Origin: Bacteroidales bacterium
GTDB taxonomy: Bacteria; Bacteroidota; Bacteroidia; Bacteroidales; Bacteroidaceae
Length of the DNA stretch: 64,000 bases
Direction of reading: 5' to 3'
Assembly: GCA_012517855.1 (NCBI GenBank)
Contig: JAAYUD010000060.1
Coordinates: 1-64,000, forward strand
The position numbers were made by a program, and so were the translations under genes. The notes beneath the pieces were generated by a model. That model worked only from the letters and a program-made list of their open reading frames with translations. It did not search any database and was not told where the DNA came from. Positions 1-64,000 of this stretch are shown one piece after another (positions within the stretch are counted from its first letter, which is position 1; the number at the start of each line of letters is the position of its first letter).

Positions 1-62
1 AGTTAAGCCCCGCTACGCCGATGGTACTGCCCGCAAAGTGGGAGAGTAGGTCGCCGCCGTTT
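1..62 (+). rRNA. rrf: 5S ribosomal RNA, 3' part
   Basis: The first bases match the conserved second half of bacterial 5S rRNA: GAAGTTAAGC-like start, then CGCCGATGGTACTGC and GGGAGAGTAGGTCGCCGCC. The 5' half lies outside the window. This implies a 16S-23S-5S operon ending here on the plus strand. The exact 3' end is estimated from the usual Bacteroides end and could differ by a few bases. Confidence 0.9.
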
Positions 63-67
63 TAAGA

Positions 68-119
68 GGAAGGGTTCCGGTAATGCCGATCAGGCTGCCG
101 GAGCCCTTTCCTTCTTTTT
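68..119 (+). terminator. rRNA operon intrinsic terminator
   Basis: A GC-rich hairpin pairs GGGTTCCGG (72-80) with CCGGAGCCC (98-106), with one G-T wobble, and is followed by a T-rich tract (about 107-119). Its position directly after the 5S gene fits termination of the rRNA operon. Confidence 0.85.
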
Positions 120-502
120 AGGCTATTTAGACTTTCATCCTTTTCCTCCTTTTCATTATATCCATCTTCTTTATCCTTATCATTTTATATTCCTCTTTTC
201 TGTATCCTTCTATTCTGTTTAGGCTTTTTTCTCTTTTCCTTATTCCTGTCTTCTTTGGAACTCAAGTAAAAGTCTGATTCATACGTATTTCCTTTCTCTT
301 CTTTGCTTCATATCCATTTTATTCTTTCTCCATCGGCTTTAATCCGATTCAAATGTCTGGATATTCTTCTGGGCGGGCACGGTTGTTTATATACTAAATT
401 TTATGGAAAATAAATACATATATTTAGTTACTTCAATTTATTTTTTTATTACATTTACAGTAATTTAATTAAGTCCGGTTATATAAATCTAATTATAATA
501 TT
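120..502. other. Gene-free pyrimidine-rich spacer
   Basis: No coding region is apparent between the rRNA terminator and the first kinase. From about 105 to 350 the plus strand is strikingly rich in C and T, with short runs such as CCTTTTCCTCC, and becomes ordinary AT-rich DNA after about 380. The promoter of the downstream kinase should lie in the AT-rich part, but no exact TAnnTTTG box was found there. Confidence 0.6.
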
Positions 503-2830
503 ATGAAATTTATTCCAGAAAGTAAGCTTAAAAGTCTATTAAGTGACAAGCTTGATCCTTTATTCATATTGAATATGGATGGTAATATTATTGAGACAAA
601 TGCAGCAGTAAATTCTATTCTTGGATATAGTTCAGAAGACTTATATAATGAAAACCTTCTGGCTGTATATTCTTCTCGTTATAGAGAAAAAATATCTACT
701 ATTGTGCAATTGGTCATAAAAGGGGATGTTTTCTCTTGCCCATATCCTTTCATTACAAAAAATGGGGAAGTAGTTCCTGTTAATACTAAATTTTATATTG
801 GATGGTGGAAAGAACAGAATGTTATTGTGGCTGTCAGTACAAACTTATCTGCTAAATATTTTTCGCAGGAAATATTTTTTAATATCTTCAATAGCTCTCA
901 GGTAATGATGGCTATAACAACGATTGATTCTAATATTATTTTCAATGTAAATAAAGCTTTTATAGAAACGTTAGGATATCCTTTGGAAGAAATCTCTGGC
1001 AAGACAGTCCGCGAATTGGACATTTATGATAATTATTCTCAGAGAGAGGCCATGCTTAAAGAATTTGCTAGTAAAGGAAGGGCTGAGGGAGAGGCTACGA
1101 TAAGAACGAAATCTGGGGAAGTACTAGAATGTTTGTTTTCTTTTGAACGGATAAAAATACAAAAGGAGCATTACATGATTGCGGCTATCACAAATATTAG
1201 TCAGAGAAAGCAGATGGAGGAAAAGCTAAAGTATTTTATTAATCAGCAGAAATTATTGGTAGATGTTGCACAGCTTCTTAATAAGCCCGGTGATTTTGAT
1301 GATATAATTAATACAGTCTTAAGATTAATAGGCCAACATTCCAATGTCAGTCGTGTTTTTGTATTTAAGAATACGGATGATGAACAATTTACAAGCAATA
1401 CTCACGAGTGGTGTAACGAAGGAATCGATGGTAAGAAAGATGAGTTTCAAATGTTTCCTTTTGCGAAAGTTCCTTCATGGAAAAAAATGCTATTAGAGGA
1501 AGGTCGTATCTTTTCAGAGAATGTTACAGAATTACCTCAGGATATAATTGATTTATTTGAACCATTGAGTGTTAAATCGGTATTGGCATACCCTATTAAT
1601 ATTCAGAATCATTTTTGGGGATTTGTAGGGTTTGATGAGTGTTTGCGGAGTAAAAAATGGCCGGAAGATGAGATCGATTTACTTCTAACAGTCACTAATA
1701 ATATAACTAACGCTTTAGAGCGAAAACTTTATTTGAATCAATATAAAGAAAGTGAATTACGGCTCAGACTTGCATTGAATGGGGCAAAAGAAGGTATGTG
1801 GGATTGGAATTTTCAGACGAATGAAATTTATTTTTCTGATACTTGTTACACAATGCTTGGATATGAAATCGATGAATTATCAAAAAATGGACGTAAGTGG
1901 CAAGATCTTATTCATCCTGAAGATTGGACTAGAGTATCACAGATTTTTGAGAATCATTTAAAAAGTAATGCAGATTATTACGAGAGTGTTTTCCGAGTAA
2001 AAGATAAAGCTGGTGAGTGGAGGTGGATATTGGATCATGGAAAAGTTATTGAAAGAGATAAAGAAGGTAAACCCATTCGGGCTGTTGGAACTCATATTGA
2101 TATAAGTAAGCAGAAAAAATTTGAGCAACAATTACAGGAACTGCTTCTTACCAAAGACAAACTCTTTTCAATTATTGCTCATGATCTTCGTGGTCCGGTA
2201 GGGAGCTTTATGCAAATAATAGAGCTTTTAACGGATGATTTAAATATTACTTCTGATTTGAGGGACAGTTTTTTGAATGAGCTAAAAGTTATGTCAAAGA
2301 ATACCTATTATTTATTAGAAAATTTATTGAATTGGTCTCGATCTCAACGTAATGAAATCGTTTGCAGCCCTAAAATGATTATCTTGAATGAATTAATCAT
2401 CCAAAACATGTCTTTACTCTCGGTGGAGGCAAATAAGAAATCAATAGAAATGCAGTTCAATGAGAAAGTCAATTATGAAGTCTATGCAGATTATGATATG
2501 ATCAATTTGGTGGTTCGAAATTTACTCTCCAATGCAATAAAATTTACTCGTCCTCAAGGATTAATAAAAATTACTCTTTACCAACTAAATGATTTTGTTG
2601 AAGTTATGGTTGAGGATAATGGTGTTGGAATGTCACAAGAAATTGCTGACAACTTATTTATCGATAATAAATTCCGTTCTACATATGGTACTAATAAGGA
2701 AAAAGGTTCGGGCTTAGGGCTTGTGCTATGCAAAGACTTTGTTATTAGGAATGGAGGAACGATAAGGGTTGAAAGTCTATTGGGCGCGGGAAGTAAATTT
2801 ATTTTTTCTGTCCCGCAAAATGCTAAGTGA
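503..2830 (+). CDS. Multi-PAS/GAF sensor histidine kinase
   Basis: A 775-residue apparently soluble sensor kinase. The order is PAS (about 10-120, with NMDGNIIETN and ILGYSSEDL), a second PAS (about 125-240), a GAF-like domain (about 250-415), a third PAS of the PAS_3 type (about 425-545, MLGYEIDEL then WRWILDHG), then the transmitter. The phosphoacceptor is H560 in IIAHDLRGPVG; the ATPase has its N-box (NLLSNAIKF), VEDNGVGM and GSGLGLVLC. No transmembrane segment or signal peptide is visible, so it probably reads an intracellular or diffusible cue such as redox state. No response regulator is adjacent, so it is an orphan kinase with unknown output. Confidence 0.9.
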   Translation: MKFIPESKLKSLLSDKLDPLFILNMDGNIIETNAAVNSILGYSSEDLYNENLLAVYSSRYREKISTIVQLVIKGDVFSCPYPFITKNGEVVPVNTKFYIGWWKEQNVIVAVSTNLSAKYFSQEIFFNIFNSSQVMMAITTIDSNIIFNVNKAFIETLGYPLEEISGKTVRELDIYDNYSQREAMLKEFASKGRAEGEATIRTKSGEVLECLFSFERIKIQKEHYMIAAITNISQRKQMEEKLKYFINQQKLLVDVAQLLNKPGDFDDIINTVLRLIGQHSNVSRVFVFKNTDDEQFTSNTHEWCNEGIDGKKDEFQMFPFAKVPSWKKMLLEEGRIFSENVTELPQDIIDLFEPLSVKSVLAYPINIQNHFWGFVGFDECLRSKKWPEDEIDLLLTVTNNITNALERKLYLNQYKESELRLRLALNGAKEGMWDWNFQTNEIYFSDTCYTMLGYEIDELSKNGRKWQDLIHPEDWTRVSQIFENHLKSNADYYESVFRVKDKAGEWRWILDHGKVIERDKEGKPIRAVGTHIDISKQKKFEQQLQELLLTKDKLFSIIAHDLRGPVGSFMQIIELLTDDLNITSDLRDSFLNELKVMSKNTYYLLENLLNWSRSQRNEIVCSPKMIILNELIIQNMSLLSVEANKKSIEMQFNEKVNYEVYADYDMINLVVRNLLSNAIKFTRPQGLIKITLYQLNDFVEVMVEDNGVGMSQEIADNLFIDNKFRSTYGTNKEKGSGLGLVLCKDFVIRNGGTIRVESLLGAGSKFIFSVPQNAK

Positions 2831-3065
2831 ATATTTTATTAAATTAGTTTCCTAAAAGTTTGTTTCTGGGTTATATACAATTTTTATATAGGGATATATA
2901 ATGGATTATTCACAAATGAATGCAATTCTTTTTGTTGATATAAATATTTTCGGATACACTCTTATTCTGTATTTTTTCAAGTTTTGTAAGGACTAGAAGG
3001 AATATATAAGCGAGCATATACTGTCTTTGTTATTTATCAGAAGTTGCATTGAGTTCTTGTGAAGG

Positions 3066-3096
3066 CTTGTAAATTGTCCTTAAATTAGTATCTTTG
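3066..3096 (+). promoter_or_regulatory. Bacteroidetes-type promoter
   Basis: CTTG (3066-3069) is separated by 19 bp from TATCTTTG (3089-3096), a perfect TAnnTTTG -7 box with a 3/4 match to the -33 TTTG. Transcription would begin about 10 bases before the ATG at 3113, so the leader is very short. Confidence 0.6.
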
Positions 3097-3112
3097 TCTT
3101 TAGAAAATAGAG

Positions 3113-3862
3113 ATGATGGTTCGTAAAAAACAAATAGCTGATATTTATTCGTTGCATTATAATAAGAAGTTTGCACTGCAATTGGATGATTTTGTCGTTG
3201 ACGTTGAGCGTAAGTGGATAAAGACAATTAGATTGTCGATATCAAAAGAAAATGCTCATGCTCATCTTTCGGCTCCAGCAATCATGACCGATAAACAGAT
3301 AAAAGATTTTTTGACTAGCAAGATAGATTGGATCAGAGAAAATAAGGTGAAAATGGAGAAACTGATCCTGGCTGATGAAAAACAGTATTGGACGGGAGAC
3401 ACCATTTATTTCTTAGGAAATCCATATACACTCTGTATTATCAATAGGGACAAACCACCCAAAATTGAAGTTGAAGACGATAAAATTAATGTCTATTGTC
3501 GACCTCAATATACTGTTGAAATGCGAAAAACATTGATCCGCGAGTGGTATCGTCGGCAACTGTATGTTATACTTCCTCCATTCGTTGCTAAATGGGAAAA
3601 TATATTGAAGGTTAAAACGACTGGTATTCAAGTCAACCAGGCTCAAACGCTGTGGGGCAGTTGCAACGTGCGCACCCACCATGTACATTTCAGTATTAAT
3701 TTAGCTAGAAAGCCCTTGCGCTGTATTGAGTATGTAGTTGCTCACGAACTGACACATCTCATTGTAAGAGGGCATAACGATAAGTTCTACAGCATACTTG
3801 ATGGTTCTTTTGAAGATGCTGCAGAAGTAAAACGAATGCTTAAGCAGAAAGAAGGATATTAA
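3113..3862 (+). CDS. SprT-like / YgjP-like zinc metallopeptidase
   Basis: A 249-residue protein of the DUF45 (YgjP/WLM-like) metallopeptidase family. The zinc site is HELTH at residues 211-215, followed by RGHNDKFY, the usual GH-x3-F/Y third-ligand region. Upstream are the family's WGSC segment and INLARKP strand. These proteins are often neighbours of type I restriction systems or DNA-repair genes, but neither is visible here, and the substrate is unknown. ATGATG at 3113 and 3116 gives two equally possible starts. Its end overlaps the convergent polyferredoxin gene by 4 bases. Confidence 0.85.
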   Translation: MMVRKKQIADIYSLHYNKKFALQLDDFVVDVERKWIKTIRLSISKENAHAHLSAPAIMTDKQIKDFLTSKIDWIRENKVKMEKLILADEKQYWTGDTIYFLGNPYTLCIINRDKPPKIEVEDDKINVYCRPQYTVEMRKTLIREWYRRQLYVILPPFVAKWENILKVKTTGIQVNQAQTLWGSCNVRTHHVHFSINLARKPLRCIEYVVAHELTHLIVRGHNDKFYSILDGSFEDAAEVKRMLKQKEGY

Positions 3863-5373
3863 ATATGCTTGTGCACCAAATGTCCTTCGACATAAATAGC
3901 ACTGAAAGGGCGTGCAGGACAAACCGATTCGCACATGCCGCAACCGATGCAACGAGTTGTGTCGACGACGGGTATTTTAGGAGAATAATCGTCAGTAGGG
4001 TTTTTTACCATCATTTGGATAGCTCCGTTAGGACAGTGGCGTGCACAGTTTCCACAGGTAATACCATCGGTATTAATTAAACAGTTCTTGCTTATCCATA
4101 CGGCATGTCCTAGTTGGATAGAAGATTTTTCGGCACGTGTTATCGGGCGTATCGCCCCGGTAGGGCATACGTGGGAGCATCTCGTACATTCGGGACGGCA
4201 AGCACCTTCTTGAAATTGCATTTCGGGTTGCATCAGGGTAGACAATCCACTTGATGGGTGCAACACTTGATTGGGACATTCTGTGATACAGAGTTGGCAA
4301 GCCGTACAATGCTGGGCTAGATGAGCGGCACTTAGTGCTCCCGGAGGAACGAGTTTCGTTTTACGTCGGGGTATTTCTTTGTTTTTTATCGCAGCCAAAC
4401 CGCCGTCGACATTCTTTTTTTGAGCTTTTATCGTGGCAGCGACGGCTACCGTACCTGCCATAGTCAGGAATGTGCGGCGAGAAGCTTCTGCATCGGTCTT
4501 TATTTTTTCTTCGAGTGTCGTTTTCTTTTTCTCTATTTTTGTTTTCTTTATTAATGGCATGAATTTGTATTGAATAGCATTCTTGTGACATTTTCCGGTG
4601 CAATTCATGCAAACGACGCATCGGCTATAGTCTATTTCGTGCGTATCGCTATTGATGCACGATGATTTACAGTTCTTAGCGCAAAGTTTACAACTGTTGC
4701 ACTTTGTAGTATCAATACTTATTTTGAAAAGAGAGAAACGGGAAACAAAGCCGAGGAGCGTTCCTACAGGGCAAACAGTGTTGCAGTAAGTACGCCCGTT
4801 TCGGACAGCCAAGAGCCCTACAACGATGGTTGTTAGTATAGCAACTGAAAGGGTTATGACACTCTTCAGCCATACGTAATGGGTATGGTAGAAAGCATAG
4901 CTGTTTAATCTCTCGGCAATATAGGCCAAGAAGTCGTTTCCCAATTGATAGACTGGTGCGAAGATGTTAGATGCTATTCTGCCGTATGCACTGTAAGGTT
5001 CTATAAGTCCCGCAATGGAGCCAAAACCTGCGACTAATAATATAATGAAAGCAACGAGAACAATGCAGCGCAATATCCTCTTCTCCGGTGAAAAATGGAA
5101 ACGGTTTTGTTTGAACTTTCCACGAATGTGGGAAATCGCGTCTTGAAAAGCACCCAAAGGACAAACGATGGAACAATAAATGCGCCCAAATAAGAATGTT
5201 AATAGCAAAAGAGCTATCACAACAACAACATTCACCGCTAAGATAGCAGGCAAAAGTTGAATCTTTGCCATCCAAGCGAAATAGGTCTTTATGATTCCTG
5301 TGAAATCAAGAAATAACAACGTAATAAATACAAAAAAGATGATTTCCAGTGCGATTCTTATCTTTCGTAACAT
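3859..5373 (-). CDS. NapH/NapG-like fused membrane polyferredoxin
   Basis: A 504-residue iron-sulfur protein in two parts. Residues 1 to about 230 are NapH/MauN-like, with several membrane segments and two CxxxCP motifs (GRIYCSIVCPLG, GRTYCNTVCPVG). Two 4Fe-4S cysteine clusters follow (CNSCKLCAKNC, CVVCMNCTGKC). Then comes an internal SRRTFLTMAG motif with a hydrophobic stretch, resembling a twin-arginine signal, and a NapG-like domain with four further cysteine groups, including CTACQLCITECP and CIGCGMCESVCP. In nitrate reductase systems NapH and NapG are separate subunits of a quinol dehydrogenase; here they appear as one chain. It lies 11 bases downstream of the Tat-type aldo/keto reductase, presumably one operon, so electron transfer between quinones and that partner is a reasonable inference. 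Confidence 0.85.
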   Translation of the reverse strand: MLRKIRIALEIIFFVFITLLFLDFTGIIKTYFAWMAKIQLLPAILAVNVVVVIALLLLTFLFGRIYCSIVCPLGAFQDAISHIRGKFKQNRFHFSPEKRILRCIVLVAFIILLVAGFGSIAGLIEPYSAYGRIASNIFAPVYQLGNDFLAYIAERLNSYAFYHTHYVWLKSVITLSVAILTTIVVGLLAVRNGRTYCNTVCPVGTLLGFVSRFSLFKISIDTTKCNSCKLCAKNCKSSCINSDTHEIDYSRCVVCMNCTGKCHKNAIQYKFMPLIKKTKIEKKKTTLEEKIKTDAEASRRTFLTMAGTVAVAATIKAQKKNVDGGLAAIKNKEIPRRKTKLVPPGALSAAHLAQHCTACQLCITECPNQVLHPSSGLSTLMQPEMQFQEGACRPECTRCSHVCPTGAIRPITRAEKSSIQLGHAVWISKNCLINTDGITCGNCARHCPNGAIQMMVKNPTDDYSPKIPVVDTTRCIGCGMCESVCPARPFSAIYVEGHLVHKHI

Positions 5374-5384
5374 ATCTGCTTTTT

Positions 5385-6761
5385 TTAGAGTTCTGTACTT
5401 TGTAATTTCAGTTTATTGGTAAACTGGTCTATTTTTTCCATTTCGGTAGGTATCTCTATGTGTTGTGGACATTTGGGCAGGCAGGCACCACAGTTGACAC
5501 AATTTTGAGGTTGTCGTTGGCGTGGCACGGCACGATCCAAGCCCAATAAGAAAGCGCGTCGGGCTTTTCGGTATTCTTTGTCTTGAATGTTTGTAGGGTA
5601 GTTGCCTTCGTCAAGGCATTTATTGTACTGTGCAAATATACCGGGTATATCGAGTCCGTATGGACAAGGCATGCAATACTTGCAGCCTGTACAACTGATG
5701 TATGGAAACTTGCTGATTCCATCGACAATATCATTGAGTGCGCTTTTCTCTTTATCGGTTACAGGATGAAGAGGGGAATAAGTCTTAATATTTTCTTGAA
5801 GATTTTCCATATAAGTCATACCGCTTAATACTGTCAGCACATCCGGATAAGAGCCTGCATACCGAAAAGCCCATGCAGCGGCAGAATCGTCCGGACGCAT
5901 TTGTTTCAATTTCTCGAATAAATGAAATTCAATTTTCGCCAAACGGCCTCCACGGAGTGGTTCCATAATGACGGACTGAATATTATACTTTTTCAACTGT
6001 CCGTATAGATAATTGGCATTGACATCGTCTTTGGAAGCATGTTCCCAATCAAAGTAGTTAAGTTGAATCTGAACGAAATCCCAATGTACCTTATTGTGCA
6101 TGGACAAAGCATAGTCGAATACCTGTGGGTTGCCATGGAATGAGAATCCTAAATTTCTAATGCGTCCGCCCTTGCGTTCTTCGATTAAGAAATCGAGCAT
6201 ACCATTATTTATAAAACGCTTTTGGTAATCTTCTATGCTTCGCCCAATAGCATGTAGCAAATAATAATCCAGATGATCGACTTGCAGTTTTTTGAAAGAA
6301 TCGTGATACATTTCCATCGATGCTTCTCGAGTTGCTGGTGCTTCATCATCGTCAATGAAGTTCGATAACTTGGTTGCTACAAGAAACTTATTGCGGGGAT
6401 GTTTTTTCAAGGCAATGCCTACAGCTTCTTCGGATTTGCCTTGGCAATAGCGTGGTGATGTATCAAAATAATTCACCCCATGTGTTATTGCATAATCAGT
6501 AAGTTTATTGACCATGTCTTGATCGATAACGTCATCATCATCTTCATGGATCTTTGGTTTAGTAGGGAGGCGCATACAGCCATACCCCAATATGGATACT
6601 TTATCGCCCGAATTTCGATTGGTTCGATAAGTCATTTTCCCTATAGGGACGTCTCCATTACTTTCTTTGGTATTGCAACCATAAATGGCAGCGGTTGTGA
6701 TAACAGAACCCACTCCTATGGTCTTAAGAAAATCACGTCGATTGATATGTTTTCTGTTCAT
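5385..6761 (-). CDS. Tat-exported aldo/keto reductase with ferredoxin tail
   Basis: A 458-residue protein. The N-terminus has a twin-arginine motif (NRRDFLKTIG), a hydrophobic stretch and AIYGC, a lipobox-like end, so it may be a Tat-exported lipoprotein. The middle is an aldo/keto reductase barrel (ILGYGCMRLP, FDTSPRYCQGKSE, DYYLLHAIG). The C-terminus carries two cysteine clusters, CTGCKYCMPCPYG and CVNCGACLPKCP, which bind 4Fe-4S in related proteins. The gene precedes the NapH/NapG-like gene by 11 bases. The natural substrate cannot be deduced. Export plus iron-sulfur clusters suggests it takes electrons from the membrane partner rather than from cytosolic NADPH, which is an inference. Confidence 0.85.
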   Translation of the reverse strand: MNRKHINRRDFLKTIGVGSVITTAAIYGCNTKESNGDVPIGKMTYRTNRNSGDKVSILGYGCMRLPTKPKIHEDDDDVIDQDMVNKLTDYAITHGVNYFDTSPRYCQGKSEEAVGIALKKHPRNKFLVATKLSNFIDDDEAPATREASMEMYHDSFKKLQVDHLDYYLLHAIGRSIEDYQKRFINNGMLDFLIEERKGGRIRNLGFSFHGNPQVFDYALSMHNKVHWDFVQIQLNYFDWEHASKDDVNANYLYGQLKKYNIQSVIMEPLRGGRLAKIEFHLFEKLKQMRPDDSAAAWAFRYAGSYPDVLTVLSGMTYMENLQENIKTYSPLHPVTDKEKSALNDIVDGISKFPYISCTGCKYCMPCPYGLDIPGIFAQYNKCLDEGNYPTNIQDKEYRKARRAFLLGLDRAVPRQRQPQNCVNCGACLPKCPQHIEIPTEMEKIDQFTNKLKLQSTEL

Positions 6762-6800
6762 CTTATATTCGTTTTGCTAATATTATGTTCTGATTTCATA

Positions 6801-6808
6801 CAAAAATA
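6801..6808 (-). promoter_or_regulatory. -7 box for the aldo/keto reductase operon
   Basis: The minus strand reads TATTTTTG here, a perfect TAnnTTTG, 40 bases upstream of the aldo/keto reductase start. A weak TTTA is about 22 bases further upstream in place of TTTG. Confidence 0.45.
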
Positions 6809-6855
6809 GAGAAAATAATCCATTATTAGCTAAAGTAAATGACTTAAATAAAGTC

Positions 6856-6863
6856 TATTTTTG
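6856..6863 (+). promoter_or_regulatory. -7 box for glycerate kinase
   Basis: TATTTTTG matches TAnnTTTG perfectly and lies 137 bases before the chosen glycerate kinase start. No clear TTTG was found at the -33 distance. Confidence 0.4.
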
Positions 6864-6999
6864 CATAATTTGTGAGTCACATATTTAAATGACATTGAAA
6901 AAGCCCCGTATTGAGTATACAAATAAAAGAAATAATCTTTTACTTTGCATAGCGATCGCATATTATAGAAATAGGTTATATCCATCAATTGAATGTATA

Positions 7000-8145
7000 A
7001 TGAAAATAGTTCTTGCTATTGATTCTTTTAAGGGATGTTTATCGTCCATCGAAGTGGAAAAGGCTGCTAGAGAAGGCATTTTGAAAATCTATCCATCGGC
7101 GGTAGTCGTTTCATTACCGATTGCTGATGGGGGCGAAGGAACACTTGAGGCGATGTTGAGTGTGAATGAAGCAATAAAAACAGTATCGATTGTAGCACAC
7201 GATCCATTGATGCGTCCCATAGAGACTTTTTACGGCATGTCTCCTGATGGCAAGATTGCTATATTGGAGATGGCCAAAACATGTGGCTTGACTTTGTTAT
7301 CGGATACAGAACGCAATCCGTTGTTGACTACTTCTTTTGGATTGGGCGAACAAATAGCAGATGCTATAGATAAAGGGTGTAAGCAAATAATAATAGCAGT
7401 GGGTGGCAGTGCTACCAATGATGCAGGAATCGGTATGTTGCAGGCATTGGGTTATCGTTTTTATGATAAGTCGGGGAAGCCTGTAGCCAATAATGCAAAG
7501 GCTTTGATGCAAACAGAACATATTGATTTGACATTTGCTAAGAAGTTTCCGCTCGATTGTTCTATTACTGTTGCCGTTGACGTAGCAAATCCTCTGTTTG
7601 GAGAGAATGGAGCAGCCTTTGTCTTTGCTCCACAGAAGGGAGCATCACCTAGAATGGTCGAAAACCTAGATAAAGCACTTCGTCATTTTGCTGAAATTGT
7701 AGCCCAGTGTTTTGGTCAAGATTATTCTCACTTACCGGGAATGGGAGCGGCAGGCGGTGTGGGTTTTGCTCTGAAAAGCTTTATGAATGCCAACTTTGAA
7801 TCGGGGATTGATTTGCTACTCGATTATGTTAACTTTGACCGATTGATAATCGATTCAGATCTTATTATAACAGGTGAGGGGGCTATGGATCGTCAGACGT
7901 TGATGGGAAAAGTTCCGTTTGGTATTGTGAAGCGTTCGGCGGCATATCGTAAGGACGTGATTGCCATAGCAGGAAAAGTTACCGACAAAAGCCTACTCAT
8001 AACCAACGGCTTTAAAGATATTTTTTGCATTAATAGTCCCGACGTAGAATCGACATTGGCCTTAAAAGCTGATTACGCTTATGGACAGGTGATGAAGACA
8101 GTCGAAAAAATTATGAAGTCTTTCCGACCTCATCCCGTCCTATAG
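7000..8145 (+). CDS. Glycerate kinase, GlxK/GarK type
   Basis: Phosphorylates D-glycerate with ATP, feeding it into glycolysis as phosphoglycerate. From the ATG at 7000 the protein is 381 residues, the usual length, and starts with the family's MKIVLAIDSFKGCLSS. Other family motifs are LPIADGGEGT, GGSATNDAGIG, LPGMGAAGG and ITGEGAMDRQT. The open frame extends upstream to 6889, but those 37 residues have no family similarity. The 3' end overlaps the convergent histidine kinase gene by 35 bases. Confidence 0.92.
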   Translation: MKIVLAIDSFKGCLSSIEVEKAAREGILKIYPSAVVVSLPIADGGEGTLEAMLSVNEAIKTVSIVAHDPLMRPIETFYGMSPDGKIAILEMAKTCGLTLLSDTERNPLLTTSFGLGEQIADAIDKGCKQIIIAVGGSATNDAGIGMLQALGYRFYDKSGKPVANNAKALMQTEHIDLTFAKKFPLDCSITVAVDVANPLFGENGAAFVFAPQKGASPRMVENLDKALRHFAEIVAQCFGQDYSHLPGMGAAGGVGFALKSFMNANFESGIDLLLDYVNFDRLIIDSDLIITGEGAMDRQTLMGKVPFGIVKRSAAYRKDVIAIAGKVTDKSLLITNGFKDIFCINSPDVESTLALKADYAYGQVMKTVEKIMKSFRPHPVL

Positions 8146-10078
8146 CTCTGATAGGAATATAAAATCTGAAACATGCTCCTTTATCGTAATCCGGATCCAC
8201 CCAAATTTTACCACCTAAACGCTCTACTGCTATTTTACAGATAGAAAGTCCTAGCCCGAAACCTTGGGCATAAGCATTTAGTTTGGTAAAACGCTCGAAT
8301 ATGGTACCTCGCTTTTCGGGAGGTATTCCGCAACCGGTATCTTTCACAGCAAACAGCAGACGTTTCTTTTTGTTGTCTACATTGAACGATAGCATAATGC
8401 TTCCTCCTTTTGTGAATTTGTTTGCATTGGTCAGTAAGTTAATTAAAATTTGCTGCATGCACTTCATGTCAATTGGTGCAACATATTCTGTTAGTGGTGA
8501 TTCAAATATATATTCCAAGTTAGAAGGATGAGCCGTTTGCTCAGTAAGTAGGAGCGATTTACATAGTCCCACAATATCTTCATTTTCAAAATTGAATTTT
8601 ATGTAGTTTACTTCGAGTCTTGAAAGGTCCAATACATCGTTGATAAGATTCAATAAGAGGTTTGAATTTTGTTGGATGATTGTTTTAAACTCTTCTTTCT
8701 GATCATCCGGAATATCCGAAGTCGTGAGCAGATTGGTAAAACCTACGATTGCATTGAGTGGGGTTCGTATTTCGTGGCTCATATTGGCAACGAAAGCTTT
8801 TTCCAACTTGGCCGACTCTTCCGCTTTTTCTTTCGCTTCCATCAGTTCCTTTTGCGAAGTAAGAAGGGCATTCTTCAATGCATTTGTCTTGATAAGGAAA
8901 TAGATAAGAATTAAAATAATACCGGCTAGAATAATAAAAGCAATCGATATGCTGATCATTAGTTTCTCATACTTCTTCCAAAAGCTTTCTGGCTGATTGA
9001 TATATGTCGCATTCTTGGGCAATAGTTTAGTTTTAATATGATTTTGTGCTACTACCCGCGCATCGAAAAGGTAATTGAGCGGTAGTATGTTGATGTTCAC
9101 ATTGCCATGATTTTTCATATTGACATAGCGGTATGCATCATTTGCCAGATCTTTACCTGTATTGCGATAACAGGGCGTATAGCCTCCTATAGCCCAATTT
9201 CCCACTCCGATAGTAGATATAGAGAATACTGGCAATTTTGAATTTACATCTTTCATCAGATAGACGGTATTGTGTAAGAAGAATCCTTCATTTTTGTCCA
9301 TTCGCCAACTGCCCAATACCAATACTGTTTTGTCTCGTAACTTAGCCAATTGGCTTATCATCGAATAAACTGTATACTTGCGTCCGTCCAATGCCAGATA
9401 TTCGTATTCGGGATGTTTCTTTATTTCCTGATTAATGAAAGCATGCTGGCATATACCACCGCAACTATTGTCTGTGAGAAATGCTATCTTTTTTGTCTTT
9501 GGATATAATTGTTTGATGAGTTGAATATTCTTATCTATATTATATTCGTAAAGATACCCGCCCACGATATTAAATTGTTTGGCAAGATTCATGACGTCTT
9601 CGCACTTGATTTCGATATTTGCAGGATCAAACTTGCCGCTTGGGAACCTTAGCGTATTGCGACTGACCATTGCAACCATGATAGGTATATGAGGCAATTT
9701 GTGCGTGGGTTGAGATAAATATGCGGTAAATGCCTCTTGTCCCAAAAGAATGATAAGCGATGGTTTAGGTCGATATGAAATATATTTGTCCAAAATATCT
9801 TTCATCATTTGGCTCCATCTGGGTGATTCAGAGAGCGCCTTACAATTCATGTTTTCTATGATAATATCCCGATCACTTTCTTTCTTTTTGTATTCAGTAA
9901 AGAAACTAGATATATAGGATGACATGCTTTGTGCATCCGGATTGTATGAGCTAACGATAACAATGGGTGCTTTTTCGTTATTCTGTGCGCAAACATTGCT
10001 TGTTAGGAACAAGTACGATGATAATAGAAGGAACAATAATTTTGCATTGCACAAGTATGATGGATTTTTATGTTTCAT
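8111..10078 (-). CDS. Histidine kinase with periplasmic ABC-binding-like sensor
   Basis: A 655-residue membrane kinase. It has an N-terminal signal sequence ending near NVCAQ, then a periplasmic region (about 30-370) resembling ABC-transporter substrate-binding domains (IVIVSSYNPD, LIILLGQEAF, KKIAFLTDN). A transmembrane segment lies near 380-402, followed by a short coiled-coil linker, HisKA (FVANMSHEIRTPLNAI) and HATPase (NLLTNANKF, VKDTGCGIP, GFGLGLSIC). No response regulator is adjacent. The ligand is not predictable. It overlaps glycerate kinase tail to tail by 35 bases. Confidence 0.9.
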   Translation of the reverse strand: MKHKNPSYLCNAKLLFLLLSSYLFLTSNVCAQNNEKAPIVIVSSYNPDAQSMSSYISSFFTEYKKKESDRDIIIENMNCKALSESPRWSQMMKDILDKYISYRPKPSLIILLGQEAFTAYLSQPTHKLPHIPIMVAMVSRNTLRFPSGKFDPANIEIKCEDVMNLAKQFNIVGGYLYEYNIDKNIQLIKQLYPKTKKIAFLTDNSCGGICQHAFINQEIKKHPEYEYLALDGRKYTVYSMISQLAKLRDKTVLVLGSWRMDKNEGFFLHNTVYLMKDVNSKLPVFSISTIGVGNWAIGGYTPCYRNTGKDLANDAYRYVNMKNHGNVNINILPLNYLFDARVVAQNHIKTKLLPKNATYINQPESFWKKYEKLMISISIAFIILAGIILILIYFLIKTNALKNALLTSQKELMEAKEKAEESAKLEKAFVANMSHEIRTPLNAIVGFTNLLTTSDIPDDQKEEFKTIIQQNSNLLLNLINDVLDLSRLEVNYIKFNFENEDIVGLCKSLLLTEQTAHPSNLEYIFESPLTEYVAPIDMKCMQQILINLLTNANKFTKGGSIMLSFNVDNKKKRLLFAVKDTGCGIPPEKRGTIFERFTKLNAYAQGFGLGLSICKIAVERLGGKIWVDPDYDKGACFRFYIPIRAIGRDEVGKTS

Positions 10079-10187
10079 TCGTTTAAAATCGCTATTTAAT
10101 GAGGCAAAGATATGATTATATTTTATTTATTGGAAAGAATATACAAAGATTTTTATGTTGCTCCGGCATAAATTCACAGCTAACTGG

Positions 10188-11513
10188 TTAAGGGAACATT
10201 AAAGAAAAGGTTGTTAGGTGTTTGTCTGTATCACTTCGAAGTATGATATTGCCTCCGCTCAAACGCATAATCTGCTTGGCAAGCGATAGGCCGATGCCGC
10301 TTCCATCGGTTTTGGTAGTAAAGAAAGGTACAAATATATGCTCCATTTCTTCGATAGGGATAAGGGGGCCGTTATTGGATATATCTATAAACACAGATTC
10401 TTTGTTGTCACAATAGGATCTTATCCATATCATCCCGTTCGGTTGTTCAGCGCCAATGGCCTGAATTGCATTTTTTAATAAATTGAGTACCACCCTTGTG
10501 ATCAAATTTTCGTCAGCAAAAACTATTAAGTCGTTAGGCTCTACATCGATTGTTATTGAAATATTGGGCGATGGTATTTGGCACTCCATCAGTTCTTTCA
10601 TCCGCAGAGCGAAGCTCTTCACATAGAATAGGGAAGGAGAGGGCGTCGGGATATGTGTGAATTTGCGATAGTTCTCTACAAAATCTATCAATCCATTTCC
10701 CGTTTTATAGATAACATTTAATCCGTTACGAATGTCATTTTCTTTATCTCCGATCTTTGTCAACATCGTTTCAGTTAACGACGTAATGGGAGTTACGGCA
10801 TTCATTATCTCATGCGTCAATACACGTGTAAGCTTAATCCAAGAGTCCAATTCATTCTCGTCTAGTTCGCTGTTGATATCATTGATGGCTAGGATACGTA
10901 CGTTTATACCTTTCAATTGGGTTGCCGAAGCACGTATGGACAAATGGGTGATGCCGCGTTCGTTTGGAAATGATATTTGCTGTTTCTCGCCGGGTTTAAT
11001 GTTTTGTATGATGTTCTTTAGTCCTTTGTCTATCCGAAGTAGTTGTGCGGTATGAGTGAAAATAGAAAGTCCTAATAGATGCAGGGCTTCATGGTTGGTT
11101 TGGTATATATTGCCTTTTGCATCTACGACAATGATTCCCGTATCTACCGAATTGATGATGAGTTCGTAGTATTTTTCACGCTGTTGGGCTTCATTACGTG
11201 CTTGCCATAATATTTGAGTGATGCGATTGAGCGACTCATTGACCAAATAGTCGTCTTTTGAAATGTTTTCGGTAGCATACTTAAATGAATAATCGGAATT
11301 ATCGATAGCATCGAACATGAAAGCTATTTTTTTTATATTACGTCGATACTGGATGTAGATATTTCGGAACAAATATCCTTCTAAAAACAGACAGGCTATA
11401 AAGAAACTCCATAAGTGGTATACAGCCAGAAGCGTTATTCCGATTGTCAGAATAACACCGCCTGTCAAACTGATAATAATTTTAAAACGACCACTTATCA
11501 TTTTCTTCTTCAT
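10188..11513 (-). CDS. NtrY-like sensor histidine kinase
   Basis: A 441-residue kinase with two N-terminal transmembrane segments separated by almost no periplasmic loop (about 10-50), then a HAMP-like linker, a PAS domain (about 105-210, IINSVDTGIIVVD) and the transmitter. The H-box is LTHEIMNAVTP, the N-box NLLKNAIQAI, and the G-box GSGIGLSLAKQIM. Its start overlaps the stop of the upstream NtrC-type regulator by 4 bases (ATGA), so the pair is co-transcribed and probably cognate. Lack of a periplasmic domain suggests it senses a membrane or cytoplasmic signal. Confidence 0.9.
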   Translation of the reverse strand: MKKKMISGRFKIIISLTGGVILTIGITLLAVYHLWSFFIACLFLEGYLFRNIYIQYRRNIKKIAFMFDAIDNSDYSFKYATENISKDDYLVNESLNRITQILWQARNEAQQREKYYELIINSVDTGIIVVDAKGNIYQTNHEALHLLGLSIFTHTAQLLRIDKGLKNIIQNIKPGEKQQISFPNERGITHLSIRASATQLKGINVRILAINDINSELDENELDSWIKLTRVLTHEIMNAVTPITSLTETMLTKIGDKENDIRNGLNVIYKTGNGLIDFVENYRKFTHIPTPSPSLFYVKSFALRMKELMECQIPSPNISITIDVEPNDLIVFADENLITRVVLNLLKNAIQAIGAEQPNGMIWIRSYCDNKESVFIDISNNGPLIPIEEMEHIFVPFFTTKTDGSGIGLSLAKQIMRLSGGNIILRSDTDKHLTTFSLMFP

Positions 11514-12850
11514 ATTCCGTACTTCTTTATTTTATTATATAAGGTCTGTCTCGAAATACCCAGTTGGGTGGCAACCAATGACAAATTGCCCTCAAATTTA
11601 TCAATCGTATTGCGTATGAGTTGGCATTCCATATCTTCGAGCGTAGTGATCTCGGTTGTCGGTCTGTCTTGTTTAGGCTGCCTACAGTCTATTTCGTTGG
11701 CCGAAATATGTCTGTTTTCGTTGATAATCACTGTTTTCTCTATCGTATGTTCCAATTCGCGTATATTACCGTACCATGATTGTTCCTTCAATTTGGTTTG
11801 CGCATCGGGCTGCAATGTCAATGCGGGCTTTCCATAAATGTCGGCATATTTTGCCAGAAAAATATCGGCAAGGGGTACGATGTCTTCACGTCTTTCTCTC
11901 AATGCCGGTATGTGTACCTGAATGGTGTTGATACGATACAATAGGTCTTCACGAAACAGCTCTTTGTCGACCATCTCTTGCAGATTGCGGTTCGTAGCAC
12001 ATATTAGTCTTACATTTATGGGGATAGGCTCGTTGCTTCCTACTCTGACAATTCTGCGGTTTTGCAAAGCTGTCAGTAACTTCGCTTGCAGATGATATGA
12101 CAAGTTTCCGATCTCATCGAGAAAAAGAGTACCATTCTCCGCCATTTCGAATTTCCCTGCACGATCTGTGTGCGCATCGGTAAAGGCACCTTTGGTATGT
12201 CCGAAGAGTTCGCTTTCGAATAAGGTTTCGGTAATAGCTCCCATATCTATAGGTACCATTGGTCCGCTTTCTCTGTTGGATAGACGATGTATTTCGTTGG
12301 CAAGCATTTCTTTGCCTGTACCATTCTCTCCGGTTATTAAAATATTGGCATCTGTTTTAGAAACCTTTTCTATTAGCGAGCGAAGTTGTTTCATGCCTTC
12401 GCTTTCGCCCCAAAACATTTTATGACGGTTGTCGGTCGTTTCTGTTTTGTTTGTTTTAGGATGCCTTGTCTGATTATAAGCCATCAAAAGTGTTTCTACA
12501 ATTTTGGCATTATTCCACGGTTTTACGATAAAATCGGAGGCACCTTCTTTGATACCTTTCACTGCAAGTTCAATATCGGCATAAGCCGTAAATAGTACAA
12601 CCTGCGTTTCTGGCCTTATGTTTTTTATTTGTTGAAGCCAAAAGAGGCCTTCGTTTCCACTATTGATGCCACTGGTAAAATTCATATCAAGCAATACTAC
12701 ATCCGGAGTATGTTCTCGAAACGTGGCAGGGATAAGATTGGGATTTGAGAGTGTGAAAATATTCTTAAACGTATTTTCGAGCAGCATCTGTACCGCAGTT
12801 AAAATGTTGCGGTTGTCATCGACAATTAAAAGTGTACCTTGTTTTGACAT
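11510..12850 (-). CDS. Sigma-54 activating NtrC-family response regulator
   Basis: A 446-residue regulator: receiver (1 to about 120; D11, D12 and phosphoacceptor D55 in VVLLDMNF), AAA+ sigma-54 activation domain (about 150-370; Walker A GENGTGKE, FLDEIGNLS), and a C-terminal Fis-type helix-turn-helix (ATQLGISRQTLYNKIKKYGI). The sigma-54 contact loop reads GAFTDA instead of the textbook GAFTGA. It is the first gene of the operon with the NtrY-like kinase, and a perfect inverted repeat sits 60 bases upstream of its start. Target genes are not evident in this window. Confidence 0.93.
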   Translation of the reverse strand: MSKQGTLLIVDDNRNILTAVQMLLENTFKNIFTLSNPNLIPATFREHTPDVVLLDMNFTSGINSGNEGLFWLQQIKNIRPETQVVLFTAYADIELAVKGIKEGASDFIVKPWNNAKIVETLLMAYNQTRHPKTNKTETTDNRHKMFWGESEGMKQLRSLIEKVSKTDANILITGENGTGKEMLANEIHRLSNRESGPMVPIDMGAITETLFESELFGHTKGAFTDAHTDRAGKFEMAENGTLFLDEIGNLSYHLQAKLLTALQNRRIVRVGSNEPIPINVRLICATNRNLQEMVDKELFREDLLYRINTIQVHIPALRERREDIVPLADIFLAKYADIYGKPALTLQPDAQTKLKEQSWYGNIRELEHTIEKTVIINENRHISANEIDCRQPKQDRPTTEITTLEDMECQLIRNTIDKFEGNLSLVATQLGISRQTLYNKIKKYGI

Positions 12851-12909
12851 ATATGAGGATAATGATATGATGTAGCAAAAATAGTTTATTTCTTTTTTAT
12901 TTCCTAACC

Positions 12910-12930
12910 AGTGTCCAACTATTGGACACT
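12910..12930. promoter_or_regulatory. Inverted repeat, candidate NtrC-type operator
   Basis: AGTGTCCAA (12910-12918) and TTGGACACT (12922-12930) are perfect reverse complements separated by CTA. The site is 60 bases upstream of the start codon of the Fis-domain regulator, and just upstream of the -7 box on that strand. Length and symmetry fit binding by a Fis-type HTH dimer, so autoregulation is a reasonable inference. No other copy was noticed in the window, and no convincing sigma-54 -24/-12 element was found beside it. Confidence 0.5.
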
Positions 12931-13140
12931 ATTAATGTCTAAAATTTATGTCTAGCTTGAAGAGGGAGAATCTCTGCCGCATAAGTTGTTGCTTAAGCAT
13001 CAGTGTTGAAAGGGTTATTGCTTAAAATAGCGACAAGAGGGATGTACCTACTCATGAACCGAATGTTATAGAAACAAGATACCATACTTATTGGCTTCAC
13101 ATAAGGATGTTTTCCATAAAACAATAAACACTTACAAGCG

Positions 13141-13228
13141 TCTCACAGCTGTGATACAGATGTCTCACAATTGTGATACAACTGTCGCACAAGAGTGATA
13201 CAAGTGTCTCACAACTGTGATACAACAA
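13141..13228. repeat. Four tandem 22-bp units, palindromic core
   Basis: Four contiguous units of exactly 22 bp begin at 13141, 13163, 13185 and 13207. Units 1, 2 and 4 start with TCTCACA and continue with TGTGATACA around a variable dinucleotide (GC, AT, AC). Unit 3 is degenerate (TCGCACAAGAGTGATACA). The core TCACA-N2-TGTGA is palindromic while the linker is directional. The array lies between the gcvP terminator and the NtrC-type promoter region. Confidence 0.85.
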
Positions 13229-13271
13229 CATAAACAGTATGTTATTCTGAAATCAATTGTTTGGATTCTGT

Positions 13272-13310
13272 AATACAAAAAAAAGTGTGCCTCGGATGAA
13301 GCACACTTTT
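13272..13310 (-). terminator. gcvP operon terminator
   Basis: Read on the minus strand, AAAAGTGTGC and GCACACTTTT (13281-13290 and 13301-13310) form a 10-bp stem with a 10-base loop, followed by a run of T. It lies 22 bases past the gcvP stop. Confidence 0.85.
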
Positions 13311-13331
13311 ATAGAATATGATTAACGTCTT

Positions 13332-16187
13332 TTATTCGAACTTGCCATACATTGTAGGCAATAGATGACGATCGCCAAGCGTATTGTCCACACGTGCAAC
13401 GTTTATCCAAAACTTGTTATCGCGAACACTTTCGATAGGATATGCTGCTTTTTCTCTGCCATAAGAGTGTGACCAATTGTCACTGACAATTTCGTATTCG
13501 GGATGAGGTGCATTAAGTAGCACGTTGTCTTCTTTGTCGGCCACACCGTTTTTCACTTCTTCTATTTCGGCATAAATGGTTTCCATCACTTTCACAAAGT
13601 TATCGAGTTCCGATAGACTTTCGCTTTCGGTGGGCTCTACCATTAAAGTGCCATGAACAGGGAAAGATAGAGTAGGGGCATGGTAGCCGTAATCCATCAG
13701 ACGTTTGGCAATATCATTCTCCGATATACCGGTTTCTTTTGCTATATTGCGGCATTCCAGAATCATCTCATGACCTACAAAACCGTTTACTCCACGATAA
13801 ACGATGCCATAAGTATCTTGCAGGCAAGCTGCCAAATAATTGGCATTGAGTATTGCTGCTTTTGTAGCAAACGTAAGACCTTCGATTCCCATCATGCAAA
13901 TATAACCGTATGCAATAGGCAGAATACCGGCACTACCGAATGGTGCAGATGATACTTCATTGTCTGAAGAGCCAAACAAATCGTGTCCAGGGAGGAATGG
14001 AAGCAAGTGTGGGGCAACACAAACAGGGCCTACTCCAGGACCGCCACCACCATGAGGAGAGGAGAATGTCTTGTGTAGGTTGAGGTGACATACATCGGCA
14101 CCGATGGTTCCGGGATTGGTAATGCCTAATTGGGCATTCATGTTGGCACCATCCATATATACTTGAGCACCACAGGCATGAATAATTTCACATATTTCTT
14201 TGATATCTGTTTCGAAGATACCATGGGTCGATGGATATGTGATCATTAAAGCTGCCAATTCTTCTTTGTTTTCTTCGGTTTTCTTTCGTAGATCGTCCAT
14301 ATCTACATTGCCATGATCGTCGCATGCACATATCACGGGAGTGAAACCTGCTTGAACAGACGATGCCGGATTAGTGCCGTGGGCAGATGCCGGTATAAGG
14401 ACTTTGTGACGATTGCCTTGACCGATGCTTTCGAGATAAGAACGAATAATGCGGAGCCCCGTATATTCGCCTGCTGCTCCCGAATTGGGCTGAAATGTTA
14501 CACCTGCAAAGCCTGTGAGAACTTCTAGCTGATGAGTCAAATTGTCGATGAGTTCTTTGTAGCCTTTAGCTTGATCTTCGGGCACTAATGGGTGGATACT
14601 CATGAACTCCGGACAACTTAATGGAATCATTGTAGATGCCGGATTCAACTTCATTGTACAAGAACCGAGTGAGATCATCGAATGAGTCAAACTGATATCT
14701 TTTCTGTCAAGGCGTTTGATGAAACGCATCATCTCGGTCTCTGTGTGGTATTTGCAGAATACTTCGTGAGTAAGATAGGAAGATGTGCGGCGCAATGTCT
14801 CGGGAATGTTATATTGTTCGCTGAACGGACATTTTCCCTCTTCTTTGATTTGTTTGCCGGCTGCTACTTCAAATACATGGAGCAGTTGATGTACTTTCTC
14901 GGCATTGGTCGTTTCGTCAATGCTATATCCTACATCACCATTCTTGTAGTAATGTAAATTGATTTTGTTTTCGAGAGCTACGGTGCGAATGAACTCTGTC
15001 GTAATAGATTCGGGCAAAGCAATACGAACGGTGTCGAACCAACTATTATTTCGGGTAGTGTAGCCGATAGATTGGAGCGATTGAGTTAATGTTGTTGTGA
15101 TGGCTGCTATACGAGTTGCAATTTCTCGAATACCTTCTTGTCCATGGTAAACGGTATAAAAGCCCGCCATGATGGCCAATAGCGCTTGAGCCGTACAGAT
15201 GTTGGATGTTGCTTTCTCGCGTTTAATATGTTGTTCGCGTGTCTGCAATGCCATGCGGAAACAAAGTTTACCATACTTGTCTTTGGACCAACCGATAATA
15301 CGGCCCGGCATATTGCGTTTATATTCATCGCGCGTTGCAAAGTAAGCGGCCGAAGGTCCACCATAGAACATGGGTACACCCAAACGTTGGGTACTACCAA
15401 ACACAATATCGGCATCCCATTCTCCCGGAGGAGTAATCAAAGCTAAACTCAAGATATCGGCATCTACTGCAACTTTGCATCCACTTTCGTGAGCCTTCTG
15501 GACAAACTCGCGATAATCTTCTACACTACCGTCTGCATTGGGGTATTGTACAATACAACCGAATACATCGGGAGTAAAATTGAAGTCTTTGTAGTTTCCG
15601 ATGCGAATTTCGATCTCTTGAGGATAAGCACGAGTTTTCATCACAGCTAGTGTCTCCGGAAATACTTTTTCATCGACAAATAATACATTAGCTTCACTCT
15701 TTTGTTTGTCGCGTGGGCGAAGGCCGTGCATCATAGTCATTGCTTCGGCTGCTGCCGTACCTTCGTCAAGTAACGAACAGTTTGCCAACGGCATACCCGT
15801 CAGATCGCAAATAGCTGTTTGAAAAACGAGTAAGGCTTCAAGACGACCTTGCGAAACTTCCGTTTGATAAGGCGTATAAGATGTATACCATACCGGATTC
15901 TCAAAAACGTTGCGCTGAATAACCGCCGGCGTTATGGTGTTGTACCATCCTTCGCCGATATAACTGTCGTAAATCTTGTTTTTGGAAGCTAACGAGGCAA
16001 TATGTTCTGCGAACTCATGTTCTGTCATTGCAGGATCCAGTGTCAGTGGAGCCTTTAAACGAATATTGGCAGGGATAGTTTTGTCTATCAGTTCGTCGAT
16101 AGAACTTACACCTACCTTTTTTACCATTTTATTGATATCACTTTCGTTGATACCAACATGACGATTTTGTAATAAATCTTTTTTCAT
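13332..16187 (-). CDS. gcvP: Glycine dehydrogenase (decarboxylating), P-protein
   Basis: The PLP-dependent P-protein of the glycine cleavage system decarboxylates glycine and passes the aminomethyl group to the lipoyl H-protein. At 951 residues it is the fused single-chain form (N- and C-halves together). The PLP lysine is in NLHKTFSSPHGGGGPG near residue 695, preceded by SAHGTNPASS and followed by the glycine-rich GGPGVGP. It starts 20 bases after the MBL hydrolase gene and is last in a leftward operon. gcvT, gcvH and lpd are not in this window. Confidence 0.97.
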   Translation of the reverse strand: MKKDLLQNRHVGINESDINKMVKKVGVSSIDELIDKTIPANIRLKAPLTLDPAMTEHEFAEHIASLASKNKIYDSYIGEGWYNTITPAVIQRNVFENPVWYTSYTPYQTEVSQGRLEALLVFQTAICDLTGMPLANCSLLDEGTAAAEAMTMMHGLRPRDKQKSEANVLFVDEKVFPETLAVMKTRAYPQEIEIRIGNYKDFNFTPDVFGCIVQYPNADGSVEDYREFVQKAHESGCKVAVDADILSLALITPPGEWDADIVFGSTQRLGVPMFYGGPSAAYFATRDEYKRNMPGRIIGWSKDKYGKLCFRMALQTREQHIKREKATSNICTAQALLAIMAGFYTVYHGQEGIREIATRIAAITTTLTQSLQSIGYTTRNNSWFDTVRIALPESITTEFIRTVALENKINLHYYKNGDVGYSIDETTNAEKVHQLLHVFEVAAGKQIKEEGKCPFSEQYNIPETLRRTSSYLTHEVFCKYHTETEMMRFIKRLDRKDISLTHSMISLGSCTMKLNPASTMIPLSCPEFMSIHPLVPEDQAKGYKELIDNLTHQLEVLTGFAGVTFQPNSGAAGEYTGLRIIRSYLESIGQGNRHKVLIPASAHGTNPASSVQAGFTPVICACDDHGNVDMDDLRKKTEENKEELAALMITYPSTHGIFETDIKEICEIIHACGAQVYMDGANMNAQLGITNPGTIGADVCHLNLHKTFSSPHGGGGPGVGPVCVAPHLLPFLPGHDLFGSSDNEVSSAPFGSAGILPIAYGYICMMGIEGLTFATKAAILNANYLAACLQDTYGIVYRGVNGFVGHEMILECRNIAKETGISENDIAKRLMDYGYHAPTLSFPVHGTLMVEPTESESLSELDNFVKVMETIYAEIEEVKNGVADKEDNVLLNAPHPEYEIVSDNWSHSYGREKAAYPIESVRDNKFWINVARVDNTLGDRHLLPTMYGKFE

Positions 16188-16207
16188 AGGTAAGGAACTA
16201 AGAATAT

Positions 16208-16867
16208 TTAATAATTTGTTGAATTTCTAAAGAACGGATTCTCGGCTTTTTCAATTCCGATAGTTGTTGGAGCACCGTGCCCCGGATATACAATGGTATC
16301 ATTGGAAACGACAAAAAGTTTGTTTTGTATATTTTCAATAAGTTCATCGAAGTTACCTCCCGTTAAATCGGCTCGTCCAACGCTTCCTTGGAAGAGAACA
16401 TCACCGGAAAACATACATTTGTGTAGTTTGCTATAAAAAACAAGTCCACCAGGAGAGTGACCCGGAACCAGTAAACACGTTAATTCCGTATTTCCAAATT
16501 TAATAACATCACCTTCCTGAAGATAAGTTCCAATATGAATGGGGTCGTCTTTGTATTCCAATCCTAAAGACCGACTTTGTCCGGGCATTGACTCCAGCCA
16601 AAACTCGTCGGCTTTATTCGCTTCTGTTTGCACGTTGAATTCTCTTTCTACAAATGCGTTACCCAATACATGATCAGGGTGTAAATGCGTATTCAGCAAG
16701 TGTTTCAAATGCAAATTATTATTAATAATAAAGTCCTTCAAAGCCTGCTTCTCTGAATTGTAGTAACATCCCGGGTCAATCACAACGGCGTCATTCGTTT
16801 CGTCCCACAATATATAGCAATTGACAGGAAGAGGATTGAATTCGAATTTCTTTATCTTCATTTTCAT
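16208..16867 (-). CDS. MBL-fold metallo-hydrolase, glyoxalase II-like
   Basis: A 219-residue protein with the metallo-beta-lactamase signature THLHPDHVLG near residue 61, then PGHSPGG, FSGDVLF and YPGHG, which supply the usual binuclear metal ligands. It resembles short hydroxyacylglutathione hydrolase-like proteins, whose true substrates are mostly unknown. It lies 14 bases after rsmG and 20 bases before gcvP. A second ATG two codons in (16861) is an equally good start. Confidence 0.88.
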   Translation of the reverse strand: MKMKIKKFEFNPLPVNCYILWDETNDAVVIDPGCYYNSEKQALKDFIINNNLHLKHLLNTHLHPDHVLGNAFVEREFNVQTEANKADEFWLESMPGQSRSLGLEYKDDPIHIGTYLQEGDVIKFGNTELTCLLVPGHSPGGLVFYSKLHKCMFSGDVLFQGSVGRADLTGGNFDELIENIQNKLFVVSNDTIVYPGHGAPTTIGIEKAENPFFRNSTNY

Positions 16868-16881
16868 ATTTATATATAGTA

Positions 16882-17517
16882 TTACTTTTTACTTTTATTG
16901 ATCACTACATGTACTACCTTTTTTGTTTCGAAAAACTCTTCTTCAAAAATATCTGATAAGTTGAAGACTGTAGTAAGGTTGTTAAATGATTTTATTTCTT
17001 CGTCCAAATCACCGCCTTTTAAGCAAATAATTCCATTGGGTAAAGCATTGCGTTGCTCAGGAGAAATGTTTTTTCTCACAATCTTGATTAAACTATCTAA
17101 ACGCATAACGGCTCTGCTGATTACAAAATCATACAAGGCTTTCTCTTGTTCGGCGCGTTCGTGGCAAAACGAGATATTCTTTAATCCGATAGCCGCAGCG
17201 ACTTCTGTTGCTACTTGTATCTTTTTGCCGATACTGTCTATCAAATGGAATTTGACATTTGGGAAAAGTATAGCCAACGGAATGCCGGGGAAGCCTCCAC
17301 CTGTTCCTACATCGAGTACACTAGAATGATCTTTAAAACTGATGATTTTGGCTATACCTAGCGAGTGAAGTATATGCCGTTCATAAATATTCTCTATATC
17401 TTTGCGAGAAATAACGTTGATTTTAGTATTCCAATCGGCATACAATTCTCCTAATCGGGAAAATTGTTGCTTTTGAGTATCAGACAGGTTGGGGAAGTAT
17501 TTGTTGATAATATCCAT
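16882..17517 (-). CDS. rsmG: 16S rRNA (guanine527-N7) methyltransferase
   Basis: A 211-residue RsmG (GidB) protein that methylates 16S rRNA. Visible family features are the N-terminal FSRLGELYADWNTKINVISRK-type helix with YERHILHSL, and the SAM-binding loop VLDVGTGGGFPGIPLA, then FHLIDSIGKK. It lies between the lipoprotein gene (16-base gap) and the MBL hydrolase gene (14-base gap) in a leftward operon. Confidence 0.95.
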   Translation of the reverse strand: MDIINKYFPNLSDTQKQQFSRLGELYADWNTKINVISRKDIENIYERHILHSLGIAKIISFKDHSSVLDVGTGGGFPGIPLAILFPNVKFHLIDSIGKKIQVATEVAAAIGLKNISFCHERAEQEKALYDFVISRAVMRLDSLIKIVRKNISPEQRNALPNGIICLKGGDLDEEIKSFNNLTTVFNLSDIFEEEFFETKKVVHVVINKSKK

Positions 17518-17533
17518 ATTAAATAGTTTTGAA

Positions 17534-18367
17534 CTATATCAGTCCTAATGATTCAAAAGTTTTTTCTTCCATGATATTTTTCAGCTTATCAAAATCTACA
17601 TGGACTGTAATAATACCAACATTATAAGGGGCTATTTCATAAATGTTATAGACGAATATCATGCCTTTATTGTCGAAATAAAAGTTTTCGGTAGGCGAGA
17701 TGTTGCCTGTTGCACCATATCCTTTGTCCGCAAGTTCGTCCGCCGAGTGAACTTTCTGATTGGACATTAATTGATTGACGATGATAGCAGTCAACTCGTT
17801 TTGATAATTTGGTTTAAACAGATCGGCCAATTTTATAATTCGCATTCGCTTTAAATCGAAATTTTCATAAGTTGTAGCATACATATTATGTGCTCCACCG
17901 GTATATTCATTAAATTTCATTGCATAGGTCAACAGATCATTATGCTGATACTTTACTTTCCCTATAATAGAACGATAATAATTGTACCATTGGTAAACCG
18001 AACTATCTGTCTCTTGTTTGAAGTTTGGCTCAAGTTCTTTGCGATAATTATTGAGATAATCGTTGATATATTTTCGAATAGCGTTTTGAGGGCTTAATGA
18101 CGAATATCCATTTCCTAAGCAAAATGCAAAGATTGATTTGGTAAGTGTATCTTTCAAAGATGCATTATCGCACAAATTGGGATATGCAATATTTATAATC
18201 AAATTGCAATAAGGCTTTTGCTTATCACCGAACAGATGCTCTATGCGAGCAATTTTGATACTATCAAAAGCTATGCGCTTTTTATTGCTCATCTTGCTAC
18301 TACAAGACGAAAACAAAAATGCACTTGTTATGATTATGACTATTATACTGACATAATGCTTCTTCAT
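17534..18367 (-). CDS. DUF3298/DUF4163-type lipoprotein
   Basis: A 277-residue predicted lipoprotein: hydrophobic signal then FSSCSSK, with a candidate lipobox cysteine near residue 22. The body resembles DUF4163/DUF3298 proteins (PdaC/RsiV-like), with EYTGGAHNMYATTYENFD and a C-terminal FYFDNKGMIFVYNIYEIAPY strand. These proteins sit in the cell envelope; their role in Bacteroidetes is unknown. It is the first gene of the operon with rsmG, MBL and gcvP. A minus-strand -7 box (TATATTTG, 18416-18423) lies about 50 bases upstream. Confidence 0.8.
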   Translation of the reverse strand: MKKHYVSIIVIIITSAFLFSSCSSKMSNKKRIAFDSIKIARIEHLFGDKQKPYCNLIINIAYPNLCDNASLKDTLTKSIFAFCLGNGYSSLSPQNAIRKYINDYLNNYRKELEPNFKQETDSSVYQWYNYYRSIIGKVKYQHNDLLTYAMKFNEYTGGAHNMYATTYENFDLKRMRIIKLADLFKPNYQNELTAIIVNQLMSNQKVHSADELADKGYGATGNISPTENFYFDNKGMIFVYNIYEIAPYNVGIITVHVDFDKLKNIMEEKTFESLGLI

Positions 18368-18444
18368 CTGTTCTTTATCTTTAAAATATTCTATTGCCTA
18401 TAAAGAAATATGGAACAAATATAGTACTTATTCATGATATTTTT

Positions 18445-18475
18445 ATTGAGATTTCCATAAAAATAATTAGCTTTG
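18445..18475 (+). promoter_or_regulatory. Bacteroidetes-type promoter for the double kinase
   Basis: ATTG (18445-18448), a 19-bp spacer and TAGCTTTG (18468-18475), a perfect TAnnTTTG, end 25 bases before the kinase ATG at 18501. Confidence 0.6.
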
Positions 18476-18500
18476 TTCAATTGAAAAGTTAATCTGAGTA

Positions 18501-21500
18501 ATGAATTTGAGATCTATGTCTGTCATTATGGGGATTTTAATATTATTGCTATCCCTTTGCTCTTGTGAAGATTTGCCTTCTTCACGTGAGGTTCATTACG
18601 TTGATTCGCTTAATAGTATATCATATAAAGAAAGGTATATAAATATTATAGAATCTTCAAATAAGGCTCTGCAAGCATATAACGCGTGCGATCTGTATAG
18701 CCGTGGTAAAGCTGAAGCGTATAATAATCTTGCTTTCACCTATTTTATGAAGATGAATTTTGAGAAAGCAGAACAGCTATATAATAAGGTAGGAAGTCTT
18801 TCGAAAAATGAAATAGAATTGCTGATTGCCGATATTGGGCTTATGAAAATCTATCAACGTACGGCAATGAATGAAGCCTTTTATGAAAAGCATAACGATG
18901 CAAAGAAAAGGATGCGCCGTATAGACCAAGATGCATACATCAATATGAGACCGCATGATGTTGTAAGATATAATTATGCTTGCTCTGAGTTTTATATTAC
19001 TTCGGCTATCTATTATTATTATCTTCAGCAACGTGAAGAGGCTATTTCATCCATAAATTCCGTCAATTCCAAATGGTTGGCAACCGATTCTTGTCAATGG
19101 ATGTATTATCATTATCTAAAAGGTTCTGCATTTCTTTGTTCAGGTTCTAATGTTGATGAGCAAAATCTGAGTTGTTTTGATGAACTGTACATGGCATGGA
19201 AAGCTGCTTCTCTACAAAAAGTGATTTATTTTGAAGCAAATGGATTGCAAAGTATATCTGATATGTTGGCTGCAAAAAATTCGTATCAGTTCTTTGTAGG
19301 AAGGAGAGGTTATCGATTGGCGGAATTGGATATTTCGGTTGATTCACTAATGCCTCTTCGTATGGCCCAACGATCGCTTGATATGTTCAACAAATACCAA
19401 GATCCTTATCAAGTAGCGGGTTCATTGGTCACAATCGCCAAGTATTACAATATTCATGGTCTATATGCTAATGCTTATCAGGTGTTGGTAAAAGCTTTAC
19501 GGTTGGTTAATCAGCATCATCAAAAATATTATCACCACAAGAAATCTTCGGAGCAACTTCTTCCATTCGCACCCAATGATACTGTTAATAGAGAATTGCA
19601 CTGGATTAATTCCGAGCGTTCTAAGACGGTGCCTGAATGGTTGCTGTCAATAAGAGAACAGTTAAGTGTTACTTATGCAGGAATGGGAAACAAAGTAGCA
19701 TCTGATTATAATAGAAATGCATACTTGGATATTTTGAATTATACTCGGCAAGATAAGCAACTCGAAAACCGTTATAAAGCCTTAAGAGAAGAACTGCATA
19801 AATTGAATGTTGTTTTTATTGTTACATTGCTTAGTACCGCTTTGGTCATTTTATTGCTCTGGCGTTTTAATAAATACGCTCGAGAGAAAGATACTCAGCA
19901 TAATGTCTTGCTTAAATATTTGTTGGATGAATGCAGGCACATTACAACCTATTCGGCAGAAGAAGCCTCTAATAAAATGGAAGCTTTACTTCAAGCAGAT
20001 CATAAAAATAAAGATGATATAACTATTCGCCGCATACAAATGCCATATGTAGCATGGGTTCTTGATAACAGAAAGGCGTTGATGCAACTATCTGAGGAGC
20101 AAAATCGATTAGATAAAGAAAAATACCTGTCACAACAGCACATTATTGAAAACAAACGTCAAAATATCACCAAGAAAACTTGTCTATCCATCGTCAATTC
20201 TATTAATCCATATATTGATAGAATTGTAAACGAAGTCCATAAGTTGAAATCAGACCAATATGGTGGTGATCCGGAAGGAATTAGACAGGCACGGTTGCAG
20301 TATATTGACGAATTGGTAACGACAATCAATGATTATAATGATATTTTGACTCAATGGATAAAAATGAGGCAAGGCTCCATCAGCTTGACTATCGAAAACT
20401 TTGAGTTAAATGAACTGTTCATTCTCATAAAGAAGGGGAGGCGTACATTTGAAATGAAATCCCAAAATTTGATAATTGACGAAACTGATACTATAGTAAA
20501 AGCTGATAAATCGTTGACTCTCTTTATGATAAATACGTTGACAGAGAATGCTCGAAAATATACGCCAGAAGGTGGTAATATTCATGTTTGTGCCAAGTCG
20601 ATGGATAAATATGTAGAAATTTCTGTCGAAGATACTGGACGTGGATTATCTTCTGATGATATTAACAGGATATTGGGAAAGAAGGTCTATGATTCGAGTG
20701 TGATAGGTCTGAAAGATGGAGAAGATACCGATTTATTAAGAAAAGCAAAAGGAAGCGGTTTTGGATTGATGAATTGCAAGGGTATCATAGAAAAATACCG
20801 TAAGACAAATCCTCTTTTCGATGTTTGTCTTTTTGGAATAGAAAGCACACTCGGTAAAGGTAGTCGATTTTTTTTCCGTATACCGAAAGGTATAAAGAGA
20901 ACTTTAATAATATTCTGTTGTTTGTTTTTCTCTTTTGCTTTGCAAAGCTGTCATCATGAAGATGAAATGAAAGAGAAAGATGCTACGATTGATTCTATCG
21001 CAAAAATAGAAAAACAACCGGGCTTCGAGTTCTTATTAAACAAAGCTTCTCGTTATGCTGATTTGACCTATTTCAGTAATGTCTATAGGCATCATAAACA
21101 GGCACTGTTGTATGCCGACTCGGCAATTGCATGCCTGAATGCTCATTATAAGAAATATTCAAGGCATCCTAAATATTTCATGAAATTGGTAGGCGATGGT
21201 ACACCTGCCGAAATAGAGTGGTGGAATAGGATGTACGATTCAGACTTTCATGTCATTTTAGATGTCCGCAATGAAGCGGCCATCGCTTGCTTGGCTTTGA
21301 AAGAACTCGATGGATACAAGTATAACAATGATGCTTATACGTCACTTTATAAATTGCTTGGTGAAGATAAATCAATAGGAGAATATTGTCGTCATTTACA
21401 GCGCTCTACAACTAATAAAACGGTCGAGCTGTTTATCTGTTTTGTTCTTATCATTGTTTCTTTTGTAGCTTATTATTTCTTTTTCGTTAGAAAAAGATTA

Positions 21501-22763
21501 GTCAATAGAATGAACATGGAACAAGTATTCACTATCAATGAGCTGATATTGAAGACTACTTTGCAGTCTTTTCCAAATACTATCGATAATCAGGAAGAAG
21601 CTAAAACGGGAAAGTTCAAAAATGTGGAAGAAAGAGTGATGAGCATTCCCAAAAGGATAGTCAATACAATCTTCGATGCCATGAATGAATTGGTGCCTAT
21701 TGAGAGGATAGGAATTGCCATATTCAATAATATGATGAAAGAACCGGCTTTTGTCTGCAATCCCGAATTGGCAGAAATGCCTGATGGTATTAAGGATGTA
21801 TATAAAAATCATCGGTTATTATTTGAAGGCAATAAGCTTTTCTTGCCTTTGTTGGTTGATGTGGTGGATGGGCAGAATTGTGTCGGTGCTCTTTATCTGG
21901 AGTTAAGACCAGGAATAAATATAGGAACAGATATTCTCTTGGTGCAATTGGTCGCTGAATATATGGCCATTGTTGTGATGAATTCCATACTAAATGTTTC
22001 TTCCGATTATCAGAATATTGAATGGGTTAAAGAAGATATTAATAAATCGGAATATGAAGAAAGCCTGCTTCACGTCCAGAATATGGTTCTTGATAATTGC
22101 CTTTCGACCATTAAACATGAAACGATCTACTATCCTAATAAAATAAAACAAATTGTAGTGCAGCTAATAAATAGCGATGGTTTGGACATAAAACAGGTAA
22201 GTCTTGATACCATTGGCGAATTGACAGATTATTATAGAGGCATTTTTACTATACTCTATTCTTGTGCCGCTCGTCAATTAGATGAAGTTACCTTTAGACG
22301 GTCGGTGATAAATGTTGCCGAGTTGTCGAATTATGCCTTAAAATACTTTCAGAAAAAAAATAGAAATGGAAATGATGTGAGATTTCGTGTTGAAGCTATC
22401 GAAGGAGAAATTATAGGCGATATTATCTTGTTGCATTTTATGTTAGAAAATCTTATTAATGAATCTCTGCAACATGAATTGCAAGGCAATCTTATCCTCC
22501 ATATAAAAGATGATGGGGATTATATCCGTTTTGAATTTATAGATACTCGCCGTTCTTTCAGCATTAGCGAATTGAACAAAATGTTTTATCCTCAGATAGA
22601 TCGGATAGAATATCTAATATGTCGTCAGATTATTAGAGAACACGATGAATATGCTGGTCGCAGAGGATGTCGAATTAATGCTGAACCGTATACTGGAGGG
22701 GGATTTACAATATATTTTACGCTAATAAAAAGTACTATTAAATATGGAAGAAAGAAAATTTAA
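18501..22763 (+). CDS. Double-module TPR sensor kinase (DUF5112/DUF5113-type)
   Basis: A 1420-residue protein that looks like two sensor kinases joined end to end. Module 1: signal or lipobox region (residues 7-22), periplasmic TPR-like helices (about 23-430), transmembrane 436-454, dimerisation-like segment near 555-590, and an intact HATPase (N683, DTGRGL 711-716, GSGFGL 751-756). Module 2: transmembrane or signal-like 800-817 ending in LQSC, a short periplasmic part, transmembrane 976-996, a GAF-like region, a candidate phosphoacceptor H1206 in STIKHET, and a degenerate ATPase (DTRR at 1348-1351, no second glycine box). Module 1 has S567 where module 2 has H1206. The length and arrangement recall Bacteroides proteins annotated DUF5112/DUF5113. 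Its end overlaps the response regulator by 20 bases. Confidence 0.85.
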   Translation: MNLRSMSVIMGILILLLSLCSCEDLPSSREVHYVDSLNSISYKERYINIIESSNKALQAYNACDLYSRGKAEAYNNLAFTYFMKMNFEKAEQLYNKVGSLSKNEIELLIADIGLMKIYQRTAMNEAFYEKHNDAKKRMRRIDQDAYINMRPHDVVRYNYACSEFYITSAIYYYYLQQREEAISSINSVNSKWLATDSCQWMYYHYLKGSAFLCSGSNVDEQNLSCFDELYMAWKAASLQKVIYFEANGLQSISDMLAAKNSYQFFVGRRGYRLAELDISVDSLMPLRMAQRSLDMFNKYQDPYQVAGSLVTIAKYYNIHGLYANAYQVLVKALRLVNQHHQKYYHHKKSSEQLLPFAPNDTVNRELHWINSERSKTVPEWLLSIREQLSVTYAGMGNKVASDYNRNAYLDILNYTRQDKQLENRYKALREELHKLNVVFIVTLLSTALVILLLWRFNKYAREKDTQHNVLLKYLLDECRHITTYSAEEASNKMEALLQADHKNKDDITIRRIQMPYVAWVLDNRKALMQLSEEQNRLDKEKYLSQQHIIENKRQNITKKTCLSIVNSINPYIDRIVNEVHKLKSDQYGGDPEGIRQARLQYIDELVTTINDYNDILTQWIKMRQGSISLTIENFELNELFILIKKGRRTFEMKSQNLIIDETDTIVKADKSLTLFMINTLTENARKYTPEGGNIHVCAKSMDKYVEISVEDTGRGLSSDDINRILGKKVYDSSVIGLKDGEDTDLLRKAKGSGFGLMNCKGIIEKYRKTNPLFDVCLFGIESTLGKGSRFFFRIPKGIKRTLIIFCCLFFSFALQSCHHEDEMKEKDATIDSIAKIEKQPGFEFLLNKASRYADLTYFSNVYRHHKQALLYADSAIACLNAHYKKYSRHPKYFMKLVGDGTPAEIEWWNRMYDSDFHVILDVRNEAAIACLALKELDGYKYNNDAYTSLYKLLGEDKSIGEYCRHLQRSTTNKTVELFICFVLIIVSFVAYYFFFVRKRLVNRMNMEQVFTINELILKTTLQSFPNTIDNQEEAKTGKFKNVEERVMSIPKRIVNTIFDAMNELVPIERIGIAIFNNMMKEPAFVCNPELAEMPDGIKDVYKNHRLLFEGNKLFLPLLVDVVDGQNCVGALYLELRPGINIGTDILLVQLVAEYMAIVVMNSILNVSSDYQNIEWVKEDINKSEYEESLLHVQNMVLDNCLSTIKHETIYYPNKIKQIVVQLINSDGLDIKQVSLDTIGELTDYYRGIFTILYSCAARQLDEVTFRRSVINVAELSNYALKYFQKKNRNGNDVRFRVEAIEGEIIGDIILLHFMLENLINESLQHELQGNLILHIKDDGDYIRFEFIDTRRSFSISELNKMFYPQIDRIEYLICRQIIREHDEYAGRRGCRINAEPYTGGGFTIYFTLIKSTIKYGRKKI

Positions 22764-23475
22764 GGTCATCATCGTTGAAGATGTAAAATTGGAACTTAAA
22801 GGAACTGAAGAGATCTTTCGTCATGAAATTCCTAATGTTGAAGTGATAGGCACCGCTATGACTGAAACTGAATTTTGGCCGTTAATGGAAAAACAAAAAC
22901 CTGATATGGTACTGCTTGATTTAGGTTTAGGAGGCTCTACTACTATCGGAGTCGATATTTGTCGTCATATTTTTATGAAATATGAAGGAGTTAAAGTACT
23001 TATCTTTACCGGTGAAACGTCTAATGAAAAGCTTTGGATTGATGTGCTCAAAGCCGGAGCGGACGGAATTGTACTGAAGACTGGTGAATTATTAACGAAA
23101 ACCGAAGTACAGGCCGTTATGGATGGTAAACATTTTGTATTCAATGAACCGATACTCGAAAAAATTATAGAACGTTATACACGCTCTGTTGAGAATGAAT
23201 ACAAACGTCAAGAAGCTGTTATTGATTATGATATTGATGAATATGATGAACGCTTTTTACGTCATTTGGCACTGGGATACACTAAGGAAATGATTTCTAA
23301 TTTGAAGACCATGCCATTGGGAGTAAAGTCTCTTGAAAAGCGTCAGAATGAACTGATAAACCGTTTATTTACGTCAGAAGAGCGGTTAGAAGGAGTAAAT
23401 GCTACAAGACTTGTTGTTAAGGCATTGCAGTTGGGTATTATAGATATAAACAACTTGCATCCCGATGAAGAATAA
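22744..23475 (+). CDS. LuxR/NarL-like response regulator
   Basis: A 243-residue regulator: receiver domain (about 7-130; E11/D12 acidic pair in VIIVEDVKLE, phosphoacceptor D59 in MVLLDLGLG, then IFTGET and a lysine in IVLKTGE) and a C-terminal LuxR-like helix-turn-helix (FLRHLALGYTKEMISNL, with RLVVKALQLGII). Overlap of 20 bases with the kinase gene and 11 with the AbgT transporter gene makes this a tight kinase-regulator-transporter operon. The output genes are unknown; the transporter is the obvious candidate. Confidence 0.88.
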   Translation: MEERKFKVIIVEDVKLELKGTEEIFRHEIPNVEVIGTAMTETEFWPLMEKQKPDMVLLDLGLGGSTTIGVDICRHIFMKYEGVKVLIFTGETSNEKLWIDVLKAGADGIVLKTGELLTKTEVQAVMDGKHFVFNEPILEKIIERYTRSVENEYKRQEAVIDYDIDEYDERFLRHLALGYTKEMISNLKTMPLGVKSLEKRQNELINRLFTSEERLEGVNATRLVVKALQLGIIDINNLHPDEE

Positions 23476-24922
23476 ATGGCAGATGCCGCATCCGGCAACA
23501 ATGTTTTTACTGTTGACATTAGCAGTAATTATTGTTTCATGGGTTTGTGATATATATGGTTTAAGTATTACGCTATCGCCATCTGGAGAAGAAATCCGCG
23601 TACAAAACCTATTGAACGCCGACGGCATGCGCTGGATGTTACAAAATTTGATAACCAATTTCACTAATTTTACACCATTGGGTATGGCTGTCATTGCCAT
23701 ATTTGGGCTTGGGCTTGCCAATCATTCCGGATTTATTGATGCTTGCATTCGATATAGTGTAAGGAATCATAAAAGCTTTTCTCGGAATATCATTATATGT
23801 GTAATTGCTCTTGGATTATTATCTAATATGGTGGGAGATGCCGGATATATTATCTTGTTGCCTATTGCAGCCACTATGTTTAGATCTGCAGGACTTAGTC
23901 CTGTTGCAGGGATTATTACTGCGTATATTTCAGTAGCCTGTGGATACAGTGCCAATTTTTTTCTATCCATTATTGATTCTATTCTTTCTATTAATACAGA
24001 AAAAGCTGCATTTGCAGCCAATATATGGGATAGTGATATTGGGCCAATGTGTAATTACTACTTTTTCTTTGCATCTACTATTGTTATCGGTTTTCTGATT
24101 TATTATATAACCAATAAATCATTGTTGCCTTCTATACAGCGGGGGCAAGAAAAAATTTCAAAAGTAGATTACAAACCTTTATCACATAAAGAGCGTCGGG
24201 CATTCTATTTATCATTAATAATCGGAGCTATTTATTTCATTGTGTTTTTGCTTGTTGCAACTCTTCCCTTCGGCTTTCTAAGAGGGGTTGACGGAGGATT
24301 ATTATATTCCCCTTTCACAATGAATATCCTTTCGATCTTATCTTTTGGAATAGCAATTATCGGAACAGTCTACGGATTTTCTTCTGGACGTTATCGTAAT
24401 GATCGCGATGTGGTTAATGGTTTGAACTCTGCTGTGGGTATGTTGAGTGTGTTTTTTGTAATAGCTTTCTTCGCTTCTCAGCTTTATGCTTGTTTTAACT
24501 ATTCGCATCTTGACAAATACATTGCTGTCAATTTTGCCTCATTGCTCACCTCTATGTCAGTCAGTCCTCTTATAACTCTTATTTTATTCATCTTATTTAC
24601 GGCTCTTATAAATCTGGTGTTGTGTTCGGCAACTGGTAAATGGGCTTTCATGTCGTTTATTTTTATTCCATACTTTGCTAAGATAGGTGTTTCTCCTGAT
24701 GTAGTTCAATGTGCTTTTCGCATTGGTGACAGCTCCACAAATGCCATAACGCCATTCTTGCTATATATGCCACTAGTGTTAACCTATATGCAGCAATATA
24801 ATAAACGGGTAACTTATGGTACTTTGTTTCGATACACATGGCGTTATACTTTATATATATTAATAGTTTGGATTATTCTATTTGCCTTTTGGTATTTATG
24901 TGGGATACCTTTTGGTCGATAA
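23465..24922 (+). CDS. AbgT-family transporter
   Basis: A 485-residue polytopic membrane protein of the AbgT family, which includes p-aminobenzoyl-glutamate importers and sulfonamide/antimetabolite exporters such as MtrF and YdaH. The start MKNKWQMPHPATMF and the first helix (LLLTLAVIIVSWVCDIYG) match the family, as do the internal NFTNFTPLG and C-terminal GDSSTNAITP. About 12 hydrophobic segments are visible. The start codon lies inside the end of the response regulator gene (11-base overlap). Substrate and direction cannot be decided from sequence alone. Confidence 0.88.
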   Translation: MKNKWQMPHPATMFLLLTLAVIIVSWVCDIYGLSITLSPSGEEIRVQNLLNADGMRWMLQNLITNFTNFTPLGMAVIAIFGLGLANHSGFIDACIRYSVRNHKSFSRNIIICVIALGLLSNMVGDAGYIILLPIAATMFRSAGLSPVAGIITAYISVACGYSANFFLSIIDSILSINTEKAAFAANIWDSDIGPMCNYYFFFASTIVIGFLIYYITNKSLLPSIQRGQEKISKVDYKPLSHKERRAFYLSLIIGAIYFIVFLLVATLPFGFLRGVDGGLLYSPFTMNILSILSFGIAIIGTVYGFSSGRYRNDRDVVNGLNSAVGMLSVFFVIAFFASQLYACFNYSHLDKYIAVNFASLLTSMSVSPLITLILFILFTALINLVLCSATGKWAFMSFIFIPYFAKIGVSPDVVQCAFRIGDSSTNAITPFLLYMPLVLTYMQQYNKRVTYGTLFRYTWRYTLYILIVWIILFAFWYLCGIPFGR

Positions 24923-24933
24923 AAATATATATT

Positions 24934-25644
24934 ATGGCAAATTCTTATTTCCAATTCAAAAAGTTTACGGTATATCAAGATAGGTGTGCTATGAAAGTTG
25001 GTACCGATAGTGTTTTGCTTGGTGCTATGGCTCCGATAGAAGGTGCAAATAATATTCTCGATATTGGGACAGGGACTGGAATAATTGCGTTGATGTTGGC
25101 TCAACGCAATGACACAGCAAAGATTACTTCGATCGAAATAGATAAAGAAGCTTCGATGCAAGCAGTAGAGAATGTCGTGGCATCTCCATGGGAAAATAGA
25201 ATTAACATTGTAACGGGAGATTTTAATCACTATCAATTTCCACAGAAGTTTGATAGCATTGTATCAAATCCACCATTCTTTACAGAAGATCTGAAATGTT
25301 ATGATCCTCTTCGAAATATGGCACGACATACTGATTTATTGACCTTTGATGCATTGCTTAGGGGAGTTCATCTTTTGTTGTTGGATACAGGATTGTTTAC
25401 GGTCATTATTCCAAGTTCTCAAGTTCAATCTTTTGTCGATACAGCATACGTATACGAATTATATTTGTCTTCTCAAATAACAATATATTCCAAACCACAA
25501 AAGGTATCTAAACGTTCTATCCTTGTTTTTTCTGCTACTAAACAACCTCTTCTACAAGAGGCTTTCGTTATTCATTCAGATTATGGAACATATACTGATG
25601 AATTTAAAGTTTTAATGCATGATTTTTATTTGAGGCTTGTTTGA
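24934..25644 (+). CDS. trmN6: tRNA1(Val) (adenine37-N6)-methyltransferase
   Basis: A 236-residue SAM-dependent methyltransferase (YfiC/TrmN6 type). Visible are the N-terminal FQFKKFTVYQDRCAMKVGTD, the SAM loop ILDIGTGTGIIALMLAQR, IEIDKEA, and the catalytic NPPFF motif of N6-adenine methyltransferases. The open frame runs upstream to 24838 inside abgT, but the ATG at 24934 gives the family N-terminus. It starts 11 bases after the transporter stop. Confidence 0.9.
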   Translation: MANSYFQFKKFTVYQDRCAMKVGTDSVLLGAMAPIEGANNILDIGTGTGIIALMLAQRNDTAKITSIEIDKEASMQAVENVVASPWENRINIVTGDFNHYQFPQKFDSIVSNPPFFTEDLKCYDPLRNMARHTDLLTFDALLRGVHLLLLDTGLFTVIIPSSQVQSFVDTAYVYELYLSSQITIYSKPQKVSKRSILVFSATKQPLLQEAFVIHSDYGTYTDEFKVLMHDFYLRLV

Positions 25645-26195
25645 AAATGGTTAAATGAATATTGATAGAGTCTCTTTCTGTTCACCATCGTTGTTTGTTT
25701 TGAAATGACTAAATAAAAAAACAAAAAGTCTCCGTGATAATAATTGTAGGCTATTTTTTTATATTAAAGTATGACAGAGAGTCTAAATGCATTTTTATTG
25801 TTTAAGTTGCTTTTATTGAAAGTCTCCTTTTTTATATAAAAACTAAAGGAATATATTAAAGCTACTCTGTTTATTTCTGTTTTTCACACTTGCGTCTTAC
25901 TAAGTGACTCGGGAACTACTGCCTATCCCTGTTTTAGGGAAAATATTCCATATAGGGATAAAGAGTTATTATTGTTTGATAAAATAGAAGAAAAGCAAAA
26001 ATAATATTTAATAATAAAATCCAAAGAGAGGCTCTTGATCGTTTTTTTATTTATCCCTCAAAAACCTAAATAAGTACGTATTTATAACGTGAGGCATTAA
26101 AAGTTTATGCAGAAATCTTTTTGTATTTCAAGGAAAAGCAGTAATTTTACACAATAATTTGAAATCAATTTGTATAATTTATAATTAGTTTTTAA
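25645..26195. other. Gene-free region upstream of gyrA
   Basis: 551 bases without a credible gene. Near the middle, TATCCCT (25923-25929) and AGGGATA (25956-25962) bracket an inner TCCCT/AGGGA pair, so a branched or alternative hairpin is possible. A gyrA promoter candidate lies at 26120-26149. No tRNA or known riboswitch was recognised. Confidence 0.5.
26120..26149 (+). promoter_or_regulatory. Candidate gyrA promoter
   Basis: TTTG (26120-26123), 18-bp spacer, then TAATTTTA (26142-26149), a 7/8 match to TAnnTTTG, 46 bases before the gyrA ATG. Confidence 0.5.
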
Positions 26196-28745
26196 ATGCT
26201 TGAAGAAGATAAAATAATAAAGGTAAACATCGAGGATGAGATGAAATCATCATACATTGATTATTCGATGTCTGTCATTGTTGCACGTGCTTTACCTGAT
26301 GTTAGAGACGGATTCAAGCCGGTTCATCGCAGAATTCTGTATGGAATGATGGAACTGGGTAATACATCCGATAGACCAACAAAAAAATCAGCAAGAATTG
26401 TAGGTGAGGTATTAGGTAAATATCATCCTCACGGTGATTCATCTGTATATTATGCGATGGTTCGTATGGCTCAGAGTTGGTCAATGCGTTATCCGTTAGT
26501 TGATGGACAAGGAAACTTTGGTTCGGTTGATGCCGATCCTCCAGCTGCAATGCGTTATACCGAAGCTCGCTTGAATAAGATGGGTGAAGAGATGATGCAG
26601 GATCTCTACAAAGAGACTGTTGATATGGTACCCAACTTTGATAATACTTTGGTAGAACCTTCTGTGATGCCTACGCGTATTCCAAATTTGTTGGTCAACG
26701 GCGCATCTGGTATTGCTGTCGGTATGGCAACTAATATGCCGACTCATAATTTGTCGGAAGTTATAGATGCTTGTATCGCTTATATTGAAAATAACGATAT
26801 CTCTGTTGATGAGCTAATGAAGTATGTCAAGGCTCCGGATTTTCCAACTGGAGGATATATTTATGGCATGAGCGGGGTTCGTGAAGCTTATGAAACAGGC
26901 CGTGGTAGAGTTGTCATGCGTGCTAGAGCAGAAATCGAGACGGATGATTCTCATGATAAGATTATTATTACAGAGATACCTTATAATGTAGTAAAATCTG
27001 ATTTAGTGAAATATATCGCTGATTTGGTGAAAGAAGGAAAAATCACGGGAATTTCTGATATAAAAGATGAATCTTCAAAGCGTGACGGTATGCGAATCGT
27101 CATTTATGTGAAGCGTGATGCCAATGCGAATGTATTGCTGAACAAATTATATAAGATGACCGCTCTTCAATCGTCTTTTAGTGTGAATAATGTCGCTTTG
27201 GTCAATGGACGTCCGCAATTGTTGAATCTGCATGATATGATTAAATATTTTGTGGAGCATCGTCATGAAGTGGTTATTCGTCGCACGAAGTTTGATTTAA
27301 GGAAAGCTCAAGAAAGGGCTCATATTTTAGAAGGTTTGATTATTGCTTCGGATAACATTGACGAAGTAGTACATATCATAAAGGGCTCAAAGACGCCTAG
27401 CCAGGCAATAGAGCGTTTGATGGACCGCTTTTCGCTGGATGAAATTCAGGCAAAAGCTATTACCGATATGAGGTTGATTCAGTTGAATGGCTTGAATCAG
27501 GATAAACTTCATCAAGAATATGACGATATAGAGAAGCAAATCGCTTATTTGGAGCAAATACTTTCAGATCATTATCTTTGTATGAAAATCGTTACTGATG
27601 AGTTACTTGAAGTAAAGGATAAATATGGTGATGCCCGTCGTTCTGAGATTGTTTATTCTTCTGAAGAATTCAATGCGGAAGATTTTTATGCGGACGACGA
27701 TGTCGTGATCACTATTTCTCATTTAGGCTATATCAAACGTACACCTTTGGTTGATTTTCATGCTCAAAATAGGGGAGGGGTTGGCTCTAAAGGCTCTCAA
27801 ACTCGTGATGCAGATTTTGTAGAACATATATACCCTGCTACAATGCATAACACGATGATGTTTTTCACTCAGAAGGGTAAATGCTATTGGCTGAAAGTTT
27901 ATGAAATTCCGGAAGGAACGAAGACTTCCAAAGGACGTGCCATTCAAAATCTACTTAATATCGAATCAGACGATAATGTCAATGCCTATTTGAGAGTGAA
28001 AGATCTGAATGATGAAGAATTTATCAGTAGTCACTACATCGTATTTTGTACGAAAAAAGGTATTGTAAAAAAGACATTGTTGGAACAGTATTCTCGTCCA
28101 CGTGCCAATGGTATTAATGCTATTAATATACGAGAAGATGACAAGGTGATCGAAGTGCGTATGACAGATGGTACAAACGAAATAATTATTGCTGACTACA
28201 ACGGACGTGCTATTCGTTTTAATGAGGGCAAGATTCGAACAATGGGGCGTACGGCAACGGGAGTTAGAGGTATGTCGATTCCGGCTAATGATGAAGTCGT
28301 TGGTATGATTTGTATTAAAGATTTAAACGAGAACGTTATGGTCATTTCTGAACAAGGTTATGGGAAACGTTCGAATGTCGAAGATTATCGTGTTACCAAT
28401 CGAGGTGGAAAAGGAGTGAAGACGATGAATATTACCGATAAAACGGGAAAACTTATCTCTATTAAGTCGGTAACTGATGATAGTGATTTGATGATCATCA
28501 ATAAATCTGGTATTGTAATTCGGGTTCATGTGGCTGATTTTAGAATAATGGGAAGAGCTACTCAAGGTGTTCGTCTCATTAATTTGGATAAACGTGGTGA
28601 TGAAATAGCATCTGTTTGTAAGGTTAATGCCGAAGAAGAACTCGATTTAGATCAAACAACACCGGAAAATACTTCTGATGCACCTCTTAATGATGTGGGC
28701 AGCGATATAGATGCTAACGATAATTTATCAAATGACAATAATTAA
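26196..28745 (+). CDS. gyrA: DNA gyrase subunit A
   Basis: The breakage-reunion subunit of DNA gyrase, 849 residues. The catalytic tyrosine is Y121 in [10 protein letters not shown]. The quinolone region reads [17 protein letters not shown], with S82 intact (E. coli S83) and Y86 at the position of E. coli D87. The beta-propeller C-terminal domain has a GyrA-box-like [10 protein letters not shown] near residue 530, rather than the E. coli type QRRGGKG, and the C-terminus ends in an acidic, Asn/Asp-rich tail. ParC has a similar N-domain, but the GyrA-box-like motif and full set of blades favour GyrA. Confidence 0.95.
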
Positions 28746-28769
28746 TTATTAACTAATAAAACAACGATT

Positions 28770-30005
28770 ATGAAAAAGGTGATTTTAACTGTTTCCTTGT
28801 TCGTTGCATCTGTTTCTGTCTTTGCACAACAGAGTAACGTGAAAGAAGCAAAAAGTATTATCGAGGGTACTAACCCTGATTTTGCTAAAGCCGAGCAGTT
28901 GATTAGCGCTGCTTTAAAAGACCCTTCGACAATGAATGATCCTGCAGCTTGGAATATTGCTGGCCAAATTCAGTCAAAGGTTAACGAAAAGGAAAATACA
29001 AAACTCTATTTAAAACAACCTTTTGATACAACTAAAATGTATAATAGTATATTAGAGATGTATCAATATTTTCTGAAATGTGATGAGTTAGCCCAAGTTC
29101 CTAATGAAAAGGGTAAAATTAAAAACAAGTTCAGAAAAGAAAATGCTGATATCATGCTTAAATCTCGTTCTAATTTGTTGAATGGTTTTGTTCAGTATTT
29201 GAATAGTGGTGATAGTAAGAAGGCTTTGGATTTTTTCAAAACTTATGCTGATTCGCGTGATTATCCGATATTGGCAGATGCTAAATTGGCTCAGCAAAAT
29301 GATACTATCCTTAATCAGTATGCGTATTATGCAATAGCAGCTGCTTATAGAGATAGCGATTATGAGCTTGTAAAAAAGTACGCACCTGAGGGTATGAAAT
29401 ATGAAAAGAACGCTTCTAATTGTTTGCAGATATTAGCTGAAGTTTATAAAGCTCAGAAGGACTCTATTGAATTCTTGAAAACTGTACAGGAAGGTGTAGC
29501 TAAATATCCTTCTGAAAAGTATTTCTTGGGTAGTGTAATCGACTATTATTCGTCTCATAATCAGAATGAGAAAGCGATGGAATTCGCTGATAATCAATTA
29601 AAAAACGATCCGAATAATAAGTTTATGGTATTTGTAAAGGCATACCTTTATCAGATGATGAAAGATTACGATAATGCTATAACTTACTACGATAAGGCTA
29701 TTCAACTAGATCCGGCATACGTTGATGCTCTTTCTAATTTGGGTTTGACTTATGTGCTTAAAGCTCAATCTGTGTCAGACAAGGCTACGACTAATGTAAA
29801 TAGTCCTAAGTACAAACAAGATCAGGCTGCTATTAAGGCTCTGTATGAAAAAGCAAGACCTTATTATGAAAAAGCTCGTCAATTGAAACCTGATAATAAA
29901 GATCTTTGGGCACGTGGCTTGTATAGAGTTTATTATTGTTTGAATATGGCTCCTCAATTTGAAGAAATGGAGAAGATTCTTGGTATCGATAGCACTAAAA
30001 AATAA
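28770..30005 (+). CDS. Secreted TPR-repeat protein
   Basis: A 411-residue protein with a signal peptide (MKKVILTVSLFVASVSVFAQ, cut after AQ) and tetratricopeptide repeats through the chain; the clearest is DYDNAITYYDKAIQLDPAYVD near residue 300, followed by EKARPYYEKARQLKPDN. TPRs mediate protein contacts, and the partner is unknown. It starts 24 bases after gyrA, so it may be transcribed with gyrA, and a strong terminator follows. Confidence 0.85.
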   Translation: MKKVILTVSLFVASVSVFAQQSNVKEAKSIIEGTNPDFAKAEQLISAALKDPSTMNDPAAWNIAGQIQSKVNEKENTKLYLKQPFDTTKMYNSILEMYQYFLKCDELAQVPNEKGKIKNKFRKENADIMLKSRSNLLNGFVQYLNSGDSKKALDFFKTYADSRDYPILADAKLAQQNDTILNQYAYYAIAAAYRDSDYELVKKYAPEGMKYEKNASNCLQILAEVYKAQKDSIEFLKTVQEGVAKYPSEKYFLGSVIDYYSSHNQNEKAMEFADNQLKNDPNNKFMVFVKAYLYQMMKDYDNAITYYDKAIQLDPAYVDALSNLGLTYVLKAQSVSDKATTNVNSPKYKQDQAAIKALYEKARPYYEKARQLKPDNKDLWARGLYRVYYCLNMAPQFEEMEKILGIDSTKK

Positions 30006-30393
30006 ATACTAAAAAATAGTTTTTTAGTTATATATACCATTAAAAATAAATATATTCAGTCCGTTACTTATTAAGTAACGGACTTTTTTGTCCCTCTAAA
30101 GTGTGAAAGGAGTAATAAGGTTATTAAAGCCAATAATGATATTAAACATAATGTTGATTATAAAATAAATATAAGGATGTAATAATAGTTTGATCTTTAT
30201 GTGTTGTTGGAAACTAAAAGAGGATAAATGACAATGATACGGAGGTTATAAAATTCCTGCTTTAAAGAAAGAATTATATTTTTAGTATAAACCTCATGTT
30301 TTTGTTTCCTAAATCAGGTGATATATTGCGAACTTATATCTATTTTTGTAATAGATTTAAAGAAATAACTGAGAAGATTTAAAGAAATTGCAG
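30006..30393. other. Intergenic, terminator then AT-rich DNA
   Basis: Apart from the terminator at 30058-30089, this region contains AT-rich sequence with no recognisable gene or RNA element. The promoter of the following S41-like lipoprotein must be near its right end. Confidence 0.5.
30058..30089 (+). terminator. Intrinsic terminator after the gyrA-TPR unit
   Basis: AGTCCGTTACTTA (30058-30070) and TAAGTAACGGACT (30072-30084) are perfect complements, followed by TTTTTT. The inner pairs must open to make a loop. Confidence 0.9.
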
Positions 30394-31650
30394 ATGAATA
30401 AAAGATTTATTATATTGTTTCCATTCATTATGTTGATTGCAGTGTCAACATTGGTGTCGTGTGTTGGAGAAGATCGTTGGGCCGAATATAAGCCGTTGAC
30501 AGCTATGGACGAATGGATGGACAGTGTGATGCGTGTGAATTATTATTGGGCGTCCGATATGCCTTCTTTTAAAAAGCTTAATTATTTTAATACGCCGACA
30601 ACATTCTTATCGTCTGCAAAATTTAGCTCAGATAAGGTCTCTCACATTGATTCTATTTATAATTCTACAAATAGTTATGGAATAAATGCTTCTCTTGAGG
30701 CCTCTGCCGATAATGATACGATCTACAATGCTGTTGTTACATATGTTGATACCGATTCTCCGGCTTACCGAGCTGGTCTAAAGCGTGGTGATTGGATTAT
30801 GAAGGTTGGAGATCATAATATTACAACTTCTAATAAATCGACAATCCTTGTCAATGGAAATGCTACAACTTTATCGCTTGGTACGCTACAGACCACAAAA
30901 ACCGATGGAACAACTACTTATTCTGTCGTTTCGAATGGCACAGTGCTTTCGATGGACGCATCTAAAGTTGTTTCGGATAATCCCGTACATTATTATACGA
31001 CTATTACATCCGGTAGTAAGAAAATTGGATATTTAGTTTATAGTAGCTTTGATGCCGGTACATCTGGCGCATATTTAAATAATTTACGTAGTGTCTTTGC
31101 CTCATTCAGTTCGAACGGAGTGACAGATTTTGTTCTTGATCTGCGTTATAATGCTACAGGCAATGATATAGAATGTGCGCGTTTGTTAGCTTCCATGTTG
31201 GTGCCGTCCGGCAAATTAGGTAGTACTTTTGTTACTTTAAAAAAGGCTGATCCCAGTAAAAATGATACTTTAACACTTTCTAGTGAACTGATAGGTAGTG
31301 GTGCTAATCTCAATCTTTCTAATATTTATATTTTGACGACTTCTGCGACAGCCCAACTATCCGAGCTCCTTATTGCTTCACTGGCACCCTATCTTAAAGT
31401 GTATACGGTAGGTAGCACAACAAAAGGAGCTCTAGGCCTTACAACTGGCTATACTAATCCGGCTTTCAACTATAAATTTTATCTGGTTACGAGTATTCCT
31501 GTCGATGCATCTAATAAAAGTTCTTACACGACTTCGGGTATTGCGGCAAGTAAATCGGCTTCAGACACTAATTTATCTACACTATTAGATTTTGGAAATA
31601 CTAACGAAACGATGTTAGCTGTTGCTATCGCTCTCATTACTGCTAAGTGA
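30394..31650 (+). CDS. S41-like PDZ lipoprotein lacking catalytic residues
   Basis: A 418-residue predicted lipoprotein (signal then TLVSCVGED) with a PDZ-like segment (about 100-150; VDTDSPAYRAGLKRGDWIMKV) and a C-terminal S41 protease fold (about 205-418). In active carboxy-terminal proteases of this group the nucleophile is in TASASE and the lysine general base in TxGK. Here the corresponding stretch is TAQLSELLI with Q321 at the serine position, and GSTTKGALG with A346 at the lysine position. The remaining strands (ITSGSKKIGYLVYSSF, FVLDLRYNATG) are conserved. It is therefore probably a non-proteolytic envelope protein. The ATG at 30394 is preferred to a TTG two codons earlier. Confidence 0.8.
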   Translation: MNKRFIILFPFIMLIAVSTLVSCVGEDRWAEYKPLTAMDEWMDSVMRVNYYWASDMPSFKKLNYFNTPTTFLSSAKFSSDKVSHIDSIYNSTNSYGINASLEASADNDTIYNAVVTYVDTDSPAYRAGLKRGDWIMKVGDHNITTSNKSTILVNGNATTLSLGTLQTTKTDGTTTYSVVSNGTVLSMDASKVVSDNPVHYYTTITSGSKKIGYLVYSSFDAGTSGAYLNNLRSVFASFSSNGVTDFVLDLRYNATGNDIECARLLASMLVPSGKLGSTFVTLKKADPSKNDTLTLSSELIGSGANLNLSNIYILTTSATAQLSELLIASLAPYLKVYTVGSTTKGALGLTTGYTNPAFNYKFYLVTSIPVDASNKSSYTTSGIAASKSASDTNLSTLLDFGNTNETMLAVAIALITAK

Positions 31651-31768
31651 AAAAGTATTTCAACATATAAATTAAATAATTTATCGTCTTTTGATTTGGT
31701 TGTTTCAACAATTTAATATATATTTGATGCAAAAGAAAAATCTCTGGATGTTCTAAAATAAAAGGCTT

Positions 31769-33514
31769 ATGGAAAATCAACAATTAATTAATCAGGTAAC
31801 AGCAAAAGCCAAAAGATGGCTGGCTCCTGCCTATGATGCAGAAACACAGGCAGAAGTAAAACGTATGCTAGAGAATGAAGATAAAACAGAACTTGTAGAT
31901 TCTTTTTATAAAGATTTAGAGTTCGGTACAGGTGGTTTGCGTGGTATCATGGGAGCCGGAACAAACCGTATGAATATTTACACTGTGGGTGCTGCGACTC
32001 AAGGACTTTCGAATTATCTGAATGCTAATTTCAAAGAATTGAAACAGATTTCGGTTGTTGTGGGCCATGACTGTCGTAACAACAGTCGCAAGTTTGCTGA
32101 AATTTCTGCAAATATCTTTTCTGCAAACGGCATTAAGGTGTATCTTTTTGAAGATATGCGTCCTACTCCCGAAATATCTTTTGCTATTCGTCATTTAGGA
32201 TGTCAGAGTGGCATTATTCTGACTGCTTCTCACAATCCGAAAGAATACAATGGATATAAGGCATATTGGGATGATGGTGCTCAGGTACTGGCTCCTCATG
32301 ATAAAGGTATCATTACCGAGGTTACAAAGATAACTGATGTCTCCGGAATTAAGTTCGATGGCAATCAAAGCTTAATCCAGATTGTAGGCAAAGATATCGA
32401 TGATATTTATCTGGAGAAGATCAAATCCATATCTATAGAACCCGAAGTGATCAAACATCATAGCGACATGAAGATTGTCTACACTCCTATTCATGGCACC
32501 GGTATGATGCTCATCCCGCGTTCTCTTAAGATGTGGGGATTTGACAATGTTACTTGCGTGCCCGAGCAAATGATAAAGGATGGTAACTTCCCTACAGTCG
32601 TTTCTCCCAATCCCGAGAATGCCGAAGCGTTATCAATGGCAGTAGCTCTTGCCAAGAAGATTGATGCCGATTTAGTCATGGCGAGTGATCCTGATGCCGA
32701 TCGGGTTGGTATCGCTTGTAAAGACGACAAAGGTGAGTGGATACTCATGAATGGTAATCAAACGTGTTTGCTCTTTTTGTACTACATCATTACCCAATAT
32801 ACCAAGTTGGGCAAGATGACAGGAAAAGAATATGTTGTTAAGACGATCGTAACCACCGAGCTGATAAAAAACATTGCGCAGAAGAATCATCTTGAAATGA
32901 TGGATTGCTACACCGGTTTCAAATGGATTGCTCGCGAAGTTCGTCTCAACGAAGGCAAGAAAGCATATATCGGTGGCGGTGAAGAAAGCTATGGCTTTAT
33001 GGCCGAAGATTTTGTTCGCGACAAAGATGCCGTATCGGCCTGCTGCCTTATAGGTGAGGTTGCCGCTTGGGCAAAAGAACAAGGCAAGTCGCTTTACGAA
33101 TTGTTGCTCGATATCTATGTGGAATATGGATTTAGCAAGAATGCCACAGTCAATGTTGTTAAGCCAGGTAAGTCTGGAGCCGAAGAAATTAAGAACATGA
33201 TGAATGATTTTCGTAAAAATCCTCCTCATTCTCTTGGTGGACATAAAGTGACACTCTGGAAAGACTATAAGACGCTAAAACAAATTGATATCGCAGGACG
33301 TATTACCCGATTGGATATGCCTGAACCATCCAATGTGCTGCAATATTTCACATCAGATGGTGCTAAAGTTTCTGTTCGTCCTTCCGGTACGGAACCCAAA
33401 ATTAAATTTTACTTAGAGGTTCCGGCTCCGATGAATGTTCGTGAAGATTATCTTAAGGCCAATGAAATAGCTGATAAAGAGATCGAGAAGCTAAAGGCAT
33501 CGTTGGGAATATAG
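31769..33514 (+). CDS. Phosphohexomutase (phosphoglucomutase/phosphomannomutase)
   Basis: A 581-residue alpha-D-phosphohexomutase interconverting sugar 1- and 6-phosphates. The phosphoserine loop is TASHNPKEYNGYK (near residue 152), the metal loop DPDADRVG, the sugar-binding loop GGGEESYG, and the phosphate-binding loop RPSGTEPKIKFY near the C-terminus. The long form with FGTGGLRG near the start matches Firmicutes/Bacteroidetes phosphoglucomutases (PgcA-like) more than short GlmM. Exact sugar preference is not decidable here. Confidence 0.93.
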   Translation: MENQQLINQVTAKAKRWLAPAYDAETQAEVKRMLENEDKTELVDSFYKDLEFGTGGLRGIMGAGTNRMNIYTVGAATQGLSNYLNANFKELKQISVVVGHDCRNNSRKFAEISANIFSANGIKVYLFEDMRPTPEISFAIRHLGCQSGIILTASHNPKEYNGYKAYWDDGAQVLAPHDKGIITEVTKITDVSGIKFDGNQSLIQIVGKDIDDIYLEKIKSISIEPEVIKHHSDMKIVYTPIHGTGMMLIPRSLKMWGFDNVTCVPEQMIKDGNFPTVVSPNPENAEALSMAVALAKKIDADLVMASDPDADRVGIACKDDKGEWILMNGNQTCLLFLYYIITQYTKLGKMTGKEYVVKTIVTTELIKNIAQKNHLEMMDCYTGFKWIAREVRLNEGKKAYIGGGEESYGFMAEDFVRDKDAVSACCLIGEVAAWAKEQGKSLYELLLDIYVEYGFSKNATVNVVKPGKSGAEEIKNMMNDFRKNPPHSLGGHKVTLWKDYKTLKQIDIAGRITRLDMPEPSNVLQYFTSDGAKVSVRPSGTEPKIKFYLEVPAPMNVREDYLKANEIADKEIEKLKASLGI

Positions 33515-33549
33515 TATGTCTTGATATTATATGAAGAAACAAGTAAGAA

Positions 33550-33578
33550 GGGGAGAAAGTTCAAAAGGGCTTCTCCCC
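33550..33578 (+). terminator. Hairpin after the phosphohexomutase gene
   Basis: GGGGAGAA (33550-33557) pairs with TTCTCCCC (33571-33578) over a 13-base loop. The T-run after it is weak, so termination is likely but not certain. Confidence 0.5.
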
Positions 33579-33639
33579 TATCTTGTATCTCCCTAACGTA
33601 AGCTAATAGAAGATTTTTTCAAAAAAAAGATAGATTTTG

Positions 33640-33669
33640 TTTGTTTTTCGTGTAAAAAGTGTAATTTTG
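33640..33669 (+). promoter_or_regulatory. Promoter of the Phe/Tyr operon
   Basis: TTTG (33640-33643), 18-bp spacer and TAATTTTG (33662-33669), a perfect TAnnTTTG. Transcription would start near 33676, giving a leader RNA of about 220 bases before pheA that contains the leader ORF and attenuator. The spacer is one base shorter than the usual 19-21. Confidence 0.65.
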
Positions 33670-33711
33670 CAACGTCTTTCATTAAAAGAAAAGGCAAAAA
33701 GTCGAGAATAT

Positions 33712-33798
33712 ATGAATATGATAACTTATACATTTACTAGTTTCTTTTATTACTTTTACTTTAGCAACAGAGTAAGAGCGGGACTTCGTATATGTTAA
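33712..33798 (+). CDS. Phe/Tyr-rich attenuator leader peptide
   Basis: A 28-codon ORF (ATG 33712, TAA 33796-33798) with five Phe and four Tyr codons. Residues 11-17 are FFYYFYF, seven aromatic codons in a row (33742-33762). It ends with SNRVRAGLRIC, and its last third overlaps the antiterminator arm. The position in the leader RNA of a Phe/Tyr biosynthesis operon, the aromatic run and the downstream terminator are what leader peptides of the pheA/pheST type show. It presumably acts by ribosome stalling, with no function for the peptide itself. The ORF is too short to be seen by normal gene callers. Confidence 0.88.
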   Translation: MNMITYTFTSFFYYFYFSNRVRAGLRIC

Positions 33799-33872
33799 GT
33801 AAGACATGAAAAAGATAGAAATAAAATAAGAATATCGAATCCCGCTCTTGTACAAGATGCGGGATTTTTTTT
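33774..33872 (+). promoter_or_regulatory. Transcription attenuator of the Phe/Tyr operon
   Basis: Two exclusive stems share one segment. Terminator: AATCCCGC (33838-33845) with GCGGGATT (33859-33866), an inner TCTTG/CAAGA pair, then an eight-T run to 33872. Antiterminator: AAGAGCGGGA (33774-33783, inside the leader ORF) with TCCCGCTCTT (33840-33849), 10 bp. A ribosome stalled on the aromatic codons (33742-33762) would leave 33774-33783 free to block the terminator, while one reaching the stop at 33796 would cover it and let the terminator form. Low charged tRNA-Phe or tRNA-Tyr should therefore raise expression. The structures are read by eye and no free energies were computed. Confidence 0.85.
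33838..33872 (+). terminator. Attenuator terminator hairpin
   Basis: An 8-bp outer stem AATCCCGC/GCGGGATT with an inner TCTTG-TA-CAAGA helix and one bulged T, followed by TTTTTTTT (33865-33872). It ends 23 bases before the pheA start codon. Confidence 0.88.
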
Positions 33873-33895
33873 ATCATGCAAGTAGAATAAGGAAA

Positions 33896-34741
33896 ATGAA
33901 GAAAGTAGCTATACAAGGAGGTCTAGGGTCGTTTCATGATATTGCGGCTCACCAGTATTTTGAAGGAAGCGATATTCAGTTGGAATGTTGCATTCAGTTC
34001 GAGGATATTTTCAAGACGATGAGTCACGATACTGACGTCTTTGGCATGCTCGCTATCGAGAATACCATTGCCGGAAGTCTTTTGCACAACAATGAGTTGC
34101 TTCGGCTGAGTGGAACGCAAATTATCGGAGAACATAAGCTTCGCATTTCGCATTGCTTTGTTTGTCTGCCCGACGACGACTGGACTACCATTACCGAAGT
34201 CAATTCGCATCCTATTGCTCTGATGCAGTGTCGCGAATTTTTGAGCCATCACCCGCAGTACAAAGTAGTAGAGTGCGAAGACACGGCTATGAGTGCCCAG
34301 AATATTATGGAGAACAACCTTCATGGTCACGCTGCTATTTGTTCCGAGGCAGCAGCCAATCTATTTGGCATGAAGATTCTTTCTAAGGGCATCGAGACCA
34401 ATAAGCACAACTTCACCCGCTTCTTGGTTGTTGCCAATCCGTCATTGGTAGACAAAATCCATCCGGATATGGCTTCGACTAATAAATCGAGCATGGTTTT
34501 CACTTTATCTCATACCGAAGGCAGTCTTTCGCAAGTGCTTTCCATCTTTTCTTTTTATCGAATCAATTTAACCAAAATACAGTCTTTGCCCATCATCGGG
34601 CACGAATGGGAATATCAGTTTTATGTCGACATTGTTTTCGACGATTATACTCGTTACAAGCAGTCGGTAGCCGCTGTTGTTCCATTGACCAAACAATTCA
34701 AAATATTAGGCGAATATGCAGAAGGAAAACAAAGTTTATAA
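33896..34741 (+). CDS. pheA: Prephenate dehydratase
   Basis: Converts prephenate to phenylpyruvate, the committed step to phenylalanine. The 281-residue protein has the dehydratase domain (FHDIAAHQYF, AIENTIAGSL, and NFTRFLVV with the essential TRF) and a C-terminal ACT domain (EGSLSQVLSIFSFYRINLTKIQSLP), where phenylalanine feedback usually acts. There is no chorismate mutase domain; that activity is fused to the DAHP synthase two genes on. The ATG at 33896 is chosen because an upstream in-frame start would lie inside the attenuator hairpin. Its end overlaps the aminotransferase gene by 26 bases. Confidence 0.95.
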   Translation: MKKVAIQGGLGSFHDIAAHQYFEGSDIQLECCIQFEDIFKTMSHDTDVFGMLAIENTIAGSLLHNNELLRLSGTQIIGEHKLRISHCFVCLPDDDWTTITEVNSHPIALMQCREFLSHHPQYKVVECEDTAMSAQNIMENNLHGHAAICSEAAANLFGMKILSKGIETNKHNFTRFLVVANPSLVDKIHPDMASTNKSSMVFTLSHTEGSLSQVLSIFSFYRINLTKIQSLPIIGHEWEYQFYVDIVFDDYTRYKQSVAAVVPLTKQFKILGEYAEGKQSL

Positions 34742-35900
34742 TATTCAGCCGGCAGACCGATTGTCTGAGGTACGCGAATATTATTTCTCGGTGAAACTCA
34801 AAGAAGTAGCCCGGATGAATGCCGAAGGCAAAGATGTGATTAGTCTGGCGATTGGCAGTCCCGATATGCCTCCCAGCGACGCAACGATAAAGCAATTGTG
34901 CGAGAGTGCTCACAATCCAGACGGACACGGTTATCAGCCTTATGTCGGAATACCCGAACTGAGAGAGGCTTTTGCCCGTTGGTATCAACGTTGGTATGGC
35001 GTCGCACTCGATCCGAATACCGAAATACAACCGCTCATAGGCTCCAAAGAAGGTATTCTGCATGTCACGTTGGCTTTTGTCAATCCCGGCGATCAAGTAT
35101 TGGTTCCCAATCCTGGTTATCCTACTTATACTTCTCTGAGCAAACTGCTTGGCGCCGAGATCGTCAGTTACAATCTGCGAGAAGAAAATGCTTGGATGCC
35201 CGATTTCGATGAATTGGAAAGAATGGATACTTCGCGTGTCAAACTGATGTGGGTCAATTATCCCAATATGCCTACAGGAGCCAATGCCACTCCCCTACTC
35301 TATGAACGATTGGTAGATTTTGCACGCCGCAAGAACATTGTTATCGTCAACGACAATCCCTATAGTTTTATCTTAAACGACAAACCTATCAGTATTCTGG
35401 CTGTTCCGGGAGCCAAAGATTGTTGCATCGAATTCAATTCGATGAGCAAAAGTCACAATATGCCCGGATGGCGTGTAGCTATGTTGGCCTCCAATGCTCA
35501 GTTTGTGCAGTGGGTGCTCAAGGTCAAGAGCAATATAGACAGTGGCATGTTTCGTGCCGTTCAGCTTGCCGCAGCTACGGCACTTGCGGCCGATACCGAT
35601 TGGTACGAAGGCAATAACGCCAACTATCGTAAGCGTCGCTCGCTAGCCGCAGAGATAATGAACGCACTGCATTGCACTTACGACGAAAACCAGGTGGGCA
35701 TGTTCCTTTGGGGCAAGATCCCTGCCAGTTATCAGAAGGTAGAAGACCTCACGGAAAAAGTGCTTCAGCAGGCTCGCGTATTTATTACGCCGGGATTCAT
35801 CTTCGGAAGCAATGGCGAACGCTATATCCGTATTTCTCTTTGCTGCAAAGACGATAAGTTGGCCGAGGCGTTACGGCGTATCAAAGCGCTTGGACTCTGA
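34716..35900 (+). CDS. Class I/II aminotransferase, aromatic pathway
   Basis: A 394-residue PLP-dependent fold-type I aminotransferase. The PLP lysine lies in SMSKSHNMPGWRVAM near residue 244; NYPNMPTGA and VNDNPYSF supply the other cofactor contacts, and RISLCC near the end carries the carboxylate-binding arginine. Sequence alone resembles aspartate or LL-diaminopimelate aminotransferases. Its position between pheA and the DAHP synthase gene (26-base overlap with pheA) suggests it transaminates phenylpyruvate and 4-hydroxyphenylpyruvate, or prephenate. Confidence 0.88.
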   Translation: MQKENKVYNIQPADRLSEVREYYFSVKLKEVARMNAEGKDVISLAIGSPDMPPSDATIKQLCESAHNPDGHGYQPYVGIPELREAFARWYQRWYGVALDPNTEIQPLIGSKEGILHVTLAFVNPGDQVLVPNPGYPTYTSLSKLLGAEIVSYNLREENAWMPDFDELERMDTSRVKLMWVNYPNMPTGANATPLLYERLVDFARRKNIVIVNDNPYSFILNDKPISILAVPGAKDCCIEFNSMSKSHNMPGWRVAMLASNAQFVQWVLKVKSNIDSGMFRAVQLAAATALAADTDWYEGNNANYRKRRSLAAEIMNALHCTYDENQVGMFLWGKIPASYQKVEDLTEKVLQQARVFITPGFIFGSNGERYIRISLCCKDDKLAEALRRIKALGL

Positions 35901-35981
35901 TGTGATGTGTTTGCTCTGCCTCTGCGCAGTGCTTATTAATTTGAACAGTTAATTTAGAAATAAAACAAAAATAGTATAACG

Positions 35982-37043
35982 ATGGAATTAGAACCAATTA
36001 TTCTTCCCGGGGTACCTCAGCAACGCCCTTTAGTAATTGCCGGCCCCTGTAGCGCAGAGACCGAAGAACAAGTCATGAATACAGCTCGCGATCTCTCTGC
36101 CAAAGGCATTAAGATATTGCGTGCCGGTATCTGGAAACCGCGCACCAAGCCCGGCGGTTTCGAAGGTGTAGGCACCGAAGGATTGCAGTGGCTCAAGAAA
36201 GCCAAAGCCGAATATGGCATGTACACCGCTACCGAGGTGGCCACTGGCAAGCACGTTTTCGAAGCGTTGAAGGCGGGTATTGATATTTTGTGGATTGGCG
36301 CCCGTACATCTGCCAATCCCTTTGCCGTGCAAGAGATTGCCGACGCATTGAAAGGCGTTGATATTCCGGTATACATTAAGAATCCGGTCAATCCCGATCT
36401 CGAATTGTGGATCGGTGCATTGCAGCGTGTCTACAATGCGGGCATCAAACGTTTGGGAGCTATCCATCGCGGATTCAGTACTTACGATAAGACCATCTAT
36501 CGCAACACGCCTCAATGGCAGGTACCTATCGAACTACGCCGACGCATTCCGGGACTGCCTATTCTTTGCGACCCCAGCCATATAGGTGGTAAACGCGAAC
36601 TTATCGCACCGATTTGCCAACAGGCTATGGATTTGAATTTCGACGGACTGATTATCGAATCGCATTGCGACCCCGATAAAGCGTGGAGCGATGCCAAACA
36701 GCAGGTAACACCCGAGGTGCTCGATTATATTATCAATATGCTCGTCATTCGAAAAGAAACACAGTCTACCGAGAACCTTACCGAATTGCGTCGCCAGATA
36801 GATGAGTGCGACGATAGTATCATCGAGATATTGGCCAAACGAATGCGTATATGCCGCGAGATAGGTACTTACAAAAAAGAACACGACATTACCGTATTGC
36901 AAACGGCCCGTTACCGCGAAATCATCGAAAAACGTGGTTTGCAGGGTGCACAATGTTGCATGGATGCGAAGTTTGTAGAAGAGGTGTTCGAAGCGATTCA
37001 TGCCGAATCGGTTCGCGAACAAATGGAAATAATCAATAAATAG
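35982..37043 (+). CDS. DAHP synthase fused to chorismate mutase
   Basis: A 353-residue bifunctional enzyme. Residues 1 to about 260 are a type I-beta (KDO8P-synthase-like) DAHP synthase, with VIAGPCSAET, GIWKPRTKPGGFEG and CDPSHIGG. Residues about 265-353 are an AroQ-type chorismate mutase (LRRQIDECDDSIIEILAKRM, with REIGTYKK). It thus makes the first shikimate-pathway intermediate and also converts chorismate to prephenate, the substrate of its operon partners. In characterised fusions the mutase domain confers feedback inhibition of the synthase. Located 81 bases after the aminotransferase. Confidence 0.95.
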   Translation: MELEPIILPGVPQQRPLVIAGPCSAETEEQVMNTARDLSAKGIKILRAGIWKPRTKPGGFEGVGTEGLQWLKKAKAEYGMYTATEVATGKHVFEALKAGIDILWIGARTSANPFAVQEIADALKGVDIPVYIKNPVNPDLELWIGALQRVYNAGIKRLGAIHRGFSTYDKTIYRNTPQWQVPIELRRRIPGLPILCDPSHIGGKRELIAPICQQAMDLNFDGLIIESHCDPDKAWSDAKQQVTPEVLDYIINMLVIRKETQSTENLTELRRQIDECDDSIIEILAKRMRICREIGTYKKEHDITVLQTARYREIIEKRGLQGAQCCMDAKFVEEVFEAIHAESVREQMEIINK

Positions 37044-37052
37044 AATATAACA

Positions 37053-37832
37053 ATGAAAATATTGATATTGGGAGCCGGAAAGATGGGATCGTTTTTTAAC
37101 GATGTGTTGAGCTTTGATCACGAAACGGCTGTCTACGACACCAATCCCCAACAACTGCGCTTCGTATACAATACTTACCGCTTCACCACACTCGACGAAA
37201 TCAAAGAGTTTCAGCCCGAGCTTCTCATCAATGCCGTAACGGTGAAATATACGCTGCAAGCCTTTCGCGACGTATTGCCCTACCTGCCCAAAGATTGTAT
37301 CATCAGCGATATTGCTTCGGTCAAAAGCGGACTGAAACGCTTCTATAAAGAAAGCGGTTTCCGTTTTGTGTCTACTCACCCTATGTTTGGCCCCACGTTC
37401 GCTTCGCTCAACAATCTAGGCACGGAGAATGCCATTGTTATAAGCGAGAGCGACCATCTGGGCAAGATTTTCTTTAAAGATCTGTACCAGCAGCTCAATC
37501 TCAATATATTCGAATACTCTTTCGAACAGCACGATGAGACGGTAGCTTATTCGCTTTCTATTCCGTTTGTATCCACATTCGTCTTTTCGGCGGTAATGCA
37601 GCATCAAGATGCACCTGGCACGACATTCAAAAAGCACATGGCTATAGCCAAAGGACTATTGAGCGAAGACGATTATCTGTTGCAAGAAATTCTTTTCAAT
37701 CCCCGTACTCCGGTGCAGGTCGAAAAGATTCGTACCGAGCTGAAGATACTGCTCGACATCATCACTCGCAAAGATCCCGAGGGAATGAAACAATACTTAA
37801 AAAAGATACGCACCAATATCAAAGAGCATTAA
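37053..37832 (+). CDS. tyrA: Prephenate dehydrogenase
   Basis: A 259-residue TyrA-type protein: Rossmann start MKILILGAGKMGSFF, then DIASVKSG (NAD-domain) and the catalytic-histidine region STHPMFGPTF, then the helical dimerisation domain. It oxidatively decarboxylates prephenate to 4-hydroxyphenylpyruvate for tyrosine. Shorter than enteric TyrA because the chorismate mutase is on the preceding gene, 9 bases upstream. Last gene of the attenuated operon. Confidence 0.9.
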   Translation: MKILILGAGKMGSFFNDVLSFDHETAVYDTNPQQLRFVYNTYRFTTLDEIKEFQPELLINAVTVKYTLQAFRDVLPYLPKDCIISDIASVKSGLKRFYKESGFRFVSTHPMFGPTFASLNNLGTENAIVISESDHLGKIFFKDLYQQLNLNIFEYSFEQHDETVAYSLSIPFVSTFVFSAVMQHQDAPGTTFKKHMAIAKGLLSEDDYLLQEILFNPRTPVQVEKIRTELKILLDIITRKDPEGMKQYLKKIRTNIKEH

Positions 37833-37839
37833 TAAGCAT

Positions 37840-37847
37840 TATCTTTG
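37840..37847 (+). promoter_or_regulatory. -7 box before the DJ-1 gene
   Basis: TATCTTTG, a perfect TAnnTTTG, 47 bases before the DJ-1 start and just after the tyrA stop. No clear -33 box. Confidence 0.45.
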
Positions 37848-37893
37848 TCTTTCAGTTAGAAACAAGTGAAACGTATAGAGAGGAAAATAAAGG

Positions 37894-38442
37894 ATGAAAA
37901 AAGTATATGTACTTTTGGCTCAAGGCTTTGAAACAGTCGAAGCTCTGGCACAAGTAGATGTTTGCCGTCGTTGCAAATTGGAGGTTGCGACGGTATCTGT
38001 TGATAACAATTATACTGTCGTATCTTCTCATGGAGTTGCAGTCACAGCCGATCAGCTTATTCGAGATACCAACTTCGATGATGGCGATGCTCTGGTGTTG
38101 CCCGGTGGCTTTCCCGGTTATATGAACTTGGCAAACTCCAAAGAGGTAGGCGAAGCTGTGAAGCAGTACTATCAATCGGGCAAATATGTTGCCGCTATAT
38201 GTGGCGCTCCTTATGTATTGGCGGCAAATGGCATAGCTAGGGACCGTCGTGTCACCTACCATTTCAGTATCAAAGACAAAATGGAAGGCTACACATATAC
38301 GGGCGATAAAGCTATTGTCGACGGCAATCTTATTACCGGCCGTGGGGCAGGTTGTTCGTTCGATTTTGGTATTGCTCTCATGAATTTACTTACAGACGAA
38401 GAGACTGTAGCACATCTTAAAAAAGGCTTGGAGTGGTCTTAA
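37894..38442 (+). CDS. DJ-1/PfpI (YajL-like) protein
   Basis: A 182-residue DJ-1 superfamily protein. VYVLLAQGFETVEALAQVDVC contains the conserved Glu (E16 in GFETVE), and AAICGAPYVLA contains the nucleophilic cysteine at the elbow, as in YajL and human DJ-1. Members are linked to redox stress and glyoxal or methylglyoxal damage, but their true activity is debated. A separate -7 box suggests its own promoter. Confidence 0.92.
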   Translation: MKKVYVLLAQGFETVEALAQVDVCRRCKLEVATVSVDNNYTVVSSHGVAVTADQLIRDTNFDDGDALVLPGGFPGYMNLANSKEVGEAVKQYYQSGKYVAAICGAPYVLAANGIARDRRVTYHFSIKDKMEGYTYTGDKAIVDGNLITGRGAGCSFDFGIALMNLLTDEETVAHLKKGLEWS

Positions 38443-38506
38443 AAGAGGCCACTTCATTACTCTTAGATAAAGACTCTTTATCCTCTGCATGCAAGATAAA
38501 GGGCCT

Positions 38507-39103
38507 TTATTGCTTTTTTACAAACACCAAGTGGGGTGCCTTTCCTTCAGTATCGAGTTTCCCTTCGTCTACAAGCGCATGAAGTTCGCGTAGCGCTTTA
38601 TTGCGCAATAGTCCCGTAAGGTCGCAATAGATGGAAGCCGTGACGAACGGGTGAGCTCCCAAATAGTTGTCGAGCAAGGCTACGTGTTCTTTGCGCGATG
38701 AAGAGCTCGATCGGTTGAATTGCCATAACGCACGTTCGACCCTCGTATCTACTTTCTTGCGCAGCCATGCCGACGAGCGGAAATTTACATTTGTTACCCG
38801 TATCGAGCCCGATCGTATTTCGTTGCGATCTGCTACGGCACGTGCTTTCAGTTTGGGCGAGAAATAACCTATATTACCCAGTTGCACGCTACATCCTTCT
38901 TGCAACGATCTCACCAACTCTTCTTCCAACATTGCCATCACCCCGATGACATCGCCTTTGGATAAGCCCGAACTACTCACTATGCGGTTTGTAAGCATGT
39001 CGAAATCTATTTTGCCATTCGATTTCCATCGCACATATAGCCGCTCATCGTCTTTGCCGCCATTGGCAGGCGGTCGTTTGCCAAAATCGTAAGTTACTCC
39101 CAT
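38507..39103 (-). CDS. HU-family DNA-binding protein with C-terminal extension
   Basis: A 198-residue protein. The first about 130 residues resemble the Bacteroidetes HU-like (HU-HIG) domain: VYDFGK-type start, NRIVSSSGLSKGDVIGVMAMLEEELVRSL and VQLGNIGYFSPKLKARAV. A C-terminal part (about 145-198) looks like a small winged-helix (VTASIYCDLTGLLRNKALRELHALVDEGKL). Such proteins are common in Bacteroides with unknown targets. Confidence 0.8.
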   Translation of the reverse strand: MGVTYDFGKRPPANGGKDDERLYVRWKSNGKIDFDMLTNRIVSSSGLSKGDVIGVMAMLEEELVRSLQEGCSVQLGNIGYFSPKLKARAVADRNEIRSGSIRVTNVNFRSSAWLRKKVDTRVERALWQFNRSSSSSRKEHVALLDNYLGAHPFVTASIYCDLTGLLRNKALRELHALVDEGKLDTEGKAPHLVFVKKQ

Positions 39104-39694
39104 GTTTTTATTTCTTTCTTTAGTTGCTTTGTTTTTCTTCTGTTAGGCCAAGCTATATGATGCTTAAGTCTAAGCTACAGCGTATTGAAGATTAATAATT
39201 TGGATGCTAATATACAACATATTTTTCATATATGCAATATGTATTTCACATATATATTCTTTATATTGTACATATAAAATATATAGGTATCACGTATGTG
39301 AAATATAAAAATATTTAGTATCAAAATTGTTATACGTACTTATCCGAGCGAATAATGTTACCTTTGATGTGTGTTAGACAAAAGAATGAAAATGTAATAT
39401 TCGTTTTTTTAAAAAAAAGTTCACTCTTTTTGCAACTTTTTCTCATTTCATCCGTCTAATAAGAAAGAGAGTATTTATTCAAAAACTAATAAGGCAATTT
39501 TATTATGGGAAAAGTAATTACTGCATTGGTTATATTGGTATCTATTTGCATTATCATTTTATAATCAACTACTGGAGAGCAGTCTGAAGTTTACGAAACT
39601 TTCAGACACAGTGCCCCTTGCGTCTCACACCTTTCAGCGTATTAGTGGTTTCTAAACCATTAATAATATCGTTTTACACGCAATTTCGAAGAAG
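39104..39694. other. AT-rich intergenic region with inverted repeats and a micro-ORF
   Basis: 591 bases between divergently oriented genes, holding no ordinary gene. It has a very AT-rich tract rich in CATAT/TATATG words (39210-39310), within which TATTTCACATA (39242-39252) and TATGTGAAATA (39295-39305) form a perfect 11-bp inverted repeat. The 19-codon ORF at 39505 is the only coding candidate. Confidence 0.5.
39505..39564 (+). CDS. Possible 19-residue hydrophobic micropeptide
   Basis: ATG to TAA, encoding MGKVITALVILVSICIIIL. After the basic start it is a single hydrophobic helix, the composition of small membrane peptides. It lies in a gap otherwise without genes. There is no strong ribosome site, which is normal in this phylum. 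A chance ORF of this length is entirely possible, so this is only a candidate. Confidence 0.35.
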   Translation: MGKVITALVILVSICIIIL

Positions 39695-40366
39695 ATGATT
39701 TCCAAAAAGTTACTATTCAGTGCTGTATTTCTATCCGTTTTCAGTGCGGTAGGGCATAGCACAAGGTCGGTTGATTGTACCCAAAGGAAACATACTACTG
39801 CGGCTTTCGAGAAATATGCGGGTATGGAAGACAAACCGGCATTGATTACTTCTTCTTTCTATCTGGATTCGCGCATTTATTTCTACCTGAATTATGGCAA
39901 AGCCGAACAGGCCTTGCGAATGCTCGAAACGGAATTGGGCGCGGACGTCTTTCAGAAATGTCTGCTTACGTTTATGGATAGTTGGAAATACAAACATCCT
40001 ACTCCTATCCACTTCTTCAATACATTCAATACGGTATCGAAGCGAAACCTCAATTGGTTTTGGAACGCTTGGTATTATCAAAACGGCGGAATACCCGATA
40101 TGGCTATTAAGGAAGTAAACAAAGATCACGCACATTACAAAATCATTGTCGTCAATCGTGGAGATCTGCCTCTTCCCATCGTATTATCTCTGTATAATGA
40201 TCAGAAATTGGTTCGCACCATCACTCGGTCGGCAAGCAATTGGATAGAACATCCCGATGGCATTCTTATAGATTTCGATTCTGCTCAGAAAATTACAAAG
40301 GTGGTGTTGGGTACTGACTATATACCCGATGCGAACCGGACCGATAATCTATACTTGCTTAAATAA
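39695..40366 (+). pseudogene. Truncated M1-family peptidase remnant
   Basis: A 223-residue ORF with a signal-peptide-like start (MISKKLLFSAVFLSVFSAVG) followed directly by what looks like the C-terminal part of a gluzincin M1 aminopeptidase: ALRMLETELGADVF, KYKHPTPIHFF and LNWFWNAWYYQNGG, then a beta-sandwich end. The catalytic HExxH domain that should precede this is missing, so it cannot be an active peptidase. An in-frame internal deletion of a longer gene would produce this arrangement. It may be decaying, or the remaining secreted domain may be used; the frame is open throughout. Confidence 0.65.
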
Positions 40367-40391
40367 ATGGACGTCCGCTTGTGTCGCTCGG

Positions 40392-41174
40392 TTATTGAAT
40401 TTGAGAGTAAGAATGGACACTTTGCTGAGAAGTGGAAAGATACGAGAACCCATACCAACACATCTGAAGTCCCAAGAAACCGATAATGACTAATAAGCAG
40501 GCGGTCTTGTGCCACGAAGCGTGAGTCTGCCTGATGTGAATATATATCATATAAATGGCCCATGTGATTGCCGCCCATGTCTCCTTAGGGTCCCAACTCC
40601 AATAGTCGCCCCACGCTTGCTTGGCCCAAACAGCTCCCGAAAGTATTCCAAAAGTGATGAGCGCAACACCTATATAGATTAGATTGTCCGTTGTGTGCAA
40701 AAGTGCTGTCTGCTGTTTGATCAGACTTGCTACGGCGGTAATGACGGCACAGCCCATAATGGCGTAGGCCAACATATATACGGCTACGTGCGGCACAAAC
40801 CATGCGCTTTGCAGAGCGGGCATCATGCTTCGGTCGTGCAATTCGGGATGAATGATATTGATGATGCAGAAGACGGCCGATAAGACGGTAGTGAAAGACA
40901 ATATCCATCTGAAATGCCAATGGCGGTAAATGATGAGTCCCACAATGATACTGAAGAGCGAGTACCACAATCGGGTTTCGCCCATCGTACGGAGTGGCGG
41001 ACGTTGAAGCGAAAACCATAAGGCACCTACGAACGAAACCAATACGGCGATAGCACCCAATGTCAGTACGGTAGACCAGCAACGTTTGCTGCGAGGACGC
41101 CACGCAAGGGCTGCACCGACTGCCGATAACAGCATGGCAACTATGGCAAACAAATAAAAATTATTCCACAACAT
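40392..41174 (-). CDS. ccsA: Cytochrome c biogenesis protein CcsA/ResC
   Basis: A 260-residue polytopic membrane protein with about seven hydrophobic segments and the heme-handling motif WGDYWSWDPKETWA (near 178-191), which defines CcsA. With ResB it forms the System II heme transporter and cytochrome c synthase, delivering heme to apocytochromes outside the membrane. Its start overlaps the resB end by 14 bases. In many Bacteroides this pair follows nrfHA, but no nrf genes are seen here. Confidence 0.92.
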   Translation of the reverse strand: MLWNNFYLFAIVAMLLSAVGAALAWRPRSKRCWSTVLTLGAIAVLVSFVGALWFSLQRPPLRTMGETRLWYSLFSIIVGLIIYRHWHFRWILSFTTVLSAVFCIINIIHPELHDRSMMPALQSAWFVPHVAVYMLAYAIMGCAVITAVASLIKQQTALLHTTDNLIYIGVALITFGILSGAVWAKQAWGDYWSWDPKETWAAITWAIYMIYIHIRQTHASWHKTACLLVIIGFLGLQMCWYGFSYLSTSQQSVHSYSQIQ

Positions 41175-42057
41175 CGTTCACCTCCTCTCCTGCTCTATGT
41201 TTGTTCGAGCCATGAATGAACAGCAACAATGCCCCCAATGCCATGCCTACGATACCTAGTAAAATAAGATAGTTCCAAGGCTGCACCACACTTTCGAAAA
41301 TGCAATAAGGAGATTGGTTGCCGCTCTCTACATCGTATCCTACCAAGTATATCTTTTCTTTCCACGAAACGGTATACGGTGTGTTTACTTCGATAGTGGC
41401 CGGCGAATGGTTGACCATTACTTCGGCCTTATAAGACGATGGAGTGCCATTGCGATAATAATCGACATGAAAAGAACGCAGGGTCAATCCGAAATCGAGT
41501 AATGCAGGTTGTGCGTCTACATCGTATCCCATTCGTTCGGGAATGTTTTTGTAGGCCATTATCCGATACTTATGTGTATCGGGTGCTCCAAAGAATAGAG
41601 CGAACAGCACAAGCCACAGTCCTATATGATTGAGAAGGAAGCGATATTGACACCATTTGTCTGTGGAGCGATGGCGCAGCACAACGAGTGTGAGGTTGGT
41701 CATTAACAGCAGTAAAATAGCAATGAATATCCACGATGTCGTAAAATGAAAGACTCCCAATCTGCTCCATAAGCTGTAAGTGTCGGTAGATTGTTGCGGT
41801 ACGAATCCGAGTACCAGACATCCGACAATGAAAAGGACGAGCGCCAGTATGCTACAGTCTCCTCCCGCCAATACTTTCATCCATTCGGTGTCTCCCCTTT
41901 TATGGTGCAGCAAATAAAGTATTCCCGTCCACACCATAGCAGCGGCTATATTGACAGGGAAAGCCAGAGCGTGCATTGGAAATCCACCGCTAGTAAGCTG
42001 TATGATAGCCGAAACGATGATGTATGCTCCGATATAGGTAAAGACTTTAAATTTCAT
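41161..42057 (-). CDS. resB: Cytochrome c biogenesis protein ResB/Ccs1
   Basis: A 298-residue membrane protein of the short Bacteroidetes ResB type, with hydrophobic segments near 1-60, 75-100 and 115-140, a periplasmic part (about 160-265, LTLRSFHVDYY) and a last transmembrane helix (about 265-285). It is the CcsA partner in System II cytochrome c maturation. A minus-strand -7 box (TACTTTTG, 42090-42097) lies 33 bases upstream. Confidence 0.85.
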   Translation of the reverse strand: MKFKVFTYIGAYIIVSAIIQLTSGGFPMHALAFPVNIAAAMVWTGILYLLHHKRGDTEWMKVLAGGDCSILALVLFIVGCLVLGFVPQQSTDTYSLWSRLGVFHFTTSWIFIAILLLLMTNLTLVVLRHRSTDKWCQYRFLLNHIGLWLVLFALFFGAPDTHKYRIMAYKNIPERMGYDVDAQPALLDFGLTLRSFHVDYYRNGTPSSYKAEVMVNHSPATIEVNTPYTVSWKEKIYLVGYDVESGNQSPYCIFESVVQPWNYLILLGIVGMALGALLLFIHGSNKHRAGEEVNDVVE

Positions 42058-42417
42058 AGTCTCTCTAGTAAGTTCTTTTAGTTACGACGCAAAAGTACAT
42101 GAAATATCTGAGAGTTCGATGCTTTTTGCGGTTGTTGTTTCTGTCTCTTATACTTTGCACTTCTTTGTTTGAAAATATAATAATATCAATCCGATATATG
42201 AAATTTTATTATTATACACTTCATTTGCATTTCAATTCATTATAAAAAGAGCTGTTTTTTCTTTAGATTGTTACTTGGTGAAATTTGAACAATAATCTTT
42301 TTGATAATTATTTATCTTTTATAACGCTTGTTTCATTTATTATTTATATCTTGCACCACCTTAAATAATGTCTGCCTTATGACAGTTTGATAGTTTGAGT
42401 CCTTAAAGTATAATTGT
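42058..42417. other. Divergent promoter region resB/hutU
   Basis: 360 AT-rich bases. The minus strand has a perfect -7 box (TACTTTTG, 42090-42097) for resB. For hutU several partial matches exist, such as TATCTTTT near 42310, but none is exact. No operator for a histidine- or urocanate-responsive repressor was identified. Confidence 0.5.
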
Positions 42418-44406
42418 ATGATAAACATAACGTTAGAAAACACACTGCCCGAATATCCTTCTTTCGTAGAGGGCATTCGTCGCGCTCCCGATCGTGGTTA
42501 TACACTCAATTCGACACAGACCGTTACTGCTTTGAAGAACGCTTTGCGCTACATTCCTACTGAATTGCATGAGAAAATAGCTCCCGAATTTTTGGAAGAA
42601 CTTCGTACTCGAGGAAGAATATATGGTTATCGCTTTCGTCCGCAAGGCGATTTGAAAGCGAAATCGATAGACGAATATCCCGGCAAATGTATCGAAGGAA
42701 AGGCTTTTCAGGTGATGATTGACAATAATCTATGTTTTGATATAGCCCTCTATCCTTACGAGCTCGTCACTTATGGCGAGACGGGACAAGTGTGTCAAAA
42801 CTGGATGCAGTATCGCCTTATAAAGAAATACTTGCAGGAACTGACTCAAGACCAAACGTTGGTTGTGGAGTCCGGTCATCCGTTGGGACTCTTTAAGTCG
42901 CGTCCCGAAGCTCCGAGAGTTATTATCACTAATGCATTAATGGTCGGTATGTTCGACAATCAGAAAGATTGGCATACGGCGATGCAGATGGGGGTGGCAA
43001 ATTATGGGCAGATGACGGCGGGCGGATGGATGTATATTGGTCCGCAAGGAATTGTGCATGGGACTTTCAATACCTTATTAAATGCCGGTAGACTGAAATT
43101 GGGCATTCCTCAAAGTGGTGATCTGCGCGGGCATTTGTTTGTATCTTCCGGTCTAGGCGGTATGAGCGGCGCTCAACCTAAGGCTGCCGAAATAGCAGGC
43201 GCGGCCTGTATCATTGCCGAAGTAGACTTATCGCGTATAGAGACTCGCCACAAACAAGGATGGGTGAAACACATAACAGCCGACATGGCTGAGGCTTTCC
43301 GTTTGGCACACGAAGCGATGAAACGTGGCGAACCTTGCTCGGTAGCTTATCATGGTAATGTGGTGGACTTGTTGGAATATGCTGTGAAAGAAAACATCCG
43401 TATCGAACTCCTCTCCGACCAGACTTCGTGTCATGCTGTGTACGAAGGTGGTTATTGTCCGGTAGATCTGACTTTTGATGAACGCACTGCGATGCTTCAT
43501 CAAGATCCGGAGCATTTCTGTAAACTGGTAGATAAGTCTTTGCGCCGTCATTTTGACGTGATAAAGCAATTGGTGGCGAAAGGAACCTATTTCTTCGATT
43601 ATGGTAATTCTTTCATGAAAGCTATTTATGATGCCGGAGTGACAGAGATTTCGCGCAATGGAGAAGATGAGAAAGATGGGTTTATATGGCCTAGCTACGT
43701 GGAAGATATTATGGGACCGGAATTGTTTGATTATGGATACGGTCCGTTCCGCTGGGTTTGTCTGAGTGGTAAACATGAAGATTTGATAAAAACGGATCAT
43801 GCTGCGATGGAATGTATTGATGTGAACCGTCGCGGACAAGATTTGGATAATTATAATTGGCTGCGGGATGCCGAAAAAAACAAGCTGGTGGTAGGTACTC
43901 AAGCTCGTATCTTATATCAAGATGCTGAGGGTAGAATGCGAATAGCGTTGCGTTTCAACGAAATGGTGCGCAAGGGCGAAGTCGGTCCTATTATGTTGGG
44001 GCGAGATCATCATGATGTGAGCGGCACCGACTCTCCTTTCAGAGAAACATCCAACATAAAAGATGGCAGTAATGTAATGGCCGATATGGCAGTACAATGT
44101 TTTGCCGGCAATTGTGCTCGCGGCATGAGTTTGGTTGCACTTCACAATGGCGGCGGCGTAGGTATTGGAAAAGCAATCAATGGCGGCTTCGGTATGGTGT
44201 GCGACGGCAGTCAGCGTGTAGATGATACACTGCGGTCGGCTATGCTTTGGGATGTGATGGGTGGCGTAGCCCGTCGTTCGTGGGCCAGAAATGAACATGC
44301 AATGGATACTAGTGCCGATTTTAATGAGACTCATGGCGATGTATATCATATAACGATGCCTTATGTTGCAGATGATGAGATGTTGAATAAAATGGTTGGT
44401 AAATAA
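42418..44406 (+). CDS. hutU: Urocanate hydratase
   Basis: A 662-residue NAD-dependent urocanate hydratase converting urocanate to imidazolone propionate, the second step of histidine breakdown. Family features include SGHPLGLF, VANYGQMTAGGWMYIGPQG, SSGLGGMSGAQP, and near the end DHHDVSGTDSPFRETSN and VALHNGGGVGIGK. It is somewhat longer than the about 560-residue proteobacterial HutU, which is normal for the Bacteroides form. First gene of the hut cluster; ftcD follows after 24 bases. Confidence 0.95.
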   Translation: MINITLENTLPEYPSFVEGIRRAPDRGYTLNSTQTVTALKNALRYIPTELHEKIAPEFLEELRTRGRIYGYRFRPQGDLKAKSIDEYPGKCIEGKAFQVMIDNNLCFDIALYPYELVTYGETGQVCQNWMQYRLIKKYLQELTQDQTLVVESGHPLGLFKSRPEAPRVIITNALMVGMFDNQKDWHTAMQMGVANYGQMTAGGWMYIGPQGIVHGTFNTLLNAGRLKLGIPQSGDLRGHLFVSSGLGGMSGAQPKAAEIAGAACIIAEVDLSRIETRHKQGWVKHITADMAEAFRLAHEAMKRGEPCSVAYHGNVVDLLEYAVKENIRIELLSDQTSCHAVYEGGYCPVDLTFDERTAMLHQDPEHFCKLVDKSLRRHFDVIKQLVAKGTYFFDYGNSFMKAIYDAGVTEISRNGEDEKDGFIWPSYVEDIMGPELFDYGYGPFRWVCLSGKHEDLIKTDHAAMECIDVNRRGQDLDNYNWLRDAEKNKLVVGTQARILYQDAEGRMRIALRFNEMVRKGEVGPIMLGRDHHDVSGTDSPFRETSNIKDGSNVMADMAVQCFAGNCARGMSLVALHNGGGVGIGKAINGGFGMVCDGSQRVDDTLRSAMLWDVMGGVARRSWARNEHAMDTSADFNETHGDVYHITMPYVADDEMLNKMVGK

Positions 44407-44430
44407 TATTTAATAACTTGTTCTACTATT

Positions 44431-45333
44431 ATGAACTGGAATAAAATAGTTGAATGTGTCCCTAATTTCAGTGAAGGGCGCGATTTACAGAAAATAGATC
44501 AGATAGTTGCTCCTTTCCGTGCAAAAGAAGGCGTTAAACTGTTGGATTATAGCAACGACGCTAATCATAATCGTTTGGTCGTTACCGTTGTGGGCGAGCC
44601 CGAGGCTTTGCGCAATGCCGTATTGGAAGCAATAGGTGTTGCGGTAAAAATTATCGATTTAAATCATCATGAAGGGCAACATCCTAGAATGGGAGCCGTT
44701 GATGTAGTACCTTTTATTCCGATAAAGAATACTTCGATGGATGAGGCTATTGCATTGTCTAAAGAAGTTGGCGAAGAAGTTGCCCGAAGATACCAACTGC
44801 CCGTCTTTCTGTACGAAAAATCTGCTTCGGCCCCACATAGGGAAAATTTGGCGGCAATAAGGAAAGGTGAATTTGAGGGAATGGCAGAGAAAATAAAACA
44901 ACCCGAATGGAAGCCCGACTTCGGTCCGGCAGAACGTCATCCGACAGCCGGTACGGTAGCTATCGGTGCCCGCATGCCGCTTGTGGCATATAATATTAAT
45001 TTGAATACGCCAAGTTTGGATATTGCCCACGGAATAGCAAAAAAGATCCGTTTCATCGGAGGTGGACTCCGATACTGCAAGGCAATGGGTGTAGAATTGA
45101 AAGATCGTGGCATCACACAGGTATCGATTAATATGACCGATTATACTAAAACGGCTTTGTATAGAGCGTTTGAACTTGTTCGAATTGAAGCTCGCCGTTA
45201 TGGTGTCAGTATTGTAGGCAGTGAAATAGTGGGGCTTGTTCCGATGGAAGCATTGATTGACACCGCTTCTTACTATTTGGGACTTGAAAATTTCTCTATG
45301 AAACAAGTGCTCGAAGCTCGAATGATGGAATAG
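44431..45333 (+). CDS. ftcD: Glutamate formimidoyltransferase
   Basis: A 300-residue enzyme moving the formimino group from N-formiminoglutamate to tetrahydrofolate, releasing glutamate. It matches only the transferase half of the mammalian bifunctional FTCD: ECVPNFSEGRD at the start, DANHNRLVVTVVG, GQHPRMGAVDVVPFIP and FGPAERHPTAGTVAIGAR. The cyclodeaminase half is encoded separately by fchA in the same cluster. Confidence 0.95.
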   Translation: MNWNKIVECVPNFSEGRDLQKIDQIVAPFRAKEGVKLLDYSNDANHNRLVVTVVGEPEALRNAVLEAIGVAVKIIDLNHHEGQHPRMGAVDVVPFIPIKNTSMDEAIALSKEVGEEVARRYQLPVFLYEKSASAPHRENLAAIRKGEFEGMAEKIKQPEWKPDFGPAERHPTAGTVAIGARMPLVAYNINLNTPSLDIAHGIAKKIRFIGGGLRYCKAMGVELKDRGITQVSINMTDYTKTALYRAFELVRIEARRYGVSIVGSEIVGLVPMEALIDTASYYLGLENFSMKQVLEARMME

Positions 45334-45387
45334 CTTTGTGCTATTTCAAATAATGATTTCAATATTATTCATTAATTGTATTGTAAG

Positions 45388-46641
45388 ATGAACAATCTCA
45401 TAATAACCAATGCTCGAATTGTCACTCCTATCGGCCACTCTGCCCGCAAGGGAAAAGAGATGTCGAAATTGCTTCTTATCGAAAGAGGTACGATAGAAGT
45501 GAAAGATGGCATTATCGTATATGTGGGAGAAGAGAAAAAACATCTGGGAAATGATCAGATGAAAGATGTTCGTCACTATGATGCAAAAGGGCGTTGCCTA
45601 CTTCCGGGGTTTGTAGATTCTCATACTCATTTTGTCTTTGGTGGCGAACGAGCTAAAGAATTTTCGTGGCGACTTGCAGGCGAAAGCTATATGTCTATCA
45701 TGAATAAGGGAGGTGGCATTGTCAATACGGTGAAGGCTACTCGAGCAATGGACTTCGATACCATGTACGACCGGGCTAATAAACTTCTTCGCAGAATGAG
45801 CCGAATGGGTATTACCACGGTGGAAGGGAAAAGTGGCTATGGCTTGGATTGCGATACGGAGTTGAAGCAATTGGAAGTTATGAAGAAGTTGAATGAGAAG
45901 CTTGACAAAAGAGTGGATATATCGGCAACTTTCTTGGGGGCCCATGCCATACCTGAAGAATATAAAGGCAAGTCGGACGAATATATTGATTTCTTGATTG
46001 AAGAGATGCTTCCTATTATCAAAAGGAAGAAGTTGGCTCAGTTTTGTGATGTATTTTGTGAAGAAGGAGTATTCTCTGTAGAACAATCGAGAAAGCTACT
46101 TACAGCAGCTAAGGAAGTTGGATTCGCATTGAAGATTCATGCCGATGAAATAGTTTCTTTGGGTGGCGCGGAATTGGCTGCCGAATTGGGGGCTGTGTCT
46201 GCCGATCATCTTCTTCACGCTTCTGACGCAGGTATTAAAGCAATGGCAGATAAGAATGTGATTGCTACCCTACTTCCTCTTACGGCTTTTGCTTTAAAAG
46301 AACAATATGCTCGTGGCAGAGAAATGATTGATGCGGGATGTGCCGTAGCCTTGGCTACAGATTTAAATCCGGGCAGTTGCTTTTCGGGATCTATCCCATT
46401 AACGATTGATTTGGCCTGCATTTATATGAAACTTTCTATCGAAGAAGCTATTACCGCACTGACGCTAAATGGTGCGGCGGCGATCAATAGTGCAGATAAA
46501 ATAGGAAGTGTCGAAGTTGGCAAACAAGCCGATTTTGTTATTCTGGATTCTTCGGACTATCGTTATCTACCTTATTATATAGGGATGAATTGCGTGGGAA
46601 CCGTTGTAAAGAATGGTAGAATCTACGAAATTGAGAACTGA
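45388..46641 (+). CDS. hutI: Imidazolonepropionase
   Basis: A 417-residue amidohydrolase opening the imidazolone ring to N-formiminoglutamate. The metal ligands HTH are in DSHTHFVFGGERAKEF; KIHADEIV and ADHLLHAS supply later histidines, and ALATDLNPGS the aspartate. The ATG at 45388 is preferred over an in-frame TTG at 45376. A 276-base gap with no evident gene separates it from fchA; it contains only short inverted repeats such as CGAATA/TATTCG near 46848-46863. Confidence 0.95.
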   Translation: MNNLIITNARIVTPIGHSARKGKEMSKLLLIERGTIEVKDGIIVYVGEEKKHLGNDQMKDVRHYDAKGRCLLPGFVDSHTHFVFGGERAKEFSWRLAGESYMSIMNKGGGIVNTVKATRAMDFDTMYDRANKLLRRMSRMGITTVEGKSGYGLDCDTELKQLEVMKKLNEKLDKRVDISATFLGAHAIPEEYKGKSDEYIDFLIEEMLPIIKRKKLAQFCDVFCEEGVFSVEQSRKLLTAAKEVGFALKIHADEIVSLGGAELAAELGAVSADHLLHASDAGIKAMADKNVIATLLPLTAFALKEQYARGREMIDAGCAVALATDLNPGSCFSGSIPLTIDLACIYMKLSIEEAITALTLNGAAAINSADKIGSVEVGKQADFVILDSSDYRYLPYYIGMNCVGTVVKNGRIYEIEN

Positions 46642-46917
46642 CAGAAACAATTTCTGTATATAACAGCAGATAAGTTGGTAAAATACTTTTGAAAAGAGAT
46701 GATGTTACTATTTTCGTAATAAATAGAAATAAGCTGATGGATTATATTTACTTTATTCAAAGAGTGGTTCGTACCCGATACGCATAAACCTTTAGGCGTC
46801 AATTTGTTTTGGAAGTCGAAATGCAAAGCATTTCTTCTTTCTTCTTTCGAATAGATTTATTCGAAGACATTAAGGAGTAAAATAGAGTTTATTTAATGAC
46901 CCGTAAAACAAAAGTTT

Positions 46918-47547
46918 ATGTTAGTAGATTTAAGTATCAAATCATTTTTAGATAAAGTAGCAGGTAAAGATCCTGTTCCCGGTGGAGGTAGTATAGCTGC
47001 ATTAAACGGTGCTATTGCATCGTCGCTCGCTGCGATGGTAGCAGGACTCACTATAGGCAAGAAAGGATACGAAGAACAAACAGAGTTGATGAACGAAATC
47101 TCTTCTTTCATGCTAAAGTATCAATCCGAATTCGTTGCCGATATTGATCGTGACTCGGAGGCTTATGATAAAGTATTCGATTGTTTCAAAATGCCCAAGG
47201 CAACACCGGAAGAAAAAAGTATTCGCAGTACTGCCATTCAGGAAGCTACAAAACATGCTGCAATGGTACCTATGCAGGTAGCTCGGAATGCTTATCATTT
47301 GATGGACTATATAGCTCAAGTTGCCCGTAGAGGAAACAATAATGCTGTAACCGATGCTTGTGTAGCCATGATGTCTGCTCGTTCGGCAGCATTGGGTGCT
47401 CTGATGAATGTTCGTATTAATTTAGGTTCTCTGAAAGACAAAAAAGTTGTTGATAAGCTGCAAAACGAAGCAGATGATTTGGAGCAAAAGGTTTGTAGTA
47501 AAGAGAAAGAGCTTTTAGATGAAATTAATAAAACGTTACGGGTATGA
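46918..47547 (+). CDS. fchA: Formimidoyltetrahydrofolate cyclodeaminase
   Basis: A 209-residue mostly helical protein with the family motif DPVPGGGSIAALNGAIASSLAAMV. It releases ammonia from 5-formimino-THF to give 5,10-methenyl-THF, completing the folate branch of histidine degradation. It overlaps hutH by the ATGA sequence, indicating translational coupling. Confidence 0.93.
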   Translation: MLVDLSIKSFLDKVAGKDPVPGGGSIAALNGAIASSLAAMVAGLTIGKKGYEEQTELMNEISSFMLKYQSEFVADIDRDSEAYDKVFDCFKMPKATPEEKSIRSTAIQEATKHAAMVPMQVARNAYHLMDYIAQVARRGNNNAVTDACVAMMSARSAALGALMNVRINLGSLKDKKVVDKLQNEADDLEQKVCSKEKELLDEINKTLRV

Positions 47548-49040
47548 GCAATGTATATATGGTGGGCTCTGATGCCCTTACTCTCGAAATAGTAGAGAAG
47601 ATTATTAACGACAATATGCGTTTGGAGCTTTCTGCAGAAGCTAAGAAACGGATACAAAATTGTAGGGATTACCTTGATAAGCGAATTGCCGAATCGAAAG
47701 ATCCTTTATATGGTATTACTACCGGATTTGGTTCTTTGTGTGGTAAAAACATATCTTTGGATGAATTGGGGACGCTACAAGAAAACCTGATTAAAAGCCA
47801 TGCTTGCAGCGTGGGAACAGAAATAAGTCCGCTCGTTATAAAATTAATGATGCTCCTGAAAGCACATGCTTTATCTTTGGGACATAGTGGCGTACAGATT
47901 ATCACTGTGCAGCGCATCCTCGATTTCTTCAATAATGACATATTGCCCATTGTTTATGATCGAGGCTCTCTTGGTGCGTCGGGAGATCTTGCTCCTCTGG
48001 CGAATCTTTTTTTACCGTTGATAGGTGTCGGAGATGTTTATTATAAGGGGAAAAAACGCGAAGCTATCAGTGTTCTCGACGAATTTGGCTGGGAACCCGT
48101 TAAATTGATGAGCAAAGAAGGACTGGCACTGCTTAATGGAACACAATTTATGAGTGCCAACGGTGTGTTTGGTGTATTGAGGGCTATGCATCTGTCTAAG
48201 AAAGCCGATCTGATTGCTGCTATATCATTAGAAGCTTTTGACGGACGTATCGAACCTTTCATGGATTGTATTCAACAGATTCGTCCTCATAAGGGACAAA
48301 TAGAGACAGGCGACGCTTTTCGTGCTTTATTGAAAAACAGTGAAATGATTGCCCATCCAAAGACACACGTTCAGGATCCTTATTCATTCCGTTGCATTCC
48401 TCAGGTTCATGGAGCTATAAAAGATGCCATTCGATATGTTTCGTCAGTATTGCTTACAGAAATCAATTCAGTGACCGACAACCCCACTATTTTCCCGGAA
48501 GAGGATATTATTATATCCGGTGGGAACTTTCATGGTGAACCTTTGGCCTTGGTTTATGATTATTTAGCTATTGCCCTATCAGAACTCGGTAATATTTCAG
48601 AACGTCGTGTAGCCCAACTTATTATGGGACTTCGTGGGCTTCCCGAGTTTTTAGTAGCCAATCCAGGATTGAACTCTGGATTTATGATTCCGCAATATGC
48701 AGCAGCTTCGATGGTCAGTCAAAACAAGATGTATTGTTATTCGGCAGCCAGTGACTCTATTGTCTCGTCTAACGGACAAGAAGACCATGTAAGTATGGGA
48801 GCCAATGCTGCTACCAAGCTATATAAAGTGATGGACAATCTGGAATTTATTCTTTCGATAGAACTAATGAATGCCGCGCAGGCCATTGAATTCCGTCGTC
48901 CCGAGAAAACCTCACCTATATTAGAGAAGTTTTTGGCAAAGTATCGTAAGGAAGTTCCCTTTATAAAGGACGATATCGTAATGTATAAAGAAATAAATAA
49001 AACTGTGGCATTCTTGAAACGTACTCAAGTAGAATATTGA
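47544..49040 (+). CDS. hutH: Histidine ammonia-lyase
   Basis: Deaminates histidine to urocanate, the first step of the pathway. The 498-residue protein contains the residues forming the MIO cofactor, A145-S146-G147 in GSLGASGDLAPLA, plus YGITTGFGSL and EINSVTDNPTIF. It is the last gene of the cluster although it acts first. A bidirectional terminator follows 27 bases after the stop. Confidence 0.96.
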   Translation: MSNVYMVGSDALTLEIVEKIINDNMRLELSAEAKKRIQNCRDYLDKRIAESKDPLYGITTGFGSLCGKNISLDELGTLQENLIKSHACSVGTEISPLVIKLMMLLKAHALSLGHSGVQIITVQRILDFFNNDILPIVYDRGSLGASGDLAPLANLFLPLIGVGDVYYKGKKREAISVLDEFGWEPVKLMSKEGLALLNGTQFMSANGVFGVLRAMHLSKKADLIAAISLEAFDGRIEPFMDCIQQIRPHKGQIETGDAFRALLKNSEMIAHPKTHVQDPYSFRCIPQVHGAIKDAIRYVSSVLLTEINSVTDNPTIFPEEDIIISGGNFHGEPLALVYDYLAIALSELGNISERRVAQLIMGLRGLPEFLVANPGLNSGFMIPQYAAASMVSQNKMYCYSAASDSIVSSNGQEDHVSMGANAATKLYKVMDNLEFILSIELMNAAQAIEFRRPEKTSPILEKFLAKYRKEVPFIKDDIVMYKEINKTVAFLKRTQVEY

Positions 49041-49067
49041 GAATTACCACACTAAGAGAGAGAGGAA

Positions 49068-49093
49068 GGCGGATATATGTGAATATATCCGCC
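49068..49093. terminator. Shared terminator, hutH and tdh
   Basis: GGCGGATATA (49068-49077) and TATATCCGCC (49084-49093) form a perfect 10-bp stem with a 6-base loop between two convergent genes. The flanking T-runs are modest. Confidence 0.65.
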
Positions 49094-49102
49094 AATTTAT
49101 TC

Positions 49103-50059
49103 TTATTTATTCAGTTTTATTCTAAGCTTTTCGAGCATATCTTTTGTCATGCTATCCAAATCGTACGTCGGCTTCCAACCCCATTCGGCACGGGCACACG
49201 AGTCGTCCATCTTATCGGGCCAACTATTGGCGATACGTTGTTTTAATGGATCGACATCGTATGTCATTTCAAAAGTGGGCTCATATTTGCGTATAGCTTC
49301 ATAAATGGTTTCGGGTGCAAAGCTCATGGATGCGATATTGAATGCATTGCGATGGATCAGTTTGGTGGGATCGGCTTCCATCAACATGATTGCTGCGTTT
49401 AAGGCATCAGGCATATACATCATATCCATTAGTGTACCAGCTTTGATAGGGCATACAAACTTCTCTCCTCTTACTGCATAATAAAAAATATCTACTGCAT
49501 AGTCTGTAGTTCCACCTCCCGGAGGAGTCACGTTAGAAATGATGCCGGGAAAACGAACCGCTCTTGTATCTACACCATATTTGTTATGATAATAATCGCT
49601 TAATAATTCGGTCGTTACTTTTGTTACGCCGTACATCGTACGAGGACGTTGAATAGTATCTTGAGGTGTTAAGTTGTGTGGCGTATTTTCACCGAATGAA
49701 CCGATAGAGCTGGGAGTAAACACTGCACAATGATTTTCACGAGCGACTTCGAGTATATTCCAAAGTCCATCAATACCTATTTTCCAAGCAAGTCTTGGCT
49801 TCGATTCGGCAACAACAGAAAGAAGCGCTGCCAAATTGTAAATGGTATCGATGCGATATTGTTTAACAACAGACGCAATCATCTCGACGTTAGTAACATC
49901 TGCTATCGCCGATGGTCCCGATTCTTTTAATTCACCTTTAGGCTCTGCCCCTACAATGTACCCAGCAACAACATGTTCGTTTCCATAACGCTCACGTAAC
50001 TCCATAGTTAACTCCGAACCAATCTGTCCGGTAGCCCCAATTACCAAAATATTTTTCAT
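49103..50059 (-). CDS. L-threonine 3-dehydrogenase, SDR type
   Basis: A 318-residue NAD-dependent epimerase/dehydratase-like protein starting with the Rossmann motif MKNILVIGATGQIGSEL. It carries the SDR catalytic YGVTKV, with serines in TPSSIGSFG, and PGGGTTDYAVDIFY. These match the SDR form of threonine dehydrogenase, which makes 2-amino-3-ketobutyrate. The divergent kbl gene encodes the next enzyme, strongly supporting this function. The open frame continues 134 codons upstream of the ATG at 50059, overlapping kbl, but that part has no family similarity. Confidence 0.9.
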   Translation of the reverse strand: MKNILVIGATGQIGSELTMELRERYGNEHVVAGYIVGAEPKGELKESGPSAIADVTNVEMIASVVKQYRIDTIYNLAALLSVVAESKPRLAWKIGIDGLWNILEVARENHCAVFTPSSIGSFGENTPHNLTPQDTIQRPRTMYGVTKVTTELLSDYYHNKYGVDTRAVRFPGIISNVTPPGGGTTDYAVDIFYYAVRGEKFVCPIKAGTLMDMMYMPDALNAAIMLMEADPTKLIHRNAFNIASMSFAPETIYEAIRKYEPTFEMTYDVDPLKQRIANSWPDKMDDSCARAEWGWKPTYDLDSMTKDMLEKLRIKLNK

Positions 50060-50197
50060 TTTACGAATTAATAAGGTTTTTATATCTTTTGAGTCCGCAA
50101 AGTAACTACTTTTTTTTGAATATAATAGCAAAAAGATAGCGATAATTAAAAGAAAATTACTTCCTTTGTACTTATATAATATTAAAAACCTAAAGAT

Positions 50198-51385
50198 ATG
50201 TACGGAAAAATGAAAGAACACCTCAGCAAAACACTCGTTGAGATAAAAGAAGCAGGGTTGTATAAAGACGAACGTATCATTGAAAGTCCGCAACAAGCTG
50301 CTATTAAAGTTAAAGGTAAAGAAGTCCTGAACTTTTGTGCCAACAATTATCTTGGATTGTCTAACCATCCTCGATTGATAGAAGGTGCAAAGAAAATGAT
50401 GGATCGTCGCGGTTTTGGAATGTCGTCTGTGCGTTTTATTTGTGGAACGCAAGATGTTCATAAAGAACTTGAGGCTGCTATATCCGATTATTTCAAGACA
50501 GAAGATACAATATTATATGCTGCGTGTTTTGATGCCAATGGTGGTGTGTTTGAACCTTTGTTTACCGAAGAAGATGCTATTATATCTGATGCATTGAATC
50601 ATGCATCTATTATTGATGGCGTACGTCTTTGTAAAGCGAAAAGGTATCGCTATAATAATGCCGATATGGCTGATTTGGAACGTTGTTTGAAAGAAGCTCA
50701 AGCGCAACGTTTTCGTATTATTTGCACAGATGGTGTCTTTTCTATGGATGGCAATGTAGCCCCTATGGATAAAATTTGCGATTTGGCTGAAAAATACGAT
50801 GCTTTGGTGATGGTTGATGAATCTCATTCTGCCGGCGTAGTAGGTGCTACCGGTCATGGTGTAAGTGAACTCTGCAAGACGTATGGAAGAGTAGATATTT
50901 ATACCGGAACATTGGGAAAATCATTTGGTGGTGCTTTGGGTGGATTTACTACCGGTCGTAAAGAAATAATCGATTTGCTTCGTCAACGTAGTCGTCCGTA
51001 TTTATTCTCTAATTCTTTGGCTCCTTGCATTATTGGTGCAAGTCTTGAAGTGTTCAAGATGCTGAAAGAAAGCAATGATATTCATGATAGTTTGGTAAAG
51101 AATGTTGGCTATTTCAGAGATAAAATGATTGCCGCAGGTTTCGATATCAAACCTACTCAGAGTGCTATTTGTGCCGTTATGTTGTATGATGCGAAACTTT
51201 CTCAGGTTTATGCCTCGAAAATGCTTGATGAAGGAATTTATGTCACAGGTTTCTATTATCCTGTAGTTCCTAAAGACCAAGCTCGTATTCGCGTACAAAT
51301 ATCTGCAGGTCACAACAAAGGACAGTTGGATAAGTGCATTGCAGCTTTTGTTAAAGTTGGGAAAGAACTTGGCGTTTTGAAATAG
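50198..51385 (+). CDS. kbl: Glycine C-acetyltransferase (2-amino-3-ketobutyrate CoA ligase)
   Basis: A 395-residue PLP enzyme of the alpha-oxoamine synthase family. The PLP lysine is in TGTLGKSFGGALGG; NFCANNYLGLSNHP, GTQDVHKELE and VDESHSAGV are also typical. It cleaves 2-amino-3-ketobutyrate with CoA to glycine and acetyl-CoA. It is divergent from tdh across a 138-base intergenic region, a plausible shared regulatory region. BioF and SPT are homologues, but the tdh partner favours Kbl. Confidence 0.94.
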   Translation: MYGKMKEHLSKTLVEIKEAGLYKDERIIESPQQAAIKVKGKEVLNFCANNYLGLSNHPRLIEGAKKMMDRRGFGMSSVRFICGTQDVHKELEAAISDYFKTEDTILYAACFDANGGVFEPLFTEEDAIISDALNHASIIDGVRLCKAKRYRYNNADMADLERCLKEAQAQRFRIICTDGVFSMDGNVAPMDKICDLAEKYDALVMVDESHSAGVVGATGHGVSELCKTYGRVDIYTGTLGKSFGGALGGFTTGRKEIIDLLRQRSRPYLFSNSLAPCIIGASLEVFKMLKESNDIHDSLVKNVGYFRDKMIAAGFDIKPTQSAICAVMLYDAKLSQVYASKMLDEGIYVTGFYYPVVPKDQARIRVQISAGHNKGQLDKCIAAFVKVGKELGVLK

Positions 51386-51406
51386 AGATCAATTAACGAT
51401 ATATAA

Positions 51407-51438
51407 AAAAGACCCGCTTCAATCGAAACGGGTCTTTT
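51407..51438. terminator. Bidirectional terminator after kbl
   Basis: AAAAGACCCG (51407-51416) pairs with CGGGTCTTTT (51429-51438), with A-runs on one side and T-runs on the other, between convergent kbl and the Dabb-protein gene. Confidence 0.88.
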
Positions 51439-51478
51439 CGTATATATAATGATGCAATATTTGCGATTTACCGCTTCT

Positions 51479-51778
51479 TTAGAATTCGTAATTCACGCAA
51501 GCTCTCGATTCCTTGGTATCGGCCAACAGTTTGCCGGCAGCGACATGATCGGGATGTACTGAATAGAAGTTGACGTCATCCATATTGTCAAAAACACTAT
51601 TTAAGGCAATATGCCATTTTTCGTTGGGATCCATGTTGAGCCCCACTTCTATTTCGCGTATGCAAGCTATTTTGGGAGGCAAGGCCTCAATAGCAACTTT
51701 GAAAGCTTTCATTACCCGCAGTTTCTCTTCTTCGGGAACATCATCCCGCAATTTAAATAATACAATGTGCCGTACCAT
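51479..51778 (-). CDS. Dabb-family stress-responsive barrel protein
   Basis: A 99-residue Dabb (dimeric alpha/beta barrel) protein, recognisable from MVRHIVLFKLRD at the start, the EVGLNMD segment, and YSVHPDHVAAGKLL near the end. Related proteins are small dimeric barrels with varied or unknown roles. Monocistronic. Confidence 0.9.
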   Translation of the reverse strand: MVRHIVLFKLRDDVPEEEKLRVMKAFKVAIEALPPKIACIREIEVGLNMDPNEKWHIALNSVFDNMDDVNFYSVHPDHVAAGKLLADTKESRACVNYEF

Positions 51779-51877
51779 AACTTTATTATTAAAATATTAT
51801 TTGTATATTTGTTTGTTCTAAAAGTATTAGAGCTTTTGCAAAATTAGTAATTTATCGACAAATAGGTACATATATTT

Positions 51878-52489
51878 ATGTTAATCATTGGTATTGCAGG
51901 TGGCACCGGTTCTGGAAAAACGACCGTAGCCAAGAAAATTATTAGTAATCTTCAAAAAGACAATGTGATACTTTTATCACAAGATTCTTACTATAAAGAT
52001 AGTAGTAATGTCCCTCCCGAAGAACGACAAAGCATAAACTTTGATCACCCAGACGCATTTGATTGGGATTTACTTTATCGGCAGGTGTTACAATTGTTGA
52101 AAGGGAAAAGTATTGAGCAACCTGTATATGACTTTATTACTAGTACAAGGCTTTCCGAAACTATTCATGTAGAACCTTGTGAAGTACTTATCGTAGAAGG
52201 TATCATGGCTTTGTGGGATAAGAAATTGCGTGATTTAATGAACATCAAAATATATGTCGATGCCGATGCCGATGAGCGCCTTATTAGAGTGATTCGTCGT
52301 GATGTATTAGAACGTGGTAGAACTCCAGAAGCTGTTATTGAACGCTATCTTCGTGTATTGAAACCAATGCATAGAGAATTCATTGAACCCTGTAAGCGTT
52401 ATGCCGATGTCATTATCCCCGAAGGTGGTGATAATATGCCGGCAATTGATATGATGAGTATGTTTATTTCTAAGCATCTTGATAAATAA
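51878..52489 (+). CDS. udk: Uridine kinase
   Basis: A 203-residue P-loop kinase: GIAGGTGSGKTTVAKKI, then LLSQDSYYKDSS, NFDHPDAFDWDLL and VEGIMALWDKKL, and IRVIRRD from the lid. It phosphorylates uridine and cytidine in nucleotide salvage. A TATATTTG (-7-like) element lies at 51805-51812. mltF starts 8 bases after its stop, so both are likely on one transcript. Confidence 0.95.
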   Translation: MLIIGIAGGTGSGKTTVAKKIISNLQKDNVILLSQDSYYKDSSNVPPEERQSINFDHPDAFDWDLLYRQVLQLLKGKSIEQPVYDFITSTRLSETIHVEPCEVLIVEGIMALWDKKLRDLMNIKIYVDADADERLIRVIRRDVLERGRTPEAVIERYLRVLKPMHREFIEPCKRYADVIIPEGGDNMPAIDMMSMFISKHLDK

Positions 52490-52497
52490 AGTTGCCT

Positions 52498-53877
52498 ATG
52501 AGAAAAAGTTCTTGGCTTTTACTATTTATATTTTTTCTGTTAGTTGCAGGTTGCGGGAGCAGGAAAAAATCTGTTGCTGGCAATATTGACTTGCCTCAGA
52601 TAAAGAAAAATCGGGAACTTGTTGTGCTTACGATGAACCGTTCTACTTCTTATTTTATTTACCGTGGAGAGGAAATGGGATTTCAATACGAACTTGCCAA
52701 TCAGTTTGCAACTAGTTTAGGATTGAAATTGAAGATAAAAACCGCACGCAACATGAAAGAAATGCTTGATAAACTTCATCGCGGTGAAGGGGATATTGTT
52801 GCTTTCAACGTGCCATATACGAAGGAAAATAAAAACAATTTGCTCTATTGTGGTGAACAAGTGGTGACTCATCAAGTGTTGGTGCAACGCAAAGGTGCTC
52901 ATATTTCTCTTGTTACCAATGTGACGCAGTTAGTAGGCAAAGATATTTATGTAAAGCCGGGTCGTTATATGCAGCGGCTTGAGAACTTGAACAAGGAATT
53001 GGGAGGTGGTATTCATATACATGAAGTAAAAGCAGATAGCGTCACTACTGAAGATTTGATTTATCAGGTGTCTATGGGTCGAATCAATTACACTGTTGCC
53101 GATGACGAAGAAGCACTTTTAAATAAGACTTATTATGAGAATTTGAATTTGTCATTGGCAGTAAGTTTCGATCAACGTTCGTCATGGGTTGTCAGAAAGA
53201 GCTCTCCCCTATTGGCGCAAGCTGCGACCAAATGGTATAAAGAGAATATGTCGACGGCTGAATATAAGCTGAGTATGAAACGGTATTTCGATATCAGCAA
53301 ACAACAGACTTATAATCGCCGCTATGCTTTTAGCAAAAATAAGCTTTCTGTTTATGATCATCTTTTTAAACGCTATGCCAAGCAGATTAATTGGGATTGG
53401 CGTTTATTGGCGGCTTTGGCGTATAAGGAGTCTAATTTCGAGCCTAATGTCGTATCGTGGGCAGGGGCTCGTGGCTTAATGCAATTGATGCCTCTAACAG
53501 CTCGAAGGCTTGGTGTGCCACGCGGTAAAGAACGTAATCCGGAGGAGAGCATAAAAGCTGCTGTAAAATACATTGATCTGACAGAAAAGCAGTTTAGCGA
53601 TATTAAAAATGAGCATATAAAGCTTCAATTTGTTTTGGCTGCATATAATGCGGGCTATGGACATATTAGCGATGCGATGGCATTAGCTGCTAAGTATGGA
53701 AAAAATAAACATGTTTGGACTGCTAATGTCGAGAAATACATCTTGCTGAAAAGCAATGAAAAATACTATAACGATCCAGTTTGTAAGAATGGTTATTTTC
53801 GAGGCAGCGATACATATAGTTTTGTCCGAGACGTACTAACTTATTATAAAAATTTTCAGAAGAAAGCCAAAAGATAA
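52498..53877 (+). CDS. mltF: Membrane-bound lytic transglycosylase F
   Basis: A 459-residue lipoprotein (signal ending in LLVAGCGS, lipobox LVAGC). It contains a family 3 solute-binding-like domain (about 40-260) followed by an SLT lysozyme-like domain (about 285-455), whose catalytic glutamate is in ALAYKESNFEPN, with GARGLMQLMP and AAYNAGYGH. It cleaves peptidoglycan glycan strands at the envelope. The ATG at 52498 is preferred to a TTG two codons earlier. Confidence 0.93.
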   Translation: MRKSSWLLLFIFFLLVAGCGSRKKSVAGNIDLPQIKKNRELVVLTMNRSTSYFIYRGEEMGFQYELANQFATSLGLKLKIKTARNMKEMLDKLHRGEGDIVAFNVPYTKENKNNLLYCGEQVVTHQVLVQRKGAHISLVTNVTQLVGKDIYVKPGRYMQRLENLNKELGGGIHIHEVKADSVTTEDLIYQVSMGRINYTVADDEEALLNKTYYENLNLSLAVSFDQRSSWVVRKSSPLLAQAATKWYKENMSTAEYKLSMKRYFDISKQQTYNRRYAFSKNKLSVYDHLFKRYAKQINWDWRLLAALAYKESNFEPNVVSWAGARGLMQLMPLTARRLGVPRGKERNPEESIKAAVKYIDLTEKQFSDIKNEHIKLQFVLAAYNAGYGHISDAMALAAKYGKNKHVWTANVEKYILLKSNEKYYNDPVCKNGYFRGSDTYSFVRDVLTYYKNFQKKAKR

Positions 53878-53923
53878 CATCTTGTAGGTAAAACATTTAA
53901 TTATCTCGATTTAATCGATATAA

Positions 53924-55111
53924 TTATTCGATCCCCAATTGGCTCATACATTCTTTTACTTCATCAATATTGCCGGTATGTTTTCCTAAATCATCGGATA
54001 ATTTCACACAGTTACGCCATTCCTGATTTGAATTCATCTTGCAAGCTGTAAGTTTCATTACAATATTTTCGGGCTTATAGCCTGTATCGTTTGTTAGGTT
54101 AGTACCAATACCAAAGCTACATCTGATTTTTCCTTCACAATAATTCTTTATTTCAAGTACTTTGTCAAAATCAAGAGCATTGCTGAAAACGATTGTTTTT
54201 GTGGTAGGGTCAATACCAAATTCTTTGTAACGGGCAGTGAGCATATCTACAAATTCGTATTCATTACCAGAGTCACAACGTACACCATCGAATAGTTTGG
54301 CTTGTTTACGACTCAAGTTATTGAGAAAAATATCGAACGTGTATGTATCGGCAAGAGCAATACCCAGGTCTCCATCGTACACATTAACCCAATTCTCTAA
54401 AGCTAGATAGTTTGCGTGTTTGTATCCGAATTGGGCTCCATGAAACATAAACCATTCATGCGGATGGGTCCCCATCATTTTCATATCATATTTCATACCC
54501 AAGAGACAGTTCGATGAACCGGTACAATACTTGGCATGCTCTTTCAGGTAAGCTATCACTTCGTCTTGTACTTTAAGAGAGAAGCGACGCCTTGTTCCGA
54601 ACTCAGAGAATATCAGTTGATTCTCGTTGGAGAGCTTCACTTTCTTTTTAAGCCTTTCCAGCACTAACTTTTCATCCACTTCATATCCGCTTAACGAATT
54701 GCGAAGTTCGGCAACAATTGCGAGAATAGGAACTTCGTATAATGTAGCTTTGTATAAGGCATCAGTTACTTCGATGTGCAAATGATGTTGTTCGCTTAGC
54801 CATATTTTTACCTTTTTGGGGTCGTAATGAAAAGATGAGAGCCATTCCAAATACATCCGAGGTAGAAAACGGTTATGAGATGCCATATAATCTATTTCTT
54901 CATCGGTAAGCTGTATCGTTGACATGGCGTCAAGTTCTTTATAAAGCCTTTCGACAAAATTTTCGTTGTATATGGTTTCATCCCTATCTATGAAACTAAA
55001 TGTTCCGATAGCATAAGGAAAAAGTTTAATATAGGCATAAGATGTTGTAAACTTGTATAAGTCTGTATCCAGTAGCGAGGTTATTATCATATTCTGGAAT
55101 TTTGATTGCAA
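53924..55111 (-). CDS. pncB: Nicotinate phosphoribosyltransferase
   Basis: A 395-residue enzyme of NAD salvage converting nicotinate and PRPP to nicotinate mononucleotide. It starts with SLLDTDLYKFT, the family N-terminus; RRRFSLKVQDEV, the phosphohistidine-region MGTHPHEWFM, and GVRCDSGNE and FGIGTNLTND are further marks. A second ATG at codon 8 (55090) begins MIITSLLD and may be the true start. 55 bases separate it from the upstream DUF4301 gene on the same strand. Confidence 0.94.
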   Translation of the reverse strand: MQSKFQNMIITSLLDTDLYKFTTSYAYIKLFPYAIGTFSFIDRDETIYNENFVERLYKELDAMSTIQLTDEEIDYMASHNRFLPRMYLEWLSSFHYDPKKVKIWLSEQHHLHIEVTDALYKATLYEVPILAIVAELRNSLSGYEVDEKLVLERLKKKVKLSNENQLIFSEFGTRRRFSLKVQDEVIAYLKEHAKYCTGSSNCLLGMKYDMKMMGTHPHEWFMFHGAQFGYKHANYLALENWVNVYDGDLGIALADTYTFDIFLNNLSRKQAKLFDGVRCDSGNEYEFVDMLTARYKEFGIDPTTKTIVFSNALDFDKVLEIKNYCEGKIRCSFGIGTNLTNDTGYKPENIVMKLTACKMNSNQEWRNCVKLSDDLGKHTGNIDEVKECMSQLGIE

Positions 55112-55166
55112 ATTGAAAGATGATGCAGTAATAATATTATTGCTGTATCATGCTGATGTATATTTA

Positions 55167-56690
55167 TTATTGATGTTGCTCCCTCAGTAAATCATTTACA
55201 TTTTTCACGGGATTGAAGGTCTCAAGCGGTACTTCTACAAATATGGTATTCCAATCGCTCATAGCTCCATTCCAAAGTCCGGGTAATTCGAGTGCTTTTA
55301 AATCACGCCCGCTCTTGGACTTTTGTGAGATAAATCCGGTAGACTTATCGATAAATTTAGTCAGATCGAATTTCTCTCCTTTATAGTCTCTAATGGCACA
55401 AACTAAATCTACGGGATTAAAATGAGTTCCTTGCGCAAACATTTCTTCTGCGCTCTTGTCTTTTTTGTTGATTTGCGAACTTTCTAGTATCTGCATCGAA
55501 TATGAGCCGTCATTGTTATAGGCTAAAAACGGACCACCACCGGGTTCGCCTATGTTTCTTACCATCCCACATACCCGAAGAGGACGATTCAGTTTTTTCT
55601 TCAGATAAAGAACAAGGTCGGCATCTTCCATGTTCTTCGTTTCAGCATTACGACAACAAAGTTGACGTTGCACAAATTGAATAATTTCAACGATTTCATC
55701 GTGAGTATATTTTCCGCTGTCTATCAAATTCAGGTATTCGAAGATCTTTTTCTGGAGTGACACTAATATACCTGCAATAAGTTTTTTGTATTTTACGGTG
55801 GAATCTTTTAAACGGTCCGGTACTACGTTATCTATATTTTTGATAAAGATCACGTCTGTATCAAGATCATTTAAGTTTTCGATCAACGCTCCATGCCCTC
55901 CGGGCCGAAACAGTAATCTACCATCGTCAGTCCTGAACGGTTTATTATCCATGTCTACAGCAATGGTGTCTGTCGAAGCTTTTTGTTCCGAAAAACTAAT
56001 GTGATATGTAACCCCAAATTCATTTTCATACTCAGCTTTTTTCTTTGCTATCAGATTTTCAAAGAGTTGACGATGATCGTGTGATACGGTGAAATGGATA
56101 TTTACTTCATTTTTTGCGTTTTGAGCGTACAATGCCCCTTCCACTAAATGTTCTTCGACGGGGGTGCGCGCTTTTTCACCATAGCGGTGAAACAATAGCA
56201 TACCTTTGGGTAGGGCGCCGTAGTTTAAGCCTTCTTTATTCAGTAGTGCCATGACTATTTCCTTGTATTTACCGCTATCTATAAGCGATGTAATATCTGT
56301 ATTGTATAGATGTTGGCAAATACTATTTAGCTCTTTATAAAAGGCAAAGGCATTGATATGGTGAAAGAATATGTTCTCAAAATTTGTGCGAGGTTCGTTA
56401 TAATCGGCATCAACAAATGCATATAGATCTTTAAACATGCGGCTGGCTGCTCCCGAAGCCGGAACAAATTTAAGTATATTGTGTCCCGAATTTTGAGTAT
56501 AGCTATTCCATGCTGAAAGATAAAGTGTCTCTTCCTCTTTATTTGTCCTTATAATGCCGTTGTCCGTCGATGCAGCTGCGAACAGTTTTAGATAAGGAAA
56601 TCCTTGTTCGAAAGATGATAATTGTCCGATAATTTGTTGTTCAGATATTCCTTTTGCATTCAATTGTTCTTTGTCTTGATTAGTCATCAT
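55167..56690 (-). CDS. DUF4301 protein of unknown function
   Basis: A protein of 507 residues from the ATG at 56690. It matches what I recall of the Bacteroidetes DUF4301 family; KFVPASGAASRMFKDL and FRPGGHGALIENLND, plus PGGGPFLAYN, look like nucleotide-sugar or phosphate-binding glycine-rich loops as in pyrophosphorylase-like folds, but no activity is known to me. An in-frame TTG at 56720 overlaps the -7 box (TATTTTTG on the minus strand, 56718-56725), so the ATG is chosen. Confidence 0.75.
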   Translation of the reverse strand: MMTNQDKEQLNAKGISEQQIIGQLSSFEQGFPYLKLFAAASTDNGIIRTNKEEETLYLSAWNSYTQNSGHNILKFVPASGAASRMFKDLYAFVDADYNEPRTNFENIFFHHINAFAFYKELNSICQHLYNTDITSLIDSGKYKEIVMALLNKEGLNYGALPKGMLLFHRYGEKARTPVEEHLVEGALYAQNAKNEVNIHFTVSHDHRQLFENLIAKKKAEYENEFGVTYHISFSEQKASTDTIAVDMDNKPFRTDDGRLLFRPGGHGALIENLNDLDTDVIFIKNIDNVVPDRLKDSTVKYKKLIAGILVSLQKKIFEYLNLIDSGKYTHDEIVEIIQFVQRQLCCRNAETKNMEDADLVLYLKKKLNRPLRVCGMVRNIGEPGGGPFLAYNNDGSYSMQILESSQINKKDKSAEEMFAQGTHFNPVDLVCAIRDYKGEKFDLTKFIDKSTGFISQKSKSGRDLKALELPGLWNGAMSDWNTIFVEVPLETFNPVKNVNDLLREQHQ

Positions 56691-56717
56691 CAAACCTAAG
56701 TTTTTATTATTAATGCT

Positions 56718-56725
56718 CAAAAATA
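56718..56725 (-). promoter_or_regulatory. -7 box for the DUF4301 gene
   Basis: The minus strand reads TATTTTTG (perfect TAnnTTTG), 28 bases upstream of the ATG at 56690. No clear -33 element. Confidence 0.45.
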
Positions 56726-56768
56726 CAAAATGTTCTGTTCATTTGATAGCATTATCCCAAAAAAATAC

Positions 56769-56776
56769 TACTTTTG
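56769..56776 (+). promoter_or_regulatory. -7 box for the relA-like gene
   Basis: TACTTTTG is a perfect TAnnTTTG, 17 bases before the ATG at 56794. A TTTG lies 23 bases upstream, longer than the usual spacing. It supports the downstream start rather than the open-frame beginning at 56713. Confidence 0.5.
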
Positions 56777-56793
56777 AGACTGTTTTTAGGATT

Positions 56794-59010
56794 ATGCTCA
56801 TGGAGACAAATCTATTTTTCACCTCTGAAGAGAAGACCGAACTATTTTCACTCTATCGTAAGCTGATTGTATCGGCTGGTGACAGTGTGAGTAAAGGAGA
56901 AATCGATAAAGTAAAAAAGTACTTAATCGCGGCAACCCAAAAAGAGTGTTTGACTCGTGATGTATTTGGTAAAAATCCGGTGCTCTGCAATATGCAGACT
57001 GCTCTCATTGTTTCCGATGAAATCGGCATGAAAGGTTCTACTCTTATCAGTATCATGTTGCAAAATGTTGTAGAATGTGGCATTTTGTCGATGGAAGAAG
57101 TAAAAGATATTTTCGGTGAAGATGTAGGAACTATTGTTAATGGACTCATAAAGACTAATCAACTCTATTCCAAGACTCCAACGGTGGAATCGGAGAATTT
57201 TCATAGCTTACTTATCTCTTTTGCCGAAGATATGAGGGTTATTTTAATTATGATAGCCGAGAGAGTAAATATCATGCGGCAGATTCGTGATACCGAAAAT
57301 GAAAAGGATCGTATAAAGGTAGCTAACGAGGCAACCTATCTTTATGCTCCGTTGGCTCACAAATTAGGCCTTTATCAGTTGAAATCGGAATTAGAAGACT
57401 TGTCGTTGAAATATACGAATCGAGAGATCTTCTATTTTATAAAAGATAAGCTGAACGCAACAAAGTCTGCCCGCGACTTGTATATCGATCATTTTATTGA
57501 ACCTATTAAGAAGAAATTACAAGCTGCTGGATTGAAGTTCGACATTAAAGGACGTACTAAATCGATTCATTCTATTCATCATAAGATGGTGGTGCAAAAA
57601 ACAACTTTCGAAAACATCTATGATTTATTTGCTATTCGAATTATTGTGGACTCGCCATTAGAAAAAGAAAAACAGTATTGTTGGCAGGTCTATTCTATCA
57701 TCACCGATATGTATCCTCCAAATCCAAAGAGATTGCGCGACTGGCTCTCTATTCCTAAAAGCAATGGATATGAATCCCTTCATATTACAGTGATGGGCCC
57801 TGATGGCAAGTGGGTTGAAGTGCAAATCCGTACTCGTCGAATGGATGAAGTTGCGGAGCGAGGATTAGCAGCTCATTGGCGCTATAAAGGTATTAAAGGA
57901 GAAACCGGTTTGGACGACTGGCTCTCTTCTGTGCGCGAGGCACTCGAAAATCCGGATACTGATTCAATGAAAGTAATGGATCAGTTTAAGATGGATTTAT
58001 ACGAAGATGAGGTCTTTGTATTTACTCCCAAGGGAGATTTATTTAAATTACCCAAAGGAGCTACGGTACTCGATTATGCTTTTCATATTCACAGTAAATT
58101 AGGCTGTACTTGCATCGGGGCCAAAGTAAATGGTAAGGTCGCTCCTATTCGTCAAGTGCTGCATAGTGGCGATCAGGTAGAAATTATGACTTCCACTACT
58201 CAGTCGCCAAAGCAAGATTGGGTCAATATCGTGGTCACTTCCAAGGCTCGTACCAAGATTCGTCAGGCGTTGAAAGAAATTGTTTCTCGCCAACATTCCA
58301 TAGCAAAAGAGGCTCTTGAACGTAAGTTCAAAAATCGTAAGATAGATTATGATGAAGGAAGTTTGATGCGACTCATCAAGCATTTGGGATATAAAAATAT
58401 TACTACTTTCTATCAAGATATTGCCGATGAAGTGATTGATATAAACAATTTGCTTGATAAATACTTGGAGCAACAGAAAAGAGATACCGAAATGCGCGAG
58501 GATGTAGTGCATAGTGCGGAAAATTTCTCTATCGCTCCTATTGTAGAGGAAGAAGGCAATAGCGACGTGCTTATTATCGATCAGAATTTAAAGGGACTGG
58601 ATTTTACTCTCGCTAAATGCTGTCATCCTATTTACGGTGATGATGTGTTTGGCTTTGTTACTGTCTCTGGGGGTATTAAGATACATCGCAAAGATTGCCC
58701 CAATGCTCAACAACTGATGGAGCGTTTTGGATATCGTATTGTTAAGGCACGTTGGGCCGGTAAGGGTCAAGGAACATCTTATCCCATTACACTTCATGTA
58801 GTCGGACAAGATGATATCGGTATTGTTACGAATCTTACTTCAATTATATCCAAAGAAACGGATGTGACACTTCGTTCTATCGGCATCAACTCAAAAGATG
58901 GACTTTTTTCAGGGAATATTACGATCATGATTGGCGATACTTCTCGATTGGAAGCGTTGCTCAAGAAACTTAGAACGATAAAAGGCGTCAAACAAATTTC
59001 TCGTTTATAA
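56794..59010 (+). CDS. RelA/SpoT homologue with degenerate hydrolase domain
   Basis: A 738-residue long RelA/SpoT-type protein from 56794 (or 56800). Order: HD-like domain (about 20-200), (p)ppGpp synthetase (about 210-360: GRTKSIHSIHHKM, YDLFAIRI, SNGYESLH, EVQIRTRRMDE), TGS (about 390-450, VFVFTPKGDLFKLPKGATVLDYAFHIH-type), zinc-finger-like and C-terminal ACT domain. The HD hydrolase site is broken: where bifunctional enzymes have LLHDTVEDT this one has MLQNVVECG, and where they have LADRLHNMR it has IAERVNIMR. The synthetase motifs are intact. It is therefore probably synthesis-only, like enteric RelA. Confidence 0.9.
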   Translation: MLMETNLFFTSEEKTELFSLYRKLIVSAGDSVSKGEIDKVKKYLIAATQKECLTRDVFGKNPVLCNMQTALIVSDEIGMKGSTLISIMLQNVVECGILSMEEVKDIFGEDVGTIVNGLIKTNQLYSKTPTVESENFHSLLISFAEDMRVILIMIAERVNIMRQIRDTENEKDRIKVANEATYLYAPLAHKLGLYQLKSELEDLSLKYTNREIFYFIKDKLNATKSARDLYIDHFIEPIKKKLQAAGLKFDIKGRTKSIHSIHHKMVVQKTTFENIYDLFAIRIIVDSPLEKEKQYCWQVYSIITDMYPPNPKRLRDWLSIPKSNGYESLHITVMGPDGKWVEVQIRTRRMDEVAERGLAAHWRYKGIKGETGLDDWLSSVREALENPDTDSMKVMDQFKMDLYEDEVFVFTPKGDLFKLPKGATVLDYAFHIHSKLGCTCIGAKVNGKVAPIRQVLHSGDQVEIMTSTTQSPKQDWVNIVVTSKARTKIRQALKEIVSRQHSIAKEALERKFKNRKIDYDEGSLMRLIKHLGYKNITTFYQDIADEVIDINNLLDKYLEQQKRDTEMREDVVHSAENFSIAPIVEEEGNSDVLIIDQNLKGLDFTLAKCCHPIYGDDVFGFVTVSGGIKIHRKDCPNAQQLMERFGYRIVKARWAGKGQGTSYPITLHVVGQDDIGIVTNLTSIISKETDVTLRSIGINSKDGLFSGNITIMIGDTSRLEALLKKLRTIKGVKQISRL

Positions 59011-59061
59011 TACGAGTAATGGAAAAAGCATGAATTTGTATAGTCAAATGGTACTTCATTA

Positions 59062-59095
59062 AAAAAGAGGCTAAAGATTTCTTTAGCCTCTTTTT
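59062..59095. terminator. Bidirectional terminator, relA-like and panB
   Basis: AAAAAGAGGCTAAAG (59062-59076) pairs perfectly with CTTTAGCCTCTTTTT (59081-59095) over an ATTT loop, between convergent genes. Confidence 0.92.
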
Positions 59096-59105
59096 ATAAA
59101 TGGGT

Positions 59106-59927
59106 TTAATACTCTTCTTTTTCGTTCGGGAAATCTTTGTTTTTCACATCTTTTATGTAGTTCCCTATTGCATCTGTCATTACCGAATGGATATCTGCAT
59201 AGCGGCGTAGAAATCTTGGAGTAAAACCTTTATTCATACCAAGCATATCTTGTATCACTAGTATCTGTCCATCTGTTCCGTTGCCCGCGCCAATGCCTAT
59301 TGTCGGGATGTTTAGTTCTTCGGATAGTCGAGTAGCCAAATGAGCTGGAATCTTTTCGAGCGTGATGGCAAAACATCCGGCTTCTTCAAGAGCGTGGGCA
59401 TCGCTTATCAGCTTCTCTGCTTCGGCATCTTCTTTGGCGCGAACTGTATAAGTACCGAATTTATTAATAGATTGAGGGGTCAGCCCCAGATGTCCCATAA
59501 CAGGAATTCCGGCTGCAACGATCTTTCTTACAGTTTCTATTATTTCGATGCCACCTTCTAGTTTTAGTGCGTCGCAACCGCTTTCTTTCATTATGCGTAT
59601 GGCATTTGTGATTCCCTCGGTAGCGTTTACTTGATACGAGCCGAATGGCATATCACAAACTACCAGAGCACGTTTGACAGCTCTGACCACACACGAAGCA
59701 TGGTAAATCATTTGGTCAATAGTGATAGGAAGTGTGGTAGAATGTCCTGCCATTACATTAGAAGCAGAGTCGCCTATCAGTATACCGTCTATTCCGGCAC
59801 CATCAACGATGGTTGCTATGGTGTAATCGTATGAAGTCAACATGGAGATTTTTTCTCCGTTCTTTTTCATCTCTTTAAAACGTTGAGTTGTTACTTTACG
59901 TTTATCGTCTGTAATATAACCAGCCAT
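59106..59927 (-). CDS. panB: 3-Methyl-2-oxobutanoate hydroxymethyltransferase
   Basis: A 273-residue ketopantoate hydroxymethyltransferase that adds a one-carbon unit from methylene-THF to ketoisovalerate on the way to pantothenate and CoA. Motifs: [43 protein letters not shown] and [20 protein letters not shown]. The HAD hydrolase gene upstream ends 6 bases before it; panC and panD are not in the window. Confidence 0.95.
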
Positions 59928-59933
59928 TGTCTG

Positions 59934-60587
59934 TTATTTGTTTAAAATTGTATTTTTTAGCCATGTGGCATTTATATCGTTGAAATTGTCGATAATGTAA
60001 TCCGCTTTCCCTTCTATTGTGTGACGGGGATTGGTTGTAGCGAGCCCTATGACAAAAGCTCCGGAACTCTTCCCTGCTTCCAGGCCGTGAAAAGAATCTT
60101 CGAATACTATAGAGTGAGCGGCATCACTTTGAAGTAGTTTCATACCTTTCAGAAAACATTCTGGGTCTGGCTTGGAATGAGCAAACATATCGGCAGTGAT
60201 GATTACATCAAAAAGTTCTTTGAATTCAGAGTGAGTCCTATAGACATTTTCCATTTTGTTATTGTTAGAACTGGTGACAAGAGCAATATGCATTCCGTGT
60301 TTTTTGATATCTTTTATAAAATGATCGGCTCCGTCAATATAGTCGAACTTCATGTTTTGCTCATAATCGTCCAGTTCCTTTGTTATATCTATTCGGATCT
60401 TTTCGTCTGTCGGGAAATAACCGTCAAAAATTTGAGTAAGAGTTTGCCCCTTAATACGGCTACAGAAGTTGTCAATGTCCAATCGACGTTTGCCCTCATT
60501 GTCCCAAAAGATGGTATATTGCGGTTCCGTATTTAGTACCACTCCATCCAAATCGAACAATGCAATATAATTACTTAGCTCTGTCAT
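59934..60587 (-). CDS. HAD-family hydrolase, beta-phosphoglucomutase-like
   Basis: A HAD phosphatase or phosphomutase, 217 residues from the ATG at 60587 (alternatives at 60596 and 60635). Motif I is ALFDLDGVVLNTEP, motif II LVTSSN, motif III the lysine in HSKPDPE, motif IV IVFEDSFHG. The four-helix cap between motifs I and II resembles beta-phosphoglucomutase and phosphatases such as YniC. Substrate unknown. It precedes panB with a 6-base gap, likely in one operon. Confidence 0.88.
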   Translation of the reverse strand: MTELSNYIALFDLDGVVLNTEPQYTIFWDNEGKRRLDIDNFCSRIKGQTLTQIFDGYFPTDEKIRIDITKELDDYEQNMKFDYIDGADHFIKDIKKHGMHIALVTSSNNNKMENVYRTHSEFKELFDVIITADMFAHSKPDPECFLKGMKLLQSDAAHSIVFEDSFHGLEAGKSSGAFVIGLATTNPRHTIEGKADYIIDNFNDINATWLKNTILNK

Positions 60588-60635
60588 CGTTTTCATTTTG
60601 CGTACAAAGTTCGCAAAAAAAGATGAGTTGGGCAA

Positions 60636-60993
60636 AAATAACGTTGAAATGAAAATTAAAATGACATATATTCACATGATTTTGATTGATTCGTATGAGT
60701 TTTAATTACGATCGACTGATCATTATTAATGACTGAGAAAAAGAGGCTTATTTATCGGAACTATAAAGGTCAATAATTATAATAAAAAACCTTGTAGATG
60801 GGGTGTCCTGGTTGTTGCATTTTTGATTGGTAAACTAGATGCTTTTTCATTGTTACATTAATTTAAGTAGTACAAATAGTTTTAAAGTGTGGCTATCTTT
60901 TGATATCATTTAGAATTAATATGATTACCTTTGTATTATGTGGATATTTTTCACATCTTATGGATACAAAAAATTGTTTCAAACTAATATATT
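60636..60993. other. Intergenic with promoter candidate
   Basis: 358 AT-rich bases with no gene. A TACCTTTG -7 box (60926-60933) lies 60 bases before the next lipoprotein, with a TTTG at 60899-60902 (23-bp spacer, longer than usual). Confidence 0.5.
60926..60933 (+). promoter_or_regulatory. -7 box for the lipoprotein gene
   Basis: TACCTTTG, a perfect TAnnTTTG, with TTTG at 60899-60902 upstream at a long 23-bp spacing. Confidence 0.45.
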
Positions 60994-61980
60994 ATGAGGA
61001 AAACTAACTGTTTTTTAACGTATTGTCTATTCCTTTTATCCTTTTATGCTTTTACTTCGTGTAGTAATAATGATAGATCTTTTGTTGAAACAGGAGATCA
61101 TATTGTAGTCCCTTTTGGAGGTGAAGCAAAAGCGATTCAACTAAATACTCCATATTGGAGTATCGTTAGTATTAATGATGCTGATGGGAAGCCTATGATA
61201 GGTACCATATCTTCAGGTTATGGTGACAATTTGAAAGAAGAACATAATGCTCTGCTGAAATATGATGGGACTGGTCCAGATAAGACACTTATCGTAGATT
61301 TGCCTTATCAAGGATTTACATTAGAGAAAGCCGGTACTAATACGATACAGCTTAGTATGAAGGAAAATTTTGCTCCTCAGCCTTTTGTCTTTTCGATTGT
61401 ATTAAAATCGGGAAATGAAACGAAGGAAGTTAAAATCACTCAAGAAGGACAAAACCGATATAAGTTTAAGTCCATTGAATACTCTATAAACAAAGGCGAC
61501 GGGGTTTCTGATTCTTATTGGTATGACGATCTTGATGAGCAACAAACATTTACTATTACTCCTGATATTGGTAGAACCATTAATGTGACATTGTTCCCAT
61601 TCGATTATTCAAATTTAAGTTTCTCAAGTGCCAAATTTACTAGTGACGATAAAGGTGCTTTTGCGTGGATTAATGATGAAGATACTCCTTTGGAAGTAGC
61701 AATCCCTTGTAGTATTAATAACGGCACAATTGAATACCTCTCCAAAAAGCAACAATACGATAATTTTGAGAAGGGCTTTCTAAAAAATCTTAATGGAAGT
61801 ATTTCGGTTGCCATGAATCCAGGGACCAACAAATATCATTTTAAATACGAGATGAAGAAAACCGTCATATCATATACGTTGACCATGACAGGCGCCAAAA
61901 CGAATAAAGATAGAGTCTTTTGCGGCAAATGGATAATGATACAACCTACAGGAGCTTTCGAATATGTAAAGGATGAATAA
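60994..61980 (+). CDS. Predicted lipoprotein, unknown function
   Basis: A 328-residue protein with a signal peptide ending in FTSCSNND (lipobox cysteine near 23). Residues about 32-145 look like an all-beta domain ending in VKITQEGQ, reminiscent of BACON-like carbohydrate- or mucin-associated domains; the rest is also beta-rich, without motifs I recognise. Cell-surface exposure is likely for Bacteroidetes lipoproteins. Monocistronic, closed by a strong hairpin. Confidence 0.7.
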   Translation: MRKTNCFLTYCLFLLSFYAFTSCSNNDRSFVETGDHIVVPFGGEAKAIQLNTPYWSIVSINDADGKPMIGTISSGYGDNLKEEHNALLKYDGTGPDKTLIVDLPYQGFTLEKAGTNTIQLSMKENFAPQPFVFSIVLKSGNETKEVKITQEGQNRYKFKSIEYSINKGDGVSDSYWYDDLDEQQTFTITPDIGRTINVTLFPFDYSNLSFSSAKFTSDDKGAFAWINDEDTPLEVAIPCSINNGTIEYLSKKQQYDNFEKGFLKNLNGSISVAMNPGTNKYHFKYEMKKTVISYTLTMTGAKTNKDRVFCGKWIMIQPTGAFEYVKDE

Positions 61981-62036
61981 TAAATATCTAGGGATAGTAA
62001 ATTTATGTTCTCTACCTTATATTATATCCTCCTCCG

Positions 62037-62082
62037 TATTTATTTCAATAAAGCCACCATAGTGGCTTTATTGAAATAAATA
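62037..62082. terminator. Perfect 21-bp hairpin after the lipoprotein gene
   Basis: Arms 62037-62057 and 62062-62082 are perfectly complementary with a CATA loop; the stem core is AAAGCCAC/GTGGCTTT flanked by AT pairs. It starts 57 bases after the lipoprotein stop and probably terminates transcription, possibly in both directions. Confidence 0.75.
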
Positions 62083-62405
62083 TAGAAACTAATTTTTCCT
62101 ATGGTTTCTGTCATGTTATCTTATTGATTATGAGCTATGTATACTGATGTAGCTTGTCTTTTGGACTCCGAAATGGTGTTATCTTACTTATTGTTAGTGT
62201 GTTATGAAATACGGATTGTCCATTTCGTATATCAACCGATTAAGTCATTATCTCGGTATCTGTGGTGTGTGCACCGTGTAGAAACTCCCGTGTATGGAAA
62301 TGAAAATAGTTAGGCTCTTGTCTGAGAGAAGGTGCACTGTACACATCTTATTGAATCATGGCTATCGTATTTAAGACCTTTCTGTTGACTCATTTAGGTT
62401 TTGTC

Positions 62406-62493
62406 ATTCCACATATGTGATTCGATCAACTCACATATGTGAGTCGATCGTTCCATATATGTGAGTTGATCGAATCACATATGTGGAACGACA
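62406..62493. repeat. Four tandem 22-bp units, CACATATGTG core
   Basis: Units of exactly 22 bp begin at 62406, 62428, 62450 and 62472. Each is centred on CACATATGTG or a close variant (unit 3 CATATATGTG), and the linkers contain GATC (TCGATC or TTGATC). The full stretch 62403-62492 is nearly its own reverse complement, mismatching mainly near the centre. The core shares TCACA-N2-TGTGA with the array at 13141-13228. Confidence 0.88.
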
Positions 62494-62896
62494 TTCTTCT
62501 TAGGACAAAACATAAAATCTTTCTGATATGAACCAACTTTCATCAGTATGTTTCATAGACTTCACCCTTTTAAGAAGGTATCATGGAAGGTTTTAAAGCA
62601 TTTAGAGCATTGTGACTTTCGTTACAATATCGTGGTAGAGGCGTACGAATGTAGAGCGTGCAAATTGCAACATGATTCTATTGAAATAAACCGCCGTGTT
62701 CACAACGATATATCTGGATTCTTATCCCGAACTCTGATATTATTATGAGTCGAAATTGTCGTATGTTCCTTTTTTCGGTGACATCCTTAAGTTTTTCCGA
62801 AAACGTATGGACGAAAATATTTTTAGGGGCATACGTCATTTCAGAAGATTAAGGACCTTTGTGGTGTACTGAATTTGGTTGACAGTTAAACACTAG

Positions 62897-62952
62897 TAAA
62901 CCTAAGGGAGTTGACAAGTTCAATCATGTATACCTAAAGGAGTTGTCAACTC
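62897..62952. repeat. Imperfect 24-bp direct repeat pair
   Basis: Copies at 62897-62920 and 62929-62952 match at 19 of 24 positions around ACCTAA-(G/A)-GGAGTTG-(A/T)-CAA; the second contains the palindrome GAGTTG-T-CAACTC. Purpose unknown. Confidence 0.6.
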
Positions 62953-62988
62953 TGCAAAGTGTGAAATAAAGGGAATAAACGAGAAGGG

Positions 62989-63660
62989 CTATTTACTAAA
63001 CATTGCATTTTCTATTTCAAGTACTCGGGTAATTTCGAAATAGATTTCTTTGTTTGAGTATAATTCACTCGTCTTTTTTAAATCGATTTTATCGCAGTTT
63101 TTAAATAAAGATTGTTGCTTGTATTCCCATAAATTGAACCAGTATTGCATCAATAGGTATTCGTCGGGCACACTCGTTACATAAAAAGGATATTCTTTCG
63201 AGCCATCTCCTGTACGGCTAATGGCATATAAAATATTGGATAGCCTTTTTGTATAATAATCTTTTTCGTTGTCAGCCTTTTTGAGTGCTATACAAGCATA
63301 CATCGCTGTACTTAAGGCAGTGCAGTTTAATGGATTCATTCTCAAGACTTCGTTCGATTTTAATAGCAAGTTTTCGTAATCTTTTTTATTTCGCAAATCG
63401 TAAAGGGCTCTTTCCATATTACTTGCTTTTAGATAATTTTGGGAATACGAAGAGCAGAAATAGGCCATTGCTATTTTCTCTACACTGAGTGTTGTGTCGA
63501 GCTTTGCAACCGATTCTATAAGCGTTGCAATATCTTCTGGATGACTGTTTACTTCTTCTTTGATCGTTTTAAAGTCTACATGAACAAAAGATTTTCCCTG
63601 TTGGGCCATTGCAGAGAGACTGTATAAAACGATAAAGATGAGGATAGATAGTTTTTTCAT
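62989..63660 (-). CDS. DUF4919-type secreted protein
   Basis: A 223-residue protein from the ATG at 63660, with signal peptide (LIFIVLYSLSAMAQ). The body (VDFKTIKEEV, MNPLNCTALSTAMYACIAL, DGSKEYPFYVTSVPDEYLLM) matches what I know as the Bacteroidetes DUF4919 family, whose function is unknown; TPR-like helices are possible. The open frame extends 11 codons further upstream. Confidence 0.8.
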   Translation of the reverse strand: MKKLSILIFIVLYSLSAMAQQGKSFVHVDFKTIKEEVNSHPEDIATLIESVAKLDTTLSVEKIAMAYFCSSYSQNYLKASNMERALYDLRNKKDYENLLLKSNEVLRMNPLNCTALSTAMYACIALKKADNEKDYYTKRLSNILYAISRTGDGSKEYPFYVTSVPDEYLLMQYWFNLWEYKQQSLFKNCDKIDLKKTSELYSNKEIYFEITRVLEIENAMFSK

Positions 63661-63690
63661 ATTATGCTTTTTCTTGATTTCATCTTTCGG

Positions 63691-63698
63691 CAAAGGTA
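63691..63698 (-). promoter_or_regulatory. -7 box for the DUF4919 gene
   Basis: The minus strand reads TACCTTTG, a perfect TAnnTTTG, 31 bases upstream of the ATG at 63660. No clear -33 box. Confidence 0.45.
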
Positions 63699-63750
63699 TC
63701 TATAATAATTAAAATCTCATAGAATTTGAAGTGTTATTCTCCGTATATAT

Positions 63751-63758
63751 TATCTTTG
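63751..63758 (+). promoter_or_regulatory. -7 box before the last gene
   Basis: TATCTTTG, perfect TAnnTTTG, with TTTG at 63725-63728 (22-bp spacer). It lies 113 bases before the partial CDS. Confidence 0.5.
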
Positions 63759-63870
63759 CACTATATTATAGCCCAAGTATATAATAGAATAAAATGCTTG
63801 ATAAGAATAAAGGCTGTAATAAAAAGTATATTTACTGGAATAAAATAAATGTTTGATAATAAATTTATAA

Positions 63871-64000
63871 ATGATGAAACGGATTTTATTTACTGTGTTG
63901 CTTTTTAGTGTTTGTTCCCTAGCTTCTACTCCTTCTTTATATGCACAGAGCAGGCATAAAGTCTATAGGGAAATATGGACGAAATCTAATTGTTTTAATA
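63871..64000 (+). CDS. Secreted protein, N-terminal fragment
   Basis: An open frame from ATGATG (63871 or 63874) running off the window. The visible 43 residues begin with a signal peptide (MKRILFTVLLFSVCSLASTP) and a likely cleavage after SLYAQ. Too little remains to identify the family. Confidence 0.65.
   Translation, partial: MMKRILFTVLLFSVCSLASTPSLYAQSRHKVYREIWTKSNCFN

Follow-up and report, generated by a model that had tools for sequence, protein, structure and literature searches.

Classical attenuation is a textbook mechanism which has been studied best in Proteobacteria. For Bacteroides thetaiotaomicron, a putative attenuator preceding the operon pheA > hisHb > aroA-aroQ > tyrA was listed among Merino's predictions (PMC1173090, 2005, Table 7). 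The main text of a later study describes a transcribed, structured 5' element of pheA without an Rfam match in Flavobacterium psychrophilum, together with strong indications that leader-peptide attenuation acts on amino-acid operons (PMC9723704, 2021), and short ORFs reminiscent of leader peptides are mentioned for B. thetaiotaomicron in PMC7366714 (2020). No description of a Phe/Tyr leader in Bacteroides, or of the spread of the Phe/Tyr run, was found in the open-access literature; the bacteria-wide attenuation survey of Lopatovskaya et al. (2010), as cited in PMC10272879, may list one.

The locus described here lies within a window of 64,000 nt, this being the whole stretch of Bacteroidales DNA that was analysed. 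Its leader region has the following features:

33640 to 33669, forward strand: promoter of the Bacteroidota type, TTTG-N18-TAATTTTG (TTTG at 33640-33643, an 18 nt spacer, then TAATTTTG at 33662-33669), read from the sequence, the element being conserved upstream of the leaders of relatives
33712 to 33798, forward strand: leader peptide ORF of 28 codons, MNMITYTFTSFFYYFYFSNRVRAGLRIC, with its ATG at 33712 and its stop at 33796-33798, read from the sequence and kept in relatives
33742 to 33762, forward strand: regulatory codon run Phe-Phe-Tyr-Tyr-Phe-Tyr-Phe (FFYYFYF), from the sequence and relatives
33724 to 33762, forward strand: region 1, the 5' arm of the 1:2 hairpin, formed by leader codons including the aromatic run (inner stem 33753-33762), from folds and a synonymous-codon permutation test
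33774 to 33783, forward strand: region 2, the 5' arm of the antiterminator and part of the 3' arm of the 1:2 hairpin, from complementarity and compensatory changes
33840 to 33849, forward strand: region 3, the 3' arm of the antiterminator and 5' arm of the terminator, from complementarity and compensatory changes
33837 to 33872, forward strand: intrinsic terminator (regions 3:4, stem 33837-33867) with its U tract, from folds and compensatory changes

The genes following the leader were identified by Pfam:

33896 to 34741, forward strand: pheA, prephenate dehydratase, putatively the first gene controlled (PF00800)
34716 to 35900, forward strand: class I/II aminotransferase (PF00155)
35982 to 37043, forward strand: DAHP synthase/chorismate mutase fusion (PF00793 and PF01817)
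37053 to 37832, forward strand: tyrA, prephenate dehydrogenase (PF02153)

The initial annotation, which was made from the sequence alone, had named this promoter, the 28-codon ORF with its FFYYFYF run, a terminator (placed at 33838-33872), the pairing of regions 2 and 3 and the four-gene operon, and all of these were borne out. The end of pheA is overlapped by 26 nt by the aminotransferase ORF (34716-34741), which suggests translational coupling. A DJ-1 family gene on the same strand downstream of tyrA (37894-38456), with a terminator-like site at 38429-38456, may share a transcript with the operon.

The short ORF carries a codon run for the end products of the operon, and the intrinsic terminator sits between this ORF and pheA. 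Region 2 (AAGAGCGGGA), inside the ORF, is the exact 10-bp reverse complement of region 3 (TCCCGCTCTT). The antiterminator uses the 5' arm of the terminator, and the two are mutually exclusive. The terminator was missed by a simple terminator scan of the window owing to its bulged stem, which was seen in the folds. On folding, the leader RNA was more stable than shuffled sequence (z -2.9, 2 of 200 shuffles). Its minimum-energy fold shows a long 1:2 hairpin, with leader codons, among them those of the aromatic run, in the 5' arm and region 2 within the 3' arm; this hairpin is absent from the description in the initial annotation. As modelled, it would free region 2 only if a ribosome stalls on the control codons.

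Comparison was made with the regions upstream of pheA in 60 relatives from the family, 60 genomes from other families of the order and 40 from the class and phylum. The genome itself belongs to a genus with no other member among those compared, and its PheA shares no more than 74% identity with the Bacteroides and Mediterranea proteins. An aromatic-run leader ORF was present before pheA in 59 of the 60 family relatives and in 54 of 59 readable regions from the other families, with most relatives having FYFYF or a close variant where the window has FFYYFYF. Carriers include Bacteroides fragilis, B. xylanisolvens, B. cellulosilyticus, Phocaeicola sartorii and Mediterranea massiliensis. At least six Phe/Tyr per eight codons of a short ATG ORF were found in 110 of the 119 family and order regions, compared with 0.08% (about 1 in 1,200) of dinucleotide shuffles and 2 of 119 regions on the opposite strand. 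The leader is far beyond chance. At class level, 16 of 22 genomes reached at least six aromatics per eight codons and 20 of 22 at least five, with only 3 of 18 genomes from the remainder of the phylum reaching at least six. Of 114 leaders, 102 had the promoter element TANNTTTG in the 120 nt preceding their ATG, at a median distance of 35 nt, compared with 13 of 114 on the opposite strand. Judged from these sequences, the same predicted switch is conserved to class level within the Bacteroidota.

Two variations were observed among the relatives. Trp codons were present in 17 of 54 pheA leaders from other families, compared with 3 of 59 in the window's own family, and often lay within or adjoining the Phe/Tyr run (e.g., L170, L193, L181, and L197); the DAHP synthase of the operon feeds Trp too. 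Furthermore, two aromatic ORFs were found in ten of approximately 160 scanned pheA upstream regions. Loci L146, L148, L151, L143 (a by-eye addition), L191, L198 and others have two complete aromatic leader-terminator units in tandem before pheA, and the units differ in the sequence of regions 2 and 3, e.g., ACGGG/CCCGT followed by GGTGGGAT/ATCCCACC.

Alignment of relatives, the check proposed with the initial annotation, showed that the aromatic codons are conserved and that each of the two stems has compensatory changes. Covariation was counted on 60 aligned leaders and on a wider set of 44 leaders across the order, with shuffle controls that carry no correction for relatedness. In the 60 leaders, 89.3% of antiterminator (2:3) cells were paired and two-sided changes occurred in 7 of 9 pairs (38 two-sided cells against 14.8 when shuffled, 0 of 500), and for the terminator (3:4) in 9 of 12 pairs (56 cells against 20.9 shuffled). 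The corresponding values in the 44 leaders were 8 of 8 pairs for the antiterminator (40 cells against 15.2) and 9 of 9 pairs for the terminator. When the arms were slid as a control, paired cells fell from about 90% to 29–59%. In four leaders (L049, L147, L149, and L158), Watson-Crick pairs join region 2 (GCAGG or ACAGG) to region 3 (CCUGC or CCUGU): where region 3 has changed from C to U, region 2 has changed from G to A, while region 4 retains its G and forms a G.U pair. This pattern indicates that the antiterminator is selected independently of the terminator. Region 2 also pairs with leader codons in 93 of 100 leaders, and the 1:2 hairpin was more stable than synonymous-codon permutations in 87 of 100 (negative z; Wilcoxon p about 1e-15, uncorrected for relatedness).

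These observations bear on the notion that the terminator simply belongs to the end of an upstream phosphoglucomutase-like gene, with the ORF being noise. Such a gene does lie on the same strand and ends at 33514. However, a promoter stands between that gene and the leader, here as in the 102 of 114 leaders noted above, the antiterminator has compensatory changes of its own, and pheA begins approximately 24 nt past the U tract, which ends near 33872. This explanation is scarcely credible.

The spacing of the parts is likewise restricted. In 90 of 104 leaders, region 2 starts 11–17 nt past the first base of the final aromatic codon, close to the expected leading edge of a ribosome stalled on that codon. 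The parts, both alternative helices with their conservation and covariation, and this spacing are demonstrated by sequence and comparison. Taken on their own, a terminator and antiterminator would suit any sensor, and attenuation could be real with a protein or small molecule binding the leader RNA and the aromatic ORF being incidental. This is very unlikely, given that the aromatic run is kept in more than 110 leaders despite variable surroundings, that the distance from the end of the run to region 2 is narrow, and that no Rfam riboswitch or T-box family matched the pheA leader up to an E value of 10. On the same sequence evidence, the element is very probably a ribosome-mediated (classical) transcription attenuator which senses the charging of tRNA-Phe and tRNA-Tyr.

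The effect of a stalled ribosome was modelled by folding the RNA left free with a ribosome at each leader codon, using a footprint of 12 nt beyond the A-site codon, a general value for bacterial ribosomes. For the window, the antiterminator came out lowest in energy only with the ribosome stalled on one of the final six codons of the run (F Y Y F Y F); the terminator won for earlier stalls, one codon past the run, beyond it and at the stop. The model agrees in this with the initial annotation, by which a stall on the aromatic run frees the antiterminator arm. Across 100 leaders folded before region 4 is made, the antiterminator was predicted in 97–99% for stalls from eight codons before the last aromatic codon up to that codon, in 20% for a stall two codons past it and in 0% at the stop. 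Once region 4 was included, about three quarters of the 100 leaders had the terminator as their minimum-energy state even with a stalled ribosome. The terminator being favoured at equilibrium in most relatives, the mechanism there would rest on the order of folding (kinetics), the window being an exception.

It is conceivable, though unlikely, that the switch senses mainly one amino acid, Phe or Tyr, with the other codons kept since the 1:2 hairpin constrains the run (TTTTACTTTTACTTT) as RNA. The DNA of the run is very constant within the window's own family and the aromatic codons themselves form the 5' arm of that hairpin, as this would predict. On the other hand, Phe and Tyr both recur in families with different DNA and stems, stalls on either Phe or Tyr codons in the window gave the same antiterminator, and the operon makes both amino acids. 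A sensor of both charged tRNAs is the preferred reading.

The position of the stop codon relative to the start of region 2 varies among relatives, between 8 nt ahead of it and 44 nt past it. In a group of leaders (e.g., L008, L010, and L017), UAA lies directly before region 2 and a terminating ribosome is predicted to mask region 2, as in E. coli trpL. In the window and other leaders, the ORF passes through region 2 and the stop codon lies beyond it. Masking of region 2 by a ribosome at the stop codon, as proposed in the initial annotation, is part of the story, but does not hold as a general rule with so variable a stop. As the stop position is not conserved, many relatives must rely on the ribosome moving on or being released, after which regions 1 and 2 pair, and ribosome passage with re-formation of the 1:2 hairpin explains both arrangements. 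Translational coupling or reinitiation at pheA, instead of termination, has to be considered as the main action of the leader, as reinitiation has been proposed for Bacteroidetes leader genes (PMC4833913). In most relatives, however, the stop lies about 60–120 nt before pheA with the intrinsic terminator in between, as against a Bacteroidetes peak at 11–14 nt in that paper, making such an action highly improbable.

A mechanism for the favoured attenuator can be proposed. RNA polymerase would start at the adjoining upstream promoter, and the 1:2 hairpin would form behind it and probably hold the polymerase for the ribosome. With both tRNAs charged, the ribosome would cross the aromatic codons and region 2 and then leave or sit near the stop codon; with region 2 covered or re-paired with region 1, region 3 would be free to form the 3:4 terminator, and transcription would stop before pheA. 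When Phe or Tyr is short, the ribosome would stall on the run with its footprint over region 1, ending just before region 2. Region 2 could then pair with region 3 as the latter emerges, no terminator would form, and pheA, the aminotransferase, the DAHP synthase/chorismate mutase and tyrA would be transcribed. Translation of the leader, local coupling of transcription with translation and the direction of the regulatory response are what we infer here.

Further leaders were observed in the same genome. A His leader (MRFNTIHHHHHILTNQFGRRR, with HHHHH) lies on the reverse strand at 501-566 of L255, has a downstream terminator and precedes hisG. An Ile/Val/Leu leader (LLHIIIIRVVV, ending LAVLLHIIIIRVVVKTTMR) at about 1270-1338 of L256 is accompanied by a strong terminator and precedes ilvD. 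A Trp leader (MNRSVVNTYWWWRLLQLRKS, with WWW) on the reverse strand of L258 precedes trp genes and corresponds to Rfam Bacteroid-trp, RF01692. With these three leaders present, classical attenuation looks like an ordinary mode of control in this genome and not an isolated oddity, and the view in the initial annotation that it would be unusual in Bacteroidales has to be softened for the phylum. The 1.6 kb read upstream of the homoserine dehydrogenase gene showed no evident Thr leader. A covariance model built from 60 leaders gave only the pheA locus as a clear match in the genome (100.4 bits, the next being 25.2 bits). Two of the next-best places (L259 and L260) had no aromatic leader on reading, so no second Phe/Tyr element is claimed.

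Translation initiation in the Bacteroidota proceeds without a strong Shine-Dalgarno. The balance of the evidence tilts slightly towards a broader reading, namely that this is an ancient, class-wide aromatic attenuator acting as an OR-type sensor of the charging of Phe, Tyr and, in some families, Trp tRNA, with two complete switches in series in some families, and dependent on tight transcription-translation coupling in a phylum without Shine-Dalgarno-led initiation. The locus and its relatives would place classical attenuation ahead of the Phe/Tyr operon across a major class of gut and environmental bacteria, where Rfam has no annotation for it. Since attenuation needs a ribosome close behind RNA polymerase, the conservation of this geometry offers a direct way of testing transcription-translation coupling in Bacteroidota, and the leaders could be used in Bacteroides as ready-made sensors of aromatic amino-acid charging.

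The Rfam scan of the leader returned sub-threshold matches only and the element is absent from Rfam. The Phe_leader family (RF01859) scored 21.7 bits (E 0.95), below its gathering threshold of 55 bits, and Bacteroid-trp gave no match at the pheA leader up to an E value of 10, although it is found elsewhere in the genome. Like the enterobacterial pheL leader that RF01859 represents, the present element has an aromatic-rich predicted peptide (Phe-rich in pheL) before pheA, 1:2, 2:3 and 3:4 alternatives and an intrinsic terminator; however, its sequence differs, its codons are mixed Phe and Tyr, and its operon makes both amino acids. Bacteroid-trp (RF01692; PMC2864571) is similarly a cis-regulatory leader of a Bacteroidetes amino-acid operon, but has Trp codons and precedes the trp operon. 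The B. thetaiotaomicron attenuator of PMC1173090 shares the operon, phylum and place, and is listed without leader peptide, codon run or mechanism. The F. psychrophilum element is likewise a structured pheA leader, but concerns Flavobacteriaceae only, and the main text of PMC9723704 gives no codon or alternative-stem detail. Classical ribosome-mediated attenuation is already known, as are the attenuator prediction and the structured pheA element of PMC1173090 and PMC9723704, respectively. New here are the 1:2 hairpin, the unconserved stop position, the class-level spread, the tandem copies in some families, and the finding of leaders for His, Ile/Val/Leu and Trp alongside this one in a single genome.
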